Below are positions 1 through 64,000 of a DNA stretch of 64,000 nt, piece by piece; positions within the stretch are counted from its first letter, which is position 1, and each line of letters starts with the position of its first letter. The position numbers and the translations under genes are program-made. The DNA is taken from contig JAQCDS010000001.1 of the NCBI GenBank assembly GCA_027620655.1, positions 248,001 to 312,000 of the forward strand, in the 5' to 3' direction. Below the pieces are notes generated by a model. The model had not been told where the DNA came from, did not search any database, and saw only the letters and a list, made by a program, of their open reading frames with translations. The DNA is from Bacteroidota bacterium (lineage in GTDB: Bacteria > Bacteroidota > Bacteroidia > Flavobacteriales > Flavobacteriaceae).

Positions 1-262
1 ATTGATTGCCAAGCCCCTCGCCTTTACTCGCCCCTTTCACCAATCCAGCAATATCCACAATTTCTACAGTGGCTGGGATTACTTTTTCTGGGCTTACTAG
101 GGATTCTAATTTAGAAAGTCTAGGGTCTGGAACATTGACCACACCAACGTTTGGCTCAATGGTACAAAATGGAAAATTAGCACTTTGTGCTTTGGCGTTT
201 GATAAACAATTAAAAAGTGTTGATTTTCCAACATTGGGCAATCCAACGATTCCTGCTTTCAT
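1..262 (-). CDS. ychF: YchF family GTPase, N-terminal part (gene runs off the window start)
   Basis: This is the first 87 codons of the redox-regulated, ribosome-associated ATPase/GTPase YchF (Obg-like family). Reading the minus strand from the ATG at 262, the protein begins [17 protein letters not shown]. The P-loop GLPNVGKST lies at residues 7-15, followed by [11 protein letters not shown] (switch I) and [14 protein letters not shown] (the G3 region typical of YchF, in place of DTAG). The rest of the gene lies upstream of base 1. A consensus TAnnTTTG promoter element sits about 20 bases before the ATG. It is transcribed in the same direction as the ferredoxin gene on its other side but has its own promoter. 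The family call is firm because the G1-G3 sequence is nearly diagnostic; only the missing C-terminal TGS domain cannot be seen. Confidence 0.95.
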
Positions 263-280
263 AAAAATATATTTTGAGTG

Positions 281-288
281 CAAAAGTA
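281..288 (-). promoter_or_regulatory. -7 promoter element of ychF
   Basis: On the minus strand this reads TACTTTTG, an exact match to the Bacteroidota -7 element TAnnTTTG, 18 bases before the ychF ATG. This gives a short leader of roughly a dozen bases. Assigned by pattern and position only. Confidence 0.55.
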
Positions 289-334
289 CATAAATGAAGT
301 ATTATTTACATTAAAAAGAATACAGTATGATATC

Positions 335-688
335 TTAATCCTCTGGATGCATAAAACGTTGTTTCCCCAAAAGCACCTCTTCGGTTTCAATGTTGTTTTC
401 GTCTGGGACACAACAATCTACAGGACATACCGCCGCACATTGTGGCTCTTCATGGAAGCCCATACACTCGGTGCATTTATCGGGAACAATAAAATAATAT
501 TCGTCACTAATAGGTATTTGTGCCTCATCGGCATCAACTTGCTTACCATTTGGTAAAACTATTTGCCCTTCTAAACTTGTACCATCGTTATAGCGCCAAT
601 CGTCTGCACCTTCATAAATGGCAGTATTTGGACATTCGGGCTCACAAGCGCCACAATTAATACATTCATCAGTGATTATAATTGCCAT
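335..688 (-). CDS. 4Fe-4S dicluster ferredoxin
   Basis: This 117-residue soluble ferredoxin carries two [4Fe-4S] clusters and acts as a one-electron carrier in the cytoplasm. Cluster I ligands are C9, C12 and C15 with C19 in the N-terminal CxxCxxCxxxCP motif. The second set is C72-x2-C75-x8-C84-x3-C88, with the enlarged eight-residue spacing seen in Allochromatium-type ferredoxins, followed by two more cysteines (C92, C93). The middle insert (residues 25-65) is acidic. It is divergent from the LuxC-type acyl-CoA reductase gene, and the two start codons are 70 bases apart. Shared regulation or a redox partnership is plausible but not shown. The partner enzyme cannot be named from the sequence. 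Confidence 0.9.
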   Translation of the reverse strand: MAIIITDECINCGACEPECPNTAIYEGADDWRYNDGTSLEGQIVLPNGKQVDADEAQIPISDEYYFIVPDKCTECMGFHEEPQCAAVCPVDCCVPDENNIETEEVLLGKQRFMHPED

Positions 689-714
689 AGTCGTTTTTTC
701 GAATATTTATTAAC

Positions 715-722
715 TAAATTTG
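715..722 (+). promoter_or_regulatory. -7 promoter element of the acyl-CoA reductase gene
   Basis: TAAATTTG is an exact TAnnTTTG match 36 bases before the ATG at 759. The last three bases (TTG, 720-722) form an in-frame start-like codon that would add 13 residues to the protein. Because it is part of the promoter box, that codon should not be the translation start. Confidence 0.6.
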
Positions 723-758
723 CACAAAATTAACGCCAATATTACGTTTAAACAAATT

Positions 759-1820
759 ATGAATCATAAAAAAAATATAATAAGTGCTCTTGTAGAATTG
801 GGTGTTTTTTTAAGCCAATTTTCCTCAAAGGATTACAAAAAATCAAAGGATACACGCCACAACGATTTATTTTTTGATGGATTCAAACATCAGCTTAAAT
901 TGGCCGAAGCGCATAATGGGTGGTTTACAAAAGAGAATTTATGCTTTGCCCTTAACCAATGGAGTGTGTTACTCCAAAAAGAGCATCTCGAAAAATGGCT
1001 TGCCTCCTATTCTATTCCTACAATAACCCCAAAGAATATCGCCATTATTATGGCTGGAAATATTCCTCTTGTTGGGTTTCATGATTTTTTATCCGCTTTG
1101 GTTTGTGGACATAAAATAACCATCAAACAATCCTCCAACGATAAACATCTATTGCCGTTTTTAGCGGCCTATTTAATGCATATTGAACCCTCTATTAAAG
1201 GAACTATTGAGTTTACAGAGGAACGTCTCGAAGATTTTGATGCTGTTATTGCTACAGGAAGCGATAATACGGCGCGCTATTTTGAATATTATTTTAAAAA
1301 CAAACCCTCTATCATCAGAAAAAATAGAAATTCTGTAGCGGTACTCACAGGTCATGAAACTCCTGAAGACTTAGAAGCATTAACTGAGGATATATTCCGA
1401 TATTATGGTTTGGGATGCCGAAGTGTTTCTAAACTTTTTGTGCCAAATGATTATGATTTTGATGCCTTTTTTAATGCCGTATATGAGTGGCATCCTATCA
1501 TGAATAGTGCAAAATATGCTAACAATTACGATTACAATAAAGCGGTGTATTTGATGAGTGAGTTTGATTTGTTGGAAAATGGTTTTTTGATGCTCAAAGA
1601 AGATCAACACTATGCGTCTCCAATTGCTACTTTGTTTTATGAATTCTATGATGATATTGAAAACTTAAAGTCAAAAATCCAAAAAGATAGCGAGCTCATT
1701 CAATGTGTAGTTTCTCGAGATTTTATGCCAAATGAAGTTGGTTTTGGAACAACACAACTTCCAAAATTAAGCGATTATGCCGATCAAAAAGATACTGTTG
1801 ATTTCTTGTTGAAAATATAA
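759..1820 (+). CDS. LuxC family acyl-CoA reductase
   Basis: The 353-residue protein belongs to the LuxC/acyl-CoA reductase branch of the aldehyde dehydrogenase superfamily, which reduces acyl-CoA or acyl groups to aldehydes with NAD(P)H. Visible landmarks are NIPLVGFHD at about residues 101-109, the VIATGSDNTARYFEYYF stretch (nucleotide-binding region), and YGLGCRSVSKLF, whose C220 is the best candidate catalytic cysteine. There is no bioluminescence operon here; Flavobacteriaceae commonly carry a lone copy whose physiological substrate is unknown. The ATG at 759 is chosen because an upstream in-frame TTG at 720 lies inside the promoter box. The ferredoxin gene is divergent and serC follows in the same direction after 87 bases. 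Confidence 0.85.
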   Translation: MNHKKNIISALVELGVFLSQFSSKDYKKSKDTRHNDLFFDGFKHQLKLAEAHNGWFTKENLCFALNQWSVLLQKEHLEKWLASYSIPTITPKNIAIIMAGNIPLVGFHDFLSALVCGHKITIKQSSNDKHLLPFLAAYLMHIEPSIKGTIEFTEERLEDFDAVIATGSDNTARYFEYYFKNKPSIIRKNRNSVAVLTGHETPEDLEALTEDIFRYYGLGCRSVSKLFVPNDYDFDAFFNAVYEWHPIMNSAKYANNYDYNKAVYLMSEFDLLENGFLMLKEDQHYASPIATLFYEFYDDIENLKSKIQKDSELIQCVVSRDFMPNEVGFGTTQLPKLSDYADQKDTVDFLLKI

Positions 1821-1865
1821 CATAATATTATTATATTTTTTTATCTGATATCAATAATTAATTCG

Positions 1866-1895
1866 CACCTTTGTAGCTTAATTTTTTAAAAGCTA
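1866..1895 (+). promoter_or_regulatory. Weak promoter box and leader hairpin before serC
   Basis: CACCTTTG at 1866-1873 matches seven of eight positions of TAnnTTTG. It is followed directly by the inverted repeat TAGCTT (1874-1879) and AAGCTA (1890-1895), which would form a small hairpin in the 5' leader. The hairpin is short and AT-rich, so any role is speculative. Confidence 0.3.
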
Positions 1896-1907
1896 AAAAC
1901 TCACCAA

Positions 1908-2969
1908 ATGAAAAGACATAATTTTAGCGCTGGACCCTGCGTTTTACCTCAAGAGGTTATGGAAAAATCTGCGCAAGCAGTATTGGATTTTGACAACGGC
2001 CTTTCGCTTATTGAAATTTCCCACAGAAGCAAAGCCTTTGTAGACATTATGGAAAATGCACGTGCGCTAGTCCTCGAACTTTTGGGTTTGGAAGGTATGG
2101 GTTACAAAGTGTTATTTTTACAAGGTGGTGCAAGCACTCAATTTTTGGCAGTTGCGCTTAATCTCTTGGAAAAGCGAGCAGCATATCTAAACACAGGAAC
2201 TTGGAGTGATAAAGCAATTAAAGAAGCCCGTATTTTTGATGATATTACAGAAGTAGCTTCATCAAAAGATGCAAACTACAACTATATTCCAAAAGGATAT
2301 GACATTCCATCAGATCACGATTATTTCCATTGTACGTCCAACAATACTATTTTTGGAACTCAAATTAAAGATTTTCCAGACTGCGATATCCCATTGGTTT
2401 GCGATATGAGTAGTGATATTTTCTCGCGTACTTTAGACTTTTCAAAATTTGGATTAATCTATGCAGGAGCACAAAAAAACATGGGCCCTGCTGGAACAAC
2501 ATTGGTTGTTGTTAGAGAAGATATTTTAGGAAAAGTATCACGTAAAATCCCATCGATGATGGATTATAAAGTACACATCAGTAAAGGCAGTATGTTTAAT
2601 ACTCCACCTGTTTTTCCTGTGTATGCTTCTATGCTTAACTTGGAATGGTTAAAGAATTTAGGTGGAATAGAAGCCATCGAAAAAGAAAATGAAAAGAAAG
2701 CACAACTTATATATTCAGAAATAGATTTAAACCCATTATTTAATGGTTTTGCTGCCAAAGCAGACCGTTCAACAATGAACGCCACATTTACCTTAGCCAA
2801 CGAAAATTTAAAGGAAACTTTTGATGCCATGTGGCAAGACGCTGGTATCAACGGATTGAATGGTCACAGAAGTGTGGGGGGTTACAGAGCCTCTATGTAC
2901 AATGCACTAACGCTAGAAAGTGTTCAGGTTTTGGTTGAAATTATGAGTGAATTAGAACGTAAAGCATAA
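1908..2969 (+). CDS. serC: Phosphoserine aminotransferase
   Basis: SerC converts 3-phosphohydroxypyruvate plus glutamate to 3-phosphoserine plus 2-oxoglutarate, the second step of serine synthesis; the same enzyme can act on the pyridoxal phosphate precursor. The protein has 353 residues, normal for the family. It begins with the hallmark FSAGPCVLP, contains the GGAST phosphate-binding segment near residues 73-77, and has the PLP lysine K190 in AGAQKNMGPAG. The C-terminal HRSVGGYRASMYNA segment is the usual substrate-binding end. Only five bases separate its stop codon from serA, so the two are almost certainly one transcript. No serB phosphatase is present nearby. The call is secure. Confidence 0.97.
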   Translation: MKRHNFSAGPCVLPQEVMEKSAQAVLDFDNGLSLIEISHRSKAFVDIMENARALVLELLGLEGMGYKVLFLQGGASTQFLAVALNLLEKRAAYLNTGTWSDKAIKEARIFDDITEVASSKDANYNYIPKGYDIPSDHDYFHCTSNNTIFGTQIKDFPDCDIPLVCDMSSDIFSRTLDFSKFGLIYAGAQKNMGPAGTTLVVVREDILGKVSRKIPSMMDYKVHISKGSMFNTPPVFPVYASMLNLEWLKNLGGIEAIEKENEKKAQLIYSEIDLNPLFNGFAAKADRSTMNATFTLANENLKETFDAMWQDAGINGLNGHRSVGGYRASMYNALTLESVQVLVEIMSELERKA

Positions 2970-2974
2970 AAAAC

Positions 2975-3925
2975 ATGAAAATATTAGCAAATGACGGTAT
3001 TTCTCCAAATGGTGTAGAAGAATTAGAAGCCGCTGGATTTGAGGTAAGTACAACGACGGTTGCCCAAGAACAACTTGAAAATTACATCAATAGCGAAAAC
3101 ATTTCTGTCCTTTTGGTACGAAGTGCCACTAAAGTTCGTAAAGATTTGATTGACGCTTGTCCAAGTCTAAAAATCATTGGACGAGGTGGTGTTGGAATGG
3201 ATAACATTGATATCGATTATGCCAGAGAAAAAGGGTTACATGTCATCAACACTCCTGCAGCTTCTTCAGAATCCGTAGCAGAATTGGTTTTTGCACACTT
3301 GTTTTCTGGTGTACGTTTTTTATATGACTCTAACCGAAATATGCCACTAGATGGGGATTCAAAATTTAAAGCATTAAAAAAGGCCTATGCCAAAGGAACA
3401 GAGCTTCGTGGTAAAACTTTGGGTGTAATTGGTTTTGGACGAATAGGTCAAGCCACTGCCAAAATTGGTTTAGGACTAGGAATGAAGGTCGTTGCTTTTG
3501 ATCCATTTATGGAAAAAGCATCTGTAACTGTTCCGTTCTTTGACGGGCAATCTGTAACGTTTAATATTACTATTGACAGCAAAGAAGATGTATTAAAACA
3601 AGCTGACTTTTTAACCCTACATGTTCCTGCACAAAAAGAATTTGTGATTGGAAAAGCAGAACTTGAGCTCATGAAAGATGGTGCAGGGTTGATTAATGCT
3701 GCTCGTGGTGGTGTTGTCGATGAAGTGGCCATGGTAGAGGCTTTAAAATCTGGAAAACTTGCTTTTGCGGGAGTAGACACTTTTGAAAATGAACCAACAC
3801 CTGCTATTCAAGTTTTAATGACACCAAATGTATCGCTAACCCCACATATTGGTGCAGCTACAACACAAGCACAAGAACGTATTGGTTCTGAATTGGCAAC
3901 GCAGATTATTTCTATTTTAAAATAA
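2975..3925 (+). CDS. serA: D-3-phosphoglycerate dehydrogenase (short form, no ACT domain)
   Basis: This D-2-hydroxyacid dehydrogenase family protein of 316 residues would oxidise 3-phosphoglycerate with NAD+, feeding the product to SerC. The assignment rests on its place immediately after serC plus the family motifs: VRSATKVRKDLID near the N-terminus, the NAD-binding GVIGFGRIGQATA at about residue 150, the catalytic arginine region NAARGGVVDE, and the catalytic HIGAAT near residue 290. It lacks the C-terminal ACT/ASB regulatory domains, so serine feedback inhibition of the E. coli type is not expected. Another 2-hydroxyacid substrate is possible for the family in general. A palindrome and a terminator follow the stop codon. 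Confidence 0.92.
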   Translation: MKILANDGISPNGVEELEAAGFEVSTTTVAQEQLENYINSENISVLLVRSATKVRKDLIDACPSLKIIGRGGVGMDNIDIDYAREKGLHVINTPAASSESVAELVFAHLFSGVRFLYDSNRNMPLDGDSKFKALKKAYAKGTELRGKTLGVIGFGRIGQATAKIGLGLGMKVVAFDPFMEKASVTVPFFDGQSVTFNITIDSKEDVLKQADFLTLHVPAQKEFVIGKAELELMKDGAGLINAARGGVVDEVAMVEALKSGKLAFAGVDTFENEPTPAIQVLMTPNVSLTPHIGAATTQAQERIGSELATQIISILK

Positions 3926-3928
3926 CTA

Positions 3929-3944
3929 TTGAAATATATTTCAA
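3929..3944. repeat. 16-bp perfect palindrome, copy 1
   Basis: TTGAAATATATTTCAA is a perfect palindrome lying three bases after the serA stop codon. The same 16 bases occur again at 25963-25978, in front of a beta-barrel gene. This may be a regulator-binding site, or chance in AT-rich DNA. Confidence 0.5.
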
Positions 3945-3960
3945 CTTCTTAAATTTATAA

Positions 3961-3992
3961 AAATCCTAACTATTTGTTGGGATTTTTTTTAT
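3961..3992 (+). terminator. Rho-independent terminator after serCA
   Basis: AAATCCTAAC and GTTGGGATTT form a ten-base stem (one G-T pair) around a five-base loop, followed by a run of T. It sits 36 bases after the serA stop codon and ends the serC-serA transcript before the DUF937 gene. Confidence 0.8.
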
Positions 3993-4021
3993 ATTGCAAT
4001 TGCCCAATAATATACAAATCT

Positions 4022-4654
4022 ATGTCAGGACTTATGAACTTGCTTGGTGGGGATTTAGGAAAATCACTTATCGAGGGCTTGTCGAGCCAAACAGGACAAT
4101 CAAAATCAAATACAAGTAATTTATTAAATATGGCCATGCCTGTACTTATGCAAGCCATGCAACGCAATGCAGCAACTCCAAAAGGTGCATCGGGTCTTTT
4201 GGGAGCATTAACTAAAAAACATGATGGTAGTATTTTGGATAATTTGAAAGCTACTTTTTCGGGATCAAATTCAAGTACTATTGAACAAGACGGAGATAAA
4301 ATTCTAGGACACGTTTTTGGAAATCGACAACAAAATGTTCAAAATGCGCTTAGTAAACAATCTGGGGTTGATGCGTCATCAGTTGGAAGAATTCTTAAAT
4401 TGGCAGCTCCAGTTGTTATGGGGCTTTTAGGTAGACAACAACGCCAATCGCCTATAAACGATGGCAATGGCCTAATAAATATGTTAGGAGGTCTTATTGG
4501 TGGAAATTTTCATAATGAAAAACAAAGCTTTTTTGAATCTATTTTAGACGCTGACAATGATGGCTCAATCATTGACGATGTGGCAGGAGCTGTTCTTGGA
4601 AAAAGTAACAGTGGTCTTGGAGGGATACTTGGAAAGCTGTTTAACAAAAAATAA
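4022..4654 (+). CDS. DUF937 domain protein
   Basis: This 210-residue protein of unknown function matches the DUF937 family, recognised by the glycine/leucine-rich helices (MNLLGGDLGKSLIEGL at the N-terminus), the LGHVFG and ASSVGRILKLAAPVVMGLLGR stretch in the middle, and the C-terminal DNDGSIIDDVAGAVLG segment typical of the family. No signal peptide or membrane helix is evident and no catalytic motif is recognisable. The ATG at 4022 gives the usual family start; an upstream TTG extension would run back through the serA terminator and is unlikely. The family is often found as a single gene near serCA in Flavobacteriaceae, but no functional link to serine synthesis is known to me. Confidence 0.85.
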   Translation: MSGLMNLLGGDLGKSLIEGLSSQTGQSKSNTSNLLNMAMPVLMQAMQRNAATPKGASGLLGALTKKHDGSILDNLKATFSGSNSSTIEQDGDKILGHVFGNRQQNVQNALSKQSGVDASSVGRILKLAAPVVMGLLGRQQRQSPINDGNGLINMLGGLIGGNFHNEKQSFFESILDADNDGSIIDDVAGAVLGKSNSGLGGILGKLFNKK

Positions 4655-4677
4655 AGAAAAATAGCTTCATAAAGTAT

Positions 4678-4685
4678 TATATTTG
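4678..4685 (+). promoter_or_regulatory. -7 promoter element, near-leaderless gene
   Basis: TATATTTG matches TAnnTTTG exactly and ends only five bases before the ATG at 4691. The transcript would have almost no leader. Assigned by pattern and position. Confidence 0.5.
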
Positions 4686-4690
4686 CGGGC

Positions 4691-5197
4691 ATGAAAAATC
4701 GCATTAATACTTTTAAATTAAATTGGGAAATCAGTAAAAATTGGCAACTCCTCTATCCTTTTTTAGGAATGATAATTTCCTTTTTTTTAGGGTATAGATT
4801 TGCCATTAAAATTTTCAGATATAATTTTTGGTTGCAACACCTTATGACTGTAGTATTGGGGTTTTCAATTCTTCAACTTTGTGTATTTTTCATAAAAAAA
4901 TTACAGCATAAATGGGTGGTCAATGCGCGTTGGGAACTCATACGTATTTTTATTGTTTTTGGCATCACAGGATCATCATCTGTTTTTGTAGGGCGACCTA
5001 TAATTAAATTATTAGGGGTTTCCATAGAAAATCTTGGACCAGTGTTGTATTGGGTTATTTTTTGTGTGGTAAGTTTGATATTTTACCAAATCTTATTAGT
5101 GTTTTGCGGGTGGCTTTTTGGGCAATTTGAATTCTTCTGGGATTTTGAAAAAAAAATGCTTAAAAGGCTTGGTTTTAGTCGATTTCTAGAAAAATAA
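4691..5197 (+). CDS. Integral membrane protein of unknown function
   Basis: I do not recognise a named family for this 168-residue protein. It has a positively charged N-terminal stretch (about 20 residues) and then four hydrophobic segments, roughly residues 23-43, 51-68, 82-103 and 115-142, consistent with a small polytopic inner-membrane protein. The basic C-terminus (KKMLKRLGFSRF) would sit in the cytoplasm. The pattern resembles small DUF-type flavobacterial membrane proteins with a WExSKNWQLLYP-like start. It is preceded by an exact promoter element. Its stop codon abuts the stop codon of the convergent 93-residue gene with no spacer. Confidence 0.7.
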   Translation: MKNRINTFKLNWEISKNWQLLYPFLGMIISFFLGYRFAIKIFRYNFWLQHLMTVVLGFSILQLCVFFIKKLQHKWVVNARWELIRIFIVFGITGSSSVFVGRPIIKLLGVSIENLGPVLYWVIFCVVSLIFYQILLVFCGWLFGQFEFFWDFEKKMLKRLGFSRFLEK

Positions 5198-5479
5198 CTA
5201 TTGTTCCCGAGAATCAACAGACGATTGATTCCAATAGGTATACATCCACATAATGGTGAAGGTGGGTACGATATCCAAAAAAGGAAGTGCTTCTTCAATA
5301 AAAACAAATATACCCGCTATTTTTCCTTTTTTACCTTCGTAAAGCTTAGTCATTAAATAGCCTGAAAGTGGTGCCCAAACAAAATCAAAAGGAGGAAAAA
5401 TAAAAGATACAAACCCTAGTAAATCAAAAATTAACCCTAAAATAAGTTTATGCTGTTTTTTTAATTTATTCCAATTCAT
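5198..5479 (-). CDS. Small membrane protein co-transcribed with msrA
   Basis: The function of this 93-residue protein is unknown. It shows two hydrophobic regions (about residues 13-42 and 54-80) with a conserved-looking motif FPPFDFVWAPLSGYLMTKLYEGKKGK between them and an acidic EEALPFLDIVPT in the second. Such proteins recur in Flavobacteriaceae as short hypothetical membrane proteins. Its ATG overlaps the msrA stop codon (ATGA), so translation is coupled and it belongs to the msrA transcript. It ends tail to tail with the preceding plus-strand gene. A role in envelope redox repair would be a guess from context only. Confidence 0.75.
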   Translation of the reverse strand: MNWNKLKKQHKLILGLIFDLLGFVSFIFPPFDFVWAPLSGYLMTKLYEGKKGKIAGIFVFIEEALPFLDIVPTFTIMWMYTYWNQSSVDSREQ

Positions 5480-6012
5480 TCTTTTGATTTCAACTTGCTT
5501 TTAAAACGTTGATTTAAAGTTTTTATTTTAGGTAAAATCACAAACTGACAATACGATTGGTTTGTATTTTGATCATAATAATCATGATGCTCCTCCTCGG
5601 CTTTATAAAATACGTCTAGAGGCGCCAAGGTTGTTACAATTGGATTTTCGAACACTTTAGATTCTTCCAAAAGTTCCATATAATTCTGAGCCGTTTCTTT
5701 TTGAGATTCATCAGTATAAAAAATTGCTGAACGGTATTGTGAACCCACATCATAGCCTTGACGGTTTAGTGTGGTGGGATTATGTGTGGCAAAGAATACT
5801 TCCAAAAGTGCTTGGTATTGAACTTCTGAAGCGTCATATTCAATTATTATTCCTTCTGCATGACCTGTACGCCCTTCGCAAACCTCGCGATATGCAGGAT
5901 TTTTAATAAACCCTCCAGTATATCCAGATTGTACACTAAGGACACCTTTTAAACGCTTAAAAACTGCCTCTGTACACCAAAAACACCCGCCACAAAACAC
6001 CGCTTTTTTCAT
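5476..6012 (-). CDS. msrA: Peptide-methionine (S)-S-oxide reductase
   Basis: MsrA reduces the S-epimer of methionine sulfoxide in proteins using thioredoxin as reductant. The 178-residue protein starts MKKAVFCGGCFWC; C10 in GCFWC is the catalytic cysteine. Downstream are SGYTGG, the GHAEG motif and YRSAIFY, then EDYHQ-like EEHHDYYDQN and the cofactor-proximal end, all normal for MsrA. No signal peptide is present, so it is cytoplasmic. An exact TAnnTTTG promoter lies 20 bases upstream. Its stop overlaps the start of a 93-residue membrane protein. Together with the two msrB genes at about 22.4-23.3 kb the window encodes both stereospecific activities. Confidence 0.96.
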   Translation of the reverse strand: MKKAVFCGGCFWCTEAVFKRLKGVLSVQSGYTGGFIKNPAYREVCEGRTGHAEGIIIEYDASEVQYQALLEVFFATHNPTTLNRQGYDVGSQYRSAIFYTDESQKETAQNYMELLEESKVFENPIVTTLAPLDVFYKAEEEHHDYYDQNTNQSYCQFVILPKIKTLNQRFKSKLKSKE

Positions 6013-6031
6013 TCTTTAATATTTTAAAAAT

Positions 6032-6039
6032 CAAAGTTA
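6032..6039 (-). promoter_or_regulatory. -7 promoter element of msrA
   Basis: On the minus strand this reads TAACTTTG, an exact TAnnTTTG match 19 bases before the msrA ATG. A TTTG that could act as the -33 element lies 23 bases further upstream (6063-6066). Confidence 0.6.
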
Positions 6040-6108
6040 ATGAAAAGTTGGCTTTAAAAAATCAAAATATGATTGCACATCAGCTTGGTATACTTTAAAT
6101 TTACAATT

Positions 6109-6771
6109 ATGATTCAAGCCAATAACATTCATAAATATTACGACGACCTTCATGTATTGAAAGGGATTAATTTAGATGTAAAAAAAAGTGAAATTATTTC
6201 TATTGTTGGAGCTTCGGGTGCTGGAAAAACAACTTTGCTACAAATTTTGGGCACACTTGATCATCCATCAAAAGCAGAAAATTCTTCTCTAATAATAAAC
6301 AATGTAGAAATCAAGGCATTGAATGAAAAAGAATTGTCGAAATTTAGAAACGAAAATTTAGGATTTATTTTTCAATTCCATCAACTTCTTCCAGAATTTA
6401 CTGCTATAGAAAATGTGTGTATTCCGGCTTTTATCAAAGGAGTTTCAGAAACAAAAGCTATAGAAAAGTCAAAAACATTGTTAGATTTTCTTGGATTGAG
6501 TCATCGTCTAAACCACAAACCAAATGAGCTTTCGGGAGGCGAACAACAACGTGTAGCCGTTGCTCGAGCGTTGATCAATGACCCTCTTGTTGTTTTAGCT
6601 GATGAGCCCTCAGGTAATTTGGACACTACTTCCGCCGAGCAATTACATCAATTGTTTTTTAAATTAAGAGATACATTTGGATATACATTTGTTTTGGTAA
6701 CTCATAACAAAGAATTAGCAAAAATGGCCGATAGAAAAATCACCATAACAGATGGACAAGTATCATCCTAA
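6109..6771 (+). CDS. LolD-type ABC transporter ATP-binding protein
   Basis: This 220-residue ATPase belongs to the LolD/MacB (FtsE-like) branch of ABC transporters, which power lipoprotein release or peptide/antibiotic export from the inner membrane. Motifs in order are Walker [12 protein letters not shown] (about residues 37-47), the Q-loop [14 protein letters not shown], the [15 protein letters not shown] signature (about 139-153), Walker [13 protein letters not shown], and the switch histidine in VTHNKE. The [16 protein letters not shown] string is typical of LolD. No permease gene is adjacent, as is usual for LolD in Bacteroidota. The ATG at 6109 is preferred over an upstream TTG. The next gene begins 20 bases before this stop codon. 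Confidence 0.88.
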
Positions 6772-7549
6772 ATGTTACAATGGTTTAAGTTTTGATGAAC
6801 TGAAACAGTTTTTAGAGGCAAAAGTTGAGCAGTACAATACCTCAAAATTTATTGAAACCGACCCCATTCAAATTCCACATTCATTTTCTAGAAAAGAAGA
6901 TATTGAAATTGCAGCGTTTTTGACTGCTACCATTGCTTGGGGAAAACGAAAAAGCATCATTAATAATGCTCAGCGTTTTATGACACTTATGGATAATGCG
7001 CCATATGATTTTGTGATGACCCATCAACCACAAGATTTGGAGGTATTTGATGGGTTTGTCCACCGAACATTCAACGCAATTGACGCCGTACAATTTATCA
7101 AAAGTTTACGGCATGTCTACACTAATTACAATGGTCTAGAATCAGTATTTAACAAAAATGTAAAGAACGACTCTTTACAGTTTTCTATTCACAAATTTAA
7201 AACTCTTTTTTTTGAGATTGAACACCCCAAAAGAACTCAAAAACATATTAGTGACCCCTTGAAAAACTCTGCTGCAAAACGACTTAATATGTTTTTACGA
7301 TGGATGGTTCGACCCAATGATACTGGGGTAGATTTTGGCTTGTGGCCAACGCTCTCCCCTTCACAACTCTCCTGCCCTCTAGATGTACATTCTGGTAATG
7401 TAGCACGAAAACTTGGTTTACTCAAACGAAAACAAAACGATGCAAAAGCATTGAAAGAATTAGACAAAAACTTGCGACTATTAGACGAAAAAGACCCTGT
7501 AAAATATGATTTTGCACTTTTTGGCTTGGGAGTTTTTGAAAGTTTTTAA
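6752..7549 (+). CDS. TIGR02757/DUF2400 family protein
   Basis: This 265-residue protein matches the Bacteroidota family TIGR02757 (DUF2400), whose function is not established. Landmarks are the N-terminal [45 protein letters not shown] near residues 47-73, [20 protein letters not shown] near 187-206, and the closing [22 protein letters not shown] and [16 protein letters not shown]. The helix-rich layout and the aspartate in LDVHSG have been compared with helix-hairpin-helix glycosylase-like folds, but no activity can be claimed. The start at 6752 overlaps the ABC ATPase stop by 20 bases, implying co-transcription; no other suitable start is available close by. Confidence 0.88.
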
Positions 7550-7705
7550 TTTTTTTTTATAAATTTGTTAATCTGCTTGCCTCAGAAAATCAATTTTCTC
7601 AGAAAATATTCTTATTCGACGTGTTCGTTTTTGTCGTTGATTTGAGTGTTTGAAAGTGCGTATACAAGTTTAAGAACCTTTTTGTTGTTAAATTATAATT
7701 AGCAC

Positions 7706-7879
7706 ATGGAAACAATTGTTTTTATTTCTGATATAGCAACGATATTAATATATGCCTATTTCATATATTTATTAGTTAAAAAAATCAGAAAACCTAGAAC
7801 AAAAAAACGTTGGTTTTACCTTTTGATATTATTAGGAATTACACTTTTGGTAAGCAGACGATTATATGATTATTTATAA
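7706..7879 (+). CDS. 57-residue two-helix membrane microprotein
   Basis: This short reading frame encodes 57 residues: an N-terminal hydrophobic segment (about residues 4-23), a strongly basic loop KKIRKPRTKKR (25-35), and a second hydrophobic segment (37-49), then RRLYDYL. The hairpin layout with a basic cytoplasmic loop is what a genuine small inner-membrane protein looks like under the positive-inside rule. It lies 13 bases upstream of the DUF2071 gene in the same direction and is probably co-transcribed with it. I do not recognise the family. The 156 bases between it and the DUF2400 stop codon hold no other gene that I can see. Confidence 0.6.
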   Translation: METIVFISDIATILIYAYFIYLLVKKIRKPRTKKRWFYLLILLGITLLVSRRLYDYL

Positions 7880-7892
7880 TTAAATTACACAT

Positions 7893-8654
7893 ATGGAATC
7901 CCTCAAATCTTACACAACGCATCGTCCATGGGCAATGCCTAAGCATCCATGGTCCTATTCTCAAAAATGGAATGATGTTATTTTTTTACATTATAAGGTA
8001 AATGAACAATTATTAAGAACATTTGTTCCAAACCAGCTTGAATTGGATCAATTTAATGGAGAATTTTGGGTCTATATAGTTGCTTTTAATATGGAACAAA
8101 TACACCCGGGATTATTGCCCTCTATTGATTCTATTTCAAATTTTTATGAGCTTAATATTCGGACATATGTGAACTCTAATGGAAAACCTGGGGTTTATTT
8201 TTTAAGCATTGAAGCTAGTAAGTCGTTGGCTTGTATATTGGCACAAAAAATTTCAAAATTACCGTATAAATTTGCTGAGATAAAACGAAAAAATAATTGT
8301 TTTGAATCTGGAAATAATAGCACAAAAAAATTCTTTTCTGTTCAGTATTCAATAGGTCATAAAATTCAACAAAAAAATGATTTAGAACACTGGCTTACAG
8401 AACGTTATACACTTTTTCAAGATTATAAAAAGGAGATTTATGGATTTGTAGTACATCATAAAGAATGGGAACTCCATAGACTAAAAATTCAAAGATTGAT
8501 AGTGGATTATCCCATGTATAATTTCTTTTTTTTAAAGCCCCCTGATGAATTTCATTACGCAAAAGGGGTTGCAGTGCTTTCATGGAAAAAAACTAAGGAA
8601 AATATTGTTAAATTTGAAATGTTTTACCATCCTCAGCGAGTTCAACACAACTAA
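7893..8654 (+). CDS. YqjF family protein (DUF2071)
   Basis: The 253-residue protein matches the YqjF/DUF2071 (acetoacetate decarboxylase-like fold) family. Visible family features are the N-terminal RPWAMPKHPWSYSQKWNDVIFLHY, the PNQLELDQFNGEFWVYIVAF segment, FYELNIRTYV(N)xxGKPGVYFLSIEA near the middle, and the C-terminal LKPPDEFHYAKGVAVLSWKK. No signal peptide or membrane segments are seen. Its function is unknown in bacteria in general. It follows a 57-residue membrane protein by 13 bases. Its last 47 bases overlap the 3' end of rnz on the opposite strand, an unusually long convergent overlap for this window. Confidence 0.85.
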   Translation: MESLKSYTTHRPWAMPKHPWSYSQKWNDVIFLHYKVNEQLLRTFVPNQLELDQFNGEFWVYIVAFNMEQIHPGLLPSIDSISNFYELNIRTYVNSNGKPGVYFLSIEASKSLACILAQKISKLPYKFAEIKRKNNCFESGNNSTKKFFSVQYSIGHKIQQKNDLEHWLTERYTLFQDYKKEIYGFVVHHKEWELHRLKIQRLIVDYPMYNFFFLKPPDEFHYAKGVAVLSWKKTKENIVKFEMFYHPQRVQHN

Positions 8655-9513
8655 AAACTGTTTGAGCTTCAGTTTTAAAATCTTCCAGATTGTTATATCT
8701 CGATGAATAATGCCCAAGAATAAGTTTGCCGACTGTTGCCTTTTTCGCAATTTCTGCAGCTTGTTTTGCTGTAGAATGCTTTGTTTTGGCACATAAATTT
8801 GCATGAGTTTCTAAAAATGTAGCTTCATGATATAAAACATCAACATTATTTATAATTGGGATTATGGCTTCAAAATAGGCGGTATCACTACAAAAAGCAT
8901 AACTTTTTGATGGAATTCCCTCTGTTGTTACATCAGCATTTGAAATCAATTCGCCATGAGAATTAAGAACATCTGCACCTTGTTTAAGTTTGCGATAATA
9001 AGCTACATCTATATGTTTTGCTTCTGCTTTATCAACTAGTAATTTACGGTCAAATGCTTTTTCTTTAAACAAAAAACCATTGGTATATAGTCTATGATCC
9101 AAAGGAATTGTATGAACTTCAATTTTATAATCTTCAAAAATAAGTTCAGATTCAAGAGAGGTTAATTCATGAAAAATCAGATTAAAATTAATCCATGATT
9201 TAGAAAGTTTCATTTGAAGCATGATAAGTTCCTTAATACCATTTGGGCCATAAACGTGTAAATCAGCTTCGCGATTGAGCAAACGAAATGTAGAAATTAA
9301 TCCTATTAGACCAAAACAATGATCGCCATGAAGATGAGAAATAAAGATATGTTTAATTTGGTTGAATTTAACCTTATGTTTTCTCAATTCCATTTGAGTA
9401 CCTTCCCCACAATCGATAAGAAAAGTATGCCCTCTAGATTCCAAAACCTGAGACGTGGTATGCGCAGAAATCCTTGGAGTGGCGCTGTAGCAACCAATTG
9501 TTGTTAGTTTCAC
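8608..9513 (-). CDS. rnz: Ribonuclease Z
   Basis: RNase Z is a zinc-dependent beta-lactamase-fold endonuclease that removes the 3' trailer from tRNA precursors. The protein has 301 residues. The metal-binding SHLHGDH motif is at residues 59-65, with further ligands in the HSTAKQAAEIA region (GKLILGHYSSRY contains another histidine) and in CSDTAYFE. The start is a GTG at 9513; the overlapping ATG two bases earlier is out of frame and runs into a stop. It lies ten bases after the small STAS-like gene and ends the pyrR-pyrB operon. The 3' end overlaps the convergent DUF2071 gene by 47 bases. Confidence 0.95.
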   Translation of the reverse strand: MKLTTIGCYSATPRISAHTTSQVLESRGHTFLIDCGEGTQMELRKHKVKFNQIKHIFISHLHGDHCFGLIGLISTFRLLNREADLHVYGPNGIKELIMLQMKLSKSWINFNLIFHELTSLESELIFEDYKIEVHTIPLDHRLYTNGFLFKEKAFDRKLLVDKAEAKHIDVAYYRKLKQGADVLNSHGELISNADVTTEGIPSKSYAFCSDTAYFEAIIPIINNVDVLYHEATFLETHANLCAKTKHSTAKQAAEIAKKATVGKLILGHYSSRYNNLEDFKTEAQTVFSCVELAEDGKTFQI

Positions 9514-9523
9514 ATTTATAAGT

Positions 9524-9856
9524 TTAAAATCCTAAATCACGCTGCATTTCGTCCATTTCAATAAGGTCAAATGCTTCCTGTAAAGTGGGAACACAAATAA
9601 TGTCGTCTGAAATATCGCTTTGTGACCATTGAGGAGCCACAACAACAAAGGTTTTCTTATGGAGTTGATGAGATTTGGTGAGTTTTAAAATAAAATTGAC
9701 AAAATCAGGTTCTGAGTTTTTGGTTTCATCAATAATAAGAATGATATTATTCAAATGGAATTTAGGGTAATTCAAATCAAACAATTTGAAAAATTCTGAT
9801 GAAACTTGTTTATTTTGATCAACAATTACAGCAGTGTCTTTAATTTCAAATTTCAT
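9524..9856 (-). CDS. Small STAS-like domain protein in the pyr operon
   Basis: This 110-residue soluble protein has alternating beta strands and helices that look like a single STAS/anti-sigma antagonist-type domain: MKFEIKDTAVIVD at the start, NIILIIDETKNSEPDFVNFILKL in the middle, KTFVVVAPQ, and a C-terminal helix ending DLIEMDEMQRDLGF. A conserved serine for phosphorylation is not obvious at the expected place. Its ATG overlaps the pyrB stop (TAATG), and rnz follows after ten bases, so it is translated from the pyrimidine transcript. The fold assignment is by pattern only, and no role can be stated. Confidence 0.75.
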   Translation of the reverse strand: MKFEIKDTAVIVDQNKQVSSEFFKLFDLNYPKFHLNNIILIIDETKNSEPDFVNFILKLTKSHQLHKKTFVVVAPQWSQSDISDDIICVPTLQEAFDLIEMDEMQRDLGF

Positions 9857-10785
9857 TAAGATTTAATTTTTGAAGCCAACAAATAGGTTACCGCCATTCG
9901 AATAGCCACACCATTTTCAACTTGATCTAGAATAATCGCCTGATTGGAATCGGCAACATCACTTGTAATTTCTACGCCTCTGTTTATAGGGCCTGGATGC
10001 ATGATTACAATAGGTTTATCTAATTCGTCTAGCAGTGCTTTTGTTACACCATATTGTTGGGTGTATTCTCGTGTTGATGGAAAATAACTCACTTCCATAC
10101 GTTCATTTTGTACACGCAACATATTAGCAACATCGCACCATTGAAGTGCTTTTTTTAGATTCGTTTCGACTTCAACACCTAATTCTTCAATGTACTTTGG
10201 GATTAATGATTTTGGCCCACAAACCTTAACTTTTGCACCAAGTAACTGAAGTGCAAAAATATTGGAAAGTGCTACTCTACTGTGAAGAATATCGCCAACT
10301 ATAACCACTTTTTTACCTTCTACATGGCCTAGTTTTTCACGAATGGAATAGGTGTCCAAAAGCGCTTGTGTAGGGTGCTCGTGTGCACCATCACCTGCAT
10401 TAATAATTTTTGCGTCAACATGTTGCATTAGGAACTCTGCAGCCCCTGGTTTTGGGTGGCGCATGACCACCATATCTACTTTCATGGATAAAATATTGTT
10501 GACGGTATCTATAAGTGTTTCGCCTTTTTTTAGTGACGATTGACCTGCGGAAAAATTAATAACATCGGCCGAAAGACGTTTTTGCGCAATTTCAAAAGAG
10601 AGTTTTGTTCTTGTTGAATTTTCAAAAAACAAATTAGCAATAGTAATATCTCTAAGCGAAGGAACTTTTTTAATTGGACGATTGATGACTTGTTTAAAAT
10701 GATCTGTAGTTTCAAAAATTAAATGAATATCTTCTTTGGTGAGATGTTTAATTCCTAATAAATGCTCTACACTTAATGTGCTCAT
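9856..10785 (-). CDS. pyrB: Aspartate carbamoyltransferase catalytic subunit
   Basis: PyrB condenses carbamoyl phosphate with aspartate, the committed step of pyrimidine synthesis. The 309-residue protein has FFENSTRTKLSFE with the carbamoyl-phosphate-binding STRT at residues 57-60, the HPTQALLDTYS motif near 135, VGDILHSRVALSN near 163, and MHPGPINRGVEI near the C-terminus, all standard. It follows pyrR by three bases and overlaps the next gene by one base. No regulatory subunit gene pyrI is seen. Regulation is expected through PyrR, although no anti-terminator RNA structure was identified. Confidence 0.97.
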   Translation of the reverse strand: MSTLSVEHLLGIKHLTKEDIHLIFETTDHFKQVINRPIKKVPSLRDITIANLFFENSTRTKLSFEIAQKRLSADVINFSAGQSSLKKGETLIDTVNNILSMKVDMVVMRHPKPGAAEFLMQHVDAKIINAGDGAHEHPTQALLDTYSIREKLGHVEGKKVVIVGDILHSRVALSNIFALQLLGAKVKVCGPKSLIPKYIEELGVEVETNLKKALQWCDVANMLRVQNERMEVSYFPSTREYTQQYGVTKALLDELDKPIVIMHPGPINRGVEITSDVADSNQAIILDQVENGVAIRMAVTYLLASKIKS

Positions 10786-10788
10786 AAT

Positions 10789-11328
10789 CTATTGTTTTAT
10801 CAAATACACGTTGTCTTCACCTTGTGTTTCTTTCCAATTTACAACAACTTTTTCTTCGTCAATAGCATCAACCTGTCGTCCTCGATAATCTGGTTGAATA
10901 GGCAAATGTCTACTGAATCTTCGGTCAATCAAAATCAGTAATTCTATACTTTTTGGACGGCCATAAGATTGAATAGCAGTTAGGGCAGCTCGGATACTTC
11001 TTCCTGTATATAAAACATCGTCTATAAAAACGACATTTTTTCCTTCTACAATAAAATTCATTTGCGTTTCACTGGCCTCAAGAACTTTATTTGATCGTCT
11101 AAAATCATCTCTGTAAAAAGTAATATCAAGGTAGCCTATTTGTGTATCGGATATATTGTAATCAGATTTTAAAAGCTGTAAAAGTCGATCTGCTAGGTGC
11201 TTTCCTCTTGGTTGTAATCCTACTAGTATTGTATTGGAAAAATCGTTGTGTTTTTCAATAAGTTGACAAGCCAATCTGTGAAGGATAATGTTTACTTCTT
11301 TTTCGTTAAGTAAAACTTTTTGACTCAT
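10789..11328 (-). CDS. pyrR: Bifunctional pyr operon regulator/uracil phosphoribosyltransferase
   Basis: PyrR binds UMP/UTP-sensitive sites in pyr mRNA in many bacteria and also has weak uracil phosphoribosyltransferase activity. The 179-residue protein has the PRPP-binding signature VVFIDDVLYTGRSIRA at about residues 99-114, the GLQPRGKHLADRL segment near 37-49, and the DITFYRDDF loop near 68-76. It is the first gene of an operon with pyrB, a small STAS-like gene and rnz. A good promoter lies just upstream, leaving little leader for a classical attenuator. Confidence 0.96.
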   Translation of the reverse strand: MSQKVLLNEKEVNIILHRLACQLIEKHNDFSNTILVGLQPRGKHLADRLLQLLKSDYNISDTQIGYLDITFYRDDFRRSNKVLEASETQMNFIVEGKNVVFIDDVLYTGRSIRAALTAIQSYGRPKSIELLILIDRRFSRHLPIQPDYRGRQVDAIDEEKVVVNWKETQGEDNVYLIKQ

Positions 11329-11351
11329 AATGTTTTCAACATATTCGTGCG

Positions 11352-11381
11352 CAAAGGTAATAGAAAATTTTGATATTCAAA
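11352..11381 (-). promoter_or_regulatory. Promoter of the pyrR operon
   Basis: On the minus strand the -7 element TACCTTTG (11359-11352) is an exact TAnnTTTG match 23 bases before the pyrR ATG. A TTTG (11381-11378) lies 18 bases upstream of it as a -33 element, close to the usual spacing. Confidence 0.65.
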
Positions 11382-11436
11382 TTTAATATCACATTTCACT
11401 TTATAAAAAAACAATAATCACTTAAACAAAAACACT

Positions 11437-13023
11437 TTAAAGCAAATAATCTGTACTTATAAAATTAGATTGCTTTTCGTCTAACATTTCTTTTAAAATC
11501 TCACTATTGTAAGGATTATCTTTTGCAGCAACAAAAGTACGAATGGAAAAAGAACGCAATGCATCTCTAACACTCAAAGTACTAAATGCTGAGTCTTTTC
11601 TTCCAGTAAATGGAAATACATCTGGTCCACGCTGACAAGAACTATTCAAATTCACACGGCAGACCAAATTGACTAGAATATCGATAAGTGGCGCAAGAGT
11701 TTTGGTGTCTTTTCCAAATACACTTACCTGTTGACCATAATTTGATTCTGCCATACCATTCAAAGGTTGTTGAATATCTGTAAACGTCATCATTGGAATT
11801 ACAGGACCAAATTGCTCTTCATGATACACATCCATTGTTTTATTCACAGGATAAAGCACCGAAGGGAAAATATAATTTTCTGTACGCTCACCTCCTTTTG
11901 CATTTAATATTTTTGCACCTTTTGCTTTAGCATCATCAATTAATTCTTGAATATAATCAGGCTTATTAACTTCAGGCAATGGGGTAAGCATTGCTGCATC
12001 TTCCCATGGATTTCCAAATTTTAGAGCATCGACATGTGCACAGAATTTCTCTTTAAAAGCTTCAAAAATTGTTTCATGTACATACAATATTTTGAGTGCT
12101 GTACAACGTTGACCATTAAAAGAAAGTGTTCCAGCTATACATTCTTGAACAGCTAAATCTAAATCAGCATCTGGTAAGACAATTGCAGGGTTTTTTGCTT
12201 CTAATCCAAGTACAGTTCGAAGTCTATTTTTCTTTGGATGACTATTTTGAAGAGCATTAGCAGAATTGCTATGGCCTATTAGGGCAAGAACGTCTATCTT
12301 TCCAGTTTCCATCAGTGGAGTTGCCAATGTACGTCCTCTTCCAAATAGAATATTGACTACACCTTTTGGAAAGCTATTTTGAAAAGCTTCCATAAGTGGT
12401 GTAAGCAATAAAACCCCTAGTTTTGCTGGCTTAAAAATAGTGGTATTCCCCATAATTAGGGCTGGAATAAGAAGCGCAAAAGTTTCATTAAGCGGGTAAT
12501 TGTAAGGCCCCAAGCAAAGTACAACCCCGAGCGGTCCCCTTCTAATATGGGCATAAACTCCAGAATTTTTATGGAATTTTGCAGCATTTCGGTCGAGTTG
12601 TTTATAATCATCAATAGTATCATAAATATAATCTACAGTCCTATCAAATTCTTTTTCGGAGTCTTTAAGATTTTTTCCAATTTCCCACATTAAGTATTTG
12701 ATGACTTGCTCTCTTTTGGTTTTCATTTGCTCAACAAACTTTTCCATACACGCAATTCGATCGGCTACTTTCATTGTAGGCCACAAGCCTTGACCATTAT
12801 TATAAGCTTGTGATGCAGATTCCAAAGCTTCCATTGCTTGATCTTTCTCCAATAATGGAATAGACCCCAGTAAAGTTGGTGCATATTCTTCTGTTGAAGA
12901 AATTGTAGAATACACATCCGATGTTGCGCCACTCCACTTTTTTAATTCACCATTCACAAGATATGTTTTTTGATGAATTAAGTTGTCAATTTGAAATGCT
13001 TTGGGGATATTATTAAAACCCAT
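11437..13023 (-). CDS. gapN: NADP-dependent glyceraldehyde-3-phosphate dehydrogenase (non-phosphorylating) family
   Basis: This aldehyde dehydrogenase superfamily protein of 528 residues most resembles the GapN-type enzymes that oxidise glyceraldehyde 3-phosphate directly to 3-phosphoglycerate with NADP+. Catalytic features are C307 in [10 protein letters not shown], general base E275 in LGLEAKNPA, and N175 in [10 protein letters not shown]. The [24 protein letters not shown] segment near the C-terminus is typical of this subfamily. The length is slightly above that of classic GapN. It is monocistronic, reads toward pyrR, and is separated from rpsA upstream by 157 bases containing the rpsA terminator. 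Substrate identity is inferred from family resemblance, not proven. Confidence 0.85.
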
Positions 13024-13130
13024 AATTGTTTGTTTAGTTTATTATTTTATAAAATTAACTATATCATCTTTCATTAATTTAAAAAAAAAGTTAATTCTTT
13101 TAAAAAATTGAAAATCAACAGATTACAAAT

Positions 13131-13163
13131 AAAAAACCCTCCAAAATAGAAGGGTTTTTTTAA
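13131..13163 (-). terminator. Terminator after rpsA
   Basis: AAAAAACCCT and AGGGTTTTTT form a ten-base stem around a loop of about nine bases, 18 bases downstream of the rpsA stop on the minus strand. The symmetrical A/T flanks would let it work in both directions. Confidence 0.8.
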
Positions 13164-13180
13164 AGATTATTGAGGTTGGT

Positions 13181-15010
13181 TTATTTACCATCCATTTTAT
13201 CTTTTAAAGCTTGAAGTGCTTCGTTTGCATCTCCAAGAGTTGTTTTGGCTTCTGATGCTGCTTTCGCTTCTTTTTTGGCGGCTGCTTTTACATTTTTCAC
13301 TTCTTCATCCTTGAAGACCGCTGTATGTGATGCAACAACTCTCTTGAATTCTTTGCTAAATTCTATGATTACAAATTCTGCTTCTTCACCTTTGCTTAAC
13401 ATAGAGCCATCTTCTTTCTCTAAATGACGAGAAGGAATGAAAGCAACAATATCGTCGTTAAATTTTACTGTAGCTCCTTTGTCAACAATTTCAAATACAG
13501 AAGCGGTGTGTTTGGTGTTTAAACCAAATTCTGCCTCATATTTGTCCCATGGATTTTCCGTCGTTTGTTTGTGACCAAGACTTAATTTTCTTCCTTCAAC
13601 ATCTAATTCCAGAACAACAACCTCAAGTTTGTCACCAACAGCACAAAATTCGCTTGGGTGCTTGATTTTCTTTGTCCATGATAAATCAGAGATATAAATC
13701 AATCCATCAATTCCTTCTTCCATTTCAACAAAAACACCAAAATTTGTAAAGTTTCTTACAATTCCTGTGTGTTTGTTTCCTACTGGGAATTTTGAAGTAA
13801 TATCTGTCCATGGATCTGGTGTCAATTGCTTAATCCCTAATGACATTTTACGATCTTCTCTGTCTAATGTTAAGATTTTAGCTTTTACAGTATCACCAAC
13901 ATTAACAAAATCTTGAGCTGATCTTAAGTGTGTAGACCAAGACATTTCCGAAACGTGGATAAGCCCTTCTACACCATCAGCAACTTCAATAAATGCACCA
14001 TAATCTGCAATTACAACAACTTTTCCTTCTACTTCATCACCAACTTTTACGTCATCTGCAAGAGCATCCCAAGGGTGCTTACTCAATTGTTTAAGACCTA
14101 ACTGGATTCTTGATTTATTTTCATCAAAATCTAGAATTACAACATTAAGTTTTTCATCAAGCTCAACGATTTCACTTGGATGATTAATTCTAGACCATGA
14201 AAGGTCTGTAATATGTACAAGACCATCGACACCTCCAAGGTCCATAAACACACCGTAAGAAGTGATATTTTTTACAACACCTTCTAGGACTTGACCTTTT
14301 TCGAGTTGACCTATGATTTCTTTCTTCTGAATTTCAATATCGGCTTCGATAAGCGCTTTATGAGAAACAACTACATTTTTGAATTCGTGGTTGATTTTTA
14401 CAACTTTAAATTCCATTGTTTTGTTTACATATTGATCGTAATCTCTAATTGGTTTAACATCAATTTGAGATCCTGGTAAGAAAGCCTCAATGCCAAAAAC
14501 ATCGACAATCATACCACCTTTTGTACGACACTTAACAAATCCGTTGACAATTTCGCCAGTTTCATTGGCTGCAATTACACGATCCCATGCTTTGATAACA
14601 CGTGCTTTTCTGTGTGATAATACAAGTTGTCCTGTGGCGTCTTCACGAACATCAATCAGTACCTCAACCTTATCGCCTACTGCTAGGTTTGGATTGTAAC
14701 GAAATTCGTTTAATGAAATAACACCTTCTGACTTGGCATTAATGTCAATAATAGCATCACGATCAGAAATATGAATTACTGTTCCTTCTACTACTTGATC
14801 ATCTAGAGTTTCTACAAAATTATCAGAAACAAGTTTCTCAAATTCATCAAGCTTTTCGTCGGCAACAGGATCGATGCCTTCTTCGTAGTTGTGCCAGTTA
14901 AAATCTTTTAAAAATTGCTCAGGGTTGGTTTGAGCTTCGTTTGTTGTTGCTTCAACAACTGGAGTGTCTTGTGCAGTCTCCTTTGCGTTTGTAGTTTGTT
15001 CTTCAGCCAT
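13181..15010 (-). CDS. rpsA: 30S ribosomal protein S1
   Basis: S1 binds mRNA on the small ribosomal subunit and assists initiation. The 609-residue protein has an acidic, low-complexity N-terminus (residues 1-60), six S1 RNA-binding repeats spread over about residues 70-565, and an alanine/lysine-rich tail ending in ALQALKDKMDGK. Repeat boundaries show as recurring phrases such as GVFMDLGGVDGLVHITDLSW, GAFIEVADGVEGLIHVSEMSW and GVFVEMEEGIDGLIYISDLSW. The length is typical for Bacteroidota. It is monocistronic with its own terminator. A long leader of unclear function lies upstream. Confidence 0.97.
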   Translation of the reverse strand: MAEEQTTNAKETAQDTPVVEATTNEAQTNPEQFLKDFNWHNYEEGIDPVADEKLDEFEKLVSDNFVETLDDQVVEGTVIHISDRDAIIDINAKSEGVISLNEFRYNPNLAVGDKVEVLIDVREDATGQLVLSHRKARVIKAWDRVIAANETGEIVNGFVKCRTKGGMIVDVFGIEAFLPGSQIDVKPIRDYDQYVNKTMEFKVVKINHEFKNVVVSHKALIEADIEIQKKEIIGQLEKGQVLEGVVKNITSYGVFMDLGGVDGLVHITDLSWSRINHPSEIVELDEKLNVVILDFDENKSRIQLGLKQLSKHPWDALADDVKVGDEVEGKVVVIADYGAFIEVADGVEGLIHVSEMSWSTHLRSAQDFVNVGDTVKAKILTLDREDRKMSLGIKQLTPDPWTDITSKFPVGNKHTGIVRNFTNFGVFVEMEEGIDGLIYISDLSWTKKIKHPSEFCAVGDKLEVVVLELDVEGRKLSLGHKQTTENPWDKYEAEFGLNTKHTASVFEIVDKGATVKFNDDIVAFIPSRHLEKEDGSMLSKGEEAEFVIIEFSKEFKRVVASHTAVFKDEEVKNVKAAAKKEAKAASEAKTTLGDANEALQALKDKMDGK

Positions 15011-15277
15011 AGCTGATAATAATTTGTATTCTGTATGTTGGTTTGGTTGGATTTACTGCAAAACACACAGAAGTGTTAGTTAAAATTTATTCTTCTCTCC
15101 AACCATTTTTGCTAAGAAGAGTGCAATTATACGACTAATCTACAATTTGGACAAATATTTATCTCTTTGATTTTGAGGGCAATACCTTTTATGATGACAA
15201 AAAACTTAAAAAAAATACTTAATTAAAGAAAAAATAGTCTAAATTTAGTTCATTATTAACCCTATAATCTACTAAAC

Positions 15278-15655
15278 ATGATTAAGCAAAAATACCAATC
15301 GGTGTTGGACTTAGGCACCAAATTGAACGTCTAAAATGGGGATGTTTCCGAAGAAAATGGCGTTTTAAAAATAAAAGGGACAGCCAAAACACAATACGAA
15401 AAAAACATTATTTGGGATGAAATTAAAGCTATTGGAGGGCAAAACCCTACCGATATCAAGGCCGATATCCGTGTGGCTGACGAAAGTGTATACCACCGTC
15501 ATACCGTCAAAAGCGGCGAAACTTTAGGAAAAATTGCCAAACACTATTATGGCGATCCTATGAAGTATAAACAAATTTTTCAAGCAAACACCAACATTCT
15601 AAAAAATCCAGATTTAATTCATCCTAATCAGGAATTGGTGATTCCTAAGCTTTAA
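15278..15655 (+). pseudogene. BON-LysM (Kbp/YgaU-like) gene interrupted by an in-frame TAA
   Basis: Read through, this frame encodes about 125 residues: an N-terminal BON-like half, then a LysM domain beginning at YHRHTVKSGETLGKIAKHYY and ending PNQELVIPKL. That layout and length match the small cytoplasmic K+-binding protein family Kbp/YgaU. Codon 19 (15332-15334) is TAA, between KLNV and NGDVSEENGVLKIKG. The frame is uninterrupted afterwards and the protein sequence continues without a gap, so a single substitution (CAA to TAA, Gln to stop, fits best) explains it. A GTG at 15473 could restart translation of the LysM half only. It may be a true recent pseudogene, a sequencing error, or a read-through product; the sequence cannot distinguish these. 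Confidence 0.85.
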
Positions 15656-15668
15656 AACATATTTATAA

Positions 15669-15700
15669 TTAGGGCTAAAACTTTAGCCCTATTTTTTTTT
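15669..15700. terminator. Bidirectional terminator between the LysM gene and cmk
   Basis: TAGGGCTAAA and TTTAGCCCTA form a ten-base stem with a two-base centre, followed on the plus strand by nine or more T. The 3' arm includes the cmk stop codon (15689-15691), so the hairpin overlaps the end of cmk. Confidence 0.8.
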
Positions 15701-16378
15701 TGTGTTTTGATTAACCCAACCCAACACCAATTCAAATTGTTTTTTTGGGGTTAGATTAGAATTATCTAAAATATGGGCATCTTTGGCTTGAACTAATGGA
15801 GAATCTGATCTTGTAGAGTCTTTATGGTCGCGAGACGTTATGTTTTCGTAAACAGCATCAAGATCAACCTGCTCCCCTTTTGCTGTAAGCTCATCCCATC
15901 GGCGTTGTGCACGGGTTTTGGCCGAAGCAGTCATAAAGATTTTTAGTTCTGCATCTGGAAAAACAACGGTACCTATATCTCTACCATCCATCACAATCCC
16001 TTTGTATTGCCCCATTTTGCGTTGTTCTTTCACCAAACATTGACGAACTTCGGGAAGGGCTGCAACTTTACTTACTAAATTGGACACTTGCATCCCTCTA
16101 ATTTTTGAAGACACTTCTTTATTGTTTAAGAAAAGTTTGGTGACGCCAGATTCATCTTTTTTAAATTCGATTTTAAGCGACGAGATGGCGGAAATTAAGG
16201 CGTCTTTATCAAATTTGTTTTCGTCAATATAGTTATTTTCAATAGCAAAAAGTGTTACGGCTCTATACATCGCACCAGAATCGACATAGATGTAATCTAA
16301 TTTTTTTGCAAGTTGCTTAGCTAATGTGCTTTTCCCTGTAGAAGAGTGACCATCGATGGCAATAATTATTTTTTTCAC
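15689..16378 (-). CDS. cmk: (d)CMP kinase
   Basis: Cytidylate kinase phosphorylates CMP and dCMP with ATP. The 229-residue protein has the P-loop GHSSTGKSTLAKQLA at residues 10-24, YVDSGAMYRAVTL near 31-43, the VMDGRDIGTVVFPDAELKIFMTAS core near 128-152, and the ARAQRR-like lid (KTRAQRRWDEL). It starts at a GTG whose G is shared with the porQ stop codon (TAGTG), so it is translationally coupled to porQ. The porQ-cmk pairing is commonly conserved in Flavobacteriaceae. Confidence 0.96.
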   Translation of the reverse strand: MKKIIIAIDGHSSTGKSTLAKQLAKKLDYIYVDSGAMYRAVTLFAIENNYIDENKFDKDALISAISSLKIEFKKDESGVTKLFLNNKEVSSKIRGMQVSNLVSKVAALPEVRQCLVKEQRKMGQYKGIVMDGRDIGTVVFPDAELKIFMTASAKTRAQRRWDELTAKGEQVDLDAVYENITSRDHKDSTRSDSPLVQAKDAHILDNSNLTPKKQFELVLGWVNQNTKKK

Positions 16379-17397
16379 TACTGTAAATCTATTTGCATGC
16401 CCAAAAAACTTGCATTTGAAGCTAATGAATAGCGAGCATGAGTGTAACTAAAACGTAATTTATTAAACTTCAATCCAATTCCAAAAGAAAGGCCCGAAAA
16501 ATTACGTTGATCTATAATTCTGAGTTCCTCTGCGCGTCTAAAGCTATACCCCATTCTAAGGTTAAAACCCTTTTTTGGAAAGAGTTCAACGCCCAACAAA
16601 GTATGTCGGATAAGTTGACTTAAAAACCCTACTTTTTCTTGAGTTTGATTCCTATTTAAATCTGTAGTGGCACGAGCAGGGTTTGCAGTTGCTATGGGCC
16701 ATTGCTGTAAATTTTCTAAAGTCAAATGCCAACGAATAGGGACATTTTCTAGGGTTTGACTCATTCCAAAATCAATTTCAAAAGGTAAAGGCTCATTTAG
16801 ACCAGCATAGGTGGTCAATTGTGTTCCGATGTTTCGAACAACAAGTGCTGCATTAAAATCTAAGTACTCATTAATATAAATTACCCCAAAATCTAGGGCG
16901 GCACCAAAAGAGTTATATTGCTCAAGTTTAGATGAAATAAGCTTAACATTCGCACCAGCATAAAAATCTGAAAAACCAATTTGTAATGCATAACCTATAG
17001 ATAGTGCAGCTTCATTTCCTGTAAAATCACCCGTACTATTCCCATTTTCATCATAACCCTCAAAATTTCCATAATTAATATAGGTTACCCCAGCGTGAAA
17101 CGTTTGTGTTCGTCTGTCAACAGTGTAAGCATAAGCAGCAGTACCATATCGAATATCACCGAGATGATTGGCATAATTTAAGGCCAATTGGTTATCCATT
17201 TCAACATTTATTGTGGCTGGATTATATAGTGCTTGAGTGACATCGTAGTCTACATTTGTAATCACTTTTCCTCCAAGTGCGGCTTGTCGTGGAGAGGACA
17301 TCAAATTGAGGAATTGATATGTTGCATTACCACCCAATTGAGCAAACACTGATGCAGTTGTACTCATCATCAAAAAAAGCATGGCTAATATCCTCAT
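16378..17397 (-). CDS. porQ: Type IX secretion system protein PorQ
   Basis: PorQ is an outer-membrane beta-barrel protein of the type IX secretion machinery, needed for surface attachment or modification of secreted proteins in Porphyromonas and present in gliding flavobacteria. The 339-residue protein has a signal peptide (about residues 1-19, ending VFAQ), then the family start LGGNATYQFLNLMSSPRQAALGGK, ALYNPATIN near residue 57, alternating beta-strand segments and a C-terminal end LGMQIDLQ. It is the first gene of a porQ-cmk transcript with a consensus promoter eight bases upstream of the ATG. Confidence 0.92.
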   Translation of the reverse strand: MRILAMLFLMMSTTASVFAQLGGNATYQFLNLMSSPRQAALGGKVITNVDYDVTQALYNPATINVEMDNQLALNYANHLGDIRYGTAAYAYTVDRRTQTFHAGVTYINYGNFEGYDENGNSTGDFTGNEAALSIGYALQIGFSDFYAGANVKLISSKLEQYNSFGAALDFGVIYINEYLDFNAALVVRNIGTQLTTYAGLNEPLPFEIDFGMSQTLENVPIRWHLTLENLQQWPIATANPARATTDLNRNQTQEKVGFLSQLIRHTLLGVELFPKKGFNLRMGYSFRRAEELRIIDQRNFSGLSFGIGLKFNKLRFSYTHARYSLASNASFLGMQIDLQ

Positions 17398-17404
17398 TAT
17401 CAGT

Positions 17405-17412
17405 CAAAAATA
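17405..17412 (-). promoter_or_regulatory. -7 promoter element of porQ-cmk
   Basis: On the minus strand this reads TATTTTTG, an exact TAnnTTTG match seven bases before the porQ ATG, which implies a very short leader. Assigned by pattern only. Confidence 0.45.
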
Positions 17413-17483
17413 ACCAATTCTATCTTAAAACGAATTTTTGTTCGCTTTATTTTAGTACGACAATAAATTAATCAAGTAATAAA

Positions 17484-19934
17484 TTACAATGCCTTAGCAT
17501 GTGTGACTTTGGTCTTTGTAATAGCTACATCTATAACTTCGTGCATCTCAGACACATAATGAAACTTTAAGCCTTTTAGATAATCTGCGTTGATGTCATC
17601 AATATCACGCTTATTGGCTTTGGACAGGATAATTTCTTTAATTTTAGCACGCTTTGCGGCTAATATTTTTTCTTTAATCCCTCCTACTGGTAATACTTTT
17701 CCACGTAGTGTAATTTCTCCAGTCATTGCAATATTTTTTTTGACTTTTCTTTGTGTAAACAATGACACTAAAGAAGTTAGCATTGTAATTCCTGCACTAG
17801 GCCCATCTTTTGGAGTGGCACCTTCAGGGACGTGAATGTGTACATTATATTCATTGAAAATACGATTTTCAATTCCAAAATCATCTGCATTGGCTTTGAT
17901 GTATTCCATAGCAATAGTTGCCGATTCTTTCATCACTTTACCTAAATTCCCAGTAATATTTAAAGTTCCTTTTCCTTTAGAAAGTATAGATTCTATAAAT
18001 AAAATATCGCCACCTACACGAGTCCATGCAAGCCCTGTAACTACTCCAGCAACATTATTGTTTTCATAGCGATCACGCTCTAGTTTTGGAGCCCCTAAAA
18101 TTTCTATCAAAGCATCATTAGAAACTTTAACATCATAGGCATCTTCCATAGCAATATTTTTTGCTGCATAGCGCACTACTTTTGCAATTTGCTTTTCTAA
18201 GCCACGTACTCCCGATTCTCTAGTGTAACCCTCGATTATTTTTTCTAATTGTGGTTGTACTATTTTTAAATCTTTTGAAGAAAGCCCGTGTTCTTTGAGT
18301 TGTTTTGGTAAAAGATATTTTTTTCCAATTTGAACTTTTTCCTCAATAGTATAGCCGTTAACATTAATAATTTCCATGCGGTCTAGCAAGGCCGGTTGAA
18401 TGGTATTCAAACTGTTGGAAGTGGCTACAAACATCACTTTTGAAAGATCATAACCCATTTCTAAGAAGTTGTCATAGAACTCTGAATTTTGCTCTGGATC
18501 CAAAACTTCGAGCATTGCAGAAGAAGGATCGCCTTGATGTGAATTGGATAATTTATCAATTTCATCTAAAACAAAAACAGGATTAGAAGTTCCCGCTTTT
18601 TTAAGACTTTGTAAAATACGTCCTGGCATTGCTCCAATATAAGTTTTTCGATGCCCTCTAATTTCTGCCTCATCCCGTAATCCACCTAGAGAAATTCGAA
18701 CATACTCTCGACCAAGGGCCTCGGCAATGGATTTCCCTAGCGAGGTCTTCCCTACTCCTGGAGGACCATACAGACACAAAATTGGAGATTTCATATCGTT
18801 TCGAAGTTTTAAAACCGCTAAATACTCTATAATTCGACGTTTTACTTCCTCTAGTCCAAAATGATCACGATCTAATATTTTTTGAGCTCGTTTTAAGTCA
18901 AAATTATCTTGACTAAAATGATTCCATGGCAAATCTAAAAACAAATCCAAATAATTTCTTTGAATAGAATATTCCGCAACTTGAGGATTCATACGCTGAA
19001 GTTTACCTATTTCTTTTTCAAAATGTTGTTTTGTTTTTGCTTCCCACTTCTTTTTCGAAGCACGCTTTTTCATGTCTTCAATTTCTTCCTCATAACTTAC
19101 TCCACCCAATTCTTCTTGAATGGTTTTTATCTCTTGTTGAAGAAAATATTCGCGTTGTTGCTGACTCATATCATGCTGCACTTTGGATTGAATATCATTT
19201 TTTAATTCCAATCGCTGAAACTCAACATTCATGTGTTTGAGAGTTTTCAAGGCGCGTTGATGCAAATCATTGACTTCGAGTAATGCTTGTTTTTCAACCA
19301 CAGAAATACCCATATTGGACGATACAAAATTGATAAGAAAAGAGTTGCTTTCTATATTTTTTATAGCAAAGGAAGCTTCACTTGGAATATTTGGACTTTG
19401 TTTGATAATTTCTAGAGATAAATCTTTAATAGATTCAATGGCTGCAGCAAATTCATCATCCTCTTTTGTAGGAACTACTTCATCAACATTTTTGATTTTC
19501 GCAGTTAAATATGGATCTTCCGAAACAAGTTCTGTTATCTCAAAACGTTTTTTTCCTTGAATAATGACCGTTGTATTACCATCAGGCATTTTTAAAACTT
19601 TCAATATTCGGGCAACGGTACCAATTTTGTGAATATCCTCAAATTTTGGGTCTTCTACACTTTCATCTTTTTGTGCTACAACACCTATAACTTTTGAACC
19701 TTTATTGGCATCATTAATGAGCTTAATAGACTTGTCGCGTCCTGCAGTAATTGGAATCACTACGCCTGGAAATAATACTGTATTTCTTAAAGAAAGAATA
19801 GTTAAAGAATCAGGAAGTGTTTCGTTTTTTATCTCTTCTTCGTCTTCGGTAGTCATCAGTGGAATCAATTCTGAATTTTCATCAAAATCTTGGAGTGACA
19901 ATGTGTCAAGTATTTTATATTTTGGGTTATTCAT
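17484..19934 (-). CDS. lon: ATP-dependent protease Lon
   Basis: Lon degrades misfolded and regulatory proteins in the cytoplasm. The 816-residue protein has the N-terminal LON substrate domain (about 45-235), a coiled-coil linker, an AAA+ module with Walker A GPPGVGKT at 390-397 and Walker B VFVLDEID at 453-460, and the C-terminal protease domain with catalytic S713 in PKDGPSAG and K756 in GGIKEKI. All key residues are present and the length is normal. It is monocistronic. A 20-base region with inverted repeat TTCTGT/ACAGAA lies directly upstream and might be a regulatory site. Confidence 0.98.
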
Positions 19935-19949
19935 ATCAATTATAAGTCA

Positions 19950-19969
19950 TTCTGTCATGCTGAACAGAA
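19950..19969. promoter_or_regulatory. Inverted repeat upstream of lon
   Basis: TTCTGT and ACAGAA flank an eight-base spacer (CATGCTGA), 15 bases upstream of the lon ATG. This could be an operator, or a worn copy of an interspersed intergenic repeat of the GTCATxCTGAAC type common in Flavobacteriaceae. Low certainty. Confidence 0.35.
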
Positions 19970-20089
19970 ATTGTTAAGTATCAAATTTCATTATCATTAT
20001 AAATTTATCTTCTTATTTGATTAATTTACAATGATTTACATCATCTAAATGACAATTGTTGTGCCAAGATAATTTCCACAGTTGGAGAT

Positions 20090-21406
20090 TTAACAAACGT
20101 GAGTTGTTCGTTTTATTTTGTAAAGAACAAGAAAAGCTAGTAAAAAGAAAACTGCAAGCGCCAATACAGAATACTGCATAAACCCTGTAAGCGCGATTAA
20201 AATACCAAATACTATCATCCCCAAAACAATAGCTATTTTTTCAGTAACATCATAAAAACTAAAATAAGTAGCATGATCGTGTGTCTCTGGCAACAATTTA
20301 GAATAGGTCGAACGTGTGAGTGACTGCGTTGCACCAAGAACAAAGCCCAAAACAATGCCCATGGCATAAAAATAGTAATCTATATTGGGCTGGTTTTTAT
20401 CCAATACAAAAGCAATAAAACATACTATTCCCCAAATAAATAGCGTAATTTTCAAAGTCGCTAAATTTCCTATTTTATCAGATAATCTTGAAAACAAATA
20501 AGCGCCAATTATGGCCACAATTTGAACGAGTAATATGGTTAATATGAGGTTTAAAGTTGGTAAACCCAATTCTTCACTACCAAATATTCCTGCCATAAGT
20601 ATGATGGTTTGAACACCAACACTTAAAAAGAAAAAAGCAATTAAAAAATACTTCAATTGTGAATGCTGTCCTAATGATTTAAAAACAGATTTAAGTTCTA
20701 AAAATCCTTTCCAAATGTAGTCTTTATCAGGCTTGTGATTAAAAACATTATTGGGTAAACGGCGGTATGTAATTTGAGCAAACCCAAACCACCAAAGTCC
20801 AACCAAAACAAATGTGATTCGAGGTGCTAAAGTTGGATCTGTAATCCCAAACCAATCTGGTTTTTGGACTAAAACTAAGCTAAAAACAAGCAATACTACC
20901 GAACCAAAATAGCCATACATAAAACCTTTTGCACTCACTTTGTCTTGCTGTTCGGGGAAAGCCACTTCGGGCAAATAAGCGTTATAAAACACAATGCTGC
21001 CCCAAAACCCTATGCTCGCAAAAATTGTGCACAAAAGCGCTACCCAAAGTGTAGAGGCACCATCAAAAAAGTAGAGCCCCATTACTGAAAGTGAACCCAT
21101 TAAACAGAATCCTTTTAAGAATTTAAGTTTATTCCCTGTATAATCTGCAATTCCAGATAGTATTGGAGAGCAAAAAGCAACAATAAGAAATGAAAATGCT
21201 AAGGTATAATCATATAGTGTTGTGGGGTTCCAATGCGTACCCAAAAAGGATATATCGCCTTCTGTATTGGCAAAAGAATTCGCCATACTAGTATAATAAA
21301 TTGGAAAAACTGCAGTACTAATAACTAGAGGATAAACCGAATTTGCCCAATCATAAAATGCCCATGCATTAATGAGTTTTTTACTTCCTTTTTTGAGTGT
21401 TTTCAT
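20090..21406 (-). CDS. MFS transporter, UMF1/Atg22-like family
   Basis: This 438-residue, roughly 12-helix membrane protein belongs to the UMF1 branch of the major facilitator superfamily (related to the yeast vacuolar effluxer Atg22). The N-terminal WAFYDWANSVYPLVISTAVFP phrase is characteristic; a helix-2/3 loop with SPILSGIADYTGNK and a second-half LGATQSLTRSTYSKLLPE motif also fit. The substrate is unknown; amino-acid export is a possibility by family analogy only. It is separated from the upstream M48 peptidase gene by that gene's terminator and from lon by about 155 bases, so it is probably monocistronic. Confidence 0.88.
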   Translation of the reverse strand: MKTLKKGSKKLINAWAFYDWANSVYPLVISTAVFPIYYTSMANSFANTEGDISFLGTHWNPTTLYDYTLAFSFLIVAFCSPILSGIADYTGNKLKFLKGFCLMGSLSVMGLYFFDGASTLWVALLCTIFASIGFWGSIVFYNAYLPEVAFPEQQDKVSAKGFMYGYFGSVVLLVFSLVLVQKPDWFGITDPTLAPRITFVLVGLWWFGFAQITYRRLPNNVFNHKPDKDYIWKGFLELKSVFKSLGQHSQLKYFLIAFFFLSVGVQTIILMAGIFGSEELGLPTLNLILTILLVQIVAIIGAYLFSRLSDKIGNLATLKITLFIWGIVCFIAFVLDKNQPNIDYYFYAMGIVLGFVLGATQSLTRSTYSKLLPETHDHATYFSFYDVTEKIAIVLGMIVFGILIALTGFMQYSVLALAVFFLLAFLVLYKIKRTTHVC

Positions 21407-21436
21407 AAAAAAAGCTGCTTTTTATAAGCAGCTTCT
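21407..21436 (-). terminator. Terminator after the M48 peptidase gene
   Basis: On the minus strand AAGCTGCTT and AAGCAGCTT pair around a short A-rich loop and are followed by seven T. It lies about 30 bases after the M48 stop codon and immediately before the ATG of the MFS gene. Confidence 0.75.
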
Positions 21437-21467
21437 AATTTAGGCAATTATTTTGACAACAATTAAT

Positions 21468-22280
21468 TTATCTAAAACTCGTTATACCATACTTTTGAGC
21501 TTCTGCACGAGCAGCAGGGGCTAAAGCACGTAAATTTGCAATTCGAGAATCATTGGAAGGGTGTGTACTTAAAAATTCTGGTGGGCCTTTTTTACCATTA
21601 TTATTGGCTTTCATACGCTCCCAAAGTCTTGAGGCTTCATCGGGGTTATAGCCTGCGATCGCCATAATATATATTCCTATTTTATCAGCTTCGGTTTCAT
21701 GCCCTCGACTAAAAGGCAATACCCCCAAAACAGTAGTTCCAATCCCATACGATTGATTGAAAATATTTCTGTATTTTTCATCCTTAATGGCAACGTTTCC
21801 AGCAACAGCCCCTATTTGCTGAAACATTCCCGCACTCATCCGTTGCTGACCATGGTTGGCCAATGCATGTGCCACTTCGTGACCCATTATTGCGGCTATA
21901 CCTGTTTCATTGGCAGCAATAGGCATAATTCCTGTGTAAAACACAATTTTTCCCCCTGGCATACACCAAGCATTAACGGTTTCGTCCTGTACTAAGTTGT
22001 ATTCCCATTTGTAATCTTTCAAATACCCTTGATAGTTATTGGCATCCAACCAGCGTTTTGCAGCAGCTGAAATTCGCTGTCCTACGCGTTTTACCATTTC
22101 TGACTCTGTAGTACCTGTAATCACTTTATTTTCGGATAGAAATTGATCATACTGTGCAAAAGCCATTGGTAAAATTTGTGAATTAGGCACCAAGGCCCAT
22201 GTTTTTTTTCCTGTGAAAGGGTTTGTAGCACAAGAAATTGCTAAAAAGAGCAATAGAATAAATAAAATCTTTGTTTTCAT
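21468..22280 (-). CDS. M48 family metallopeptidase lipoprotein (LoiP/BepA-like)
   Basis: This 270-residue periplasmic zinc protease has a lipoprotein signal with lipobox LAISC (C17), the zinc motif HEVAH at residues 134-138, and the downstream HETEAD at about 194-199 that supplies the third ligand. CATNPFTGKKTWALVP and GYNPDEASRLWERM are typical of M48C outer-membrane-quality-control proteases such as BepA and LoiP. The ATG at 22278-22280 gives a proper signal peptide; upstream in-frame starts would add a long non-signal extension. It is divergent from the msrB pair, with a strong 16-base palindrome in between. Confidence 0.92.
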   Translation of the reverse strand: MKTKILFILLLFLAISCATNPFTGKKTWALVPNSQILPMAFAQYDQFLSENKVITGTTESEMVKRVGQRISAAAKRWLDANNYQGYLKDYKWEYNLVQDETVNAWCMPGGKIVFYTGIMPIAANETGIAAIMGHEVAHALANHGQQRMSAGMFQQIGAVAGNVAIKDEKYRNIFNQSYGIGTTVLGVLPFSRGHETEADKIGIYIMAIAGYNPDEASRLWERMKANNNGKKGPPEFLSTHPSNDSRIANLRALAPAARAEAQKYGITSFR

Positions 22281-22347
22281 GTAAACGTTTTTTAAAATTA
22301 ATAACAAAAAGCATTCCATAGTATAAGACACAAAAAACTTAAAATAG

Positions 22348-22363
22348 TCACAAAGTTTTGTGA
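22348..22363. promoter_or_regulatory. Palindrome in the M48/msrB divergent region
   Basis: TCACAAA and TTTGTGA surround a two-base centre, giving a perfect 16-base inverted repeat midway between the two divergent starts (56 bases from msrB, 68 from the M48 gene). The size and symmetry fit an operator for a dimeric regulator. The regulator is unknown. Confidence 0.45.
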
Positions 22364-22418
22364 AAATAAATAATTTACGTCTAAAAATAACTAATTTTAA
22401 AACATAAAAAATATACCC

Positions 22419-22895
22419 ATGCATCCAAAAAATTTAATCTCAATACTTCTAATTTTAGGCTTATGCTCCTGTAAATCTGAAGCTCAAAAAAAAGAAACCT
22501 TTAAAATCAATAAATCTGAAGCAGAATGGAAATCAAAGTTGACAGATATACAATTTTATGTTCTAAGAAAAGAAGGTACAGAACGTGCTTTTTCTAGTCC
22601 TTTGGACAAAAATTACAGTGCAGGAACTTATGTTTGTGCAGGTTGTGATACCCCTCTTTTCAAAAGCGAACATAAGTTTAATTCTGGTACTGGTTGGCCA
22701 AGTTTTGATCGCGAAATAAAAGGCAATGTGGCTTATTCAGTAGATTATAAAATTGGTGTAGCACGCAGCGAAGAACACTGTGCAACTTGTGGCGGTCATT
22801 TGGGGCATGTCTTTAATGATGGTCCTCGAAATACAACGGGAATGCGTCATTGTATCAATGGTGCTGCACTTAAATTTATTCCAAAAAATGAGTAA
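22419..22895 (+). CDS. msrB: Peptide-methionine (R)-S-oxide reductase, lipoprotein form
   Basis: MsrB reduces the R-epimer of methionine sulfoxide. This 158-residue version carries an N-terminal lipoprotein signal (ISILLILGLCSC, cysteine at about 16-18) and so is placed in the periplasm or outer membrane. The body has two zinc-binding CxxC pairs (CAGCD and CATCG), the GTGWPSF and GHLGHVFNDGP motifs, and the catalytic cysteine in MRHCINGAAL. The neighbouring msrB copy overlaps its last eight bases. Reductant supply in the periplasm cannot be inferred here. Confidence 0.95.
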   Translation: MHPKNLISILLILGLCSCKSEAQKKETFKINKSEAEWKSKLTDIQFYVLRKEGTERAFSSPLDKNYSAGTYVCAGCDTPLFKSEHKFNSGTGWPSFDREIKGNVAYSVDYKIGVARSEEHCATCGGHLGHVFNDGPRNTTGMRHCINGAALKFIPKNE

Positions 22896-23283
22896 ATCAA
22901 AAATCAATAAATCTGAAGCAGAATGGAAAAATGAGCTGAGTGAAGCTCAATACCGTATCCTAAGAAAAAAGGGGACAGAAATGCCACATTCTGGTGTTTA
23001 TAACCATCATTTTGAAGAGGGCGTATACCATTGTGCGGGGTGTAGCACACCATTATTTGAAAGTCAATCAAAATTTGATGCAGAATGCGGTTGGCCAAGT
23101 TTTGATGCGTCTATCAAAGGGAATGTAGAATATATTCTTGACAAGAGTCATGGCATGATTCGAACAGAAATTGTTTGTTCATCATGTGACGGGCATTTAG
23201 GTCATGTCTTCAATGACGGCCCAACAACAACAGGAACCCGCTATTGTGTAAACTCTATTAGCATAGATTTTAAAAAATCATAA
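22888..23283 (+). CDS. msrB: Peptide-methionine (R)-S-oxide reductase, cytoplasmic form
   Basis: This second MsrB is 131 residues long with no signal peptide, hence cytoplasmic. The N-terminal INKSEAEWK repeats the start of the mature upstream protein, which shows the pair arose by tandem duplication. Both CxxC zinc pairs (CAGCS and CSSCD), CGWPSF, GHLGHVFNDGP and the catalytic cysteine in TRYCVNS are intact. Its ATG lies inside the end of the preceding gene (eight-base overlap), so the two are translated together. An earlier in-frame start would run through the first msrB in another frame and is rejected. Confidence 0.95.
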   Translation: MSKSKINKSEAEWKNELSEAQYRILRKKGTEMPHSGVYNHHFEEGVYHCAGCSTPLFESQSKFDAECGWPSFDASIKGNVEYILDKSHGMIRTEIVCSSCDGHLGHVFNDGPTTTGTRYCVNSISIDFKKS

Positions 23284-23343
23284 ACTCAAAAAACTTCGCT
23301 TACTTTTAGTTCATTTCTGTTTTATTTATAGATTTAGGTTTTG

Positions 23344-23351
23344 TAAATTTG
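23344..23351 (+). promoter_or_regulatory. -7 promoter element of lpdA
   Basis: TAAATTTG matches TAnnTTTG exactly, 31 bases before the lpdA ATG. Pattern-based. Confidence 0.6.
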
Positions 23352-23382
23352 CAACTTCTAACAACGACTAAAGATACTAGGA

Positions 23383-24759
23383 ATGAGTAAATATGATGTG
23401 ATTGTTTTGGGAAGTGGACCAGGCGGATATGTAACAGCCATACGTGCTTCTCAATTAGGACTCAAAACGGCTGTAATTGAAAAAGAAAGTTTGGGAGGCG
23501 TTTGTCTCAATTGGGGATGTATTCCAACAAAAGCACTTCTAAAATCGGCACAAGTTTTTGAATACCTCAAACACGCAGGGGATTATGGTTTGCAAGTCAA
23601 AGACTATGATAAAGATTTTGACGCCGTAGTTAACCGTAGCCGTAATGTGGCCGATGGGATGAGTAAAGGTGTACAATTTTTAATGAAAAAAAATAAAATT
23701 GATGTCATTTCTGGTTATGGGAAAATCAAACCAGGAAAAAAAGTGGATGTCGATGGAAAAGAATATAGTGCTGATCATATCATTATTGCAACTGGTGCTC
23801 GCTCTCGCGAACTTCCAAGTCTTCCCCAAGATGGCAAAAAAGTAATTGGTTATCGCCAAGCGATGACCTTAAAAAAACAACCTAAAAAACTTATCATTGT
23901 AGGTTCAGGCGCTATTGGCGTAGAATTTGCCTATTTCTACAACGCTATGGGTACAGAAGTTACAATTGTAGAATATATGCCACGAATTGTTCCTGTTGAA
24001 GATGAAGACGTTTCAAAACAACTTGAACGCTCTTTTAAGAAAAGTGGAATAAAAATCATGACGTCTACAGAGGTTATCGCAGTAGACACATCAGGAAAAG
24101 GCGTAAAAGCAACAGTGAAGACTAAAAAAGGAGAAGAAACTCTTGAAGCCGATGTGGTGCTTTCTGCTGTAGGTATAAAAACAAATATTGAAAATATTGG
24201 CCTAGAAGATGTCGGTATTGTGACCGATCGCGATAAAATTTTGGTGAATGATTTTTACCAAACCAATATGCCAGGTTATTATGCGATTGGCGATGTCACC
24301 CCTGGCCCTGCCCTAGCGCATGTCGCTTCAGCAGAAGGTATTTTGTGTGTCGAAAAAATTGCAGGTCACCAAATCGAAGCCTTAGATTATGGCAACATTC
24401 CAGGTTGTACCTATTGTAGCCCAGAAGTGGCTAGTGTAGGGCTTACAGAAGCTCAAGCTAAAGAACAAGGCTTAGACATCAAAGTTGGTAAATTCCCATT
24501 CTCTGCCTCTGGAAAAGCAAGTGCAGGCGGAAACACAGAAGGGTTTGTAAAAGTTATTTTTGATGCTAAATATGGCGAATGGCTCGGCTGTCATATGATT
24601 GGTGCTGGAGTCACCGATATGATTGCAGAAGCCGTTTTGGGACGTAAATTAGAAACAACTGGCCATGAAGTGCTAAAAACAGTACACCCACATCCAACGA
24701 TGAGTGAAGCAGTCATGGAAGCGGTTGCGGATGCCTATGACGAAGTCATTCATATTTAG
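23383..24759 (+). CDS. lpdA: Dihydrolipoyl dehydrogenase (first copy)
   Basis: This FAD-dependent E3 component reoxidises dihydrolipoamide in 2-oxoacid dehydrogenase complexes. The 458-residue protein has the FAD-binding GSGPGGY at residues 10-16, the redox-active disulfide C41/C46 in GGVCLNWGCIPTK, the NAD-binding GSGAIGVEFAYFYNAMG near 174-190, AIGDVTPGPALAHVA near 305, and the catalytic HPHPTMSE near the C-terminus. It is monocistronic with its own promoter and terminator. A second lpd lies at about 44.5-45.9 kb, so the two copies probably serve different complexes; which serves which cannot be told here. Confidence 0.96.
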   Translation: MSKYDVIVLGSGPGGYVTAIRASQLGLKTAVIEKESLGGVCLNWGCIPTKALLKSAQVFEYLKHAGDYGLQVKDYDKDFDAVVNRSRNVADGMSKGVQFLMKKNKIDVISGYGKIKPGKKVDVDGKEYSADHIIIATGARSRELPSLPQDGKKVIGYRQAMTLKKQPKKLIIVGSGAIGVEFAYFYNAMGTEVTIVEYMPRIVPVEDEDVSKQLERSFKKSGIKIMTSTEVIAVDTSGKGVKATVKTKKGEETLEADVVLSAVGIKTNIENIGLEDVGIVTDRDKILVNDFYQTNMPGYYAIGDVTPGPALAHVASAEGILCVEKIAGHQIEALDYGNIPGCTYCSPEVASVGLTEAQAKEQGLDIKVGKFPFSASGKASAGGNTEGFVKVIFDAKYGEWLGCHMIGAGVTDMIAEAVLGRKLETTGHEVLKTVHPHPTMSEAVMEAVADAYDEVIHI

Positions 24760-24782
24760 AAATAAAAAAAAGTTCTAATAAA

Positions 24783-24811
24783 GGCGGTCTTTTTTGACCG
24801 TCTTTTTTTTG
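24783..24811 (+). terminator. Terminator after lpdA
   Basis: GGCGGTC and GACCGTC pair (one G-T) around a six-T loop, followed by eight T. It lies about 24 bases after the lpdA stop. The convergent aroQ gene ends at 24819. Confidence 0.85.
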
Positions 24812-24818
24812 ATGTTAA

Positions 24819-25235
24819 TTATAAGAAACTTTGTAGGGCAAGACTGTAGCTCTTTAAACCAAATCCTAAAATAACACCTTTGGCATTAGGAGAAACAAAA
24901 GAGTGATGACGAAATTCCTCTCGACTATAAGTATTTGAAATATGCACCTCAATTACAGGTGTAGAAATTCCTTTGATCGCATCACCAATTCCAACAGAAG
25001 TATGGGTATAAGCGGCGGCATTTAAAACTATACCATCGTATGAAAACCCAACGTCATGAAGCTTATCAATAAGCTCACCTTCTATATTTGACTGAAAATA
25101 GTCCAATTTAAATTGAGGAAATTCAGATTGTAATTCATTAAAAAAGGCGTCAAATGTTTTAGAACCATAAATTTCGGGTTCTCGCTTTCCTAACAAATTT
25201 AAATTGGGGCCATTAATGATGATAATGTTTTTCAT
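24819..25235 (-). CDS. aroQ: Type II 3-dehydroquinate dehydratase
   Basis: AroQ dehydrates 3-dehydroquinate to 3-dehydroshikimate in the shikimate pathway. The 138-residue protein begins MKNIIIINGPNLNLLGKREPEIYG, with the active-site tyrosine in EIYG, FQSNIEGELID, the NAAAYTHTSVGIGDAI segment and VEVHISN-like EVHISNTYSREEFRHHSFVSPNAKG, all diagnostic of type II enzymes. The ATG at 25233-25235 is preferred over an upstream TTG. No neighbour appears to be co-transcribed: a hairpin lies between it and the upstream beta-barrel gene. Confidence 0.96.
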   Translation of the reverse strand: MKNIIIINGPNLNLLGKREPEIYGSKTFDAFFNELQSEFPQFKLDYFQSNIEGELIDKLHDVGFSYDGIVLNAAAYTHTSVGIGDAIKGISTPVIEVHISNTYSREEFRHHSFVSPNAKGVILGFGLKSYSLALQSFL

Positions 25236-25264
25236 TTGGTAAAAATACAAAAGTTATAAAAACA

Positions 25265-25293
25265 AAAAAAGCGATGCAATGCATCGCTTTTTT
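25265..25293 (-). terminator. Terminator of beta-barrel gene 1
   Basis: GCGATGC (25271-25277) and GCATCGC (25281-25287) form a stem with a three-base loop flanked by A and T runs. It follows the stop of the 186-residue outer-membrane gene on the minus strand. Confidence 0.85.
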
Positions 25294-25320
25294 CTGTAAT
25301 AAATAGATAGATTGTTGTTA

Positions 25321-25881
25321 TTACAAGAATATTCCAAAGCCAGCAGTAACTCCAAAAGCACCACTTTTAACAACATAACTACTTTCTTTTTTATTTTTCA
25401 TATTTGAATTTAAGTATGTTAGACCTACATTTAAAGATACTGATTCGTTAACAAAATATGCAAAACCGCTATACTTTTCTTCGTCGTAATCGCCAGCACT
25501 AACAGAAATTAGTCCAGCTCCAACTCCAACATAAGGCACAAAACTATTTCCAGAGTTGAAAAAATATTTTACGCCAGGCAATATTGCTGTTGTGGATACG
25601 GTATATGAATCACTTCCATCTTTTTCAGTTGTAGAATCAAATTGAACGCCTAAGCCTACAGATAAATTATCCATAATAAAATAGTTAACATTAGGCTTAA
25701 ATGAAAATTTAGAGACGGTTGTTTTCTCACCCACTTCCTTTCCGTCACTTTCTGCTTGAGCATTAGACGAAGTAAATCCAAGAGAAGTATCTGCTCCAAA
25801 AAACCAATTCCCTTTTTCAGTTTGAGCAGTTAAACATAAGGAGAATAATGTAAAGAATGTTAATAAAAATAATTTTTTCAT
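25321..25881 (-). CDS. Outer-membrane beta-barrel protein 1
   Basis: This 186-residue protein has a signal peptide (about 1-20, ending LTAQ), then the pattern of alternating hydrophobic and polar residues of an eight-stranded OmpX/OmpW-like barrel: NWFFGADTSLGF, SKFSFKPNVNYFIMDNLSVGLGVQF, GVKYFFNSGNSFVPYVGVGAG, and a C-terminal GVTAGFGIFL ending in an aromatic-containing strand. It is the first of three consecutive minus-strand beta-barrel genes here, each with its own terminator, so each is probably a separate transcript. The specific function is unknown. A perfect 16-base palindrome lies 82 bases upstream of the start codon. Confidence 0.85.
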   Translation of the reverse strand: MKKLFLLTFFTLFSLCLTAQTEKGNWFFGADTSLGFTSSNAQAESDGKEVGEKTTVSKFSFKPNVNYFIMDNLSVGLGVQFDSTTEKDGSDSYTVSTTAILPGVKYFFNSGNSFVPYVGVGAGLISVSAGDYDEEKYSGFAYFVNESVSLNVGLTYLNSNMKNKKESSYVVKSGAFGVTAGFGIFL

Positions 25882-25962
25882 AGTATTTAGATTTAAGGTT
25901 TAATAATGCCACGAAGTTAAATTATTTATTTAAAATTTAAAAAAAATGAAATTTTTAATCTG

Positions 25963-25978
25963 TTGAAATATATTTCAA
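25963..25978. repeat. 16-bp perfect palindrome, copy 2
   Basis: TTGAAATATATTTCAA, identical to 3929-3944, lies 82 bases upstream of the 186-residue beta-barrel gene and just after the terminator of the next gene. Its position suits an operator. A near copy (TTGAATTTTATTTCAA) is at 30090-30105. Confidence 0.5.
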
Positions 25979-25987
25979 TTTATGTAA

Positions 25988-26017
25988 AAAAAAAGCGATG
26001 CTATTGCATCGCTTTTA
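25988..26017 (-). terminator. Terminator of beta-barrel gene 2
   Basis: GCGATGC (25995-26001) and GCATCGC (26006-26012) pair around TATT, with A/T flanks. The arms are the same as in the terminator at 25265-25293. Confidence 0.85.
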
Positions 26018-26035
26018 TGTTTGTCTATATTAGTT

Positions 26036-27061
26036 TTAGAAACTGTATACAGCTCCAAGAACAAAAGAAGATAGGCTTCCACTACCGTTTCCATCATTAT
26101 TGATGAAAATATCTTGAGAAGAATCATCAATTCTAAATTCTGGCTTAATAGTTAAATCACCCACTTTGTAGTTAGCGGTTAATGTTGGTGTTAATACATT
26201 AAGAACATCGCTATCAGCAATTGGGCCAAAAGCAATATATTCTAAGCGAAGACCCCAAGACATTTTTTCAGAAGCTGTATATTGAGGGTATATTGAAAGC
26301 GCCGTATATTCGTCTCCAATTCTTCCACTAAGTACACCGTCTTTGTAATTTGCAAATTGTACATTAAAGTCCATTTGGATAGTACTTGAAAGATCAAAAC
26401 CACCGATAATATCAATAAAACTAGAGCGTTGGCTACGAACATAACCAAGTTTAAATCTTCCATTCGTAATTTGACCACCAACAGAATAATGTCCAGTATT
26501 GTTGAAATCTGTAACCTCCATTGGATTCATTACCGCTAATTTCATATCCCAATTGTTATTGAGTTTGAAATCAAGCATTAAACCATTATGATTTCTAGGT
26601 CCAAAGGTAAACGCATGAGACATACTGTAGTTAAAGTTTTCAACTGGTGAAATTCTTTCAAGACCAATAAATGTATTGAAACGACCCATAGTTGCAGTTG
26701 TGTTCTCTGTAATCTTCCAAAACATATACATTTGGTTAATTGCAGCATTGTTAGTTGCTCCATTTGGGTTAATAGCCTGGTCTGCTCTTGGCCCATATGC
26801 TAAGTCTGCAACAAAACCTACGTTCTCATCTTGGTAGGATGCGACTAAATTTGCCATTCCTAAAGAAAAGCCTGGCATATTAACAAATGAACTTGGAGGA
26901 GCATAAGGAAGTGTTCCTTGATTTACCTCGTCATTTGGAGAATTAATGTTAGATCTCCAGTAAGCGTCTACTGAACCACTAAAATTAAATTTTGATTCTT
27001 CTTCTTGACCAAAAGATAAGGTTAAAATGGATAAAGCTATTAGTGTAAATAAATTTTTCAT
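26036..27061 (-). CDS. Outer-membrane beta-barrel porin, BBP2-like
   Basis: This 341-residue protein has a cleavable signal peptide (ending LSFGQ, about residue 19) and a large barrel with features of the OmpL-like beta-barrel porin-2 group: SGSVDAYWRSNIN near the start, NLVASYQDENVGFVADLAYGPRAD, NQMYMFWKITENTTATMGRFNTFIGLE with the typical fixed position of an aromatic belt, FTFGPRNHNGLMLDF, and the C-terminal SSFVLGAVYSF with terminal phenylalanine. The substrate is unknown; small-solute diffusion is inferred. It has its own promoter box and terminator. Family placement is by pattern. Confidence 0.85.
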   Translation of the reverse strand: MKNLFTLIALSILTLSFGQEEESKFNFSGSVDAYWRSNINSPNDEVNQGTLPYAPPSSFVNMPGFSLGMANLVASYQDENVGFVADLAYGPRADQAINPNGATNNAAINQMYMFWKITENTTATMGRFNTFIGLERISPVENFNYSMSHAFTFGPRNHNGLMLDFKLNNNWDMKLAVMNPMEVTDFNNTGHYSVGGQITNGRFKLGYVRSQRSSFIDIIGGFDLSSTIQMDFNVQFANYKDGVLSGRIGDEYTALSIYPQYTASEKMSWGLRLEYIAFGPIADSDVLNVLTPTLTANYKVGDLTIKPEFRIDDSSQDIFINNDGNGSGSLSSFVLGAVYSF

Positions 27062-27085
27062 AATATTTGTTTATGGTTGTTATTA

Positions 27086-27093
27086 CAAATTTA
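27086..27093 (-). promoter_or_regulatory. -7 promoter element of the BBP2-like porin gene
   Basis: On the minus strand this reads TAAATTTG, an exact TAnnTTTG match 24 bases before the ATG. Confidence 0.55.
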
Positions 27094-27132
27094 AACAAAA
27101 TAATTTAATTTTTGATTAAATCTGAGAGAACA

Positions 27133-27163
27133 AAAAAAAAGCGGTGCATTTGCACCGCTTTTA
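27133..27163 (-). terminator. Terminator of beta-barrel gene 3
   Basis: GCGGTGCA (27141-27148) and TGCACCGC (27151-27158) pair around TT, flanked by nine A and four T. It resembles the two terminators of the neighbouring barrel genes with one base changed in each arm. Confidence 0.85.
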
Positions 27164-27178
27164 AATATGATTATCTTA

Positions 27179-27760
27179 TTATAATCTAAATCCTAGTCTA
27201 AAATTACCAGTTACACTGTCACCAAGACCAAATCCAGTTGTAGCGTCTCCTCCTTCTGGATCAACAGAAGAAATACCAAGACCATAACCAAATTCCATTC
27301 CAACGTAAACGTTAGGTACAATGTAATAATCTGCACCTAAGAAAACACCAGCAAAAAGTGTAAGAGTTGTTGCAGAACCACTGTCAGCAAAACCAACTAA
27401 ACCATGATAACCCCAGTAAGTTGATAAACGCTCAGCACCAGTAAGGTGATTTTCGATACCCATACCAGCTGCAATCCCGAAAGTAGAATCTTCTCCATCA
27501 ACACCACTATCAGCGAAATTAAAATTAGCAAAATAACGCTTAGCTTTTGTGTCTGAGTCAAATTTTCTCATCATGAAAGTTGCACCACCTGTAATTTCTG
27601 GCATACCAAATTGAGTACCACCGTTTAAATTAGGTGTAAATTGAGCTTCAAACATTGTAGCTCCAGCTCCAGGCTTAGTAAAAGTACCAGCATCTGTTGA
27701 AATTTGAGCAGAACCAAAAGCAAATATTGATAATGCTGCAATTAAAAGTAATTTTTTCAT
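27179..27760 (-). CDS. Outer-membrane beta-barrel protein 3
   Basis: This 193-residue protein has a signal peptide (about residues 1-19, ending FGSAQ), then a glycine-rich eight-strand-type barrel: FEAQFTPNLNGGTQFGMPEITGGATFMMRKF, GIAAGMGIENHLTGAERLSTYWGYHGLVGF, LFAGVFLGADYYIVPNVYVGMEFGYGLGI, and the terminal strand GNFRLGFRL. The function is unknown. A promoter box and a terminator of its own suggest a single-gene transcript. Confidence 0.85.
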   Translation of the reverse strand: MKKLLLIAALSIFAFGSAQISTDAGTFTKPGAGATMFEAQFTPNLNGGTQFGMPEITGGATFMMRKFDSDTKAKRYFANFNFADSGVDGEDSTFGIAAGMGIENHLTGAERLSTYWGYHGLVGFADSGSATTLTLFAGVFLGADYYIVPNVYVGMEFGYGLGISSVDPEGGDATTGFGLGDSVTGNFRLGFRL

Positions 27761-27790
27761 AATTAATTATTTTGTTTATGATTAATGATA

Positions 27791-27798
27791 CAAAATTA
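27791..27798 (-). promoter_or_regulatory. -7 promoter element of beta-barrel gene 3
   Basis: On the minus strand this reads TAATTTTG, an exact TAnnTTTG match 30 bases before the ATG. Confidence 0.5.
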
Positions 27799-27991
27799 TA
27801 CAAAATATTTTATAGATTGACATAAAATTCAATTTTTTTTTGATTTCAACGATAAAATCGTGCAGTTTATGGATTTTTTAAGAAGATAACCGAGCACAAA
27901 CCTTTAAATATATTTTAACACATTTTTATGAAAAATTTATTTATTTAGTAGAAATTTGCAACAAACAAACAACTTTATACATAAAAATCAC

Positions 27992-29506
27992 ATGAAAAAT
28001 TACCTCCTATTTTGCTTATTCATAGTTTCATTTTCACTTTTTTCACAAAATCCCAGTGTTTATGCCAATGAAATTAACGCTAATGAACTAAAAGAAAAGC
28101 TGTACACCTATGCTTCTGATGAATTTCAAGGAAGAGAAACAGGCACAGAAGGACAAAAAATAGCTGTTGAATACCTTAAACAAAAATACCAAAATCTAGG
28201 AATTGGAGCTGCAAAGGCTAACGGCGATTATTTTCAAAATGTTCCAATGAAACTTGTTAAAACTCCAAAAGTGACCATATCTATAGGAAATCAATCGTTT
28301 AGTTATTATGATGATTTTGTTGCTATTGCTTCTGGAGAGACTGCAATAATAGAAGCGGAAGAGTTTGTTTTTGTCGGATATGGCATTAAAAGTACCTTAT
28401 ATAACGACTACAAAGATTTGGATGTTGCTGGAAAAATAGTAGTTGCTATTGATGGCGAGCCAAAAGACGAAAATGGAAACTATATTGTTTCTGGAACCAA
28501 TGAAATTTCAAAATGGTCCAACGGTAGACAATCTTTAAGCTCCAAACGTAACCTTGCAAAAGAATTAGGTGCAAAAGCATTTATACTCATAGACAATGCA
28601 ATGTTCAAACGCTATTCGTCTTATTATAAATCTATAGAAAAAAAAGGTGGAGAAAGTAATTTAGCACTTGATGTTGATGCCAACTCATTTTATGGTTTTT
28701 TGGTAAGTTCAGAAATGGGAAGTAAGCTCGTTCAGAATAATAACGGTGTTTATCCTCAAAATATAATTATTAAGTTTGAAAATGTTTCTGAGCCTATAAG
28801 CTCTGAAAATGTTGTTGCTATGATTCCTGGTCAAGAAAAACCCGAGGAATATATAATCCTATCTGCACATCTTGATCATGTTGGCATGCACGACGGAGAG
28901 ATTTTTAATGGTGCAGATGATGATGGTTCGGGGACCATAGCACTATTAGAAATTGCAGAGGCGTTCCAAAAAGCTGTAAAAAACGGAGATGGCCCAAAAA
29001 GATCTGTAGTATTTTTGCATGTTACCGCAGAAGAAAAAGGACTTCTAGGGTCTCAATACTATACAGACTTTGCTCCTGTTGTTTCACTGGAAAACACAGT
29101 AGCTAACCTTAATATAGATATGATTGGGAGAACCGATCCTAAACGAAAAGTTGGAAAACGCAACTATATTTACCTCATTGGTAGTGATAAATTGAGTACA
29201 GAACTCCACGAATTGTCTGAAGAAGTAAACAATAGATACACCAATATAGAATTGGATTATACATATAACGACGAAAACGACCCCAATCGCTTTTATTACC
29301 GCTCAGATCATTACAATTTTGCAAAAAACAATATTCCAATCATCTTTTATTTTAATGGAACTCATGCTGATTATCATAAAGCTACTGACACACCAGATAA
29401 AATAGAATACGATTTATTAGAAAACAGAACGCGTCTTGTATTTTTTACGGCTTGGGAATTGGCCAACAGAAAAGAACGTGTAAAAGTTGATAAAGCTTTT
29501 CAATAA
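27992..29506 (+). CDS. M28 family zinc aminopeptidase, secreted
   Basis: This 504-residue peptidase has a signal peptide (about residues 1-19, ending LFSQ) followed by a PA-domain-like insert and a C-terminal M28 catalytic domain. The metal ligands and catalytic residues are visible as H293 in SAHLDHVG, D309/D310 in NGADDDGSGT, E347/E348 in TAEEKGLLGS, an aspartate in NIDMIGR, and a histidine in GTHADYHKATDTPD. These are the co-catalytic two-zinc features of the family. It likely trims peptides in the periplasm or outside the cell. The ATG at 27992 is preferred because it starts the signal peptide. A strong terminator follows. Confidence 0.93.
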   Translation: MKNYLLFCLFIVSFSLFSQNPSVYANEINANELKEKLYTYASDEFQGRETGTEGQKIAVEYLKQKYQNLGIGAAKANGDYFQNVPMKLVKTPKVTISIGNQSFSYYDDFVAIASGETAIIEAEEFVFVGYGIKSTLYNDYKDLDVAGKIVVAIDGEPKDENGNYIVSGTNEISKWSNGRQSLSSKRNLAKELGAKAFILIDNAMFKRYSSYYKSIEKKGGESNLALDVDANSFYGFLVSSEMGSKLVQNNNGVYPQNIIIKFENVSEPISSENVVAMIPGQEKPEEYIILSAHLDHVGMHDGEIFNGADDDGSGTIALLEIAEAFQKAVKNGDGPKRSVVFLHVTAEEKGLLGSQYYTDFAPVVSLENTVANLNIDMIGRTDPKRKVGKRNYIYLIGSDKLSTELHELSEEVNNRYTNIELDYTYNDENDPNRFYYRSDHYNFAKNNIPIIFYFNGTHADYHKATDTPDKIEYDLLENRTRLVFFTAWELANRKERVKVDKAFQ

Positions 29507-29530
29507 GTTTCAGGAAACAATAGGAAACCA

Positions 29531-29564
29531 AAAAAGCTTCTCAAATTTTGAGAAGCTTTTTTTT
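29531..29564 (+). terminator. Terminator after the M28 peptidase gene
   Basis: AAAAGCTTCTCAAA pairs with TTTGAGAAGCTTTT across a minimal loop and is followed by a T-run. It lies about 25 bases after the stop codon. Confidence 0.9.
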
Positions 29565-29822
29565 ATTGTTGTATAAGAGACTCAACCCTAAATAGTGATT
29601 TTTTAAATTTATAGAATATAAATAATGTTGTATCATGAAAACTTTATAAGCTTGGATATATTAAATAAGAAATAGAATCCAAACAAGCGGGTGATTATTC
29701 TACAAAATACAAGTCAATGTTACAGATTGGATTTAACTATTTTGAGTTTTTAAGGGTTTGAGAGGAGCGAAATCCCAAGATAAACAAAACAGAAAGGCAA
29801 ATTAGTTTTAATATTAATTAAT

Positions 29823-30062
29823 TTACCTAGTTAAATACACTCTATCCTCATTATTAATATCATCTTCACAATCACATTTTTCTTCTTGGCCAAATTTGTA
29901 GGACAATCCAAAATAATGATTGCCATTGGCATATTGACTAAGGTCCGAAAGCGCCATATCATAACCATAAGTGAGGGTGAACTCTGATTTAAACCTAACA
30001 TTTACAAAAGCACCATAAAGGGCATCAGGCTGGTATTGAAGTCCCAGAGCAAATTTTTCATT
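29823..30062 (-). pseudogene. PorP/SprF family remnant (C-terminal fragment)
   Basis: The minus-strand frame from 30062 to the TAA at 29823-29825 has no start codon and encodes 79 residues, beginning just after an in-frame stop. The segment LGLQYQPDALYGAFVNVRF, then TLTYGYDMALSDLSQYANGNHYFGLSYKFG, is the conserved C-terminal barrel end of PorP/SprF proteins, which anchor type IX secretion-linked repeat adhesins at the outer membrane. The N-terminal two thirds is missing, and no partner gliding-motility adhesin gene is near. It is therefore a deletion relic rather than a functional gene. Confidence 0.8.
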
Positions 30063-30179
30063 TCAATTAAATTGGTTTCCTCAAATATATTGAATTTTAT
30101 TTCAATTTTAGATACATAAAGAGTACATCTTAGCGCATTAGCTATGAAACAAAGCGTGTTGAGAAAACAACTAAAAGCC

Positions 30180-30201
30180 AATGTCTGTCAAATGTCTGTC
30201 A
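30180..30201. repeat. Perfect 11-bp tandem duplication
   Basis: AATGTCTGTCA occurs twice head to tail (30180-30190 and 30191-30201) in the gene-poor stretch next to tRNA-His. It could be an integration or slippage scar. Confidence 0.6.
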
Positions 30202-30288
30202 GTTTTTAGTAAATTTGATGTGTTCTTTGAGATGTTTAAAACGAAAGTCGTGAAGTGCTTTAAGGTGCTTTTCAAAACACGGTTAGAG

Positions 30289-30324
30289 CATAAAAAAAGC
30301 CCTCTCAAAAGAAAGGACTTTTAA
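30289..30324 (-). terminator. Terminator downstream of tRNA-His
   Basis: On the minus strand AAAAGTCC and GGGCTTTT (one G-T pair) surround an internal TCT/AGA pairing and are followed by seven T. It begins just after the tRNA 3' end. Confidence 0.65.
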
Positions 30325-30326
30325 TG

Positions 30327-30401
30327 GGTGGAAGATCGGTCTCGAACCGACGACCTCCTGAACCACAATCAGGCGCTCTAACCAACTGAGCTACAACCAC
30401 C
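30327..30401 (-). tRNA. tRNA-His (GTG)
   Basis: The minus strand folds into a cloverleaf with D-stem GCTC/GAGC, anticodon stem CCTGA/TCAGG, loop TTGTGGT carrying anticodon GTG, and T-stem GTCGG/CCGAT with TTCGAGA. An additional 5' G (30401) pairs with C73, the hallmark of tRNA-His. The 3' end is not followed by an encoded CCA (it reads C then ATTAA). The acceptor arms GTGGTTG and CTTCCAC leave T-T oppositions at 5:68 and 6:67, which is unusual. It is otherwise a normal His tRNA. Confidence 0.93.
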
Positions 30402-30470
30402 GTTTAGCATACAAAAATGCGTGTGCAAATGTAGTTCATTTATGATTTTATACAAAGATTTTTTTTTAAT

Positions 30471-31190
30471 TTATTTTAAATCAAATATGGAGTTCACTGC
30501 CAAAAGTCTATCAGTAGTAAACCCCTCTGCGTAATCGGTAAAGACCAAGCGGCCAAGATCTGCAGCTCTATAGCGAATACTTTCAATAAAATTTTGACTT
30601 GAAATAGGCGTTTCCGGCTCTGTACTTTTAGGATCAAAGAATTGAGACTTGTAGGCGGCCACTGCGGCCATTTTGACATCTATAGTAGAACTTATATCAA
30701 CCACAAAATCTGGTGTACTATTTTTCCATTGGATATAACTATACACAGCATTGGGGCGCCACGAAATTTGCTCCTCTCCTTTTTCGCTCTTTGTATTTAT
30801 TTTTGTCAAACCGCTTAAAAAACAGGCTTCGCGCACCAAAGCACTTGATTTGCCATGATCGGTATGACGGTCGTCAATAGCATTACAAAAAACAATATCC
30901 GGCTGATAAGCCCTAATTTTTTTGATAATTTCTAATTGGTTTTCCTTGGTGTTAAATACAAAACCATCTGGGAACCCTAAATTCTCTCTAAAGGATACCC
31001 CTAAAATTTTGGCAGCAGCGCTTGCCTCTGCTTTTCGTGTTTCTGCGGTACCTCTTGTACCAAGTTCTCCACGAGTAAGATCAATTATACCAACCGTTTT
31101 TCCCTCAATAATGGCTTTATGGAGTGTACCCCCGCAGGACAATTCGACATCGTCTGGGTGTGCGCCAAATGCAAGAATATCTACTTTCAT
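30471..31190 (-). CDS. bshB1: Bacillithiol biosynthesis deacetylase BshB1
   Basis: BshB1 removes the acetyl group from N-acetylglucosaminyl-malate during synthesis of bacillithiol, the low-molecular-weight thiol of these bacteria. The 239-residue LmbE-type protein has the zinc motif AHPDD at residues 10-14, the TRGELGTRGT segment, FRENLGFPDG, and NAIDDRHTDHGK with a further metal-binding histidine. It lacks a signal peptide. A transsulfuration enzyme gene lies four bases upstream in the same direction, so the two look co-transcribed; that enzyme could help provide cysteine for the thiol, an inference. Confidence 0.95.
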   Translation of the reverse strand: MKVDILAFGAHPDDVELSCGGTLHKAIIEGKTVGIIDLTRGELGTRGTAETRKAEASAAAKILGVSFRENLGFPDGFVFNTKENQLEIIKKIRAYQPDIVFCNAIDDRHTDHGKSSALVREACFLSGLTKINTKSEKGEEQISWRPNAVYSYIQWKNSTPDFVVDISSTIDVKMAAVAAYKSQFFDPKSTEPETPISSQNFIESIRYRAADLGRLVFTDYAEGFTTDRLLAVNSIFDLK

Positions 31191-31194
31191 AATG

Positions 31195-32352
31195 CTAGTG
31201 TTTTTTACTTAAACTCAAAGCTTGCTCAATATCGTAAATTAAATCCTTTTTAGATTCAATTCCAACAGAAAAACGAATCAGTTGATCTGTAATCCCCTGT
31301 GCAAATCGGTCTGATTCTGAAAGTAAGGCATGAGATGTTAGAGCAGGTAAAATCATTGTGCTTTCCACACCAGCCAAACTCATTGAAGGTTTTATTAATT
31401 TAAGTGATTTAAGGAATAAGACTGTATCATACGCATTTGACAATTCAAACGATAGCATTGCACCAAAACCTTTCATTTGAGTTTTTGCCAATTGATGATG
31501 CTCATGTGATTTTAAGCCAGGATAATACACATTATCAATACCCGAATGTTTTTCTAAAAACCGAGCCAGTTTTTTGGCATTCTTTTGTTGAGCTTTAACT
31601 CGTATGGCTAAAGTTTTCATACTTCTTTCTAGCATCCAAACCGAAAAATCACTAAGGTTGCCTCCAAAATCTTTTGCTAAATTCCAGATTTTATCAACAT
31701 TATTTTGAGTAGAAGCAATTGCACCAGCGCTAATATCACTATGTCCTCCAAAATATTTTGTAGCAGAATGAATGATCACATCAATACCAAGCGTATGTGG
31801 TTTTTGAACAATTGGTGTTGCAAAAGTATTATCAATAGCTGAAACAATATTATGAGACTTAGCCAATTTTGCTATGGCAAACAAATCAACTAATTTAAGG
31901 AGTGGATTTGATGGCGTTTCAATATAAATAAGTTTGGTATTTTTTTGAATACATTCTTCAAAAGAATTGATTGACAAATCTTTAGTAAAAGTGTATTGAA
32001 TACCGTATGCCTTAAAATGAGATTCGATAAAATTGCGTGTTCCTCCGTAAATATCATTTTGGACAACAGCATGATCGCCAGATTTTAAAAAGCTAAGCAT
32101 TACAGCAGATACTGCCGCTAAACCTGATGAAAATAGCATTCCTGCTTCTGTATCTTCAAGTGCAGCAATTTTTTTACTCAAATGCTCCTGATTTGGTGTA
32201 TTAAAATAGCGTGGATAGCGCTTTGTTTCTTGATCCAAAAAACCATAAGAGGTGGAAAGATATATAGGAGATACCGCCCCTTGGAAAAGAGGGTCGACTA
32301 TAGCACCTGAATGGGTACAAATGGTATTTTGACCTATTTTTTGTTTTGACAT
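31195..32352 (-). CDS. Trans-sulfuration PLP enzyme (cystathionine gamma-synthase/lyase family)
   Basis: This 385-residue fold-type I PLP enzyme belongs to the Cys/Met metabolism family. Landmarks are SSGLAAVSAVM (PLP phosphate-binding), the SxxYGGTRN-like NDIYGGTRNFIESHF, the AIDNTFATP motif, the lysine K199 in HSATKYFGGHSD, and the C-terminal LAGVESTMILPALTSHALLS that typifies cystathionine gamma-synthase, gamma-lyase and beta-lyase alike. The exact reaction cannot be set from sequence. A second family member is at 46.5-47.7 kb. The gene precedes bshB1 by four bases, which links it to cysteine or thiol supply. Confidence 0.88.
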   Translation of the reverse strand: MSKQKIGQNTICTHSGAIVDPLFQGAVSPIYLSTSYGFLDQETKRYPRYFNTPNQEHLSKKIAALEDTEAGMLFSSGLAAVSAVMLSFLKSGDHAVVQNDIYGGTRNFIESHFKAYGIQYTFTKDLSINSFEECIQKNTKLIYIETPSNPLLKLVDLFAIAKLAKSHNIVSAIDNTFATPIVQKPHTLGIDVIIHSATKYFGGHSDISAGAIASTQNNVDKIWNLAKDFGGNLSDFSVWMLERSMKTLAIRVKAQQKNAKKLARFLEKHSGIDNVYYPGLKSHEHHQLAKTQMKGFGAMLSFELSNAYDTVLFLKSLKLIKPSMSLAGVESTMILPALTSHALLSESDRFAQGITDQLIRFSVGIESKKDLIYDIEQALSLSKKH

Positions 32353-32371
32353 TAAAATAGTTTATAAAACG

Positions 32372-32479
32372 CTATTTATTATCTAAGTCGTTAAATTGTT
32401 TGATAAGAACAAAAGCCCATATTGCGACGCAAACGGAAACAAAAATGGAAAAATATAATACGATGTCGTTAGCGTTCAA
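32372..32479 (-). CDS. Possible 35-residue single-helix membrane protein
   Basis: Starting at a TTG (32477-32479) inside the end of the preceding 61-residue gene, this frame encodes 35 residues with one hydrophobic segment (about 6-26, DIVLYFSIFVSVCVAIWAFVLI) and a polar tail KQFNDLDNK. The overlap with an equally small membrane gene and the clean hydrophobic profile suggest a real translationally coupled partner. The start codon is weak and no family is recognised. It lies 19 bases upstream of the transsulfuration gene ATG. Confidence 0.45.
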   Translation of the reverse strand: MNANDIVLYFSIFVSVCVAIWAFVLIKQFNDLDNK

Positions 32480-32654
32480 GGCGAAAGAGTTTAAAAAATA
32501 TCATTAGACCCACAAGCATAGGCGCCCAGATCCCTACAAAAATTCCGTGTAATTCATGTCCTGAAAAAAACAAATATTCAGAAACAATTATAATTAGAAC
32601 GCACAACAAAAGTAAAAGCGTGTTGGTGATTCCTAATAGTTTTACAAATTTCAT
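32469..32654 (-). CDS. 61-residue membrane protein
   Basis: This small protein has two hydrophobic segments (about residues 7-30 and 36-55) and a basic end FFKLFRLER. The function is unknown. It belongs to a run of minus-strand genes with the 35-residue frame and the transsulfuration gene following. The ATG is good. A regulatory or assembly role for a respiratory complex is conceivable, as small membrane proteins often do this, but nothing in the sequence shows it. Confidence 0.6.
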   Translation of the reverse strand: MKFVKLLGITNTLLLLLCVLIIIVSEYLFFSGHELHGIFVGIWAPMLVGLMIFFKLFRLER

Positions 32655-32761
32655 TGAAGCATTAGTTTTAAAGTTTAAAAATAGAAAAAAATAATTTTAA
32701 TTGTTGAATAAATTGAAAAAAAATATAAACCGAACAATTATTTTCGCAAAAAAAATAAATA

Positions 32762-33421
32762 ATGCTCAAAGCTGTTTTGTTTGATATGGATGGTGTTGTT
32801 GTAGACACTGAACCGCTACACCACAAAGCGTATCAAAAAATGTTTAAAAAAGTTGGAATAGACGTTTCTTAAGATATGTATGAGGGTTTCACTGGTCAAT
32901 CCACTTATGGAATATGTAAGCAACTTTGTACCCATTTTAATCTTGAGCAAGACCACCAAGAATTGGTGCAAATTAAACGTAATTATTTTACCAAACTCTT
33001 TTTTGATGATGGCGATTTGAAATTATTGGATGGGGTTGAAGAATTAATCAACAACTATTTTGATCATGGTTTGACATTAGTTGTGGCCTCCTCTGCTTCC
33101 ATGTTTACGATAAATAATGTGATGAAACGCTTTAACTTAGACCGTTTTTTTTTAAATAAACTTAGTGGCGCAGATCTTAAAGCCTCAAAACCACATCCAG
33201 AAATTTTTATTAATGCAGCAAAAGCGGCTAATGCTTTGCCAAATGAATTTTTTGTGATAGAAGATTCAACCAATGGTATCAAAGCTGCAAAGCGTGCAGG
33301 GATTTATTGTGTGGCCTACAAAAGTGAGCATTCAAAAAATCAAGATTATGCTTTAGCTGATATGATTATTTATGATTTTAAAGAAATCCATTTCAATAAA
33401 ATCAAAAATAAAATTAGCTAA
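32762..33421 (+). pseudogene. HAD superfamily phosphatase interrupted by an in-frame TAA
   Basis: Read through, this encodes about 218 residues of a beta-phosphoglucomutase-like HAD hydrolase: nucleophile motif FDMDGVVVDTEP at residues 7-18, the SSASMFTINNV segment, KPHPEIF and VIEDSTNGIKAAKRAG (motif IV). Codon 37 (32870-32872) is TAA, between GIDVS and DMYEGFTGQST; family members have Glu or similar there, so GAA to TAA explains it. An ATG six bases later could restart translation, but that product lacks the nucleophile aspartates and would be inactive. It may be a true pseudogene, an artefact, or read-through. Its 3' end overlaps the convergent ccsBA gene by eight bases, typical of intact genes. 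Confidence 0.85.
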
Positions 33422-36400
33422 CTTTTTTTGAGTAAAACTTAAGGTGTTTTATATAAGCAAAAACACTGATTGTTGTAAGAATTAAAAGACTTCCTAAAAT
33501 ATAATTAACGCTTATTTCTTGATCATCCTTGGCGTACGAATGCAATCCAGCAAGGTAAAAGTTCACACCAAAATAAGTCATTAAAATACTGCCAAAAGCG
33601 AGAATTGAAGCAATATTAAACGCTAGACGACTTCTTAATCCAGGAACAAGCCGCATATGGATAACAAAGGCATAAATCATTATACTGATAAGCGCCCACG
33701 TTTCTTTTGGGTCCCATCCCCAATAACGTCCCCAGCTTTCGTTGGCCCACATGCCGCCCAAAAAATTTCCTATGGTAAGCATAACAAGTCCAACTGTAAG
33801 TGCCATTTCATTAATAACGGTGAGTTCTTTGACATTTAACGCCATCTTATCCTTGTTCTTTGATGTTGTAAGAATTATGAGCAACAAACTAATGACTCCT
33901 AAAATCATCCCCAAAGCCATAGGACCATAGCTTCCAACAATAACGGCTACATGAATCATTAACCAATAACTATTCAAAACCGGTTGTAGATTTCCTATTG
34001 ACGGATCCATCCAATTCCAGTGTGCAATCATCAAAATCATTGCTGTTATAAATGCAGTAGATGCAAAGGTAAGGTTGCTTTTTTGACCTAACATTACGCC
34101 AAAAGCCATAGTTGCCCAAGCCACATAAATCATAGATTCATAAGCATCACTCCATGGGGCATGACCAGAAATATACCAACGTACAATCAAACCAGCTGTG
34201 TGTAACCCGAAGCAAACGTAAAGTAAAATTTTAAAGATATTTACCGATAGTTTCAATACTTTACTTTTATCTCTTAAAATCTGAACGATCAACAATACAA
34301 ACATCAAACTACTGGCATACATATACCAACTGAATAGTTTTTTGAAAATATCATATTTATTGTATGTGATTTCGGTTTTTATTTTCTTTTCAGAGAGCAT
34401 TGTTTTGCCTCCATAGCGTTGTTGCGTCTTTTTAATGGCTTCAACAAGTTTTTGACTTTGCGTAAAATCAGTGTTTTGTAATTTATCATTTTGAAGAGTG
34501 GCAAGATAGGCCAAGAATCCTGTTTTGATAAAATTGCTATACAATGAATCCTTGATTACTCTACCCTGTTGAACAAATTCTTTTGGAGACACCCATTTAT
34601 TATTTTCATCACCTGGTATGGGGAAAAGACGCAGTGCATCACCTTCTAATGAATTAAATAAAAGACTCACGCGCTGATCGGTTTCCTTAAATTCTTTTTG
34701 AATCGCAGTAGGCACTTGTGCACTATAGGCTTCCTCAAGAAATGGGCCTAATTTATAATTTAAATTTTTGTCTAAAAAATCAATCAGTGCGGCATATTTT
34801 TGCTCTTTTGGAAGACCTATAATACTGCGAATAGTGTCAGCTTTTTTTGGTTTTAAATAAATTATAGGCACATTATACCACAATTGTGGACTCTCTTGCA
34901 TGGATAAAAACACCTGATTGGCTTCATAATTATTATAGGTGTCTTTTTTTGAGAGTTTCCTTAATAACTCTGAAGCATAAGTATTTACAGGTTTCATTCG
35001 GCCATCGGAGTCTTGAATGACCAACTCACCAAATCGATTGGACTCCTCTATAGGCGTAATATTCGCCGAAAGTATAGAATCTAATTGTTGTTGCGTAGGT
35101 CGCAACATTTGATGATCAGAAGTATGTGATAATTGAGCATTAACTCCAAATGAGAAAAAGGAAAATACAATAATTGAAAGCTTTGCCTTTTTGCGCTTAA
35201 TTTTATCCAATTGCTGGCGTAAAGCTTCCATTCTAGCGCCTTTGCTAAACAAAATAGCCAATAAACCAAAATACAATAAATAGTACCCCAAATACGTAAA
35301 CCAAGTCCCCCAATAATCGTGATTCACTGAAAGAATAGTTCCTTTTTCATCGGGATCAAAAGAAGATTGAAAAAAGCGATAACCTCTATGATTTAAAATA
35401 TTATTCATGTAAATATGAAAATCAAAATCACCGTCTTTATCATCAAAAACAGTGACTTTACTTTCATAAGATGAGTAGCTTTTTTCTGTTCCAGGATAAC
35501 GTTCAGCAATAAAATCGTTGAGTTTGATATCAAATGGCAATTCAAGTGTTTTTGAACCATATTTAAATGCAAAATCTAGTCCTCCAACAGTAATTTGTTT
35601 AAAGGGGTTGCTTATCCCCTGACCTCCTAGAAGTTTAACAGTTTTTGTTTCTCCATTTGTGGTCACTTTAAGAGCAATACCATCTTCATCACCTTTAAGA
35701 AGTTTAGACTTTTTAACCACATCAAAGACGCCTTTTATAACTGGTTTAGGAAATACAATAGCTTGATTTCCAATGATATATCTTGATCGCAATGCCAAAG
35801 GCTGAACACTGTCTTTAACAAGTTGTCCTTGAGTGCCTGTTGCCATTGTCATATACTCTCCCTCAAAAGGAGATTGAATGGTCAACCCTTCATCAGAAAA
35901 AGTTAAATTGATAGCACCAGGTGTAGTTTTATTTAGTGCATACAACACATTGTGTATACTACTAACTTCTCCAACTTTCAAAAAATGATTGTGTGGTGCG
36001 CCACTACCCGCTTCGACCAATTTTAAGTAATATTCTCCCGTTTCATCAGGAACAATATCTTCTTCTGCTCCCGAAATAAAATCGAGGAGCTCCACAGCTA
36101 CTGGTGTATTTCCGTATGTTGTGCTATAACTGTAGTTATTATCTAATCGAGCTGAAAAGTCAACTTCATCATTGCGAACCAATCGCTGAAACTCTCCATC
36201 TATTTTGTAATCACCATCAATATATGTGGTTAGATATGTTTTTTGAGATAAGAATGTATTTTCAGTCGCACCTTCTCTTATGGCCATCATGCCTTCAAAG
36301 CCATGGTACCGTGTTATAAAAGCGCCTAAAAGAATAAAAATGAATGATAAATGAAGTACTAGAGTGGCCCATTTTTCTTTTCGCAGAAGGCGATATCTAA

Positions 36401-36608
36401 AAATATTTCCCACAAAATTTATCATAAAAACAACCATAATGGCCTCAAACCACCAAGCATTGTATATTAAATTTCGAGAGTATGGTGTTGGCGAAGTACT
36501 TTGCCCAACGTCCAAAAATGTACCAACAGCCATCGCAGTGGCATAGACAATAAATAAAACTGCTGTTAGGCGTGTAGAAAAAAGAAAATTAGCAATTTTT
36601 TTGAACAT
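33414..36608 (-). CDS. ccsBA: Cytochrome c biogenesis protein, ResB-CcsA fusion
   Basis: This fused system II haem-attachment protein exports and ligates haem to c-type cytochromes in the periplasm. It has 1064 residues, starting from the ATG at 36606-36608; a TTG one codon earlier is not needed. The N-terminal half (about 1-470) is ResB-like with several membrane helices and a large periplasmic region, then a linker with QLSHTSDHQ (a signal-like break), and the C-terminal CcsA part (about 760-1064) with haem-handling histidines, MIHVAVIVGSYG and the tryptophan-rich WGRYWGWDPKETWALISIMIYAFVIHMRL. No separate ccsB or resA is adjacent. All hallmarks of a functional fusion are present. Confidence 0.95.
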   Translation of the reverse strand: MFKKIANFLFSTRLTAVLFIVYATAMAVGTFLDVGQSTSPTPYSRNLIYNAWWFEAIMVVFMINFVGNIFRYRLLRKEKWATLVLHLSFIFILLGAFITRYHGFEGMMAIREGATENTFLSQKTYLTTYIDGDYKIDGEFQRLVRNDEVDFSARLDNNYSYSTTYGNTPVAVELLDFISGAEEDIVPDETGEYYLKLVEAGSGAPHNHFLKVGEVSSIHNVLYALNKTTPGAINLTFSDEGLTIQSPFEGEYMTMATGTQGQLVKDSVQPLALRSRYIIGNQAIVFPKPVIKGVFDVVKKSKLLKGDEDGIALKVTTNGETKTVKLLGGQGISNPFKQITVGGLDFAFKYGSKTLELPFDIKLNDFIAERYPGTEKSYSSYESKVTVFDDKDGDFDFHIYMNNILNHRGYRFFQSSFDPDEKGTILSVNHDYWGTWFTYLGYYLLYFGLLAILFSKGARMEALRQQLDKIKRKKAKLSIIVFSFFSFGVNAQLSHTSDHQMLRPTQQQLDSILSANITPIEESNRFGELVIQDSDGRMKPVNTYASELLRKLSKKDTYNNYEANQVFLSMQESPQLWYNVPIIYLKPKKADTIRSIIGLPKEQKYAALIDFLDKNLNYKLGPFLEEAYSAQVPTAIQKEFKETDQRVSLLFNSLEGDALRLFPIPGDENNKWVSPKEFVQQGRVIKDSLYSNFIKTGFLAYLATLQNDKLQNTDFTQSQKLVEAIKKTQQRYGGKTMLSEKKIKTEITYNKYDIFKKLFSWYMYASSLMFVLLIVQILRDKSKVLKLSVNIFKILLYVCFGLHTAGLIVRWYISGHAPWSDAYESMIYVAWATMAFGVMLGQKSNLTFASTAFITAMILMIAHWNWMDPSIGNLQPVLNSYWLMIHVAVIVGSYGPMALGMILGVISLLLIILTTSKNKDKMALNVKELTVINEMALTVGLVMLTIGNFLGGMWANESWGRYWGWDPKETWALISIMIYAFVIHMRLVPGLRSRLAFNIASILAFGSILMTYFGVNFYLAGLHSYAKDDQEISVNYILGSLLILTTISVFAYIKHLKFYSKKVS

Positions 36609-36758
36609 CAAACAAAGAAAATTTTATGGACCACAAATGTACTTACTTTTTACAAAAAAGTAATTTTAAAACAACGCTTTTAACAGTTATTTTAATAATT
36701 ATTTTATAAAGCAGATTATTAACTTTCAAAAAACCCGATACTTGTGTAAATTAGCATT

Positions 36759-37517
36759 ATGATTTCTATTGTAGTATTAGGAGCTGGGAATGTTGGTACA
36801 CATTTGTGTAAGGCAATTAATAATGCTGAAAATTTGAATCTCGTTCAATGGTACAACAGGTCAAAAAGCAATAATTCCACAGAAAATACGGCTACAGAAA
36901 AATGTTATAATCTTGATAATCTTGCTTCTGCAGATGTTTATATTATTGCGGTTAGTGATAATGCAATCGAACAACTTTCGAACGATTTTCCGTTCAAAAA
37001 CCAACTCGTAGTACATACCTCTGGAAGTATTTCAATGCGATTTTTAAATGCCAAAAACAGAAGAGGTGTTTTTTATCCACTTCAAACATTTTCAAAAACT
37101 GCTGCTATGGATTTTAAAAACGTTCCCATTTGTATTGAATCAACAGACAAAAACGATAGAAACACTTTAAAACAAATTGCAGAAGCTCTCAATAGCCCTA
37201 CATATTTTATCAATTCAGAGCAACGGCAAGCATTGCATTTGACTGCTGTTTTTGTAAATAATTTCACCAACCAATTGTATCGAATCGCCCACGAGCTTAC
37301 TGATGAAAAAAGCTTGGATTTTGAAATTCTGAAACCACTCATTCTTGAAACCGCAAAAAAAGTACAATATTTATCACCCTATGTGGCACAAACTGGGCCT
37401 GCAAAAAGACGGGATACAAAAACGATAAAAACACATTTAAAAAATTTGGAATCATATCCAGATTATAAAGAATTATACGAGCAACTTACAAAATCAATTC
37501 AAAAAACACATGGCTAA
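36759..37517 (+). CDS. Rossmann-fold DUF2520 protein
   Basis: This 252-residue protein begins with a dinucleotide-binding motif VLGAGNVGTHLCKAI (residues 4-18) and has VYIIAVSDNAIEQL, QLVVHTSGSISM and GVFYPLQTFSK, followed by a C-terminal helical domain (DUF2520) with FVNNFTNQLYRIAHEL and VQYLSPYVAQTGPAKRRDTKTI. It resembles F420/NADP-dependent oxidoreductases and is widespread in Bacteroidota with no known reaction. It overlaps kdsC by eight bases, so it is co-transcribed with kdsC and maf. Confidence 0.88.
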   Translation: MISIVVLGAGNVGTHLCKAINNAENLNLVQWYNRSKSNNSTENTATEKCYNLDNLASADVYIIAVSDNAIEQLSNDFPFKNQLVVHTSGSISMRFLNAKNRRGVFYPLQTFSKTAAMDFKNVPICIESTDKNDRNTLKQIAEALNSPTYFINSEQRQALHLTAVFVNNFTNQLYRIAHELTDEKSLDFEILKPLILETAKKVQYLSPYVAQTGPAKRRDTKTIKTHLKNLESYPDYKELYEQLTKSIQKTHG

Positions 37518-38040
37518 GAAAAATTACAAACCACTTTTGAAAACTATTACAACGCTTATTTTTGATGTAGACGGTGTTCTAACAGACAGCTCGTTGTTGG
37601 TTAATACCAATGGAGATTTACTTCGTAAAATGCACACAAGAGATGGCTATGCACTTCGTGCAGCCGTTGATGCAGGCTTAAATATATGCATCATTTCTGG
37701 AGGAAAAAATGAGGGTGTTCGCCAGCGATTAGAAGGTTTGGGAATAAAAGACGTTGTTTTGGGTGCACATGACAAAGTGAAGCATTATCATCACTTGTTA
37801 GACAAATATAATTTGTCCTCTGAACAGGTGTTGTATATGGGTGACGATATTCCTGATTTTCCTGTCATGAAATTAGTTGGTCTCCCCTGCTGTCCTCAAG
37901 ATGCTGCGCCCGAAATTAAAGCCATTTCAGACTATATATCTCATATCAATGGAGGTTGCGGTGCCGTTAGAGATATTATAGAGCAAGTCATGAAAGTAAA
38001 AGGACTTTGGATGAGTGATTTTGATGCTCAAAATGATTAA
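37510..38040 (+). CDS. kdsC: KDO 8-phosphate phosphatase (KdsC-like HAD)
   Basis: KdsC removes phosphate from 3-deoxy-manno-octulosonate 8-phosphate in lipopolysaccharide core synthesis. The 176-residue protein has the catalytic DVDGVLTD at residues 19-26, HTRDGYALRAAVDAGLNICIISGG near 44-68, and YMGDDIPDFPVMKLVGLPCCPQDA near 116-139, matching short HAD type C0 enzymes without a cap. It starts inside the previous gene (eight-base overlap) and maf follows after seven bases, giving a DUF2520-kdsC-maf operon. Confidence 0.93.
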   Translation: MAKKNYKPLLKTITTLIFDVDGVLTDSSLLVNTNGDLLRKMHTRDGYALRAAVDAGLNICIISGGKNEGVRQRLEGLGIKDVVLGAHDKVKHYHHLLDKYNLSSEQVLYMGDDIPDFPVMKLVGLPCCPQDAAPEIKAISDYISHINGGCGAVRDIIEQVMKVKGLWMSDFDAQND

Positions 38041-38047
38041 TTTTTAA

Positions 38048-38641
38048 ATGCTTAAAAATAGACTGAAATCCAAAAATTTGATTTTAGCTTCAGGTTCTTT
38101 AAGAAGACAAGAGCTGCTAAAGTCATTAGGTGTCCCTTTTGAAATTCGACTTAAAAAAATAGATGAAAACTATCCTAAACATCTTAAGAGAAGTGAAATT
38201 TCAGACTATCTTGCTCAGCTTAAATCAAATGCATTTGTAGAAGAATTATCCCTTAAAGATCTCCTCATTACAAGTGACACTATTGTCTGGTATCATAATA
38301 TGGCATTAGGAAAACCAGTATCTAAAGATGATGCCTTTCAAATGCTTCAAAAACTAAGTGGAAAAACACACGAAGTGATCACCTCTGTTTGCCTAAAAAG
38401 CCTACAAAAAGAAGATATTTTTAATTCCATAACGAAAGTGACATTCAAAGAATTATCGAAAGAAGAAATTCAGTTTTATGTTGATAACTATAATCCAATG
38501 GACAAAGCTGGAGCGTATGGCATTCAAGATTGGATTGGACAAATTGGTGTTACAAAAATTGAAGGGTCATACTTTAATGTCATGGGGTTCCCTATTCATA
38601 AAATCTACTCTCAATTATTGAAATTCTCTGAAGAACTCTAA
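38048..38641 (+). CDS. maf: Maf family nucleotide pyrophosphatase
   Basis: Maf proteins hydrolyse non-canonical or ordinary nucleoside triphosphates and limit incorporation of modified nucleotides. The 197-residue protein has ILASGSLRRQELLKSLGV near residues 12-29 (the substrate-binding SxxRxxLL), the SDTIVWYHNMALGKP core near 76-90, SGKTHEVITSV, and AGAYGIQDWIGQIGVTKIEGSYFNVMGFP near the C-terminus, all family hallmarks. The final 27 bases overlap the convergent yheT-like gene. It is the last gene of the DUF2520-kdsC-maf group. Confidence 0.95.
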   Translation: MLKNRLKSKNLILASGSLRRQELLKSLGVPFEIRLKKIDENYPKHLKRSEISDYLAQLKSNAFVEELSLKDLLITSDTIVWYHNMALGKPVSKDDAFQMLQKLSGKTHEVITSVCLKSLQKEDIFNSITKVTFKELSKEEIQFYVDNYNPMDKAGAYGIQDWIGQIGVTKIEGSYFNVMGFPIHKIYSQLLKFSEEL

Positions 38642-39574
38642 AGCTCTTTTTTCGTTGTAATACACGCCACCTTTTGAAATAAACCCAACATGACCTCCTT
38701 TTTCTGGAGTTTCCAAAAATAAATATTTACTCATTTGAGCTATTTCATATGGAAAACAAGAAGTTGTTAGAAACGAGTCATTTTTGGCATTAAGCAACAA
38801 AACAGGGGTTTCTATTGAAGATAAAAAATGTAAACTGCTTGATTTTTTATAATAATCTGCTGCACTTTTAAAACCATTAGCTTTTGCGGTATACACCTCA
38901 TCTAGCTTTCTTAAAGTCCAAACAGAATACAGTGCTTTTCTAGAAATTTTATCTGGAAATTGGCGTTGCTTTTGCATCAATTTGTACTTTAAACCAATCA
39001 TAAAATAAATATGAAATAATATATTTTTTAATTGATGTAATGCTTTTGATGAGGCCGCCAAATCTACTGGAACAGATACTGCCATTGCAGCTTTTAATTG
39101 TGTAGATATATTTTGATTTTCACCCAGATATTTTAAAACAATATTTCCTCCCAAACTCACCCCTTTAAGGAAAAGTGATTTGTACTTATAATTTGTAATA
39201 ATATGGGCAATTACTTCTTTTAAATCATTTGTTTGACCAGAATGAAAGCTTGAAAATTTTTTATTTAATTCTCCACTACAACTTCTAAAATTTACACAAA
39301 CAGCATCAACGCCGTTGTTATTAAAATGTCTTGCAACACCCGTTACATAGGGCCGCTGACCATCGCCCTCCATACCATGTAATAATATAATAAGTTCATC
39401 GGATGGTGATTTGGCATAACTCCAATCTAAATCTAAAAAATCACCATCACTCAGGTTAATGCGCTCTCTATTTTGGTGAATCTTTATACGACGAAACAAG
39501 CCCGAGTAGACTGTTGATACAAATGCATTTTTGAATAATTTTAAAGGAGTAAAAAAAGGATCAATCTGTGGCAT
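38615..39574 (-). CDS. YheT family alpha/beta hydrolase
   Basis: This 319-residue hydrolase has the oxyanion-type LLHGMEGDGQRPYVTGVA near residues 64-81, the nucleophile elbow with S140 in KGVSLGGN, and a closing GGHVGFI with the catalytic histidine near residue 297. This layout matches the YheT/EMB8 esterase-like family, whose substrates are mostly unknown. It begins inside the end of tilS (14-base overlap), so it is co-transcribed with tilS and probably pabB. The 3' end overlaps maf tail to tail. Confidence 0.88.
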   Translation of the reverse strand: MPQIDPFFTPLKLFKNAFVSTVYSGLFRRIKIHQNRERINLSDGDFLDLDWSYAKSPSDELIILLHGMEGDGQRPYVTGVARHFNNNGVDAVCVNFRSCSGELNKKFSSFHSGQTNDLKEVIAHIITNYKYKSLFLKGVSLGGNIVLKYLGENQNISTQLKAAMAVSVPVDLAASSKALHQLKNILFHIYFMIGLKYKLMQKQRQFPDKISRKALYSVWTLRKLDEVYTAKANGFKSAADYYKKSSSLHFLSSIETPVLLLNAKNDSFLTTSCFPYEIAQMSKYLFLETPEKGGHVGFISKGGVYYNEKRALEFFREFQ

Positions 39575-40892
39575 GAACTACATTGACATTTAAAATATGT
39601 TTTGTGTTTGAAGTGGCTAAAAATCGAGCATCTGGTCGCATTCCTACAACCCAAACAACATCTTCATTTGAACACAACAAAAGTACTTTTGATTTTTGTA
39701 TAAGTGATAATTTTTCATCTTTAAAATACTTGCTCAACTTCTTTTTACCATTCATTCCAGAGGGATAGAAAAAATCACCTTCTGCCCACGAGCGCAGGAC
39801 TAATGGAAATTGAAGTTTATCATGATCTAAAAACAAAGTATTTTTAGAAGAATTACCCAAATTTGATTCTCTTTCAAAATTGAGATGAACACCAAATTCA
39901 CTTAGTTTTATTTCCTTCTCAAAATCAGTAATACTTAAAAAAAAGTCAGATTTTAAAGCTGATTTTGGCGTCAAAATCATAACGTTTCTATCTTTTAGTA
40001 TCACATGTGTATTTGAATGGATTTGCTTCCCAGATTGTGCGCCAATTAAATGATAAAGTTCATCAAAATCTGTAAATCCATATTTTCCAAACAAAGGATA
40101 AATATAAGAGCGTAATGGATTGAGCAATTTAAGTTGCTTAATGTCATAGTGGGTTTCGTCAGGGTTTGAAAATGTTATAACTCTATTTTCAATATCTTTA
40201 ATATGATTTTTTAATAAATCTTGCGATGCTAACAGATTATTTTGAGTTGTATTTAGAGCTTCAAGAATTGTTGGATAAATAGATTTTAGTACAGGAATAA
40301 GCTCATGGCGTAATTCGTTACGTTGGTATTTCAGACTTGCATTACTACTATCCTCACACCATTGAATATTATGCATTTTTGCATAATCAAAAATCTGATT
40401 TCTAGAAAATGGCAAAAGTGGTCTTACGGTTTGATCATTGACCTTTGGAATTCCTGTCAATCCATCAATACCAGAACCTCTGCTAAGATTGATAAAAAAT
40501 GTTTCTAAATTATCATTGGCATGATGGGCAGTGAGTATTTTATCAAATTGGTGAGTTCTACAGAGTTCATCAAAAAAATTATAGCGCAACTCGCGAGCGG
40601 CCATTTGAATCGAAATTTTGGAGGTCTCTGCATAATGAGTGGTATTGAATTGTTTGGAAAAAAAAGTTAATTTATGTGTTTTTGCATAATCCAAAACAAA
40701 AGCTTCTTCTTTATCACTTTCCAATTCTCGTAATTTAAAATTACAATGTGCTAAAGCAAAATTTAATCCTGATTTTAAACATAAATCCGTTAAAACCATA
40801 CTGTCTAATCCGCTAGAAACTGCAACCAGAATCTTTTGTTTAAAAAGGAACGGAAACTGTGATTTTATATGTTGTTCAAAAGCCAATTGCAT
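39561..40892 (-). CDS. tilS: tRNA(Ile)-lysidine synthase
   Basis: TilS modifies C34 of tRNA-Ile(CAU) to lysidine so that it decodes AUA, an essential step. The 443-residue protein has the PP-loop ATP motif SSGLDSM at residues 26-32, HCNFKLRELESDKEEAFV, the NTLETFFINLSRGSGIDGLTGIP-like NDNLETFFINLSRGSGIDGLTGIP segment, and a C-terminal domain ending in ADARFLAT-like PDARFLAT. The ATG at 40890-40892 is chosen; a TTG five codons upstream lies at the promoter box. pabB ends 16 bases upstream, and yheT overlaps downstream. Confidence 0.95.
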   Translation of the reverse strand: MQLAFEQHIKSQFPFLFKQKILVAVSSGLDSMVLTDLCLKSGLNFALAHCNFKLRELESDKEEAFVLDYAKTHKLTFFSKQFNTTHYAETSKISIQMAARELRYNFFDELCRTHQFDKILTAHHANDNLETFFINLSRGSGIDGLTGIPKVNDQTVRPLLPFSRNQIFDYAKMHNIQWCEDSSNASLKYQRNELRHELIPVLKSIYPTILEALNTTQNNLLASQDLLKNHIKDIENRVITFSNPDETHYDIKQLKLLNPLRSYIYPLFGKYGFTDFDELYHLIGAQSGKQIHSNTHVILKDRNVMILTPKSALKSDFFLSITDFEKEIKLSEFGVHLNFERESNLGNSSKNTLFLDHDKLQFPLVLRSWAEGDFFYPSGMNGKKKLSKYFKDEKLSLIQKSKVLLLCSNEDVVWVVGMRPDARFLATSNTKHILNVNVVHATD

Positions 40893-40896
40893 TGCA

Positions 40897-40904
40897 CAAA
40901 AATA
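40897..40904 (-). promoter_or_regulatory. Possible -7 element before tilS
   Basis: On the minus strand this reads TATTTTTG, an exact TAnnTTTG match four bases before the tilS ATG. Given the pabB gene just upstream it may be an internal promoter with almost no leader, or chance. Confidence 0.35.
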
Positions 40905-40908
40905 CAAA

Positions 40909-42198
40909 TTAATTTTCCAGAGCTTCTCGCATTGCTTGTGCTTTTACAAGACATTCTTCATATTCGTGCTCTGGTTGACTTTTGTAAGTGATAGCGCTTC
41001 CTACAGAAAAAGAAATATAAGAAGATGATTTATTGTATAAAATACTTCTAATGACCACATTAAAATCAAAATCACCAGATGGAGTAAAATATCCTATTGC
41101 GCCAGAATATAGCCCTCGCTTGGCATCTTCCAATTGTTCAATTATTTTCATGGCTGATATCTTTGGTGCACCTGTCATGCTACCCATGGGAAAAGTAGAT
41201 CTGATGACATCTACAGATGAATATTCCTCTTTCATTGTAGCACTTACCGTTGAAATTAAATGATGAACTTGAGCAAATGTATAAGGGCCACAAAGTTCAT
41301 CAACGTTTACAGAACCTTTTTTTGCAATTCTTGACAAATCATTGCGCACCAAGTCTACAATCATTACGTTTTCACTGCGTTCTTTGGGGTTGGCTTCTAA
41401 ATTGGCTTTCAATTTTTCATCCTCTATATCATGAACAGATCGCTTGGAGGTCCCTTTTATAGGTTGAGAAATGACACTATTTCCATTTTTCTTCAAATAC
41501 CGCTCCGGAGAAGCAGACAATGCAAAATGTTCACCATTTTTTAAATATGCAGAAAATGGGGGTTGAGAACTGTTTTGAAGTTTGTAAAAAGTTGCTAGAG
41601 GATCGATTACACCATGTGAAAAAAATTCTTGACAAAAATTGGCTTCATATATATCTCCTCTATGGATATGATTTTGAAGAGATTTAACTTTTTCTAAATA
41701 TGATGATTTTGATGTTCTTGCGTTAATTTTCAATTTTGAAGAATCTAAATTCTTACAAAATAACGATTCATTTCGAATTGTTTTTAAATCATCTTGAATG
41801 CAAAATGAAAACTCCTCTAAGTAATGAATACTTACCTGATCGCCTTGGAAAATAAATACTTTTTTGGGTTGAAAAAAAAATAAATCTGGAAATTGAAGAC
41901 CATCAAAATTTGAAGAATTTAGCGTTTCAATATCATTTTTTAAATCATAAGAAAGATAACCAAAAATCCAATCTGAAGTTGTGTTTCTATAATTTTCCAA
42001 TTGTTTAAAACTTTGATTTTCAGAAAGTTGTAAGCTCGAAAAAGCATCTACTGCCAAAATAGCCTCAAAACTACTATGGGTTTGGTTATATTGATTTGAA
42101 TCCAACCAAACAACCTCATCAAAATTATTGGCCCATTGCAAGAGTTGCCTTTTGAAAGTTTCTAAGTGTTTTGGTTTAAAATGAAAGTGTGTTCTCAA
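40909..42198 (-). CDS. pabB: Chorismate-binding enzyme, PabB/TrpE-type
   Basis: This 429-residue protein belongs to the anthranilate synthase component I / aminodeoxychorismate synthase component I family, which makes 4-amino-4-deoxychorismate for folate or anthranilate. Visible motifs are IHRGDIYEANFCQEFF, the PIKGTSKR and NPKERSENVMIVDLVRNDLSRIAKKGSV catalytic core, FPMGSMTGAPKISAMKIIEQLE, and the GAIGY-like closing segment. No component II glutaminase gene is adjacent. The start is a TTG at 42198 with no nearby ATG in frame. PabB is favoured over TrpE because no other trp genes are present, an inference. Confidence 0.88.
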   Translation of the reverse strand: MRTHFHFKPKHLETFKRQLLQWANNFDEVVWLDSNQYNQTHSSFEAILAVDAFSSLQLSENQSFKQLENYRNTTSDWIFGYLSYDLKNDIETLNSSNFDGLQFPDLFFFQPKKVFIFQGDQVSIHYLEEFSFCIQDDLKTIRNESLFCKNLDSSKLKINARTSKSSYLEKVKSLQNHIHRGDIYEANFCQEFFSHGVIDPLATFYKLQNSSQPPFSAYLKNGEHFALSASPERYLKKNGNSVISQPIKGTSKRSVHDIEDEKLKANLEANPKERSENVMIVDLVRNDLSRIAKKGSVNVDELCGPYTFAQVHHLISTVSATMKEEYSSVDVIRSTFPMGSMTGAPKISAMKIIEQLEDAKRGLYSGAIGYFTPSGDFDFNVVIRSILYNKSSSYISFSVGSAITYKSQPEHEYEECLVKAQAMREALEN

Positions 42199-42272
42199 AA
42201 ATGGTATAAAACTAATTATATGTAAATTTAATCAGATATATTGAAATATACACCTACTTTATAAGAATACAT

Positions 42273-42280
42273 TACCTTTG
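42273..42280 (+). promoter_or_regulatory. -7 promoter element of the DEAD-box helicase gene
   Basis: TACCTTTG is an exact TAnnTTTG match. Its last three bases form the TTG that is the earliest in-frame start candidate of the helicase gene, so the box and that start are mutually exclusive. Confidence 0.5.
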
Positions 42281-43648
42281 AATAAATTTTTCAATTTGGA
42301 CACTTTCAGCAATTTTAAACTTCCCCCTATTCTGTATGATGCAGTTATGCAACTAGGATTCAAACACCCAACTGCAATTCAAAGTGCTTCTTTTTCAAAA
42401 ATTTGCTCTGGTAGAGACCTGATTGGTATTGCACAAACAGGAACTGGAAAAACAATGGCCTACACCTTACCATTACTAAGAAACATTACACAACCCTCTC
42501 AAAGTTCTCCACGTATTTTAATTCTTGTGCCTACAAGAGAATTGGTGTTACAAGTGGTTGAATCAATTGATAAACTAAGCAAAGAATTACCGTTTCAAAT
42601 TGTTGGAATTTTTGGTGGGACAAACATCAATACACAAAAAAAACAAATTGAAAATGGTGCAGATATTGTGGTCGCAACCCCTGGCCGACTTTATGATTTG
42701 GCCGTTAGCAGAGCATTGCGACTGAAAAATATACAAAAACTAGTTATTGATGAAGTCGATGTGATGCTCGATTTGGGATTTAGACACCAGCTTATAAATA
42801 TTTTTGATTTACTCCCAGAGCAACGTCAAAACATTATGTTTTCAGCAACAATGAATTCAGAGGTCGAAAATATTATTTCAAACTTTTTTAGAAACCCCAA
42901 TAAAGTATCCACTGCACTTTCGGGAACTCCGCTTAAAAATATTAAACAAACGCGTTTTAATGCACCGAATTATAATTCAAAGCTCAATCTTTCATTGTTT
43001 CTGTTGGCTAAAAAAGAAGCGTTCAAAAAAGTACTGATTTTCGTCGACCAAAAACGTATAGCCGACCGATTATTTGAAGCACTAGAGCTTAATTTTAGAA
43101 ATGAATGTGGTGTGCTTCACTCCAATAAATCGCAAAATTACAGGCGCAATGCTATTGAAGAATTTAAAAGTGGAACCTACAAAATTTTAGTCACCACAGA
43201 TCTGATGGCACGGGGTATAGACATAAATGAAGTTTCTCATGTTATTAGCTTCAATACACCAGAGTTTTCAGAAAATTACATGCATCGCATTGGTCGTACT
43301 GGACGAGCTCAAAAACAAGGGGAAAGCATATTGCTATCAACAAAAAAAGAACAAGAATTTAGGATTCAAATTGAGCGTTATATGAATTTCGAAATAAAAG
43401 TTTGTGAGTGGCCTGCTGAAGTGGAACTATCAAATGAATTGATGCCTGAGGAACGGAAAATTGTAAAGGAGCGGTATAATCCAAACCAAAAGAAAAATGA
43501 TGATGTTCCTGGACCTGCATTTCATGAAAAAAAGGAAAAAAATAAAAAGGTAAATCTTGGTGGATCCTACAAAAGAACTATTGGAAAAAAATATAAAAAA
43601 CCAAAAACAAGAGGGGACAAAAATTTTAATCGCAAAAAACGGAAATAA
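42278..43648 (+). CDS. DEAD-box RNA helicase
   Basis: This 456-residue superfamily 2 RNA helicase has the Q-motif GFKHPTAIQ, motif I AQTGTGKT near residues 54-61, VPTRELVLQVV, TPGRLYDLA, motif II as DEVD (not DEAD) near 156-159, motif III SAT, and motif VI HRIGRTGRAQK. The C-terminal tail is strongly basic (KKYKKPKTRGDKNFNRKKRK), suited to RNA binding. The protein would act in ribosome assembly or RNA turnover. The start is uncertain: TTG 42278 overlaps the promoter box, while the next TTG (42293) would give a product five residues shorter and close to the Q-motif. The stop abuts the end of the convergent sigma gene frame. Confidence 0.92.
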   Translation: MNKFFNLDTFSNFKLPPILYDAVMQLGFKHPTAIQSASFSKICSGRDLIGIAQTGTGKTMAYTLPLLRNITQPSQSSPRILILVPTRELVLQVVESIDKLSKELPFQIVGIFGGTNINTQKKQIENGADIVVATPGRLYDLAVSRALRLKNIQKLVIDEVDVMLDLGFRHQLINIFDLLPEQRQNIMFSATMNSEVENIISNFFRNPNKVSTALSGTPLKNIKQTRFNAPNYNSKLNLSLFLLAKKEAFKKVLIFVDQKRIADRLFEALELNFRNECGVLHSNKSQNYRRNAIEEFKSGTYKILVTTDLMARGIDINEVSHVISFNTPEFSENYMHRIGRTGRAQKQGESILLSTKKEQEFRIQIERYMNFEIKVCEWPAEVELSNELMPEERKIVKERYNPNQKKNDDVPGPAFHEKKEKNKKVNLGGSYKRTIGKKYKKPKTRGDKNFNRKKRK

Positions 43649-44245
43649 TTAAGCAAATTTCAACTCTTCGAAATCTGCTACCCTATAATTTTTAATAATT
43701 TTATTTTTGATGCGTTTCAACTTCATTTTGAGAGCACTTTAGCCTAGATTATACACTTCGGTTATTTCTCTTATGGTCATATGACCACAATATTTTAGCA
43801 AAACTAGCTTTTGTTCATGTTTTGGTAATAAGCTAATTGCAAGTTTTAATCGTACTAATTGATGCTCATCAATAATACAAGAGTTGTAATTATAACTAAA
43901 AAACTCTTCACTTAATCTTTCTGGGTCAATTAGTTTATTTTCAAATTTTCTGTATTCAATATTTCGTTTGTAATTGATACAATAGTTGTGTGTAAAACTA
44001 TACAACCAAGTTGAAAATTTTGACTTAAACAAGAAGGTGTCTAACTTTAAAAATACTTTAAAAAATATTTCTTGAGAGACATCTTCTGCATCTTGTTTGT
44101 TTTTAAAAAAGTTAAGGCATCGACCATATACAACTGAATAATAACGCTGATGTAAGGTTTCAAAAAGATGTGTTTCTTCCTTATGAATGATGGCAAGAAC
44201 TAGTGCCTCGTCGGTGTATTGGTATTTTAGGTCGTGTGGATTCAA
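43649..44245 (-). pseudogene. ECF-type RNA polymerase sigma factor gene interrupted by an in-frame TAA
   Basis: The frame from TTG 44245 encodes sigma region 2 (FLKLDTFLFKSKFSTWLYSFTHNYCINYKRN) and most of region 4 (LLPKHEQKLVLLKYCGHMTIREITEVYNLG), then a TAA at 43739-43741. Reading on in the same frame, SALKMKLKRIKNKIIKNY is exactly the missing recognition helix and tail, and the frame then ends at 43649, flush with the stop of the convergent helicase gene. Related sigma factors have a Glu here (NLGESA), so GAA to TAA is the likely change. The truncated protein would lack the DNA-recognition helix of region 4. It may be a recent pseudogene, an error, or read-through. No anti-sigma gene is adjacent. 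Confidence 0.85.
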
Positions 44246-44405
44246 AGCGATTTGGGTGGCTTTTGCACTTTACATTTATGGGTGCTATGTTGGAAATATT
44301 AATTTTGTTTAATCAAATTGTTTAAATATTAGACAATACATTGTGAATCATTCTTCAAAATATACAGTTTTTTTTAACAAAAAAAAATAAATAAAATTTA
44401 TAAAA

Positions 44406-44431
44406 AAAGCGGTCATTTTATGACCGCTTTA
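44406..44431 (-). terminator. Terminator after the second lpd gene
   Basis: GCGGTCA (44409-44415) and TGACCGC (44421-44427) pair around a five-base loop, flanked by A and T runs, 23 bases after the stop of the lpd gene. Confidence 0.85.
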
Positions 44432-44453
44432 AATATAAAATCTTGTTTATCAA

Positions 44454-45854
44454 TTAGATATGCAATGCTCTATTTTCGGTTGCGGCAAGTGCAGCTTCTT
44501 TTATGGCTTCAGTAAATGTTGGATGTGCATGAGACATTCTTGAAATATCCTCTGCAGATGCACGAAATTCCATAGCAACTACAGCTTCTGCAATTAGATC
44601 GGCACAACGTGCTCCAATCATATGAACCCCCAAAATTTCATCGGTTGTATGATCGGCTAAAATCTTTACAAATCCGTCCAAATCCATACTTGCACGGCTC
44701 CTTCCTAAAGCACGCATTGGAAACTGCCCAATTTTATAGGCCACTCCTTCTTCAGTTAGTTGTTCTTCTGTTTTTCCAACAGCAGCCACTTCTGGCCATG
44801 TATAGACAACACCAGGAATAAGGTTATAATTTATATGTGGTTTTTGACCTGCAATGGTTTCGGCAACAAAAACACCTTCTTCTTCTGCTTTATGTGCCAA
44901 CATTGCTCCTCGAACAACGTCGCCAATGGCGTATATATTTGAAGCAGATGTTTGCAAATGTTCATTCACATTTACTTGACCACGTTCATTTAATTCTACT
45001 CCAGCAGCTTCGGCATTAAGCCCCGCTGTATAAGCACTTCGACCTACAGATACCAAACAATAATCACCTGCAAAAGTAACGGTTTCTCCTTTTTTGTTTT
45101 CGGCAGTTACTGTTACGTTATCACCTTTGCGTATTACTGAAGTTACTTTATGGGAAGTGTTAATATTAAATTTTTGCTTTTTCAGGACTTTATTGAGTTC
45201 TTTTGATAGACCTTTATCCATTGTTGGAATGATACGATCCATATATTCAATAACAGTGACTTCTGAGCCAAGACGCTTATAAACTTGACCGAGCTCTAGA
45301 CCAATTACTCCCCCTCCGATAATGATAAGGTGATTTGGTATTTCTTTGAGTTTTAAGGCTTCAGTTGATGTAATGATACGTTCTTTATCGATTGAAGCAA
45401 AAGGTAGTTCAGAGGGCTTGCTTCCTGTGGCAATGATGGTGTATTTGGCCTCAATTTCTTGAGAAGTATCTCCATTTATGGTAATATGTGTTGCGTCTTT
45501 GAAAGCGCCAACGCCTTGATAGACCTCAATATTGTTTTTCTTCATTAAAAACTCTATTCCTACTGTTGTTTGATTAACAACAGATTGTTTTCTTGCCATC
45601 ATTTTTTCAAGATTGACTTTTACTTCTCCAGGAAGTTCAATACCATGCGTATCAAAATGTTTTACAGCATCTTCAAAATGATGAGAAGAATCCAATAAGG
45701 CTTTACTTGGAATACAACCTACATTTAAACATGTTCCCCCCATAGTGCTATATTTTTCAATAATCGCAACACTTTTTCCAAGTTGAGCACAACGAATAGC
45801 TGCTACATATCCGCCAGGGCCAGAGCCAATTACAGCAACATCATATGATTTCAT
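44454..45854 (-). CDS. lpd: Dihydrolipoyl dehydrogenase (second copy)
   Basis: This 466-residue E3 flavoprotein has GSGPGGY at residues 11-17, the redox disulfide C42/C47 in GGTCLNVGCIPSK, the second nucleotide-binding GGGVIGLELGQVYKRLG near 182-198, AIGDVVRGAMLAHKAEEEG near 312-330, and the catalytic SHAHPTFTEA near the C-terminus. The YSTMGGTCLN variant is the form usual for the 2-oxoglutarate dehydrogenase-associated E3; that assignment is an inference. It is monocistronic with its own terminator. It differs clearly from the copy at 23.4-24.8 kb (different active-site flank), so the two are old paralogues. Confidence 0.95.
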   Translation of the reverse strand: MKSYDVAVIGSGPGGYVAAIRCAQLGKSVAIIEKYSTMGGTCLNVGCIPSKALLDSSHHFEDAVKHFDTHGIELPGEVKVNLEKMMARKQSVVNQTTVGIEFLMKKNNIEVYQGVGAFKDATHITINGDTSQEIEAKYTIIATGSKPSELPFASIDKERIITSTEALKLKEIPNHLIIIGGGVIGLELGQVYKRLGSEVTVIEYMDRIIPTMDKGLSKELNKVLKKQKFNINTSHKVTSVIRKGDNVTVTAENKKGETVTFAGDYCLVSVGRSAYTAGLNAEAAGVELNERGQVNVNEHLQTSASNIYAIGDVVRGAMLAHKAEEEGVFVAETIAGQKPHINYNLIPGVVYTWPEVAAVGKTEEQLTEEGVAYKIGQFPMRALGRSRASMDLDGFVKILADHTTDEILGVHMIGARCADLIAEAVVAMEFRASAEDISRMSHAHPTFTEAIKEAALAATENRALHI

Positions 45855-45916
45855 ATTTTTAAAATTTTAATAGGAACAAAAATACAAACTTCCGTTCAAT
45901 AGATTAGAATAAAAAT

Positions 45917-46375
45917 TTAAATATTTAGAGCCGTTGTATACTTCACTTGATTGATCATAAACATACTGTGGGTACTGCCAATATGATTTAAATTTGTTAG
46001 CTTTTCAATCATAAATTTTCGGTAAGATTCCATGTCTTTCACATGAACTTTTAGTAAATAATCATAATCACCACTAAGATGATAACATTCCAAAACTTCT
46101 TCAATAGCAATAACCTCTCGTTCAAATTGCTTGACGTTATTTTGAGTATGCTGAACGAGTTTTACATGACAAAATGCAACAAAGGACTTTCCTACTTTTT
46201 CTTTTGAGACTAGAGCAACATAGCCCTCAATAAATCCTGTTTTTTCAAGTTTTTTAATACGTTCGTAAATTGCTGTCACAGAAAGTGATAACTTTGCAGA
46301 CAATGCTTTGTTTGTAAGTTTTGCATCTTTTTGAAGCAAGCGAAGAATTTTTATATCAAGTGCGTCTAGTTTCAT
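45917..46375 (-). CDS. Lrp/AsnC family transcriptional regulator
   Basis: This 152-residue amino-acid-responsive regulator has an N-terminal winged helix (ILRLLQKDAKLTNKALSAKLSLSVTAIYERIKKLEKTGFIEGY, residues 9-51) and a C-terminal RAM ligand-binding domain (HVKLVQHTQNNVKQFEREV and CYHLSGDYDYLLKVHVKDMESYRKFM). It is divergent from a methionine gamma-lyase/cystathionine lyase-like gene. The 154-base AT-rich gap between the starts contains an inverted repeat next to the PLP gene start, which fits local control of that gene. Confidence 0.93.
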   Translation of the reverse strand: MKLDALDIKILRLLQKDAKLTNKALSAKLSLSVTAIYERIKKLEKTGFIEGYVALVSKEKVGKSFVAFCHVKLVQHTQNNVKQFEREVIAIEEVLECYHLSGDYDYLLKVHVKDMESYRKFMIEKLTNLNHIGSTHSMFMINQVKYTTALNI

Positions 46376-46507
46376 ATTGAAAAAATATCTTTAATTAGAT
46401 TAATTTCAACAAAAATATAAAATTTTTATCCAAAATTAATTAATATTTATGAATATTTTTCTATAATTACACATATTTATTGTTTTTAAATCTTTAAAAA
46501 TAGATAT

Positions 46508-46524
46508 TTGATTAAAATAATCAA
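46508..46524. promoter_or_regulatory. Candidate operator between lrp and the PLP-lyase gene
   Basis: TTGATT and AATCAA flank AAAAT, forming a 17-base inverted repeat five bases before the start codon of the PLP-lyase gene. A binding site here would block its translation or transcription start. Two AATATT palindromes ten bases apart lie at 46442-46457. Assigned from symmetry and position. Confidence 0.4.
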
Positions 46525-46529
46525 TATTT

Positions 46530-47723
46530 ATGAAGCCAGCAGACGCTATTCAAGATTTACAATATTTTGGTGAATTTGGAGGTGTAAACCCTTCCATTTC
46601 AGATTCATCAACATACACTTTCCTTTCCGCAAAAACCATGTTTGACACTTTTGAAGGTAATGCTGACGGGTGCTACCTTTATTCTAGACATAGTTCACCC
46701 TCAAACCTGTATTTAGGAGAGGCGTTGGCTGCGATGGAAGGTACAGAAACATCCAATGTTTCAGCCTCTGGAATGGGAGCAATTACTGCTGTTTTGATGC
46801 AATTATGCCATGCTGGAAATCATGTGGTTTCTAGTCGAACGATTTACGGTGGTACTTATGCTTTTCTTAAAAATTTTGCACCTAAGTTTGGAATAAACAC
46901 TTCATTTGTAGATATCACTGATTTGGAGGCTGTTGAAAAATCTATTACACAAAAAACCACTGCCCTATATTGTGAATCCGTTAGTAATCCATTACTCGAA
47001 GTTGCAGACATTAGAGCGCTAGCAAAAATTGCAAAAAAATACAATATTCAATTGGTTATAGACAATACATTCTCACCACTTTCGATATCACCAAAAATAC
47101 TAGGCGCCGATATTGTTATTCATAGTCTCACCAAATTTATTAATGGTTCAAGCGATACCATTGGAGGTGTGGTTTGTGGCAGTCAAGAATTGATTGATTG
47201 TCTTAGAAATGTAAACGATGGCGCAGCGATGCTTCTTGGTGCAAGCATGGATAGTCTTAGAGCTGCATCAATTCTAAAAAATTTAAGAACACTTCACATT
47301 AGGATGAAACAACATAGTCACAATGCCATGTATTTGGCAGAAAAATTTGAATATGAAGGTATAAAAACCGTTTATCCTGGACTCAAATCTCATCCCTCAC
47401 ACAATGTATTTAAACAACAAATGAACAAAGAATATGGCTTTGGTGGCATGCTTACAATTGATGTTGGAACGCTTATTAAGGCCAACGAATTGATGGAATT
47501 AATGCAAAAACAAAACCTTGGTTACTTGGCGGTAAGTTTAGGTTTTTATAAAACCTTATTTAGCGCACCTGGAAGTTCAACTTCATCTGAAATTCCAGAA
47601 GATGAACAAAAGGAAATGGGATTAAGCGAAGGATTAATTCGTTTTTCAGTTGGGTTAGATAATGACATTGAACGAACCTTCCAATCTATGAAAAAATGTA
47701 TGAAATCTGTTGGTGTGCTCTAA
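46530..47723 (+). CDS. Methionine gamma-lyase/cystathionine lyase-like PLP enzyme
   Basis: This 397-residue Cys/Met metabolism enzyme has SASGMGAITAVL (PLP phosphate pocket), TIYGGTYAFLKN, VIDNTFSPL, the lysine K202 in HSLTKFINGSSDT, and VSLGFYKTLFSAPGSSTSSEIPEDEQ near the C-terminus. The SGMGA and SSDT forms with the long acidic insert are characteristic of the methionine gamma-lyase-like group that releases methanethiol, ammonia and 2-oxobutyrate. The exact substrate is unproven. Divergent Lrp next door suggests amino-acid-sensitive control. The stop overlaps the convergent YdjM-like gene by four bases. Confidence 0.88.
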   Translation: MKPADAIQDLQYFGEFGGVNPSISDSSTYTFLSAKTMFDTFEGNADGCYLYSRHSSPSNLYLGEALAAMEGTETSNVSASGMGAITAVLMQLCHAGNHVVSSRTIYGGTYAFLKNFAPKFGINTSFVDITDLEAVEKSITQKTTALYCESVSNPLLEVADIRALAKIAKKYNIQLVIDNTFSPLSISPKILGADIVIHSLTKFINGSSDTIGGVVCGSQELIDCLRNVNDGAAMLLGASMDSLRAASILKNLRTLHIRMKQHSHNAMYLAEKFEYEGIKTVYPGLKSHPSHNVFKQQMNKEYGFGGMLTIDVGTLIKANELMELMQKQNLGYLAVSLGFYKTLFSAPGSSTSSEIPEDEQKEMGLSEGLIRFSVGLDNDIERTFQSMKKCMKSVGVL

Positions 47724-48742
47724 ATCCCTTTTAGTCGTTCCCAAAATGCTGAAATGTCTTTTTCTTTTACCTCTTTTGGATAAAATGGCTGTGCCATCCA
47801 ACGCTGATTTTTCTTCTTAATTTTGAAATTAAACACTGAAGAATTTGGGTCCTCTTCATTCATCAAAGGATAACGCAAATCCTTAAACACAAAAGTATCC
47901 TTTTCAGGTGTTTCAGAAATTGAATAAAATCCATCACTAAACCAAATTAAGGTTTTGATATCGCTATCATTTGACGATACAAGCTGATGATTTTTTGGAA
48001 TACTTTGCCATTTTCTTGGCGCTTTATTTTTATCTAAAATTGAATAAAACGCTACATGATATGCTGTATCAGATTCAGCAACACCATACCACAAAATATT
48101 ATTTAATATTGTAGGTTGACTTTTAAAGCGGTTGTAGTTAATATTCTTTTGTTGTAAATCAGACATAAAAACTGAACTAACATATAGCTTATTTATCAAA
48201 GTAAAGACCATATATAACGAGCTAATCCCTAAACCAACAGTCAAGAAAATAGCTCTCATTTTGGAGGTTCGCCGAAAAAACATCAAAATAATAAGTGCTA
48301 CTAAAAAAGGTAATGTATAAAAAGGATCGGCAACGGCAATATTATCAAAAGCAACTCTGTAGTTTGAGAATGGTGTAAATAATTGAGTTCCATATCCTGT
48401 AAAGCAATCCAAAATTGGATGCGTAACAATTGAAATTAAAAACAATTTTATCCAATCATTCCGCGAGGTTTTTCCTACTCGTTTTCTTCTATTGTACATC
48501 CAATAAACTGTATATCCAAGCCCTACTCCTGCCAAAATTGCAAACAGAATTGAATGCATAAATCCTCTATGAAATGCCATGGCTTGAATTTCATTGTTGA
48601 ATATCCATTTTCCAACAAAAACGTCTAAATCAGGTAAGGTGCCGCCAATTGCACCAAAGAGCAATGCTTTATTTCCAATTTTTTTTCCTAAAACTGCCTC
48701 TCCACAAGCAGCACCCAAAACAATTTGTGTTAATGAATCCAT
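47720..48742 (-). CDS. YdjM-like inner-membrane metal-dependent hydrolase
   Basis: This 340-residue membrane protein of the DUF457/YdjM family begins MDSLTQIVLGAACGEAVLGKKIGNKALLFGAIGGTLPDLDVF, with the histidines and aspartates typical of the family (GGTLPDLD, FHRGFMHSI, THPILDCFT) set among about five membrane helices, and a soluble C-terminal part of about 130 residues. The family has a phospholipase C/P1 nuclease-like metal site; its substrate is unknown. The ATG at 48740-48742 is chosen because an upstream TTG forms the end of the promoter box. Confidence 0.85.
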   Translation of the reverse strand: MDSLTQIVLGAACGEAVLGKKIGNKALLFGAIGGTLPDLDVFVGKWIFNNEIQAMAFHRGFMHSILFAILAGVGLGYTVYWMYNRRKRVGKTSRNDWIKLFLISIVTHPILDCFTGYGTQLFTPFSNYRVAFDNIAVADPFYTLPFLVALIILMFFRRTSKMRAIFLTVGLGISSLYMVFTLINKLYVSSVFMSDLQQKNINYNRFKSQPTILNNILWYGVAESDTAYHVAFYSILDKNKAPRKWQSIPKNHQLVSSNDSDIKTLIWFSDGFYSISETPEKDTFVFKDLRYPLMNEEDPNSSVFNFKIKKKNQRWMAQPFYPKEVKEKDISAFWERLKGI

Positions 48743-48751
48743 ATGCTCGAG

Positions 48752-48759
48752 CAAAAATA
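48752..48759 (-). promoter_or_regulatory. -7 promoter element of the YdjM-like gene
   Basis: On the minus strand this reads TATTTTTG, an exact TAnnTTTG match nine bases before the ATG. Its final TTG is an in-frame false start. Confidence 0.5.
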
Positions 48760-48873
48760 CATATCTGTTTGTTTATAGATATAGATTTAACTAAATTTTA
48801 TTTCATCCGAAAAATGAAATAAAGTAGAGGAACTATTGTAATAATTTTTGAAAAATTGTAATATTACAACCAC

Positions 48874-49349
48874 ATGAAAGCAGCAAGCGTCGTTGAACTC
48901 CGCAAAGAGTTAGAATATTTAGATGAGGAAAAACTCAAGCCCTTTGCTTACGTTTAGCACGTTTCAAACTTGAAAACAAAGAACTGCTTACCTATCTGCT
49001 TTTCGAATCAGAAGATGAATCAAGTTATATTCAAAGTATTAAAATTCAATTAGATACACTTTTTTTAGACATCAATACCAATAGCTATTTTTATGTAAAA
49101 AAAAGTTTACGTAAAATTTTGCGCCGTATTCGGAAATTTGCTCGCTATTCCAATCAACCTGAAACAGAAGTGGAATTACTATTGTACTTTTGTTTAAAAA
49201 TGCAGGATATTACACCATCGATATTTAAAAACAAAACACTAACAAATATTTATAATAAACAGATTGAATCTGCACAAAAAAAAACGAAAAAACTTCATGA
49301 AGATTTGCAATATGAGTATAACCTTCATATTGAAGATTTAAAACATTAA
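48874..49349 (+). pseudogene. Conserved hypothetical gene with a 1-nt frameshift
   Basis: The ATG at 48874 begins KAASVVELRKELEYLDEEKL, then the frame hits TAG at 48955-48957. One base out of frame, from about 48939, the sequence continues ALCLRLARFKLENKELLTYLLFE and on through a basic region (KKSLRKILRRIRKFARY) to the stop at 49347-49349, making about 158 residues. The LCLRLxxFKxENKELLTYLLFE phrase recurs in flavobacterial hypothetical proteins, directly after a helix like the one just before the break, so a single lost base near 48935 explains the gene. ppgK starts two bases after the stop. It could be a sequencing error; no function is known. Confidence 0.75.
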
Positions 49350-49351
49350 TT

Positions 49352-50095
49352 ATGGAAATACTTGGAATAGACATTGGAGGATCAGGAGTAAAAAGTGCTA
49401 TTGTAGATACCAATAAAGGTGAAATTATTAGTGAAAGATTGCGTATTCCTACAACAAAACCAGCGACACCAGAAGCTGTTTCTGAAGTCATAAAAATGCT
49501 CTGTGATCGGCACCAATGGAATAGTACTGTAGGTGTTTCATTTCCAACAATTATAAAAAATGGAAAAGCGATGCATTATGGCAATTTAGATAAGTCTTGG
49601 AAAGGTACACAAGTTGACCAACTGTTTAGATCCAAAGTTGATGGAGATTTTTTTGTAGTGAATGATGCCGATGCAGCCGCTATGGGAGTAATGGAATTTG
49701 GAGTAGGAAAAAATGAAAAAGGACTTGTCATGACTATAACTATTGGAACTGGAATAGGTTCTGGTGTGTTTTTTAATGGAGAACTACTTTCGAATTTTGA
49801 ATTGGGTCGTTTGTATGGAAAAAAAGGGGATATCATGGAGTCATTTGCTTCTGATGCTGCTCGAAAACATAATGATTGGGAATTTAAAAAATGGGGTAAA
49901 CGTTTAAATTTTTTCCTAAATCATATTGAAAAAAGTTTCAATCCAGATTTAATCATTCTTGGTGGTGGGGTCAGTAAAAAAATAAATCAATTTGCTCAAT
50001 ATATTGATATTGAAACCCCATTTAAAGCAGCTGAACTCAAAAATAATGCTGGAATTATTGGTGCTACACTTTTTGCAAAAAGAAATTGCAAATGA
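49352..50095 (+). CDS. ppgK: Polyphosphate glucokinase-like ROK protein
   Basis: This 247-residue ROK family kinase begins EILGIDIGGSGVKSAIVD (phosphate loop, DIGGSG at residues 6-11), with SFPTIIKNGKAMHYGNLDKSWKG, the catalytic NDADAAAMG segment, GLVMTITIGTGIGSGVFFNGELLSNFELG, and PDLIILGGGVSKK. These are features of strictly polyphosphate- or polyphosphate/ATP-dependent glucokinases; the CxCGxxGC zinc motif of other ROK members is absent. It would phosphorylate glucose in the cytoplasm. It is probably co-transcribed with the frameshifted gene two bases upstream and ends three bases from convergent holA. Confidence 0.9.
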   Translation: MEILGIDIGGSGVKSAIVDTNKGEIISERLRIPTTKPATPEAVSEVIKMLCDRHQWNSTVGVSFPTIIKNGKAMHYGNLDKSWKGTQVDQLFRSKVDGDFFVVNDADAAAMGVMEFGVGKNEKGLVMTITIGTGIGSGVFFNGELLSNFELGRLYGKKGDIMESFASDAARKHNDWEFKKWGKRLNFFLNHIEKSFNPDLIILGGGVSKKINQFAQYIDIETPFKAAELKNNAGIIGATLFAKRNCK

Positions 50096-50098
50096 GAA

Positions 50099-51100
50099 TT
50101 AATTTAAAATCCTAAAAACAAGTTCGTTGTACAAATCCTTTGGTTTCAAATTGGCATCCACACCCTTGCTTTTTGTGTCTATAGTTCTCAATATTTGAAA
50201 AACTCCGCTGATCCGTCGCATGGGGAAATTTTTGGCGCCAACAACATAGTCCTCTAAGAAATAAGGATTTACACCAATCGCCCTTGAAAGGGTCTTAGGA
50301 TTTCTATCAGAAACGGTATGCAAGGTCATCAATTTTGTGAAAAAATTATATAAGGTTGCTACCGTAACCACCATGGGATGTTGATTTGGATTTTCAGAAA
50401 AATAATGCACAATTTGATAGGCTTTTTTGTGATTGAGCTGTGCAATAGCATTTTGTAATTCAAAATTATTATAATCTTTTGAAATTCCAATATTTTCTTG
50501 AATGAGCTCTGGAGTAATCGTGTTTTCATTACCCAAAACAAGTTGTAATTTAGTGAGCTCATTTGAAATTTTGGACAAATCATTTCCTAAATAATCGCTC
50601 AACAAATAGTTTGCTTTTGGAGTAATTTGAAGCTTATTTTTCTGAAGCTCACTACTAATAAAAGCAGGTATTTGACTGTCATAAACTTTTTTACTTTCAA
50701 AAACAACATGTGCTTTGGATAATGCTTTGTACAATGCTTTTCTTTTGTCAATGGTTTTGTATTTATAACAAAAAACCAATATGGTTGTGAGTTGTGGATT
50801 CTGAGCATATGGTAATAATTGGTCAATCGTTCTGCTTAAATTTTGTGCTTCCTTAACAATTATAAGCTGTTGACTTGCTATCATTGGAAAACGTTTTGCG
50901 CTAGAAACAATAGCATCTATTGATGTATCTTTTCCGTAAATTACAGTTTGATCGAAACCTCGCTCAGCGTCTTCAAGTACAGAAGTTTCTATATATGATG
51001 AAATCTGATCAATAAAAAATGACTCCTCTCCCATTAAAAAATAGATCGGGTAAGTTTTTCCAGATTTAATTTCATTTAAAATAGATTGCACTGTCTGCAT
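50099..51100 (-). CDS. holA: DNA polymerase III subunit delta
   Basis: HolA opens the beta clamp during loading at the replication fork. The 333-residue protein has the N-terminal YFLMGEESFFIDQI near residues 19-32, ERGFDQTVIYGKD near 41-53, SAKRFPMIASQQLIIVKEAQNL near 67-88, a central LLSDYLGNDLSKISNELTKLQL near 166-187, and a helical collar domain with AYQIVHYFSEN and NPYFLEDYVVGAKNF. This arrangement is normal for the Bacteroidota delta subunit. It is divergent from the HsdR_N-like gene, with a palindromic promoter element between. Confidence 0.93.
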   Translation of the reverse strand: MQTVQSILNEIKSGKTYPIYFLMGEESFFIDQISSYIETSVLEDAERGFDQTVIYGKDTSIDAIVSSAKRFPMIASQQLIIVKEAQNLSRTIDQLLPYAQNPQLTTILVFCYKYKTIDKRKALYKALSKAHVVFESKKVYDSQIPAFISSELQKNKLQITPKANYLLSDYLGNDLSKISNELTKLQLVLGNENTITPELIQENIGISKDYNNFELQNAIAQLNHKKAYQIVHYFSENPNQHPMVVTVATLYNFFTKLMTLHTVSDRNPKTLSRAIGVNPYFLEDYVVGAKNFPMRRISGVFQILRTIDTKSKGVDANLKPKDLYNELVFRILN

Positions 51101-51115
51101 TCAGAAAAAATTTAG

Positions 51116-51123
51116 CAAATTTG
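51116..51123. promoter_or_regulatory. Palindromic -7-like element between holA and the HsdR_N gene
   Basis: CAAATTTG is its own reverse complement and matches seven of eight positions of TAnnTTTG on both strands. It lies 16 bases from the holA ATG and five bases from the opposite GTG start, so one element could serve both divergent genes. Confidence 0.35.
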
Positions 51124-51127
51124 TAAT

Positions 51128-51589
51128 GTGCAAAAGTTAAACTTTCCATCATACAAATTCCGAATCAAAAATAGCGAAAATAAAACGCAAATCTTTGATG
51201 AAATTCGTAAAAAATTTGTGGTGCTTCAACCCGAAGAATGGGTGCGTCAGCATTGTTTGCACTATTTAATTAAAGAAAAAAAATATCCAATTTCATTGAT
51301 TAATGTAGAAAAAGAACTTTATGTCCATCATCAAAAGAAGCGTTATGATATTGTGTTATATAACAACAACGGTAGCGTCTTTTGTATTGTTGAATGTAAA
51401 GCTCCAAACATCGCAATTAATCAAGAGGTTTTTGATCAAATTGCGCAATATAACTTAACTTTAGAAACCACTTACATGATGATTACAAATGGAATACATC
51501 ACTATTATTGCACCATGGATAAATCAAAAAAATCATACCAGTTTTTGGAATCTTTACCTGATTATATGCCAAAAAACAACAAAAAATGA
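51128..51589 (+). CDS. HsdR N-terminal-like PD-(D/E)xK nuclease-fold protein
   Basis: This 153-residue protein matches the N-terminal domain of type I restriction HsdR subunits: VLQPEEWVRQHCLHYLIKEKKYP near residues 32-54, then D74 (RYDIVLY) and E89-x-K91 (VECKAP), the PD-(D/E)xK catalytic set. No helicase, methylase or specificity gene is present. Such stand-alone proteins are common in Bacteroidota beside holA, which suggests a housekeeping role rather than restriction. The start is a GTG (51128), as the overlapping ATG is out of frame. The GT2 gene overlaps by four bases. Confidence 0.85.
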   Translation: MQKLNFPSYKFRIKNSENKTQIFDEIRKKFVVLQPEEWVRQHCLHYLIKEKKYPISLINVEKELYVHHQKKRYDIVLYNNNGSVFCIVECKAPNIAINQEVFDQIAQYNLTLETTYMMITNGIHHYYCTMDKSKKSYQFLESLPDYMPKNNKK

Positions 51590-52584
51590 ATATTACCATT
51601 GTTATATTGAATTGGAATGGAAAGTCACTTCTTGAAGCATTTCTACCATCCGTAATTAAATACAGCGCTGGACATGATATTTATGTTGTAGATAATGCTT
51701 CTAGCGATAACTCCATTGATTACATTAAAAATAACCATCCAAAAGTAAAAACCATTGAATTTACTGAAAATTATGGTTACACGGGAGCCTATAATAGAGC
51801 TGTAAAAGAAATTGAAACTGATATTTTTTGTTTTCTTAATTCCGATGTTGCTGTTACTAAAAACTGGCTAAACCCTATAATTGAGTGTTTTGAAAAACAA
51901 ACAAATACCGTCATTATTCAACCAAAAATTTTAGATCAAAAAGACGCCAATAAATTTGAATATGCAGGCGCTGGCGGGGGATTTATTGACAGACTGGGTT
52001 ACCCGTATTGTAGAGGGAGAATATTTAATTCGATTGAAGACGATAATGGACAATATGACGATACAAAAGACATATTTTGGGCTTCTGGAGCTTGCTTTTT
52101 TGTCCGTTCAAAAGTCTTCAATTTGTTAGGAGGTTTTGATGCTGATTTTTTGGTTCATATGGAAGAAATAGACCTATGTTGGCGGGCGTATAATAGAGGA
52201 TTCAATATCAAATATGTTGGAAATTCAACCGTTTTGCATGTTGGTGGTGCAACTCTAAATGCTTCAAATCCAATAAAAACATATTTCAATTTTAGAAACA
52301 GCCTATACACCCTTACAAAAAATGCAAAAGGCGCAATCTTATTTCTCATTGTTTTACGATTGATTTTAGATGGAATTGCAGGCATACACTTTTTGATACA
52401 AGGAAAACCAAAGCATACTTGGGCTATTATTAAAGCGCACGGAAGCTTTTATACTAAACTGCCAGAATTAATTTATTTTAGGAGAATTAACACTCAAAAA
52501 AAGACCTATTCAAGTGTCAATTCTATTGTTTGGAATTATTTTGTTTTGAAAATTTCAAAATTCTCTAAATTAAATAATCATTAA
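51586..52584 (+). CDS. Glycosyltransferase family 2 protein
   Basis: This 332-residue GT-A type glycosyltransferase has VVILNWNGKSLL near the start, the DNASSDNS nucleotide-sugar binding motif near residues 42-49, CFLNSDVAVT (DxD-like) near 79-88, the acceptor-site FWASGACFFVRS and MEEIDLCWRAYNRG (ED loop) near 185-198, and a hydrophobic C-terminal segment (about 240-262) that could anchor it to the membrane. It resembles rhamnosyl-type transferases. The sugar and acceptor are unknown. Its ATG overlaps the preceding stop (ATGA). Confidence 0.92.
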   Translation: MNITIVILNWNGKSLLEAFLPSVIKYSAGHDIYVVDNASSDNSIDYIKNNHPKVKTIEFTENYGYTGAYNRAVKEIETDIFCFLNSDVAVTKNWLNPIIECFEKQTNTVIIQPKILDQKDANKFEYAGAGGGFIDRLGYPYCRGRIFNSIEDDNGQYDDTKDIFWASGACFFVRSKVFNLLGGFDADFLVHMEEIDLCWRAYNRGFNIKYVGNSTVLHVGGATLNASNPIKTYFNFRNSLYTLTKNAKGAILFLIVLRLILDGIAGIHFLIQGKPKHTWAIIKAHGSFYTKLPELIYFRRINTQKKTYSSVNSIVWNYFVLKISKFSKLNNH

Positions 52585-52597
52585 ATAACCTCGTTTA

Positions 52598-52630
52598 TTG
52601 GTACAAGGAATAGATTTTTTTTTAAATTTG
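52598..52630 (+). promoter_or_regulatory. Promoter of the OmpA-like lipoprotein gene
   Basis: The -7 element TAAATTTG (52623-52630) is an exact TAnnTTTG match. A TTG at 52598-52600 lies 22 bases upstream, near the usual -33 distance. The ATG is 32 bases after the box. Confidence 0.6.
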
Positions 52631-52662
52631 ACGAATCTTCTAATAAATTAATTTTTTTTAAC

Positions 52663-53517
52663 ATGAATAAGCTATTTACACTAGGAATTATTTTCGCCTT
52701 AATTTTAACTTCATGTGGACCAAACAAAGAGTTGGTTGCAGCACAAGAAGAATTGAAAGAAACAAATGATTTATTAAATTCTACTGCAATGAAACTTAAT
52801 GTTTGTCTATCGGACAAAGCCGCAGCTGATGCAAGTTTAGCAGCCATGAAAGAGCAGTTAATAGATTTAAGAAAGACCAATGATGCTCTTTTCAGCAGTA
52901 CAAAAGAAATGACAGTATTGACCACAAAAGGTGCTGAAAATCTTGAAAAAACGCTAGAAAGCTTGCAAGAACGTGATTTAAAAATCAACCGTCTTCAGGA
53001 TGCATTAACCAAAAAAGATAGTGTAACTATTGCCATCGTTTCTAGTCTTAAAAAATCTGTTGGTATTGATGATCCAGACATCGAAATTAATGTTGAAAAA
53101 GGTGTAGTTTTTATCTCCATTTCGGACAAACTTTTATTTAAGAGCGGAAGCTATGTTGTAACTGAAAAAGCAAAAACAGTTCTTGAAAAAGTAGCTAAAG
53201 TCATCTCCGATAAGCCAGATTTTGAAGCCATGATTGAAGGTCATACAGACAGTAGAAGTTTTAGTAATGGTGTGCTTTTAGATAACTGGGATTTGAGTGT
53301 AAAAAGATCGACCTCTATAATTCGTGAATTACAAAAATTGGGGGTTAATCCATCTCAACTTATTGCCGCAGGACGAAGCAGTTATGTGCCGCTAGTTGAT
53401 AATGAAACTGCAGAAAATCGAGCAAAAAACAGACGTACTCGTGTGGTGGTTATGCCAAAAATTGATCAGTTTTATGATATGATCGAAAAAGAAATGAAAC
53501 AATTGTCTGGACAATAA
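52663..53517 (+). CDS. OmpA family peptidoglycan-binding lipoprotein
   Basis: This 284-residue protein has a lipoprotein signal with cysteine C18 (ILTSCGPN), a long alpha-helical coiled-coil region (about residues 25-125) and a C-terminal OmpA peptidoglycan-binding domain with MIEGHTDSRSFSN, LSVKRSTSIIRELQKLGVNPSQLIAAGRSSYVP and AKNRRTRVVVMPK. It would link the outer membrane to the cell wall; a motor-stator or barrel partner is not apparent. The gene has its own promoter and a strong terminator. Confidence 0.93.
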   Translation: MNKLFTLGIIFALILTSCGPNKELVAAQEELKETNDLLNSTAMKLNVCLSDKAAADASLAAMKEQLIDLRKTNDALFSSTKEMTVLTTKGAENLEKTLESLQERDLKINRLQDALTKKDSVTIAIVSSLKKSVGIDDPDIEINVEKGVVFISISDKLLFKSGSYVVTEKAKTVLEKVAKVISDKPDFEAMIEGHTDSRSFSNGVLLDNWDLSVKRSTSIIRELQKLGVNPSQLIAAGRSSYVPLVDNETAENRAKNRRTRVVVMPKIDQFYDMIEKEMKQLSGQ

Positions 53518-53536
53518 CAACAACAAATTTGGATAA

Positions 53537-53567
53537 AAAAAGCCCGGCCTTTTGGTAGGGCTTTTTA
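53537..53567 (+). terminator. Terminator after the OmpA-like gene
   Basis: AAAAAGCCC and GGGCTTTTT (53541-53565 core) pair around a 12-base loop and lead into T-rich DNA, about 20 bases after the stop codon. The -33 element of pheT begins directly after. Confidence 0.85.
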
Positions 53568-53598
53568 TTTGAAAGCTTATTCCTTTGGATTATCTTTG
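53568..53598 (+). promoter_or_regulatory. Promoter of pheT
   Basis: TTTG (53568-53571), a 19-base spacer and TATCTTTG (53591-53598) match the Bacteroidota -33/-7 consensus in full, with correct spacing. The pheT ATG is 20 bases downstream. It is the cleanest promoter in the window. Confidence 0.8.
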
Positions 53599-53618
53599 CA
53601 ATGCATTAAATTGATAGC

Positions 53619-56045
53619 ATGAAAATTTCATACAACTGGCTCAAACAATATGTCAATACCAACTGGGACTCCGAAAAAACATCTGAACTACTTACCGATT
53701 TGGGTCTTGAGGTTGAAGGTACAGAGGTATTTCAATCTGTTAAAGGAGGATTAGAAGGGATTGTTGTAGGGCATGTTTTGGAGTGTACACAGCATCCCAA
53801 TGCAGACCGATTAAAACTAACTACAGTTGACATTGGAGCTGGAGAACCACTTAAAATTGTTTGTGGTGCTCCAAATGTGGAAAAGAACCAAAAAGTTGCC
53901 GTAGCTACAATTGGAACAACATTATATACCAATGAAGGTGAGGCATGGAAAATAAAAAAAGGTAAAATTCGTGGAGAGGAAAGTCATGGAATGCTTTGTG
54001 CTGAAGACGAACTTGGACTTGGTGCTAGTCATGATGGTATACTCGTTTTAGATGACAATGCTGAAATTGGCACCCCACTAGCCAATTATTATGAAGTTGA
54101 AAATGATATTATTTTTGAAATTGGACTAACCCCTAATCGTGCAGATGCCATGAGTCATTTTGGTACTGCAAGAGATTTACGTGCAGGATTAATTCAAAAT
54201 GGTTTCAGTTCTGAGTTAATGAGTCCCTCTATTTCTGGATTTCATGTCAACATTAGAACGCTCAAAATAGATATTGAAGTCAAAGATAAATTAAAAACTC
54301 CACGCTATTGTGGTGTTACTATTTCTGGTGTCAAAGTTCAAGACTCCCCTACTTGGCTACAAAATAAATTAAAAGCAATTGGATTGACCCCCATAAACAA
54401 TATAGTAGACATCACAAATTTTGTTTTGCACGGACTAGGACAACCACTTCATGCTTTTGATGCCGATAAGATTACTGGTAAAAAACTTATCGTTCGGACA
54501 GCGCAAAAAAATGAAAAATTTATAACGCTTGACAGTGTAGAACGCACTCTCAACGAAGAAGATCTCATGATTTGTGATGCTAAAAAACCAATGTGCATTG
54601 CTGGTGTTTTTGGTGGATTGGACTCCGGTATTAGTGAACAAACCACCAATATTTTCTTGGAGTCTGCATACTTTGATCCTATAAGTATTCGAAAGACTGC
54701 AAAAAGACATGGATTAAGTACTGATGCTTCATTTAGATTTGAGCGTGGTGTTGATCCAAATATCACCGAATATGCACTAAAGCATGCTGCAATACTAATT
54801 ACAGAAATTGCCGGTGGCGAAATTTCGAGTGATGTTTGGGATGAATATCCTACAAAAATTGAAGATGTACAGGTATTGCTCAATTTTGAAAATATCAAAA
54901 GTATTATTGGGCAAGAAATACCTCGTGAAACTATTAAACAAATCCTTACTTCGCTAGAAATAAAAGTCAATAGTGTTACAGAAACTGGACTTGGACTTAC
55001 CATTCCTGCTTACAGAAATGATGTTCAAAGAGAGATTGATGTTATCGAAGAAATTCTACGTGTACATGGTTATAATAACGTTCATATTACAAATAAATTA
55101 AACGCTTCGGTTTCCACAACTTCAAAAAAAGAACAACATAAAATAGAAAATCATATAGCAAACCACTTGGTAAGTCTTGGATTTTATGAAATCATGACCA
55201 ATTCTTTAACATCTGAAAAATACATTTCTTTAAGTCATCAACTTAATGAAAATGAATATGTAAAGATTTTAAACCCTTTGAGTAGTGATTTATCATTAAT
55301 GAGAAGAACAGTGTTGTTTTCTGGGCTTGAAGCTTTGGCATTTAATTTGAACAGACAACAAACACAGTTGAAACTATTTGAGTTTGGAAAAACATACCAT
55401 CAATTTGGGGAACAACGCGAAGAATTCAAACACTTAGGACTATTCTTGACAGGTCCAAAAACATCCGAAAGCTGGAGCGCTTCATCATCAAATGTTGACT
55501 TCTTTTATCTAAAAGGTATAGTGTCTTCTCTTTTCGAGAAAATTGGTATTAATAACCTCAAAACAAAACCAATAAAAAGTGATGTATTTGACGAAGGTTT
55601 GGCTCTTGCTATAGGTAAAACTAATGCTGTGGAGTTTGGAATTATAAACCAAAAAATATGCAAAAATTTTAGCATTGATCAAGACGTATATTATGCGGAT
55701 TTTAATTGGGATTTGATTTTCGACTGCATCAAAACAACTAAAGTAAAATTCAAACCAATTTCTAAATTTCCTGAAGTTAGACGTGATTTTGCATTGCTGT
55801 TAGACGAAGACGTTAAGTTTGAAGCAATATATGAGCTCGCAAAACAAACAGACAGCAAAGTGCTAACAGAAATTAATTTATTTGATGTCTATAAGGGTGA
55901 AAATTTACCAAAGGGCAAAAAAAGTTATGCTGTAAGTTTTACATTAAAAGATGACACTAAAACGCTAACTGATAAACAAATAGATAAAATAATGAGCAAG
56001 CTTCAACAGAAGTTTGAAAATGAAATTGGCGCTGAACTTCGCTAA
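53619..56045 (+). CDS. pheT: Phenylalanine--tRNA ligase subunit beta
   Basis: PheT forms the alpha2-beta2 synthetase that charges tRNA-Phe. The 808-residue protein has the N-terminal MKISYNWLKQYVNT, an EMAP-type tRNA-binding domain (about 40-155, TQHPNADRLKLTTVDIG), the B3/B4 editing region (RADAMSHFGTARDL), the B5 and core with TNFVLHGLGQPLHAFDADKI, FRFERGVDP, and the C-terminal anticodon-binding FDX-ACB domain (FPEVRRDFALLLDEDVKFEAI). The length is full. Gene pheS is not adjacent, as is common in Bacteroidota. Confidence 0.97.
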   Translation: MKISYNWLKQYVNTNWDSEKTSELLTDLGLEVEGTEVFQSVKGGLEGIVVGHVLECTQHPNADRLKLTTVDIGAGEPLKIVCGAPNVEKNQKVAVATIGTTLYTNEGEAWKIKKGKIRGEESHGMLCAEDELGLGASHDGILVLDDNAEIGTPLANYYEVENDIIFEIGLTPNRADAMSHFGTARDLRAGLIQNGFSSELMSPSISGFHVNIRTLKIDIEVKDKLKTPRYCGVTISGVKVQDSPTWLQNKLKAIGLTPINNIVDITNFVLHGLGQPLHAFDADKITGKKLIVRTAQKNEKFITLDSVERTLNEEDLMICDAKKPMCIAGVFGGLDSGISEQTTNIFLESAYFDPISIRKTAKRHGLSTDASFRFERGVDPNITEYALKHAAILITEIAGGEISSDVWDEYPTKIEDVQVLLNFENIKSIIGQEIPRETIKQILTSLEIKVNSVTETGLGLTIPAYRNDVQREIDVIEEILRVHGYNNVHITNKLNASVSTTSKKEQHKIENHIANHLVSLGFYEIMTNSLTSEKYISLSHQLNENEYVKILNPLSSDLSLMRRTVLFSGLEALAFNLNRQQTQLKLFEFGKTYHQFGEQREEFKHLGLFLTGPKTSESWSASSSNVDFFYLKGIVSSLFEKIGINNLKTKPIKSDVFDEGLALAIGKTNAVEFGIINQKICKNFSIDQDVYYADFNWDLIFDCIKTTKVKFKPISKFPEVRRDFALLLDEDVKFEAIYELAKQTDSKVLTEINLFDVYKGENLPKGKKSYAVSFTLKDDTKTLTDKQIDKIMSKLQQKFENEIGAELR

Positions 56046-56070
56046 AAAATTTCTTTAATATATCTTTAAA

Positions 56071-57021
56071 TTAGCCTTCTTTAGTAGCAAGATAGCGCTC
56101 GGCATCCAAAGCAGCCATACATCCTGTACCTGCAGCAGTAATCGCTTGCCTGTACACATGATCTGCTGCATCACCACTGACAAAAACACCTTCAATATTG
56201 GTTCGAGAAGTTCCAGGTTCATTAATGATATAACCTGTTTCATCTAAATTTAAAAAGTCTTTAAAAATATCAGTATTAGGTTTGTGACCAATAGCCACAA
56301 AAAAACCTGTTGCCGGAATTTCTGTCTCAACTTCAGTTTTACTGTTTTTAACTTTAACCCCTGTAACAATTTGATCGTCACCAAGAACTTCAACAGTTTC
56401 AGTATTAAACAAAATGTCAATATTTTCTGTATTTTTAACTCTGTTGGCCATAATTTTTGAAGCACGAAATACATCTCTACGTACAAGCATTGTTACTTTT
56501 GAACACAATTTTGAAAGATAATGTGCTTCTTCACAAGCAGAATCTCCGGCACCAACAATAACGACTTCTTGATTTCTGTAAAAGAAACCATCACATACAG
56601 CACATGCCGATACTCCACCGCCCAATTTTAAATATTTTTGTTCAGATTCTAGTCCCAAATACTTTGCGGATGCACCCGTAGAAATAATGACGGTTTGGCA
56701 ATGAATTTCTTTAGTGTCATTGACCCAAACTTTATGAATATCACCTGAAAAATCGACTTTTGTAATCCAACCATCACGTATATCTGACCCAAATCTCTCT
56801 GCTTGAGCTTTGAGTTCTAGCATCATTTCTGGTCCAGTTACTCCATCAGGATAACCTGGAAAATTTTCAACTTCATTGGTTGTAGTAAGTTGACCTCCTG
56901 GCTGAGTTCCTTGATATAGTACTGGATTCATATTGGCACGAGCAGCATAAATTGCAGCAGTGTATCCTGCAGGGCCAGAGCCAATAATCAAACATTTTAC
57001 AGATTCAATCGTTTGTGACAT
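56071..57021 (-). CDS. trxB: Thioredoxin-disulfide reductase
   Basis: TrxB reduces thioredoxin with NADPH, supplying reductant to MsrA, MsrB and others. The 316-residue flavoprotein has GSGPAGYTAAIYAARA near residues 14-29, the redox-active CAVCD with C140 and C143, the NADPH-binding GAGDSACEEAHYLS near 157-170, and the closing GVFVSGDAADHVYRQAITAAGTGCMAALDAERYL. All family features are intact. It is monocistronic with a consensus promoter. Confidence 0.97.
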   Translation of the reverse strand: MSQTIESVKCLIIGSGPAGYTAAIYAARANMNPVLYQGTQPGGQLTTTNEVENFPGYPDGVTGPEMMLELKAQAERFGSDIRDGWITKVDFSGDIHKVWVNDTKEIHCQTVIISTGASAKYLGLESEQKYLKLGGGVSACAVCDGFFYRNQEVVIVGAGDSACEEAHYLSKLCSKVTMLVRRDVFRASKIMANRVKNTENIDILFNTETVEVLGDDQIVTGVKVKNSKTEVETEIPATGFFVAIGHKPNTDIFKDFLNLDETGYIINEPGTSRTNIEGVFVSGDAADHVYRQAITAAGTGCMAALDAERYLATKEG

Positions 57022-57040
57022 ATTTTCAAAATTTAGTTTA

Positions 57041-57048
57041 CAAAAATA
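57041..57048 (-). promoter_or_regulatory. -7 promoter element of trxB
   Basis: On the minus strand this reads TATTTTTG, an exact TAnnTTTG match 19 bases before the trxB ATG. Confidence 0.55.
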
Positions 57049-57130
57049 GATGTTTTAATAATAAATTGAGTGTTAAGTTATCAACAGAATGTGCAAACTT
57101 ATAAATTATGGTTAAACAATAAATAAATCT

Positions 57131-57138
57131 TAACTTTG
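57131..57138 (+). promoter_or_regulatory. -7 promoter element of udk
   Basis: TAACTTTG is an exact TAnnTTTG match 21 bases before the udk ATG at 57160. A TTG within the box (57136) is an in-frame false start. Confidence 0.6.
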
Positions 57139-57159
57139 TGGAAAAGAAAACACAAACAA

Positions 57160-57768
57160 ATGCTAACAATAGGCATCTACGGAGGAACCGGCAGTGGAAA
57201 AACTACAATCGTTAAGCAAATAGTTTCGGAGTTTCCATCGTCTGAAATCCAGGTCATTTCTCAGGATTCTTATTATAAAGACAATTCGAATATAAGTTTT
57301 GAAGAACGTTGTGCACTTAATTTTGATCATCCAGATGCCATTGATTTCAAATTGCTTTGTCAACATATATTTGCGCTAAAAAATGGTGAAACTATAGAGC
57401 AACCTGTCTATTCCTTTAAAACACACAACAGAACAGACAAAACAATTTCAATTTCTCCAAAAAAAATATTGATTATCGAAGGAATTCTAATCATGAATTA
57501 CCCAAAACTTCGCAGTTTATTTGACCTCAAAGTGTTTATTGATGCGCATAGCGATATGCGAATGGAACGCCGTGTGAGTAGAGATATTACAGAACGTGGA
57601 AGAACTCCAGATGAAGTATTGGAACGCTATTTAAAAACGCTTAAGCCTATGCACAAACAGTTTATTGAACCCATGAAAGTGCATGCTGATTATGTTTTAG
57701 AAAATCATAAAAATACAACACTAAATCTTTCAGAACTCATCGAAAAAATAAAATCAATGCTTATATGA
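57160..57768 (+). CDS. udk: Uridine kinase
   Basis: Udk phosphorylates uridine and cytidine to their monophosphates. The 202-residue protein has the P-loop GGTGSGKTT at residues 8-16, SQDSYYKD near 37-44, FDHPDAIDF near 59-67, YSFKTHNRTD near 89-98, EGILIMNYPKLR and FIDAHSDMRMERRVSRDITERGRT near 126-149, all standard. The ATG at 57160 is chosen over a TTG inside the promoter. It is the first gene of an udk-divIC-mutA-mutB run with overlapping stops and starts. Confidence 0.95.
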   Translation: MLTIGIYGGTGSGKTTIVKQIVSEFPSSEIQVISQDSYYKDNSNISFEERCALNFDHPDAIDFKLLCQHIFALKNGETIEQPVYSFKTHNRTDKTISISPKKILIIEGILIMNYPKLRSLFDLKVFIDAHSDMRMERRVSRDITERGRTPDEVLERYLKTLKPMHKQFIEPMKVHADYVLENHKNTTLNLSELIEKIKSMLI

Positions 57769-58076
57769 ACAGATTAAAAAATATATTTAAACCATTCAAA
57801 AATATTTTTTTGTTGGTGACCATTATTTTTATCGTATGGATGCTATTTTTTGATGCAAATTCATGGTTGATACATCGAGAATTGAATAAAGAAATTGATG
57901 CTTTAAACGTAAAAAAAGAATTTTACGAAAGTGAAATCAATTCTGATAAAAAGGAAATTAAAATACTTCAAACCCCAGAAGGTGTAGAAAAATATGCTCG
58001 TGAAAAGTATAATATGAAAAAAGAAAACGAAGATATTTATATTATAGAAACGGATACACTAAAGCCAAAAGAATGA
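57765..58076 (+). CDS. Septum formation initiator family protein (FtsB/DivIC-like)
   Basis: This 103-residue bitopic cell-division protein has one membrane helix (about residues 15-33), a periplasmic coiled coil (about 38-72, ELNKEIDALNVKKEFYESEINSDKKEIK) and the conserved closing EGVEKYAREKYNMKKENEDIYII. This order defines the FtsB/DivIC family that connects FtsL and FtsQ. It overlaps the udk stop by four bases and the mutA start by four bases, an operon of unrelated functions kept together by compaction. Confidence 0.92.
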   Translation: MNRLKNIFKPFKNIFLLVTIIFIVWMLFFDANSWLIHRELNKEIDALNVKKEFYESEINSDKKEIKILQTPEGVEKYAREKYNMKKENEDIYIIETDTLKPKE

Positions 58077-59431
58077 AATTTGATGAATTTGATGGGCTAT
58101 CTTCAAAGGCATGGAAACAACGCATTCAATTTGAATTAAATGGAGAAGATTTTAATTCAAATCTTGTATGGAAATCTTTGGAAGGAATCGACGTCAAACC
58201 CTTTTATCATTACGATTCTGATATCGCTACAAATCCAATTAAACATCAATGCGATGCTTGGAAAATTGGGGAAGAAATATATGTTCAAAATACAACATCA
58301 GCAAATGTCTTAGCCAAAGAGTGCTTGAAGAAAGGTGCAGAAAGTATTTACTTTATTTTGCCTAAACCATCAATAGACATTCAAAAACTACTTGATGGAA
58401 TTGATATTTCAACAATTAGAATTTATCTTGATTTACTGTTTTTAGACCCCAACTTTATCACACAAATTGAAGCGCTAAATTTAAATCAAAATTCAAAATT
58501 ATTTATTCTTAGTGATTGTATCGGTCATCTTGCAAAAAGCGGAAATTGGTACAAAAATTTAGTCTCAGACAAAAAAAATACCATCGAGTATTGCAATGCA
58601 ATGACTGGTGCAAAGTCGGTAATTTCAATAGATATGGCACATTACCAAAACGCAGGAGCGAGCATGTTACAACAATTGGCCTATGCCCTAGCCCATGCGC
58701 ATGAGTATATTGTTGATAATGAAAAAATTAATTCATTAAATTTTGTCTTTAAAGCTGCAATTGGTGGAAATTATTTTTTTGAAATTGCCAAACTTCAAGC
58801 GTTACGATGGTTATGGCAAACCTTGATGGAAGATTATGGAAAAAATATCAAGTGTCATATCATTTCTAAACCGAGTAGACGTAATAAAACAATTTATGAC
58901 TATAACATTAATATGTTGCGTAGTACCACAGAAGTTATGAGTGCGGCACTGGGTGGTAGTGATACGATTATAAATTTACCCTATGATGCACTTTATCACA
59001 AAGACAATGAATTTGGAAGACGGCTTTCAAGAAATCAATTGCTGATTTTGAAACATGAAAGTAAATTTAGTGAAGTCAATAACCCAACCGAGGGTGCATA
59101 TTATATAGAATACCTTACAAAAGAATTGGCTGAAAAAGCATTAAAATTATTCAAAGATATTGAAAAGCAAGGTGGGTTTTTAGAACTCTTAAAATCTGGT
59201 GTGATTCAAAGAAAAATTAAAGAACAATCACAAAAAGAACAACAAATTTTTGATGCAAAAGAACAGGAACTAGTTGGTATTCATGTGCAACAAAACAAGG
59301 ATGATAAAATGAAGCCTCAGCTAGAGCTTTATCCTTTCTTAAAACACAATCCAAGAAAAACCTTATTGGAGCCCATTCTTGCAAAAAGAATAGCGGAGTC
59401 CCTAGAAAAAAAGCGGTTGGACAATGAGTAG
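58073..59431 (+). CDS. mutA: Methylmalonyl-CoA mutase small subunit
   Basis: MutA is the non-catalytic partner of MutB in the heterodimeric mutase. The 452-residue protein carries only the TIM-barrel-like region, with [57 protein letters not shown] and a C-terminal [17 protein letters not shown]; it lacks the C-terminal cobalamin-binding domain present in longer small subunits. That is the usual form in Bacteroidota. It overlaps mutB by eight bases. Confidence 0.95.
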
Positions 59432-61520
59432 AAAAAATATGCAACATATCGAGCTTTTGTCATCAATTAATAACGATAAATCCAATACAAAAGTTGAAAA
59501 GAATTTCTACAAAAAAGAGAGTTTATCAGATGTTGAACACTTAAATTTTGGAGCAGGAGCTCCACCATTTTTAAGAGGCCCCTACGCTACAATGTATGTT
59601 CGTAGACCATGGACTATTCGCCAATATGCTGGGTTTTCTACAGCGGAAGATTCCAATACTTTTTACAAAAAAAATTTAGCAGCAGGACAAAAAGGACTTT
59701 CTGTTGCTTTTGATTTACCAACACACAGAGGATATGACAGCGATCATGAACGTGTTGTTGGAGATGTTGGAAAAGCTGGTGTAGCCATTGATTCTGTTGA
59801 GGACATGAAAATTCTATTTCATGAGATTCCATTGGATAGAATGAGTGTTTCCATGACCATGAATGGCGCTGTTTTGCCAATTATGGCATTCTATATTGTT
59901 GCTGCACAAGAGCAAGGTGTTCGTTTGGAACAACTTAGTGGTACAATTCAGAATGATATTCTAAAAGAATTTATGGTAAGAAACACCTACATCTATCCTC
60001 CCACACCATCGATGAAAATTATTGGTGAAATCTTTGAATATACCAGTAAAAATATGCCAAAATTCAACAGCATTAGTATTTCTGGTTATCATATGCAAGA
60101 AGCGGGTGCAAGTCCCGAGACAGAATTGGCCTACACCCTTGCAAATGGACTTGAATATCTAAAAAAAGGGCTTGAAATTGGACTCGACATAGATACATTT
60201 GCACCTCGACTTTCATTTTTCTGGGGTATTGGAATGGATCACTTTATGGAAATTGCCAAAATGCGTGCTGCAAGACTTTTATGGGCAAAGATTGTAAAAC
60301 AATTCAATCCAAAAAATCCAAAATCAATGGCGTTACGAACGCATTGTCAAACTAGTGGTTGGAGTCTAACAGAGCAAGATCCGTTCAACAATGTTGCTCG
60401 GACATGTATCGAAGCTACTTCTGCGGTTTTTGGTGGCACTCAAAGTCTTCACACCAATGCGCTTGACGAAGCAATTGCATTACCAACAGATTTTTCAGCT
60501 CGAATTGCTAGAAATACACAATTGTATTTACAAAAAGAAACGCAAATAACAAAAACTGTGGACCCTTGGGCCGGAAGTTACTTCGTTGAAACATTAACGC
60601 ACCAAATCGCTTCCAACGCTTGGAAGATTATTCAAGATATTGAAAATCAAGGCGGTATGACCAAAGCGATAGAAGCAGGTATTCCAAAACTAAAAATAGA
60701 AGAATCGGCAGCAATGAAACAAGCAAAAATTGATTCTGGAGAAGATATTATTGTTGGAGTAAATAAATATGTTTTACAAAATGAAGATCCACTTCATATT
60801 TTGGAAGTTGACAACGACCTTGTACGCAAGCAACAAATAGAGCGTCTAAAAAGGATTAAAGAAAAACGAAATAAAGAAGTTGTAGACCGATGTCTTAAAA
60901 ATATTACAGCCGCAGCACAAAATGGTAAGGGAAATTTATTAGCTTTAGCCATAGAAGCAGCAAAAGCAAGAGCAACTCTAGGTGAAATTAGTTCAGCGCT
61001 AGAAGTGGTCTTTGGACGCTATCAAGCAAAAATAAAATCGATATCTGGTGTGTATAAAAAAGAAATAAAAAACGATCCCTCTTTTGAAAAAGCCAAGCTC
61101 ATGGCCAATAAATTTGCAGAGAGTGAAGGGCGACGTCCGCGCATTATGATTGCAAAAATGGGGCAAGATGGCCACGACCGTGGTGCAAAAGTAGTGGCTA
61201 CTGGTTATGCCGATCTTGGGTTTGATGTGGATATTGGGCCTCTGTTTCAAACGGCGCAAGAAGTAGCAAAACAAGCGGTAGAAAATGATGTACATATTCT
61301 TGGTATTTCTACGCTTGCAGGTGGACATAAAACACTGGTTCCCAAGGTTATAGAACAATTAAAATTGATGCAGCGTGAAGACATTATGGTTATTGTAGGT
61401 GGCGTGATTCCAAAGCAAGATTATGATACACTTTTTGAAGCTGGAGCAGTAGCCATTTTTGGACCAGGAACAAAAATTAGTGAGGCCGCCATAACCGTTT
61501 TGGATATATTGATTAATTAA
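59424..61520 (+). CDS. mutB: Methylmalonyl-CoA mutase large subunit
   Basis: MutB interconverts (R)-methylmalonyl-CoA and succinyl-CoA with adenosylcobalamin. The 698-residue protein has [18 protein letters not shown] near residues 59-76, [17 protein letters not shown]-type substrate loop, the TIM barrel with [37 protein letters not shown], and a C-terminal B12-binding domain with D582-x-H584-x-x-G587. The catalytic layout is complete. No epimerase or chaperone gene (mceE, meaB) is in view. The ATG at 59424 overlaps mutA by eight bases. Confidence 0.96.
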
Positions 61521-61594
61521 TTATATTTACACATACCAAACCAACCTATTTCTTCAAATAAGATTTTAAAGTAAATTTTGATCCCAAATCGAAA

Positions 61595-62686
61595 ATGCTT
61601 AAATCAAAAGTCATTGCAATTGCAAACCAAAAAGGTGGTGTTGGAAAAACAACCACAGCCATAAACTTGGCCTCTGCCCTAGGAATTTTAGAAAAAAAAG
61701 TTCTTTTGATTGATGCCGATCCACAAGCCAATGCTAGCTCTGGTTTAGGGTTTGAAAATAACAAAACAAAAAACTTATTAAACATTTTCAATGAAGAATG
61801 TGATATTCATCATCAAATCGTTCAAACACATAGTCCTAATCTAGACATCATTCCCGGCACTATAAAGTTAGCAGAGTTAGAAATTAACAACAGTAGCAAA
61901 AATGTATATAAACTAAAAAATGCAATAGATGACATAAAATCTAATTACGACTACATCATAATAGACTGCTCTCCCTCCTTGGGATATATTTCAATTAATT
62001 CATTTGTTGCTTCAGATAGTATTTTGATTCCTGTACAATGTGAATATTTAGCAATGGAAGGTCTAAATAAATTACTCCAAACGATAAAAGATATAAAAGC
62101 AAATTTTAATAATAATCTAGAAATAGAAGGCCTTTTGATTACAATGTATGATCAAAGACTTAAACATAACAATGACATCATAAAACAACTTAAAAATTAT
62201 TTTGAGGACATGGTTTTTAAAACCATAATCAAAAGAAATATAAGCCTGAGTGAAGCCCCCAGTTTTGGCACCAATATTTTTGAATATAAAATTGAAAGTG
62301 AAGGGTCAAACAACTACCTCAATCTATCTCGTGAAATCATAACAAACCACAATACAATGGGAAAAACCGACATAATACTTGGAAAAACAATCCAACAAGT
62401 TTTGGAAAACAATGAAACAATAGCGTTAGAAAAATCTAAGCACAAAAAACATTTACATCATTTTGAACCTTTTGATATCAAAAAGAAAAACTACAACAAG
62501 CTTAAAGGTATGCACAAAAAGGAAATTATAAATAGCCTTGGACTTGTATACAACGACATTTACTCTGATATTTGGATGTACCGTGTACCAGGAAGAGCAA
62601 CTGTATTTAGAAAAAATTATCTTTATTTATATTTTGTTGATAATCGTGTAAAAACTTTTGAACTAAGGCGATTTAAACGAAGTTAA
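61595..62686 (+). CDS. ParA-like ATPase with a novel C-terminal extension
   Basis: This 363-residue protein has a complete ParA/MinD-type ATPase domain (about residues 4-252) with Walker A KGGVGKTTT near 14-22, LLIDADPQANASSGLG, the switch DYIIIDCSPSLGY and IPVQCEYLAMEGLNKLL, all very close to the core ParA encoded just downstream (well over half the residues identical by eye). It adds about 110 residues: a basic linker (KSKHKKHLHHF), then KLKGMHKKEIINSLG and a strand-rich end with YSDIWMYRVPG and YLYLYFVDNRVKTFELRRF. That end resembles the BamE/SmpA-like fold in its GMxKxEIxxxLG...WxY...LxixFxxxRV pattern. Function is unknown. It has its own terminator and lies 96 bases upstream of parA. Confidence 0.85.
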   Translation: MLKSKVIAIANQKGGVGKTTTAINLASALGILEKKVLLIDADPQANASSGLGFENNKTKNLLNIFNEECDIHHQIVQTHSPNLDIIPGTIKLAELEINNSSKNVYKLKNAIDDIKSNYDYIIIDCSPSLGYISINSFVASDSILIPVQCEYLAMEGLNKLLQTIKDIKANFNNNLEIEGLLITMYDQRLKHNNDIIKQLKNYFEDMVFKTIIKRNISLSEAPSFGTNIFEYKIESEGSNNYLNLSREIITNHNTMGKTDIILGKTIQQVLENNETIALEKSKHKKHLHHFEPFDIKKKNYNKLKGMHKKEIINSLGLVYNDIYSDIWMYRVPGRATVFRKNYLYLYFVDNRVKTFELRRFKRS

Positions 62687-62708
62687 ATTTTTACTTTAAA
62701 AATTGTTG

Positions 62709-62733
62709 AAAACCTTATAATCATAGGTTTTTA
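62709..62733 (+). terminator. Terminator after the ParA-like gene
   Basis: AAAACCT (62709-62715) and AGGTTTT (62725-62731) pair around nine bases and are followed by TATT. It separates the extended ParA gene from the parAB operon. Confidence 0.65.
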
Positions 62734-62750
62734 TTCCACACAAATAATTG

Positions 62751-62758
62751 TATTTTTG
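62751..62758 (+). promoter_or_regulatory. -7 promoter element of parAB
   Basis: TATTTTTG is an exact TAnnTTTG match 24 bases before the parA ATG. Confidence 0.55.
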
Positions 62759-62782
62759 AACTTATAAAAAGGTCATGTCTCT

Positions 62783-63565
62783 ATGGGGAAAATCATAGCT
62801 ATTGCAAATCAAAAAGGTGGTGTTGGAAAAACAACCACCACAGTAAATTTAGCAGCTTCCCTTGGTGTTCTGGAAAAAAAAGTCTTGCTTATTGATGCCG
62901 ATCCACAAGCCAATGCAAGCTCTGGATTAGGCATAGACGTCGAAAGCGTTGAAAAAGGAACTTATCAATTGCTCGAACATAATTGTACCGCAAAAGAAGC
63001 TATACAAAAAACTACTGCGCCTTATGTTGATGTCATTCCTGCCCACATTGACTTGGTAGCCTCAGAAATTGAACTTGTCCATGTTGAAAAACGAGAATAC
63101 ATGCTTCAAACTGCTCTTGAACCTATCAGAAACAATTATGATTATATACTCATTGATTGCGCGCCTTCTCTTGGATTACTAACCCTAAATGCTCTCACTG
63201 CAGCAGATTCTATTATCATCCCTATTCAATGCGAATATTTTGCGCTTGAAGGTCTTGGAAAACTACTCAATACCATCAAAAGTGTACAAAGAATACACAA
63301 CGCAAATCTGGATATTGAGGGGCTACTCCTTACAATGTACGATTCTAGATTACGTCTTTCAAATCAAGTGGTAGAAGAAGTTCAAAATCACTTTCATGAC
63401 ATGGTTTTTAAAACCATTATTCAACGAAATGTACGACTCAGCGAAGCCCCAAGCTATGGCGAAAGTATAATTAATTACGATGTTAATAGTAAAGGTGCTT
63501 CAAATTACTTAAGTTTGGCTAAAGAAATTATAAGTAAAACAACAGCTAATGGCAAAGGCAATTAA
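62783..63565 (+). CDS. parA: Chromosome-partitioning ATPase ParA
   Basis: ParA (Soj) is the nucleoid-bound ATPase that, with ParB bound at parS, segregates replication origins. The 260-residue protein has Walker A KGGVGKTTT at residues 10-18, LLIDADPQANASSGLGIDV, NNYDYILIDCAPSLG, IPIQCEYFALEGLGKLL and MVFKTIIQRNVRLSEAPSYG, all normal. parB overlaps its last 17 bases, so the pair is translated together. Presence of parAB suggests the chromosome origin region may not be far away, an inference only. Confidence 0.97.
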   Translation: MGKIIAIANQKGGVGKTTTTVNLAASLGVLEKKVLLIDADPQANASSGLGIDVESVEKGTYQLLEHNCTAKEAIQKTTAPYVDVIPAHIDLVASEIELVHVEKREYMLQTALEPIRNNYDYILIDCAPSLGLLTLNALTAADSIIIPIQCEYFALEGLGKLLNTIKSVQRIHNANLDIEGLLLTMYDSRLRLSNQVVEEVQNHFHDMVFKTIIQRNVRLSEAPSYGESIINYDVNSKGASNYLSLAKEIISKTTANGKGN

Positions 63566-64000
63566 GAAACAAGCTCTAGGACGTGGGTTATCTGCACTTT
63601 TGAATGAATCAAAAAATAACCTTTCAGGTGTTGATCAACAAACTGCAAAGCGTGCCATGGGTTCTATTATAGAAATTGATTTAACTTCTATTGAAGTTAA
63701 TCCTTTTCAGCCACGATCACAATTTAACGAAGAGCAACTTAAAGAACTAGCTGGGTCAATAAAAGAATTAGGTGTAATTCAACCCATAACGGTTCGCAAA
63801 ATTGGTCAGAATAAATTTCAACTTGTTTCTGGAGAACGCCGTTTTAGAGCTTCTAAAATGTTAGGCAATAAAACAATTCCAGCATTTTTGCGTCTTGCCA
63901 ACGACCAAGAAGCATTGGAAATGGCTTTGGTTGAAAATATTCAACGCCAAGATTTAGATCCTATTGAAATAGCCATGAGCTATCAGCGATTAATGGATGA
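63549..64000 (+). CDS. parB: Chromosome-partitioning protein ParB, N-terminal part (runs off the window end)
   Basis: The first 150 codons of ParB (Spo0J), the parS-binding CTPase, are present. The protein begins MAKAIKKQALGRGLSALLNE, then the ParB/Srx domain with VNPFQPRSQF, LKELAGSIKELGVIQPITVRK, SGERRFRASKMLG and the end of the domain ALVENIQRQDLDPIE, entering the helix-turn-helix. The ATG at 63549 lies inside the parA end. The rest of the gene is beyond base 64000. Confidence 0.95.
   Translation, partial: MAKAIKKQALGRGLSALLNESKNNLSGVDQQTAKRAMGSIIEIDLTSIEVNPFQPRSQFNEEQLKELAGSIKELGVIQPITVRKIGQNKFQLVSGERRFRASKMLGNKTIPAFLRLANDQEALEMALVENIQRQDLDPIEIAMSYQRLMD

Follow-up and report, generated by a model that had tools for sequence, protein, structure and literature searches.

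The genes cfrX (84 aa, with no demonstrated function) and cmpX (encoding a mechanosensitive channel) are assigned to the SigX regulon of Pseudomonas aeruginosa, and cmaX–cfrX–cmpX are located upstream of sigX in Pseudomonas (excerpts of PMC7641640). A link between the MscS homologue cmpX and the P. aeruginosa SigX regulon is also given in an excerpt of PMC10965496. A gene set of similar content occurs in the family of the genome studied here (G000). Of 26 same-family genomes from outside the genus, 11 have a clear relative of the sigma factor gene described below (36–42% identity, E ≤ 3e-29), and at all of these loci (L014–L024) an ORF of ~60 residues and then an MscS-like channel gene come after the sigma gene. 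The channel protein of one of them (G018) matched the Pfam MS_channel families. The ~60-residue ORF shows by eye the motif NPF....VP..LK.KVM.D.A.AKL; no match was obtained for the one representative scanned against Pfam, for the one scanned against NCBIfam, or in a plasmid search with this ORF. The likeness to sigX/cfrX/cmpX lies in content only, namely a small ORF and an MscS-like gene beside a sigma gene. The partners are downstream of the sigma gene in the family whereas the Pseudomonas genes are upstream, and the ~60-residue ORF is at most a putative counterpart of CfrX. The listings and abstract openings covered by our literature search held no description of a sigma/small ORF/MscS set in Bacteroidetes, and this family-level set, with its content like that of the Pseudomonas SigX locus, is the more useful by-product of the analysis.

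The locus in the window (the whole stretch of DNA analysed, 64,000 nucleotides) differs from the Pseudomonas SigX locus in that the sigma gene is truncated and both partners are lost. From their sequences, we take the flanking genes to be lpd (dihydrolipoyl dehydrogenase), a DEAD-box helicase gene and pabB. The outer flanks are the same in G018, where the set lies between lpd and the helicase gene plus pabB, and a single ORF of 572 residues on the opposite strand separates it from lpd. A small ORF and an MscS-like gene were found at none of the six other genus loci searched. In the window neither of these two hallmarks of a SigX–CfrX–CmpX type locus stands beside the sigma gene, and there is no room for partners behind it because the helicase gene sits flush. 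Across the whole G000 genome, four small-ORF queries gave no convincing relative (best E 0.078), and the only MscS-type match elsewhere is distant (23% identity). The best NCBIfam match was SigX (NF007222, PRK09640), with 79.8 bits for the window protein, 89.6 bits for its intact ortholog in G008 and 107.2 bits for the G018 protein, all well below the curated cut-off of 194 for this equivalog family.

An in-frame stop codon in the ECF sigma factor gene

The sigma frame begins with TTG on the minus strand, encodes 168 residues and is then interrupted by a TAA, which reads TTA on the plus strand (Table 1). The frame continues for 29 codons to a second TAA, which adjoins the helicase stop codon (43646–43648); by coordinates, the same flush end is present in G008 and G009. 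The truncated product retains the region 2 of a functional ECF sigma factor, which is the main core-binding domain of sigma factors, since it matched Pfam Sigma70_r2 with 49.8 bits (cut-off 24). The same scan of the 168-residue product gave no region 4 match, and the recognition helix that a functional ECF factor carries is thus missing from it. When the frame was translated through the stop (with X at this position), positions 3–53 of the 54 in the Sigma70_r4_2 profile were matched with 23.3 bits, just below the cut-off of 25.7, compared with 28.0 and 30.9 bits for the intact G008 and G003 orthologs. The intact G008 protein is also alignable over both sigma regions with SigW, the structure of which has been solved. 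Judging from the alignments and from established knowledge of region 4.2, the stop falls in the turn that leads into the final helix of the helix-turn-helix, and the recognition helix is absent from the predicted product.

The tail can be aligned with its intact counterparts in 17 relatives (six from the same genus and 11 from elsewhere in the family) and is therefore no chance extension; 16 of its 28 residues aligned with G008 are identical. These results bear out the original prediction that the stop removes the recognition helix and leaves region 2, that the frame behind it is the missing end of region 4, and that the natural end of the gene abuts the convergent helicase gene. Glu had been predicted at the stop column, and 15 of the 17 relatives have it, the exceptions being G028 (Gly) and G013 (Ala). 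RNA folding around the stop gave no signal (z 0.15). The final codons of the tail also form part of a terminator-like hairpin, which may be a separate cause of their conservation. Among named records, the best match of the sigma protein was CANNCM010000002.1 from an uncultured Flavobacteriaceae bacterium (76% identity).

Table 1 Features of the sigma factor locus and other interrupted frames. Plain coordinates refer to the window; C13 and C1 are contigs of G000. "Passing" refers to the survey rule given in the text.
Feature	Position	Strand	Basis or remark
lpd (presumed name), upstream of the sigma gene	44454–45854	−	ORF; same neighbour in 6/6 genus orthologs
Conserved 5′ region: TTAAACAAA box (44304–44312); AAAGC/GCTTT inverted repeat (44259–44263, 44244–44248)	44244–44313	−	Alignment of 7 genus genomes
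Sigma head: region 2, linker and first part of region 4; TTG start at 44245	43742–44245	−	Pfam Sigma70_r2, residues 31–95
In-frame TAA ending the ECF sigma frame after residue 168	43739–43741	−	Sequence; Glu codon in 6/6 same-genus orthologs
29-codon tail: recognition helix of region 4.2 and C-terminal end	43652–43738	−	Alignment with 17 relatives
Natural end of the sigma gene, second TAA	43649–43651	−	Sequence, ORFs and translation
DEAD-box helicase gene (presumed name), convergent	42278–43648	+	ORF
LysM-domain protein gene, passing in-frame TAA	15332–15334 (C13:263332)	+	Frame conserved past the stop
HAD-family hydrolase gene, passing in-frame TAA	32870–32872 (C13:280870)	+	Frame conserved past the stop
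ComM-like gene (presumed name), interrupted	C13:81136, outside the window
T9SS-sorted protein gene, interrupted	C13:62373, outside the window
Acyltransferase gene, interrupted	C13:400282, outside the window		Loses only the last 13 codons
ORF with TAG	C13:199816, outside the window		Weakly supported ORF
T9SS sorting domain, interrupted by TAA	C1:17876, outside the window

Orthologs, flanking regions and loss of the gene

Ten other genomes of the genus (G001–G010, making 11 with G000) were compared. Six of them have an ortholog of the sigma gene, 52–76% identical and with an open frame of 203–212 codons, so the gene is not dispensable for all members of the genus. All six are intact and carry Glu (GAA or GAG) at the stop position. 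The 11 family-level relatives are also open, nine of them with Glu at this column, and a stop at the column was found in none of the 17 relatives. The original prediction was open to refutation by a truncated form conserved in relatives; none of the six same-genus orthologs is truncated, so the short form is not conserved.

The helicase gene adjoins the sigma gene in G005, G006, G008 and G009, and not in G003 and G004. The TTG start is kept in all seven genus genomes that hold the sigma gene (G000 included), as are the TTAAACAAA box and, downstream of it, the AAAGC...GCTTT inverted repeat, which has a loop of 7–10 and reaches into the TTG start codon. Either an RNA hairpin or N-terminal coding sequence could underlie this repeat.

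In G002, G007 and G014 (the last from another genus of the family), lpd is directly followed by pabB, with neither the sigma nor the helicase gene between them. These genomes are 83%, 78% and 93% complete, respectively, and the lpd–pabB junction itself is observed. G001 (87% complete) and G010 (74%) gave neither a sigma ortholog nor a matching lpd gene, and they are thus uninformative on the presence of the sigma gene. The lpd protein tree placed G000 beside the intact G008 (89/89) and joined G002 and G007 to G004 (80/83), a genome that carries the sigma gene. The lpd tree from codon positions 1 and 2 again grouped G002, G007 and G004 (100/99) and left G000 without a resolved position. Because of this placement, the break of the sigma gene in G000 and its loss in G002 and G007 were most likely separate events.

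Other interrupted frames in G000

The G000 assembly consists of 1,901,799 bases in 18 contigs with 34.5% GC and no N (completeness 99.76, contamination 0.02). In one contig pair, 379 genes of G008:C2 were compared with contig C13 of G000, and 377 genes were used in the reverse comparison. A stop was classed as passing if it had at least 15 aligned residues before it and at least 10 after it within 40, each at least 40% identical; the rule was fixed after the list of stops had been inspected. In G000, 27 stops in 24 genes were inside alignments, and seven, in seven genes, passed (six TAA and one TAG). The 20 failing stops comprise 17 that fall within 24 codons of the start of the G008 ORF and probably reflect wrong start choice, one located three codons from an end, and two (TGA and TAG) in the frame at C13:438229. 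The reverse comparison gave 14 stops in nine genes, of which three stops in two genes passed, all of them TGA. Frame changes were seen in 4 of the 379 genes in G000 and in 3 of the 377 in the reverse comparison. Three of the four in G000 are within the first ~50 codons and probably sit ahead of the true start; the fourth is an out-of-frame deletion of roughly 46 bases in a glycosyltransferase gene (C13:411065).

The HAD, LysM and acyltransferase families were assigned by scans of the G008 proteins, and the gene at C13:81136 is presumably ComM/YifB-like. Judged by family, the interrupted genes look dispensable. A genome-wide coding-potential scan for interrupted frames, which is too weak for short tails, left 14 candidates after a strict filter. 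Two of these were already in the survey (C13:62373 and C13:438229), one is apparently new (C1:17876), and the other 11 look by eye like adjacent genes. We judge the interruptions in G000 to be an ordinary load of young pseudogenes and not the mark of a changed code. Among the relatives, the acyltransferase gene of G002 (L136, G002:C45) has a TAG at the same codon as the TAA of G000, and the last ~13 residues of this protein may therefore be dispensable.

Age of the stop codons

With G009, G005 and G006 as outgroups, the sigma tail (24–28 codons) has 1, 1 and 1 amino acid changes unique to G000 versus 5, 2 and 3 unique to G008, and the sigma head has 12, 10 and 11 unique to G000 versus 6, 7 and 7 unique to G008. 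Since the tail has evolved no faster than in the sister genome G008, the sigma stop should be either young or an assembly error. For five of the seven interrupted genes in the survey, pooled (outgroup G009; the comM-like head only partly covered), G000 and G008 have 24 vs 24 changes in the tails and 25 vs 19 in the heads. The HAD tail alone differs, having evolved faster in G000 (14, 16 and 15 changes vs 8, 8 and 5 in G008 with the three outgroups). Overall, the substitution counts give no indication that selection has been relaxed behind the stops, which suggests that the stops are mostly recent, or errors, or read through.

Interpretation of the stop codon

The probable explanation, in our view, is that a recent nonsense mutation inactivated a dispensable ECF sigma gene. 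As expected of a nonsense pseudogene, every ortholog in the genus is intact and the frame behind the stop is alignable throughout the relatives. The locus resembles the nonsense pseudogenes of small bacterial genomes in that the frame is conserved around one stop and some relatives are without the gene, and it is unlike typical ones only in that the decay would have been caught very early. The sigma gene heads the three-gene set (sigma gene, ~60-residue ORF and MscS-like channel gene) in the family-level relatives, and in the proposed course of events loss of the partners from the locus in the genus would have made the sigma factor less needed. The stop would then have arisen before the recognition helix in G000, where conservation of the tail is still good. 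The normal ECF mode of promoter recognition would be lost, and the sigma regulon (probably one of envelope or membrane stress, by analogy with Pseudomonas SigX) would not be served, because a protein without region 4.2 would be unable to read the −35 element. The short product would presumably be misfolded or degraded, and the likely end point is deletion, as in G002 and G007. If so, the locus clearly illustrates the loss of an alternative sigma factor in a flavobacterium with a small genome, with the partners going first, the stop coming next and the gene being absent from some relatives. The annotated sigma factor of G000 is probably non-functional, and thus no regulon should be assigned to it.

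Speaking against decay, the tail shows no relaxation, which would fit a very young stop and equally an assembly error, and the 5′ region and the start are conserved as well. We give a smaller though appreciable chance to a sequencing or assembly error in a gene that is intact in the organism. Such an error would agree with the conservation of the sigma tail, which matches that in the sister genome, and with the larger number of clean in-frame stops in G000 than in G008 (7 vs 3). However, the completeness, the low contamination and the lack of any N argue for a sound assembly; frame changes are few and about as frequent as in the reverse comparison, and the glycosyltransferase deletion is no one-base slip. 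Furthermore, the apparent dispensability of the interrupted genes is what would be expected under selection, and the faster evolution of the HAD tail in G000 is unexpected from error. A recent nonsense mutation remains the better account of these observations.

It is very improbable that the TAA is read through or recoded, in a programmed or leaky manner, with full-length and truncated sigma factors both made. The interruption of several conserved frames on the contig, with TAA as six of the seven passing stops and conserved sequence on both sides, together with one more TAA, located on C1 in a T9SS sorting domain, would be in line with such a process. However, at least six TAA out of seven is within chance given the codon usage (P 0.083–0.087), and TAA also terminates 275 of the 377 genes. 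No tRNA with a UUA anticodon, i.e. no suppressor, is present among the 29 tRNAs found, a set that is incomplete. The seven stops share no single context by eye (TCT precedes three and GGC two), and, as noted above, no relative has a stop at the column. We see equally little prospect for the broader idea that TAA read-through in a few dispensable genes is tolerated or put to use in this species, which would give a common, core-binding short sigma factor and a rare full-length form. TAA recoding as the cause of the interruptions on the contig was rejected, as one passing stop is TAG, the frame at C13:438229 contains TGA and TAG, chance can account for the proportion of TAA, and the tRNAs found include no suppressor.

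The truncated protein, with its intact region 2, is scarcely credible as a putative functional regulator that would occupy core RNA polymerase in competition with other sigma factors, given that none of the six orthologs is truncated and that half a region 4 should fold badly. The dominant inhibition suggested in the original prediction, which a whole region 2 would allow in principle, is unlikely and hypothetical. In the sigma-H holoenzyme, contacts with the polymerase are made by region 4 and the linker as well (excerpt of PMC6411747), and on the basis of these contacts the affinity of the short form for polymerase should fall.

The tRNA calls of G000 include a second tRNA-Gln(TTG) at C1:6634–6726, which is 93 bases long versus 74 bases for the one on C7 and may be false or odd.
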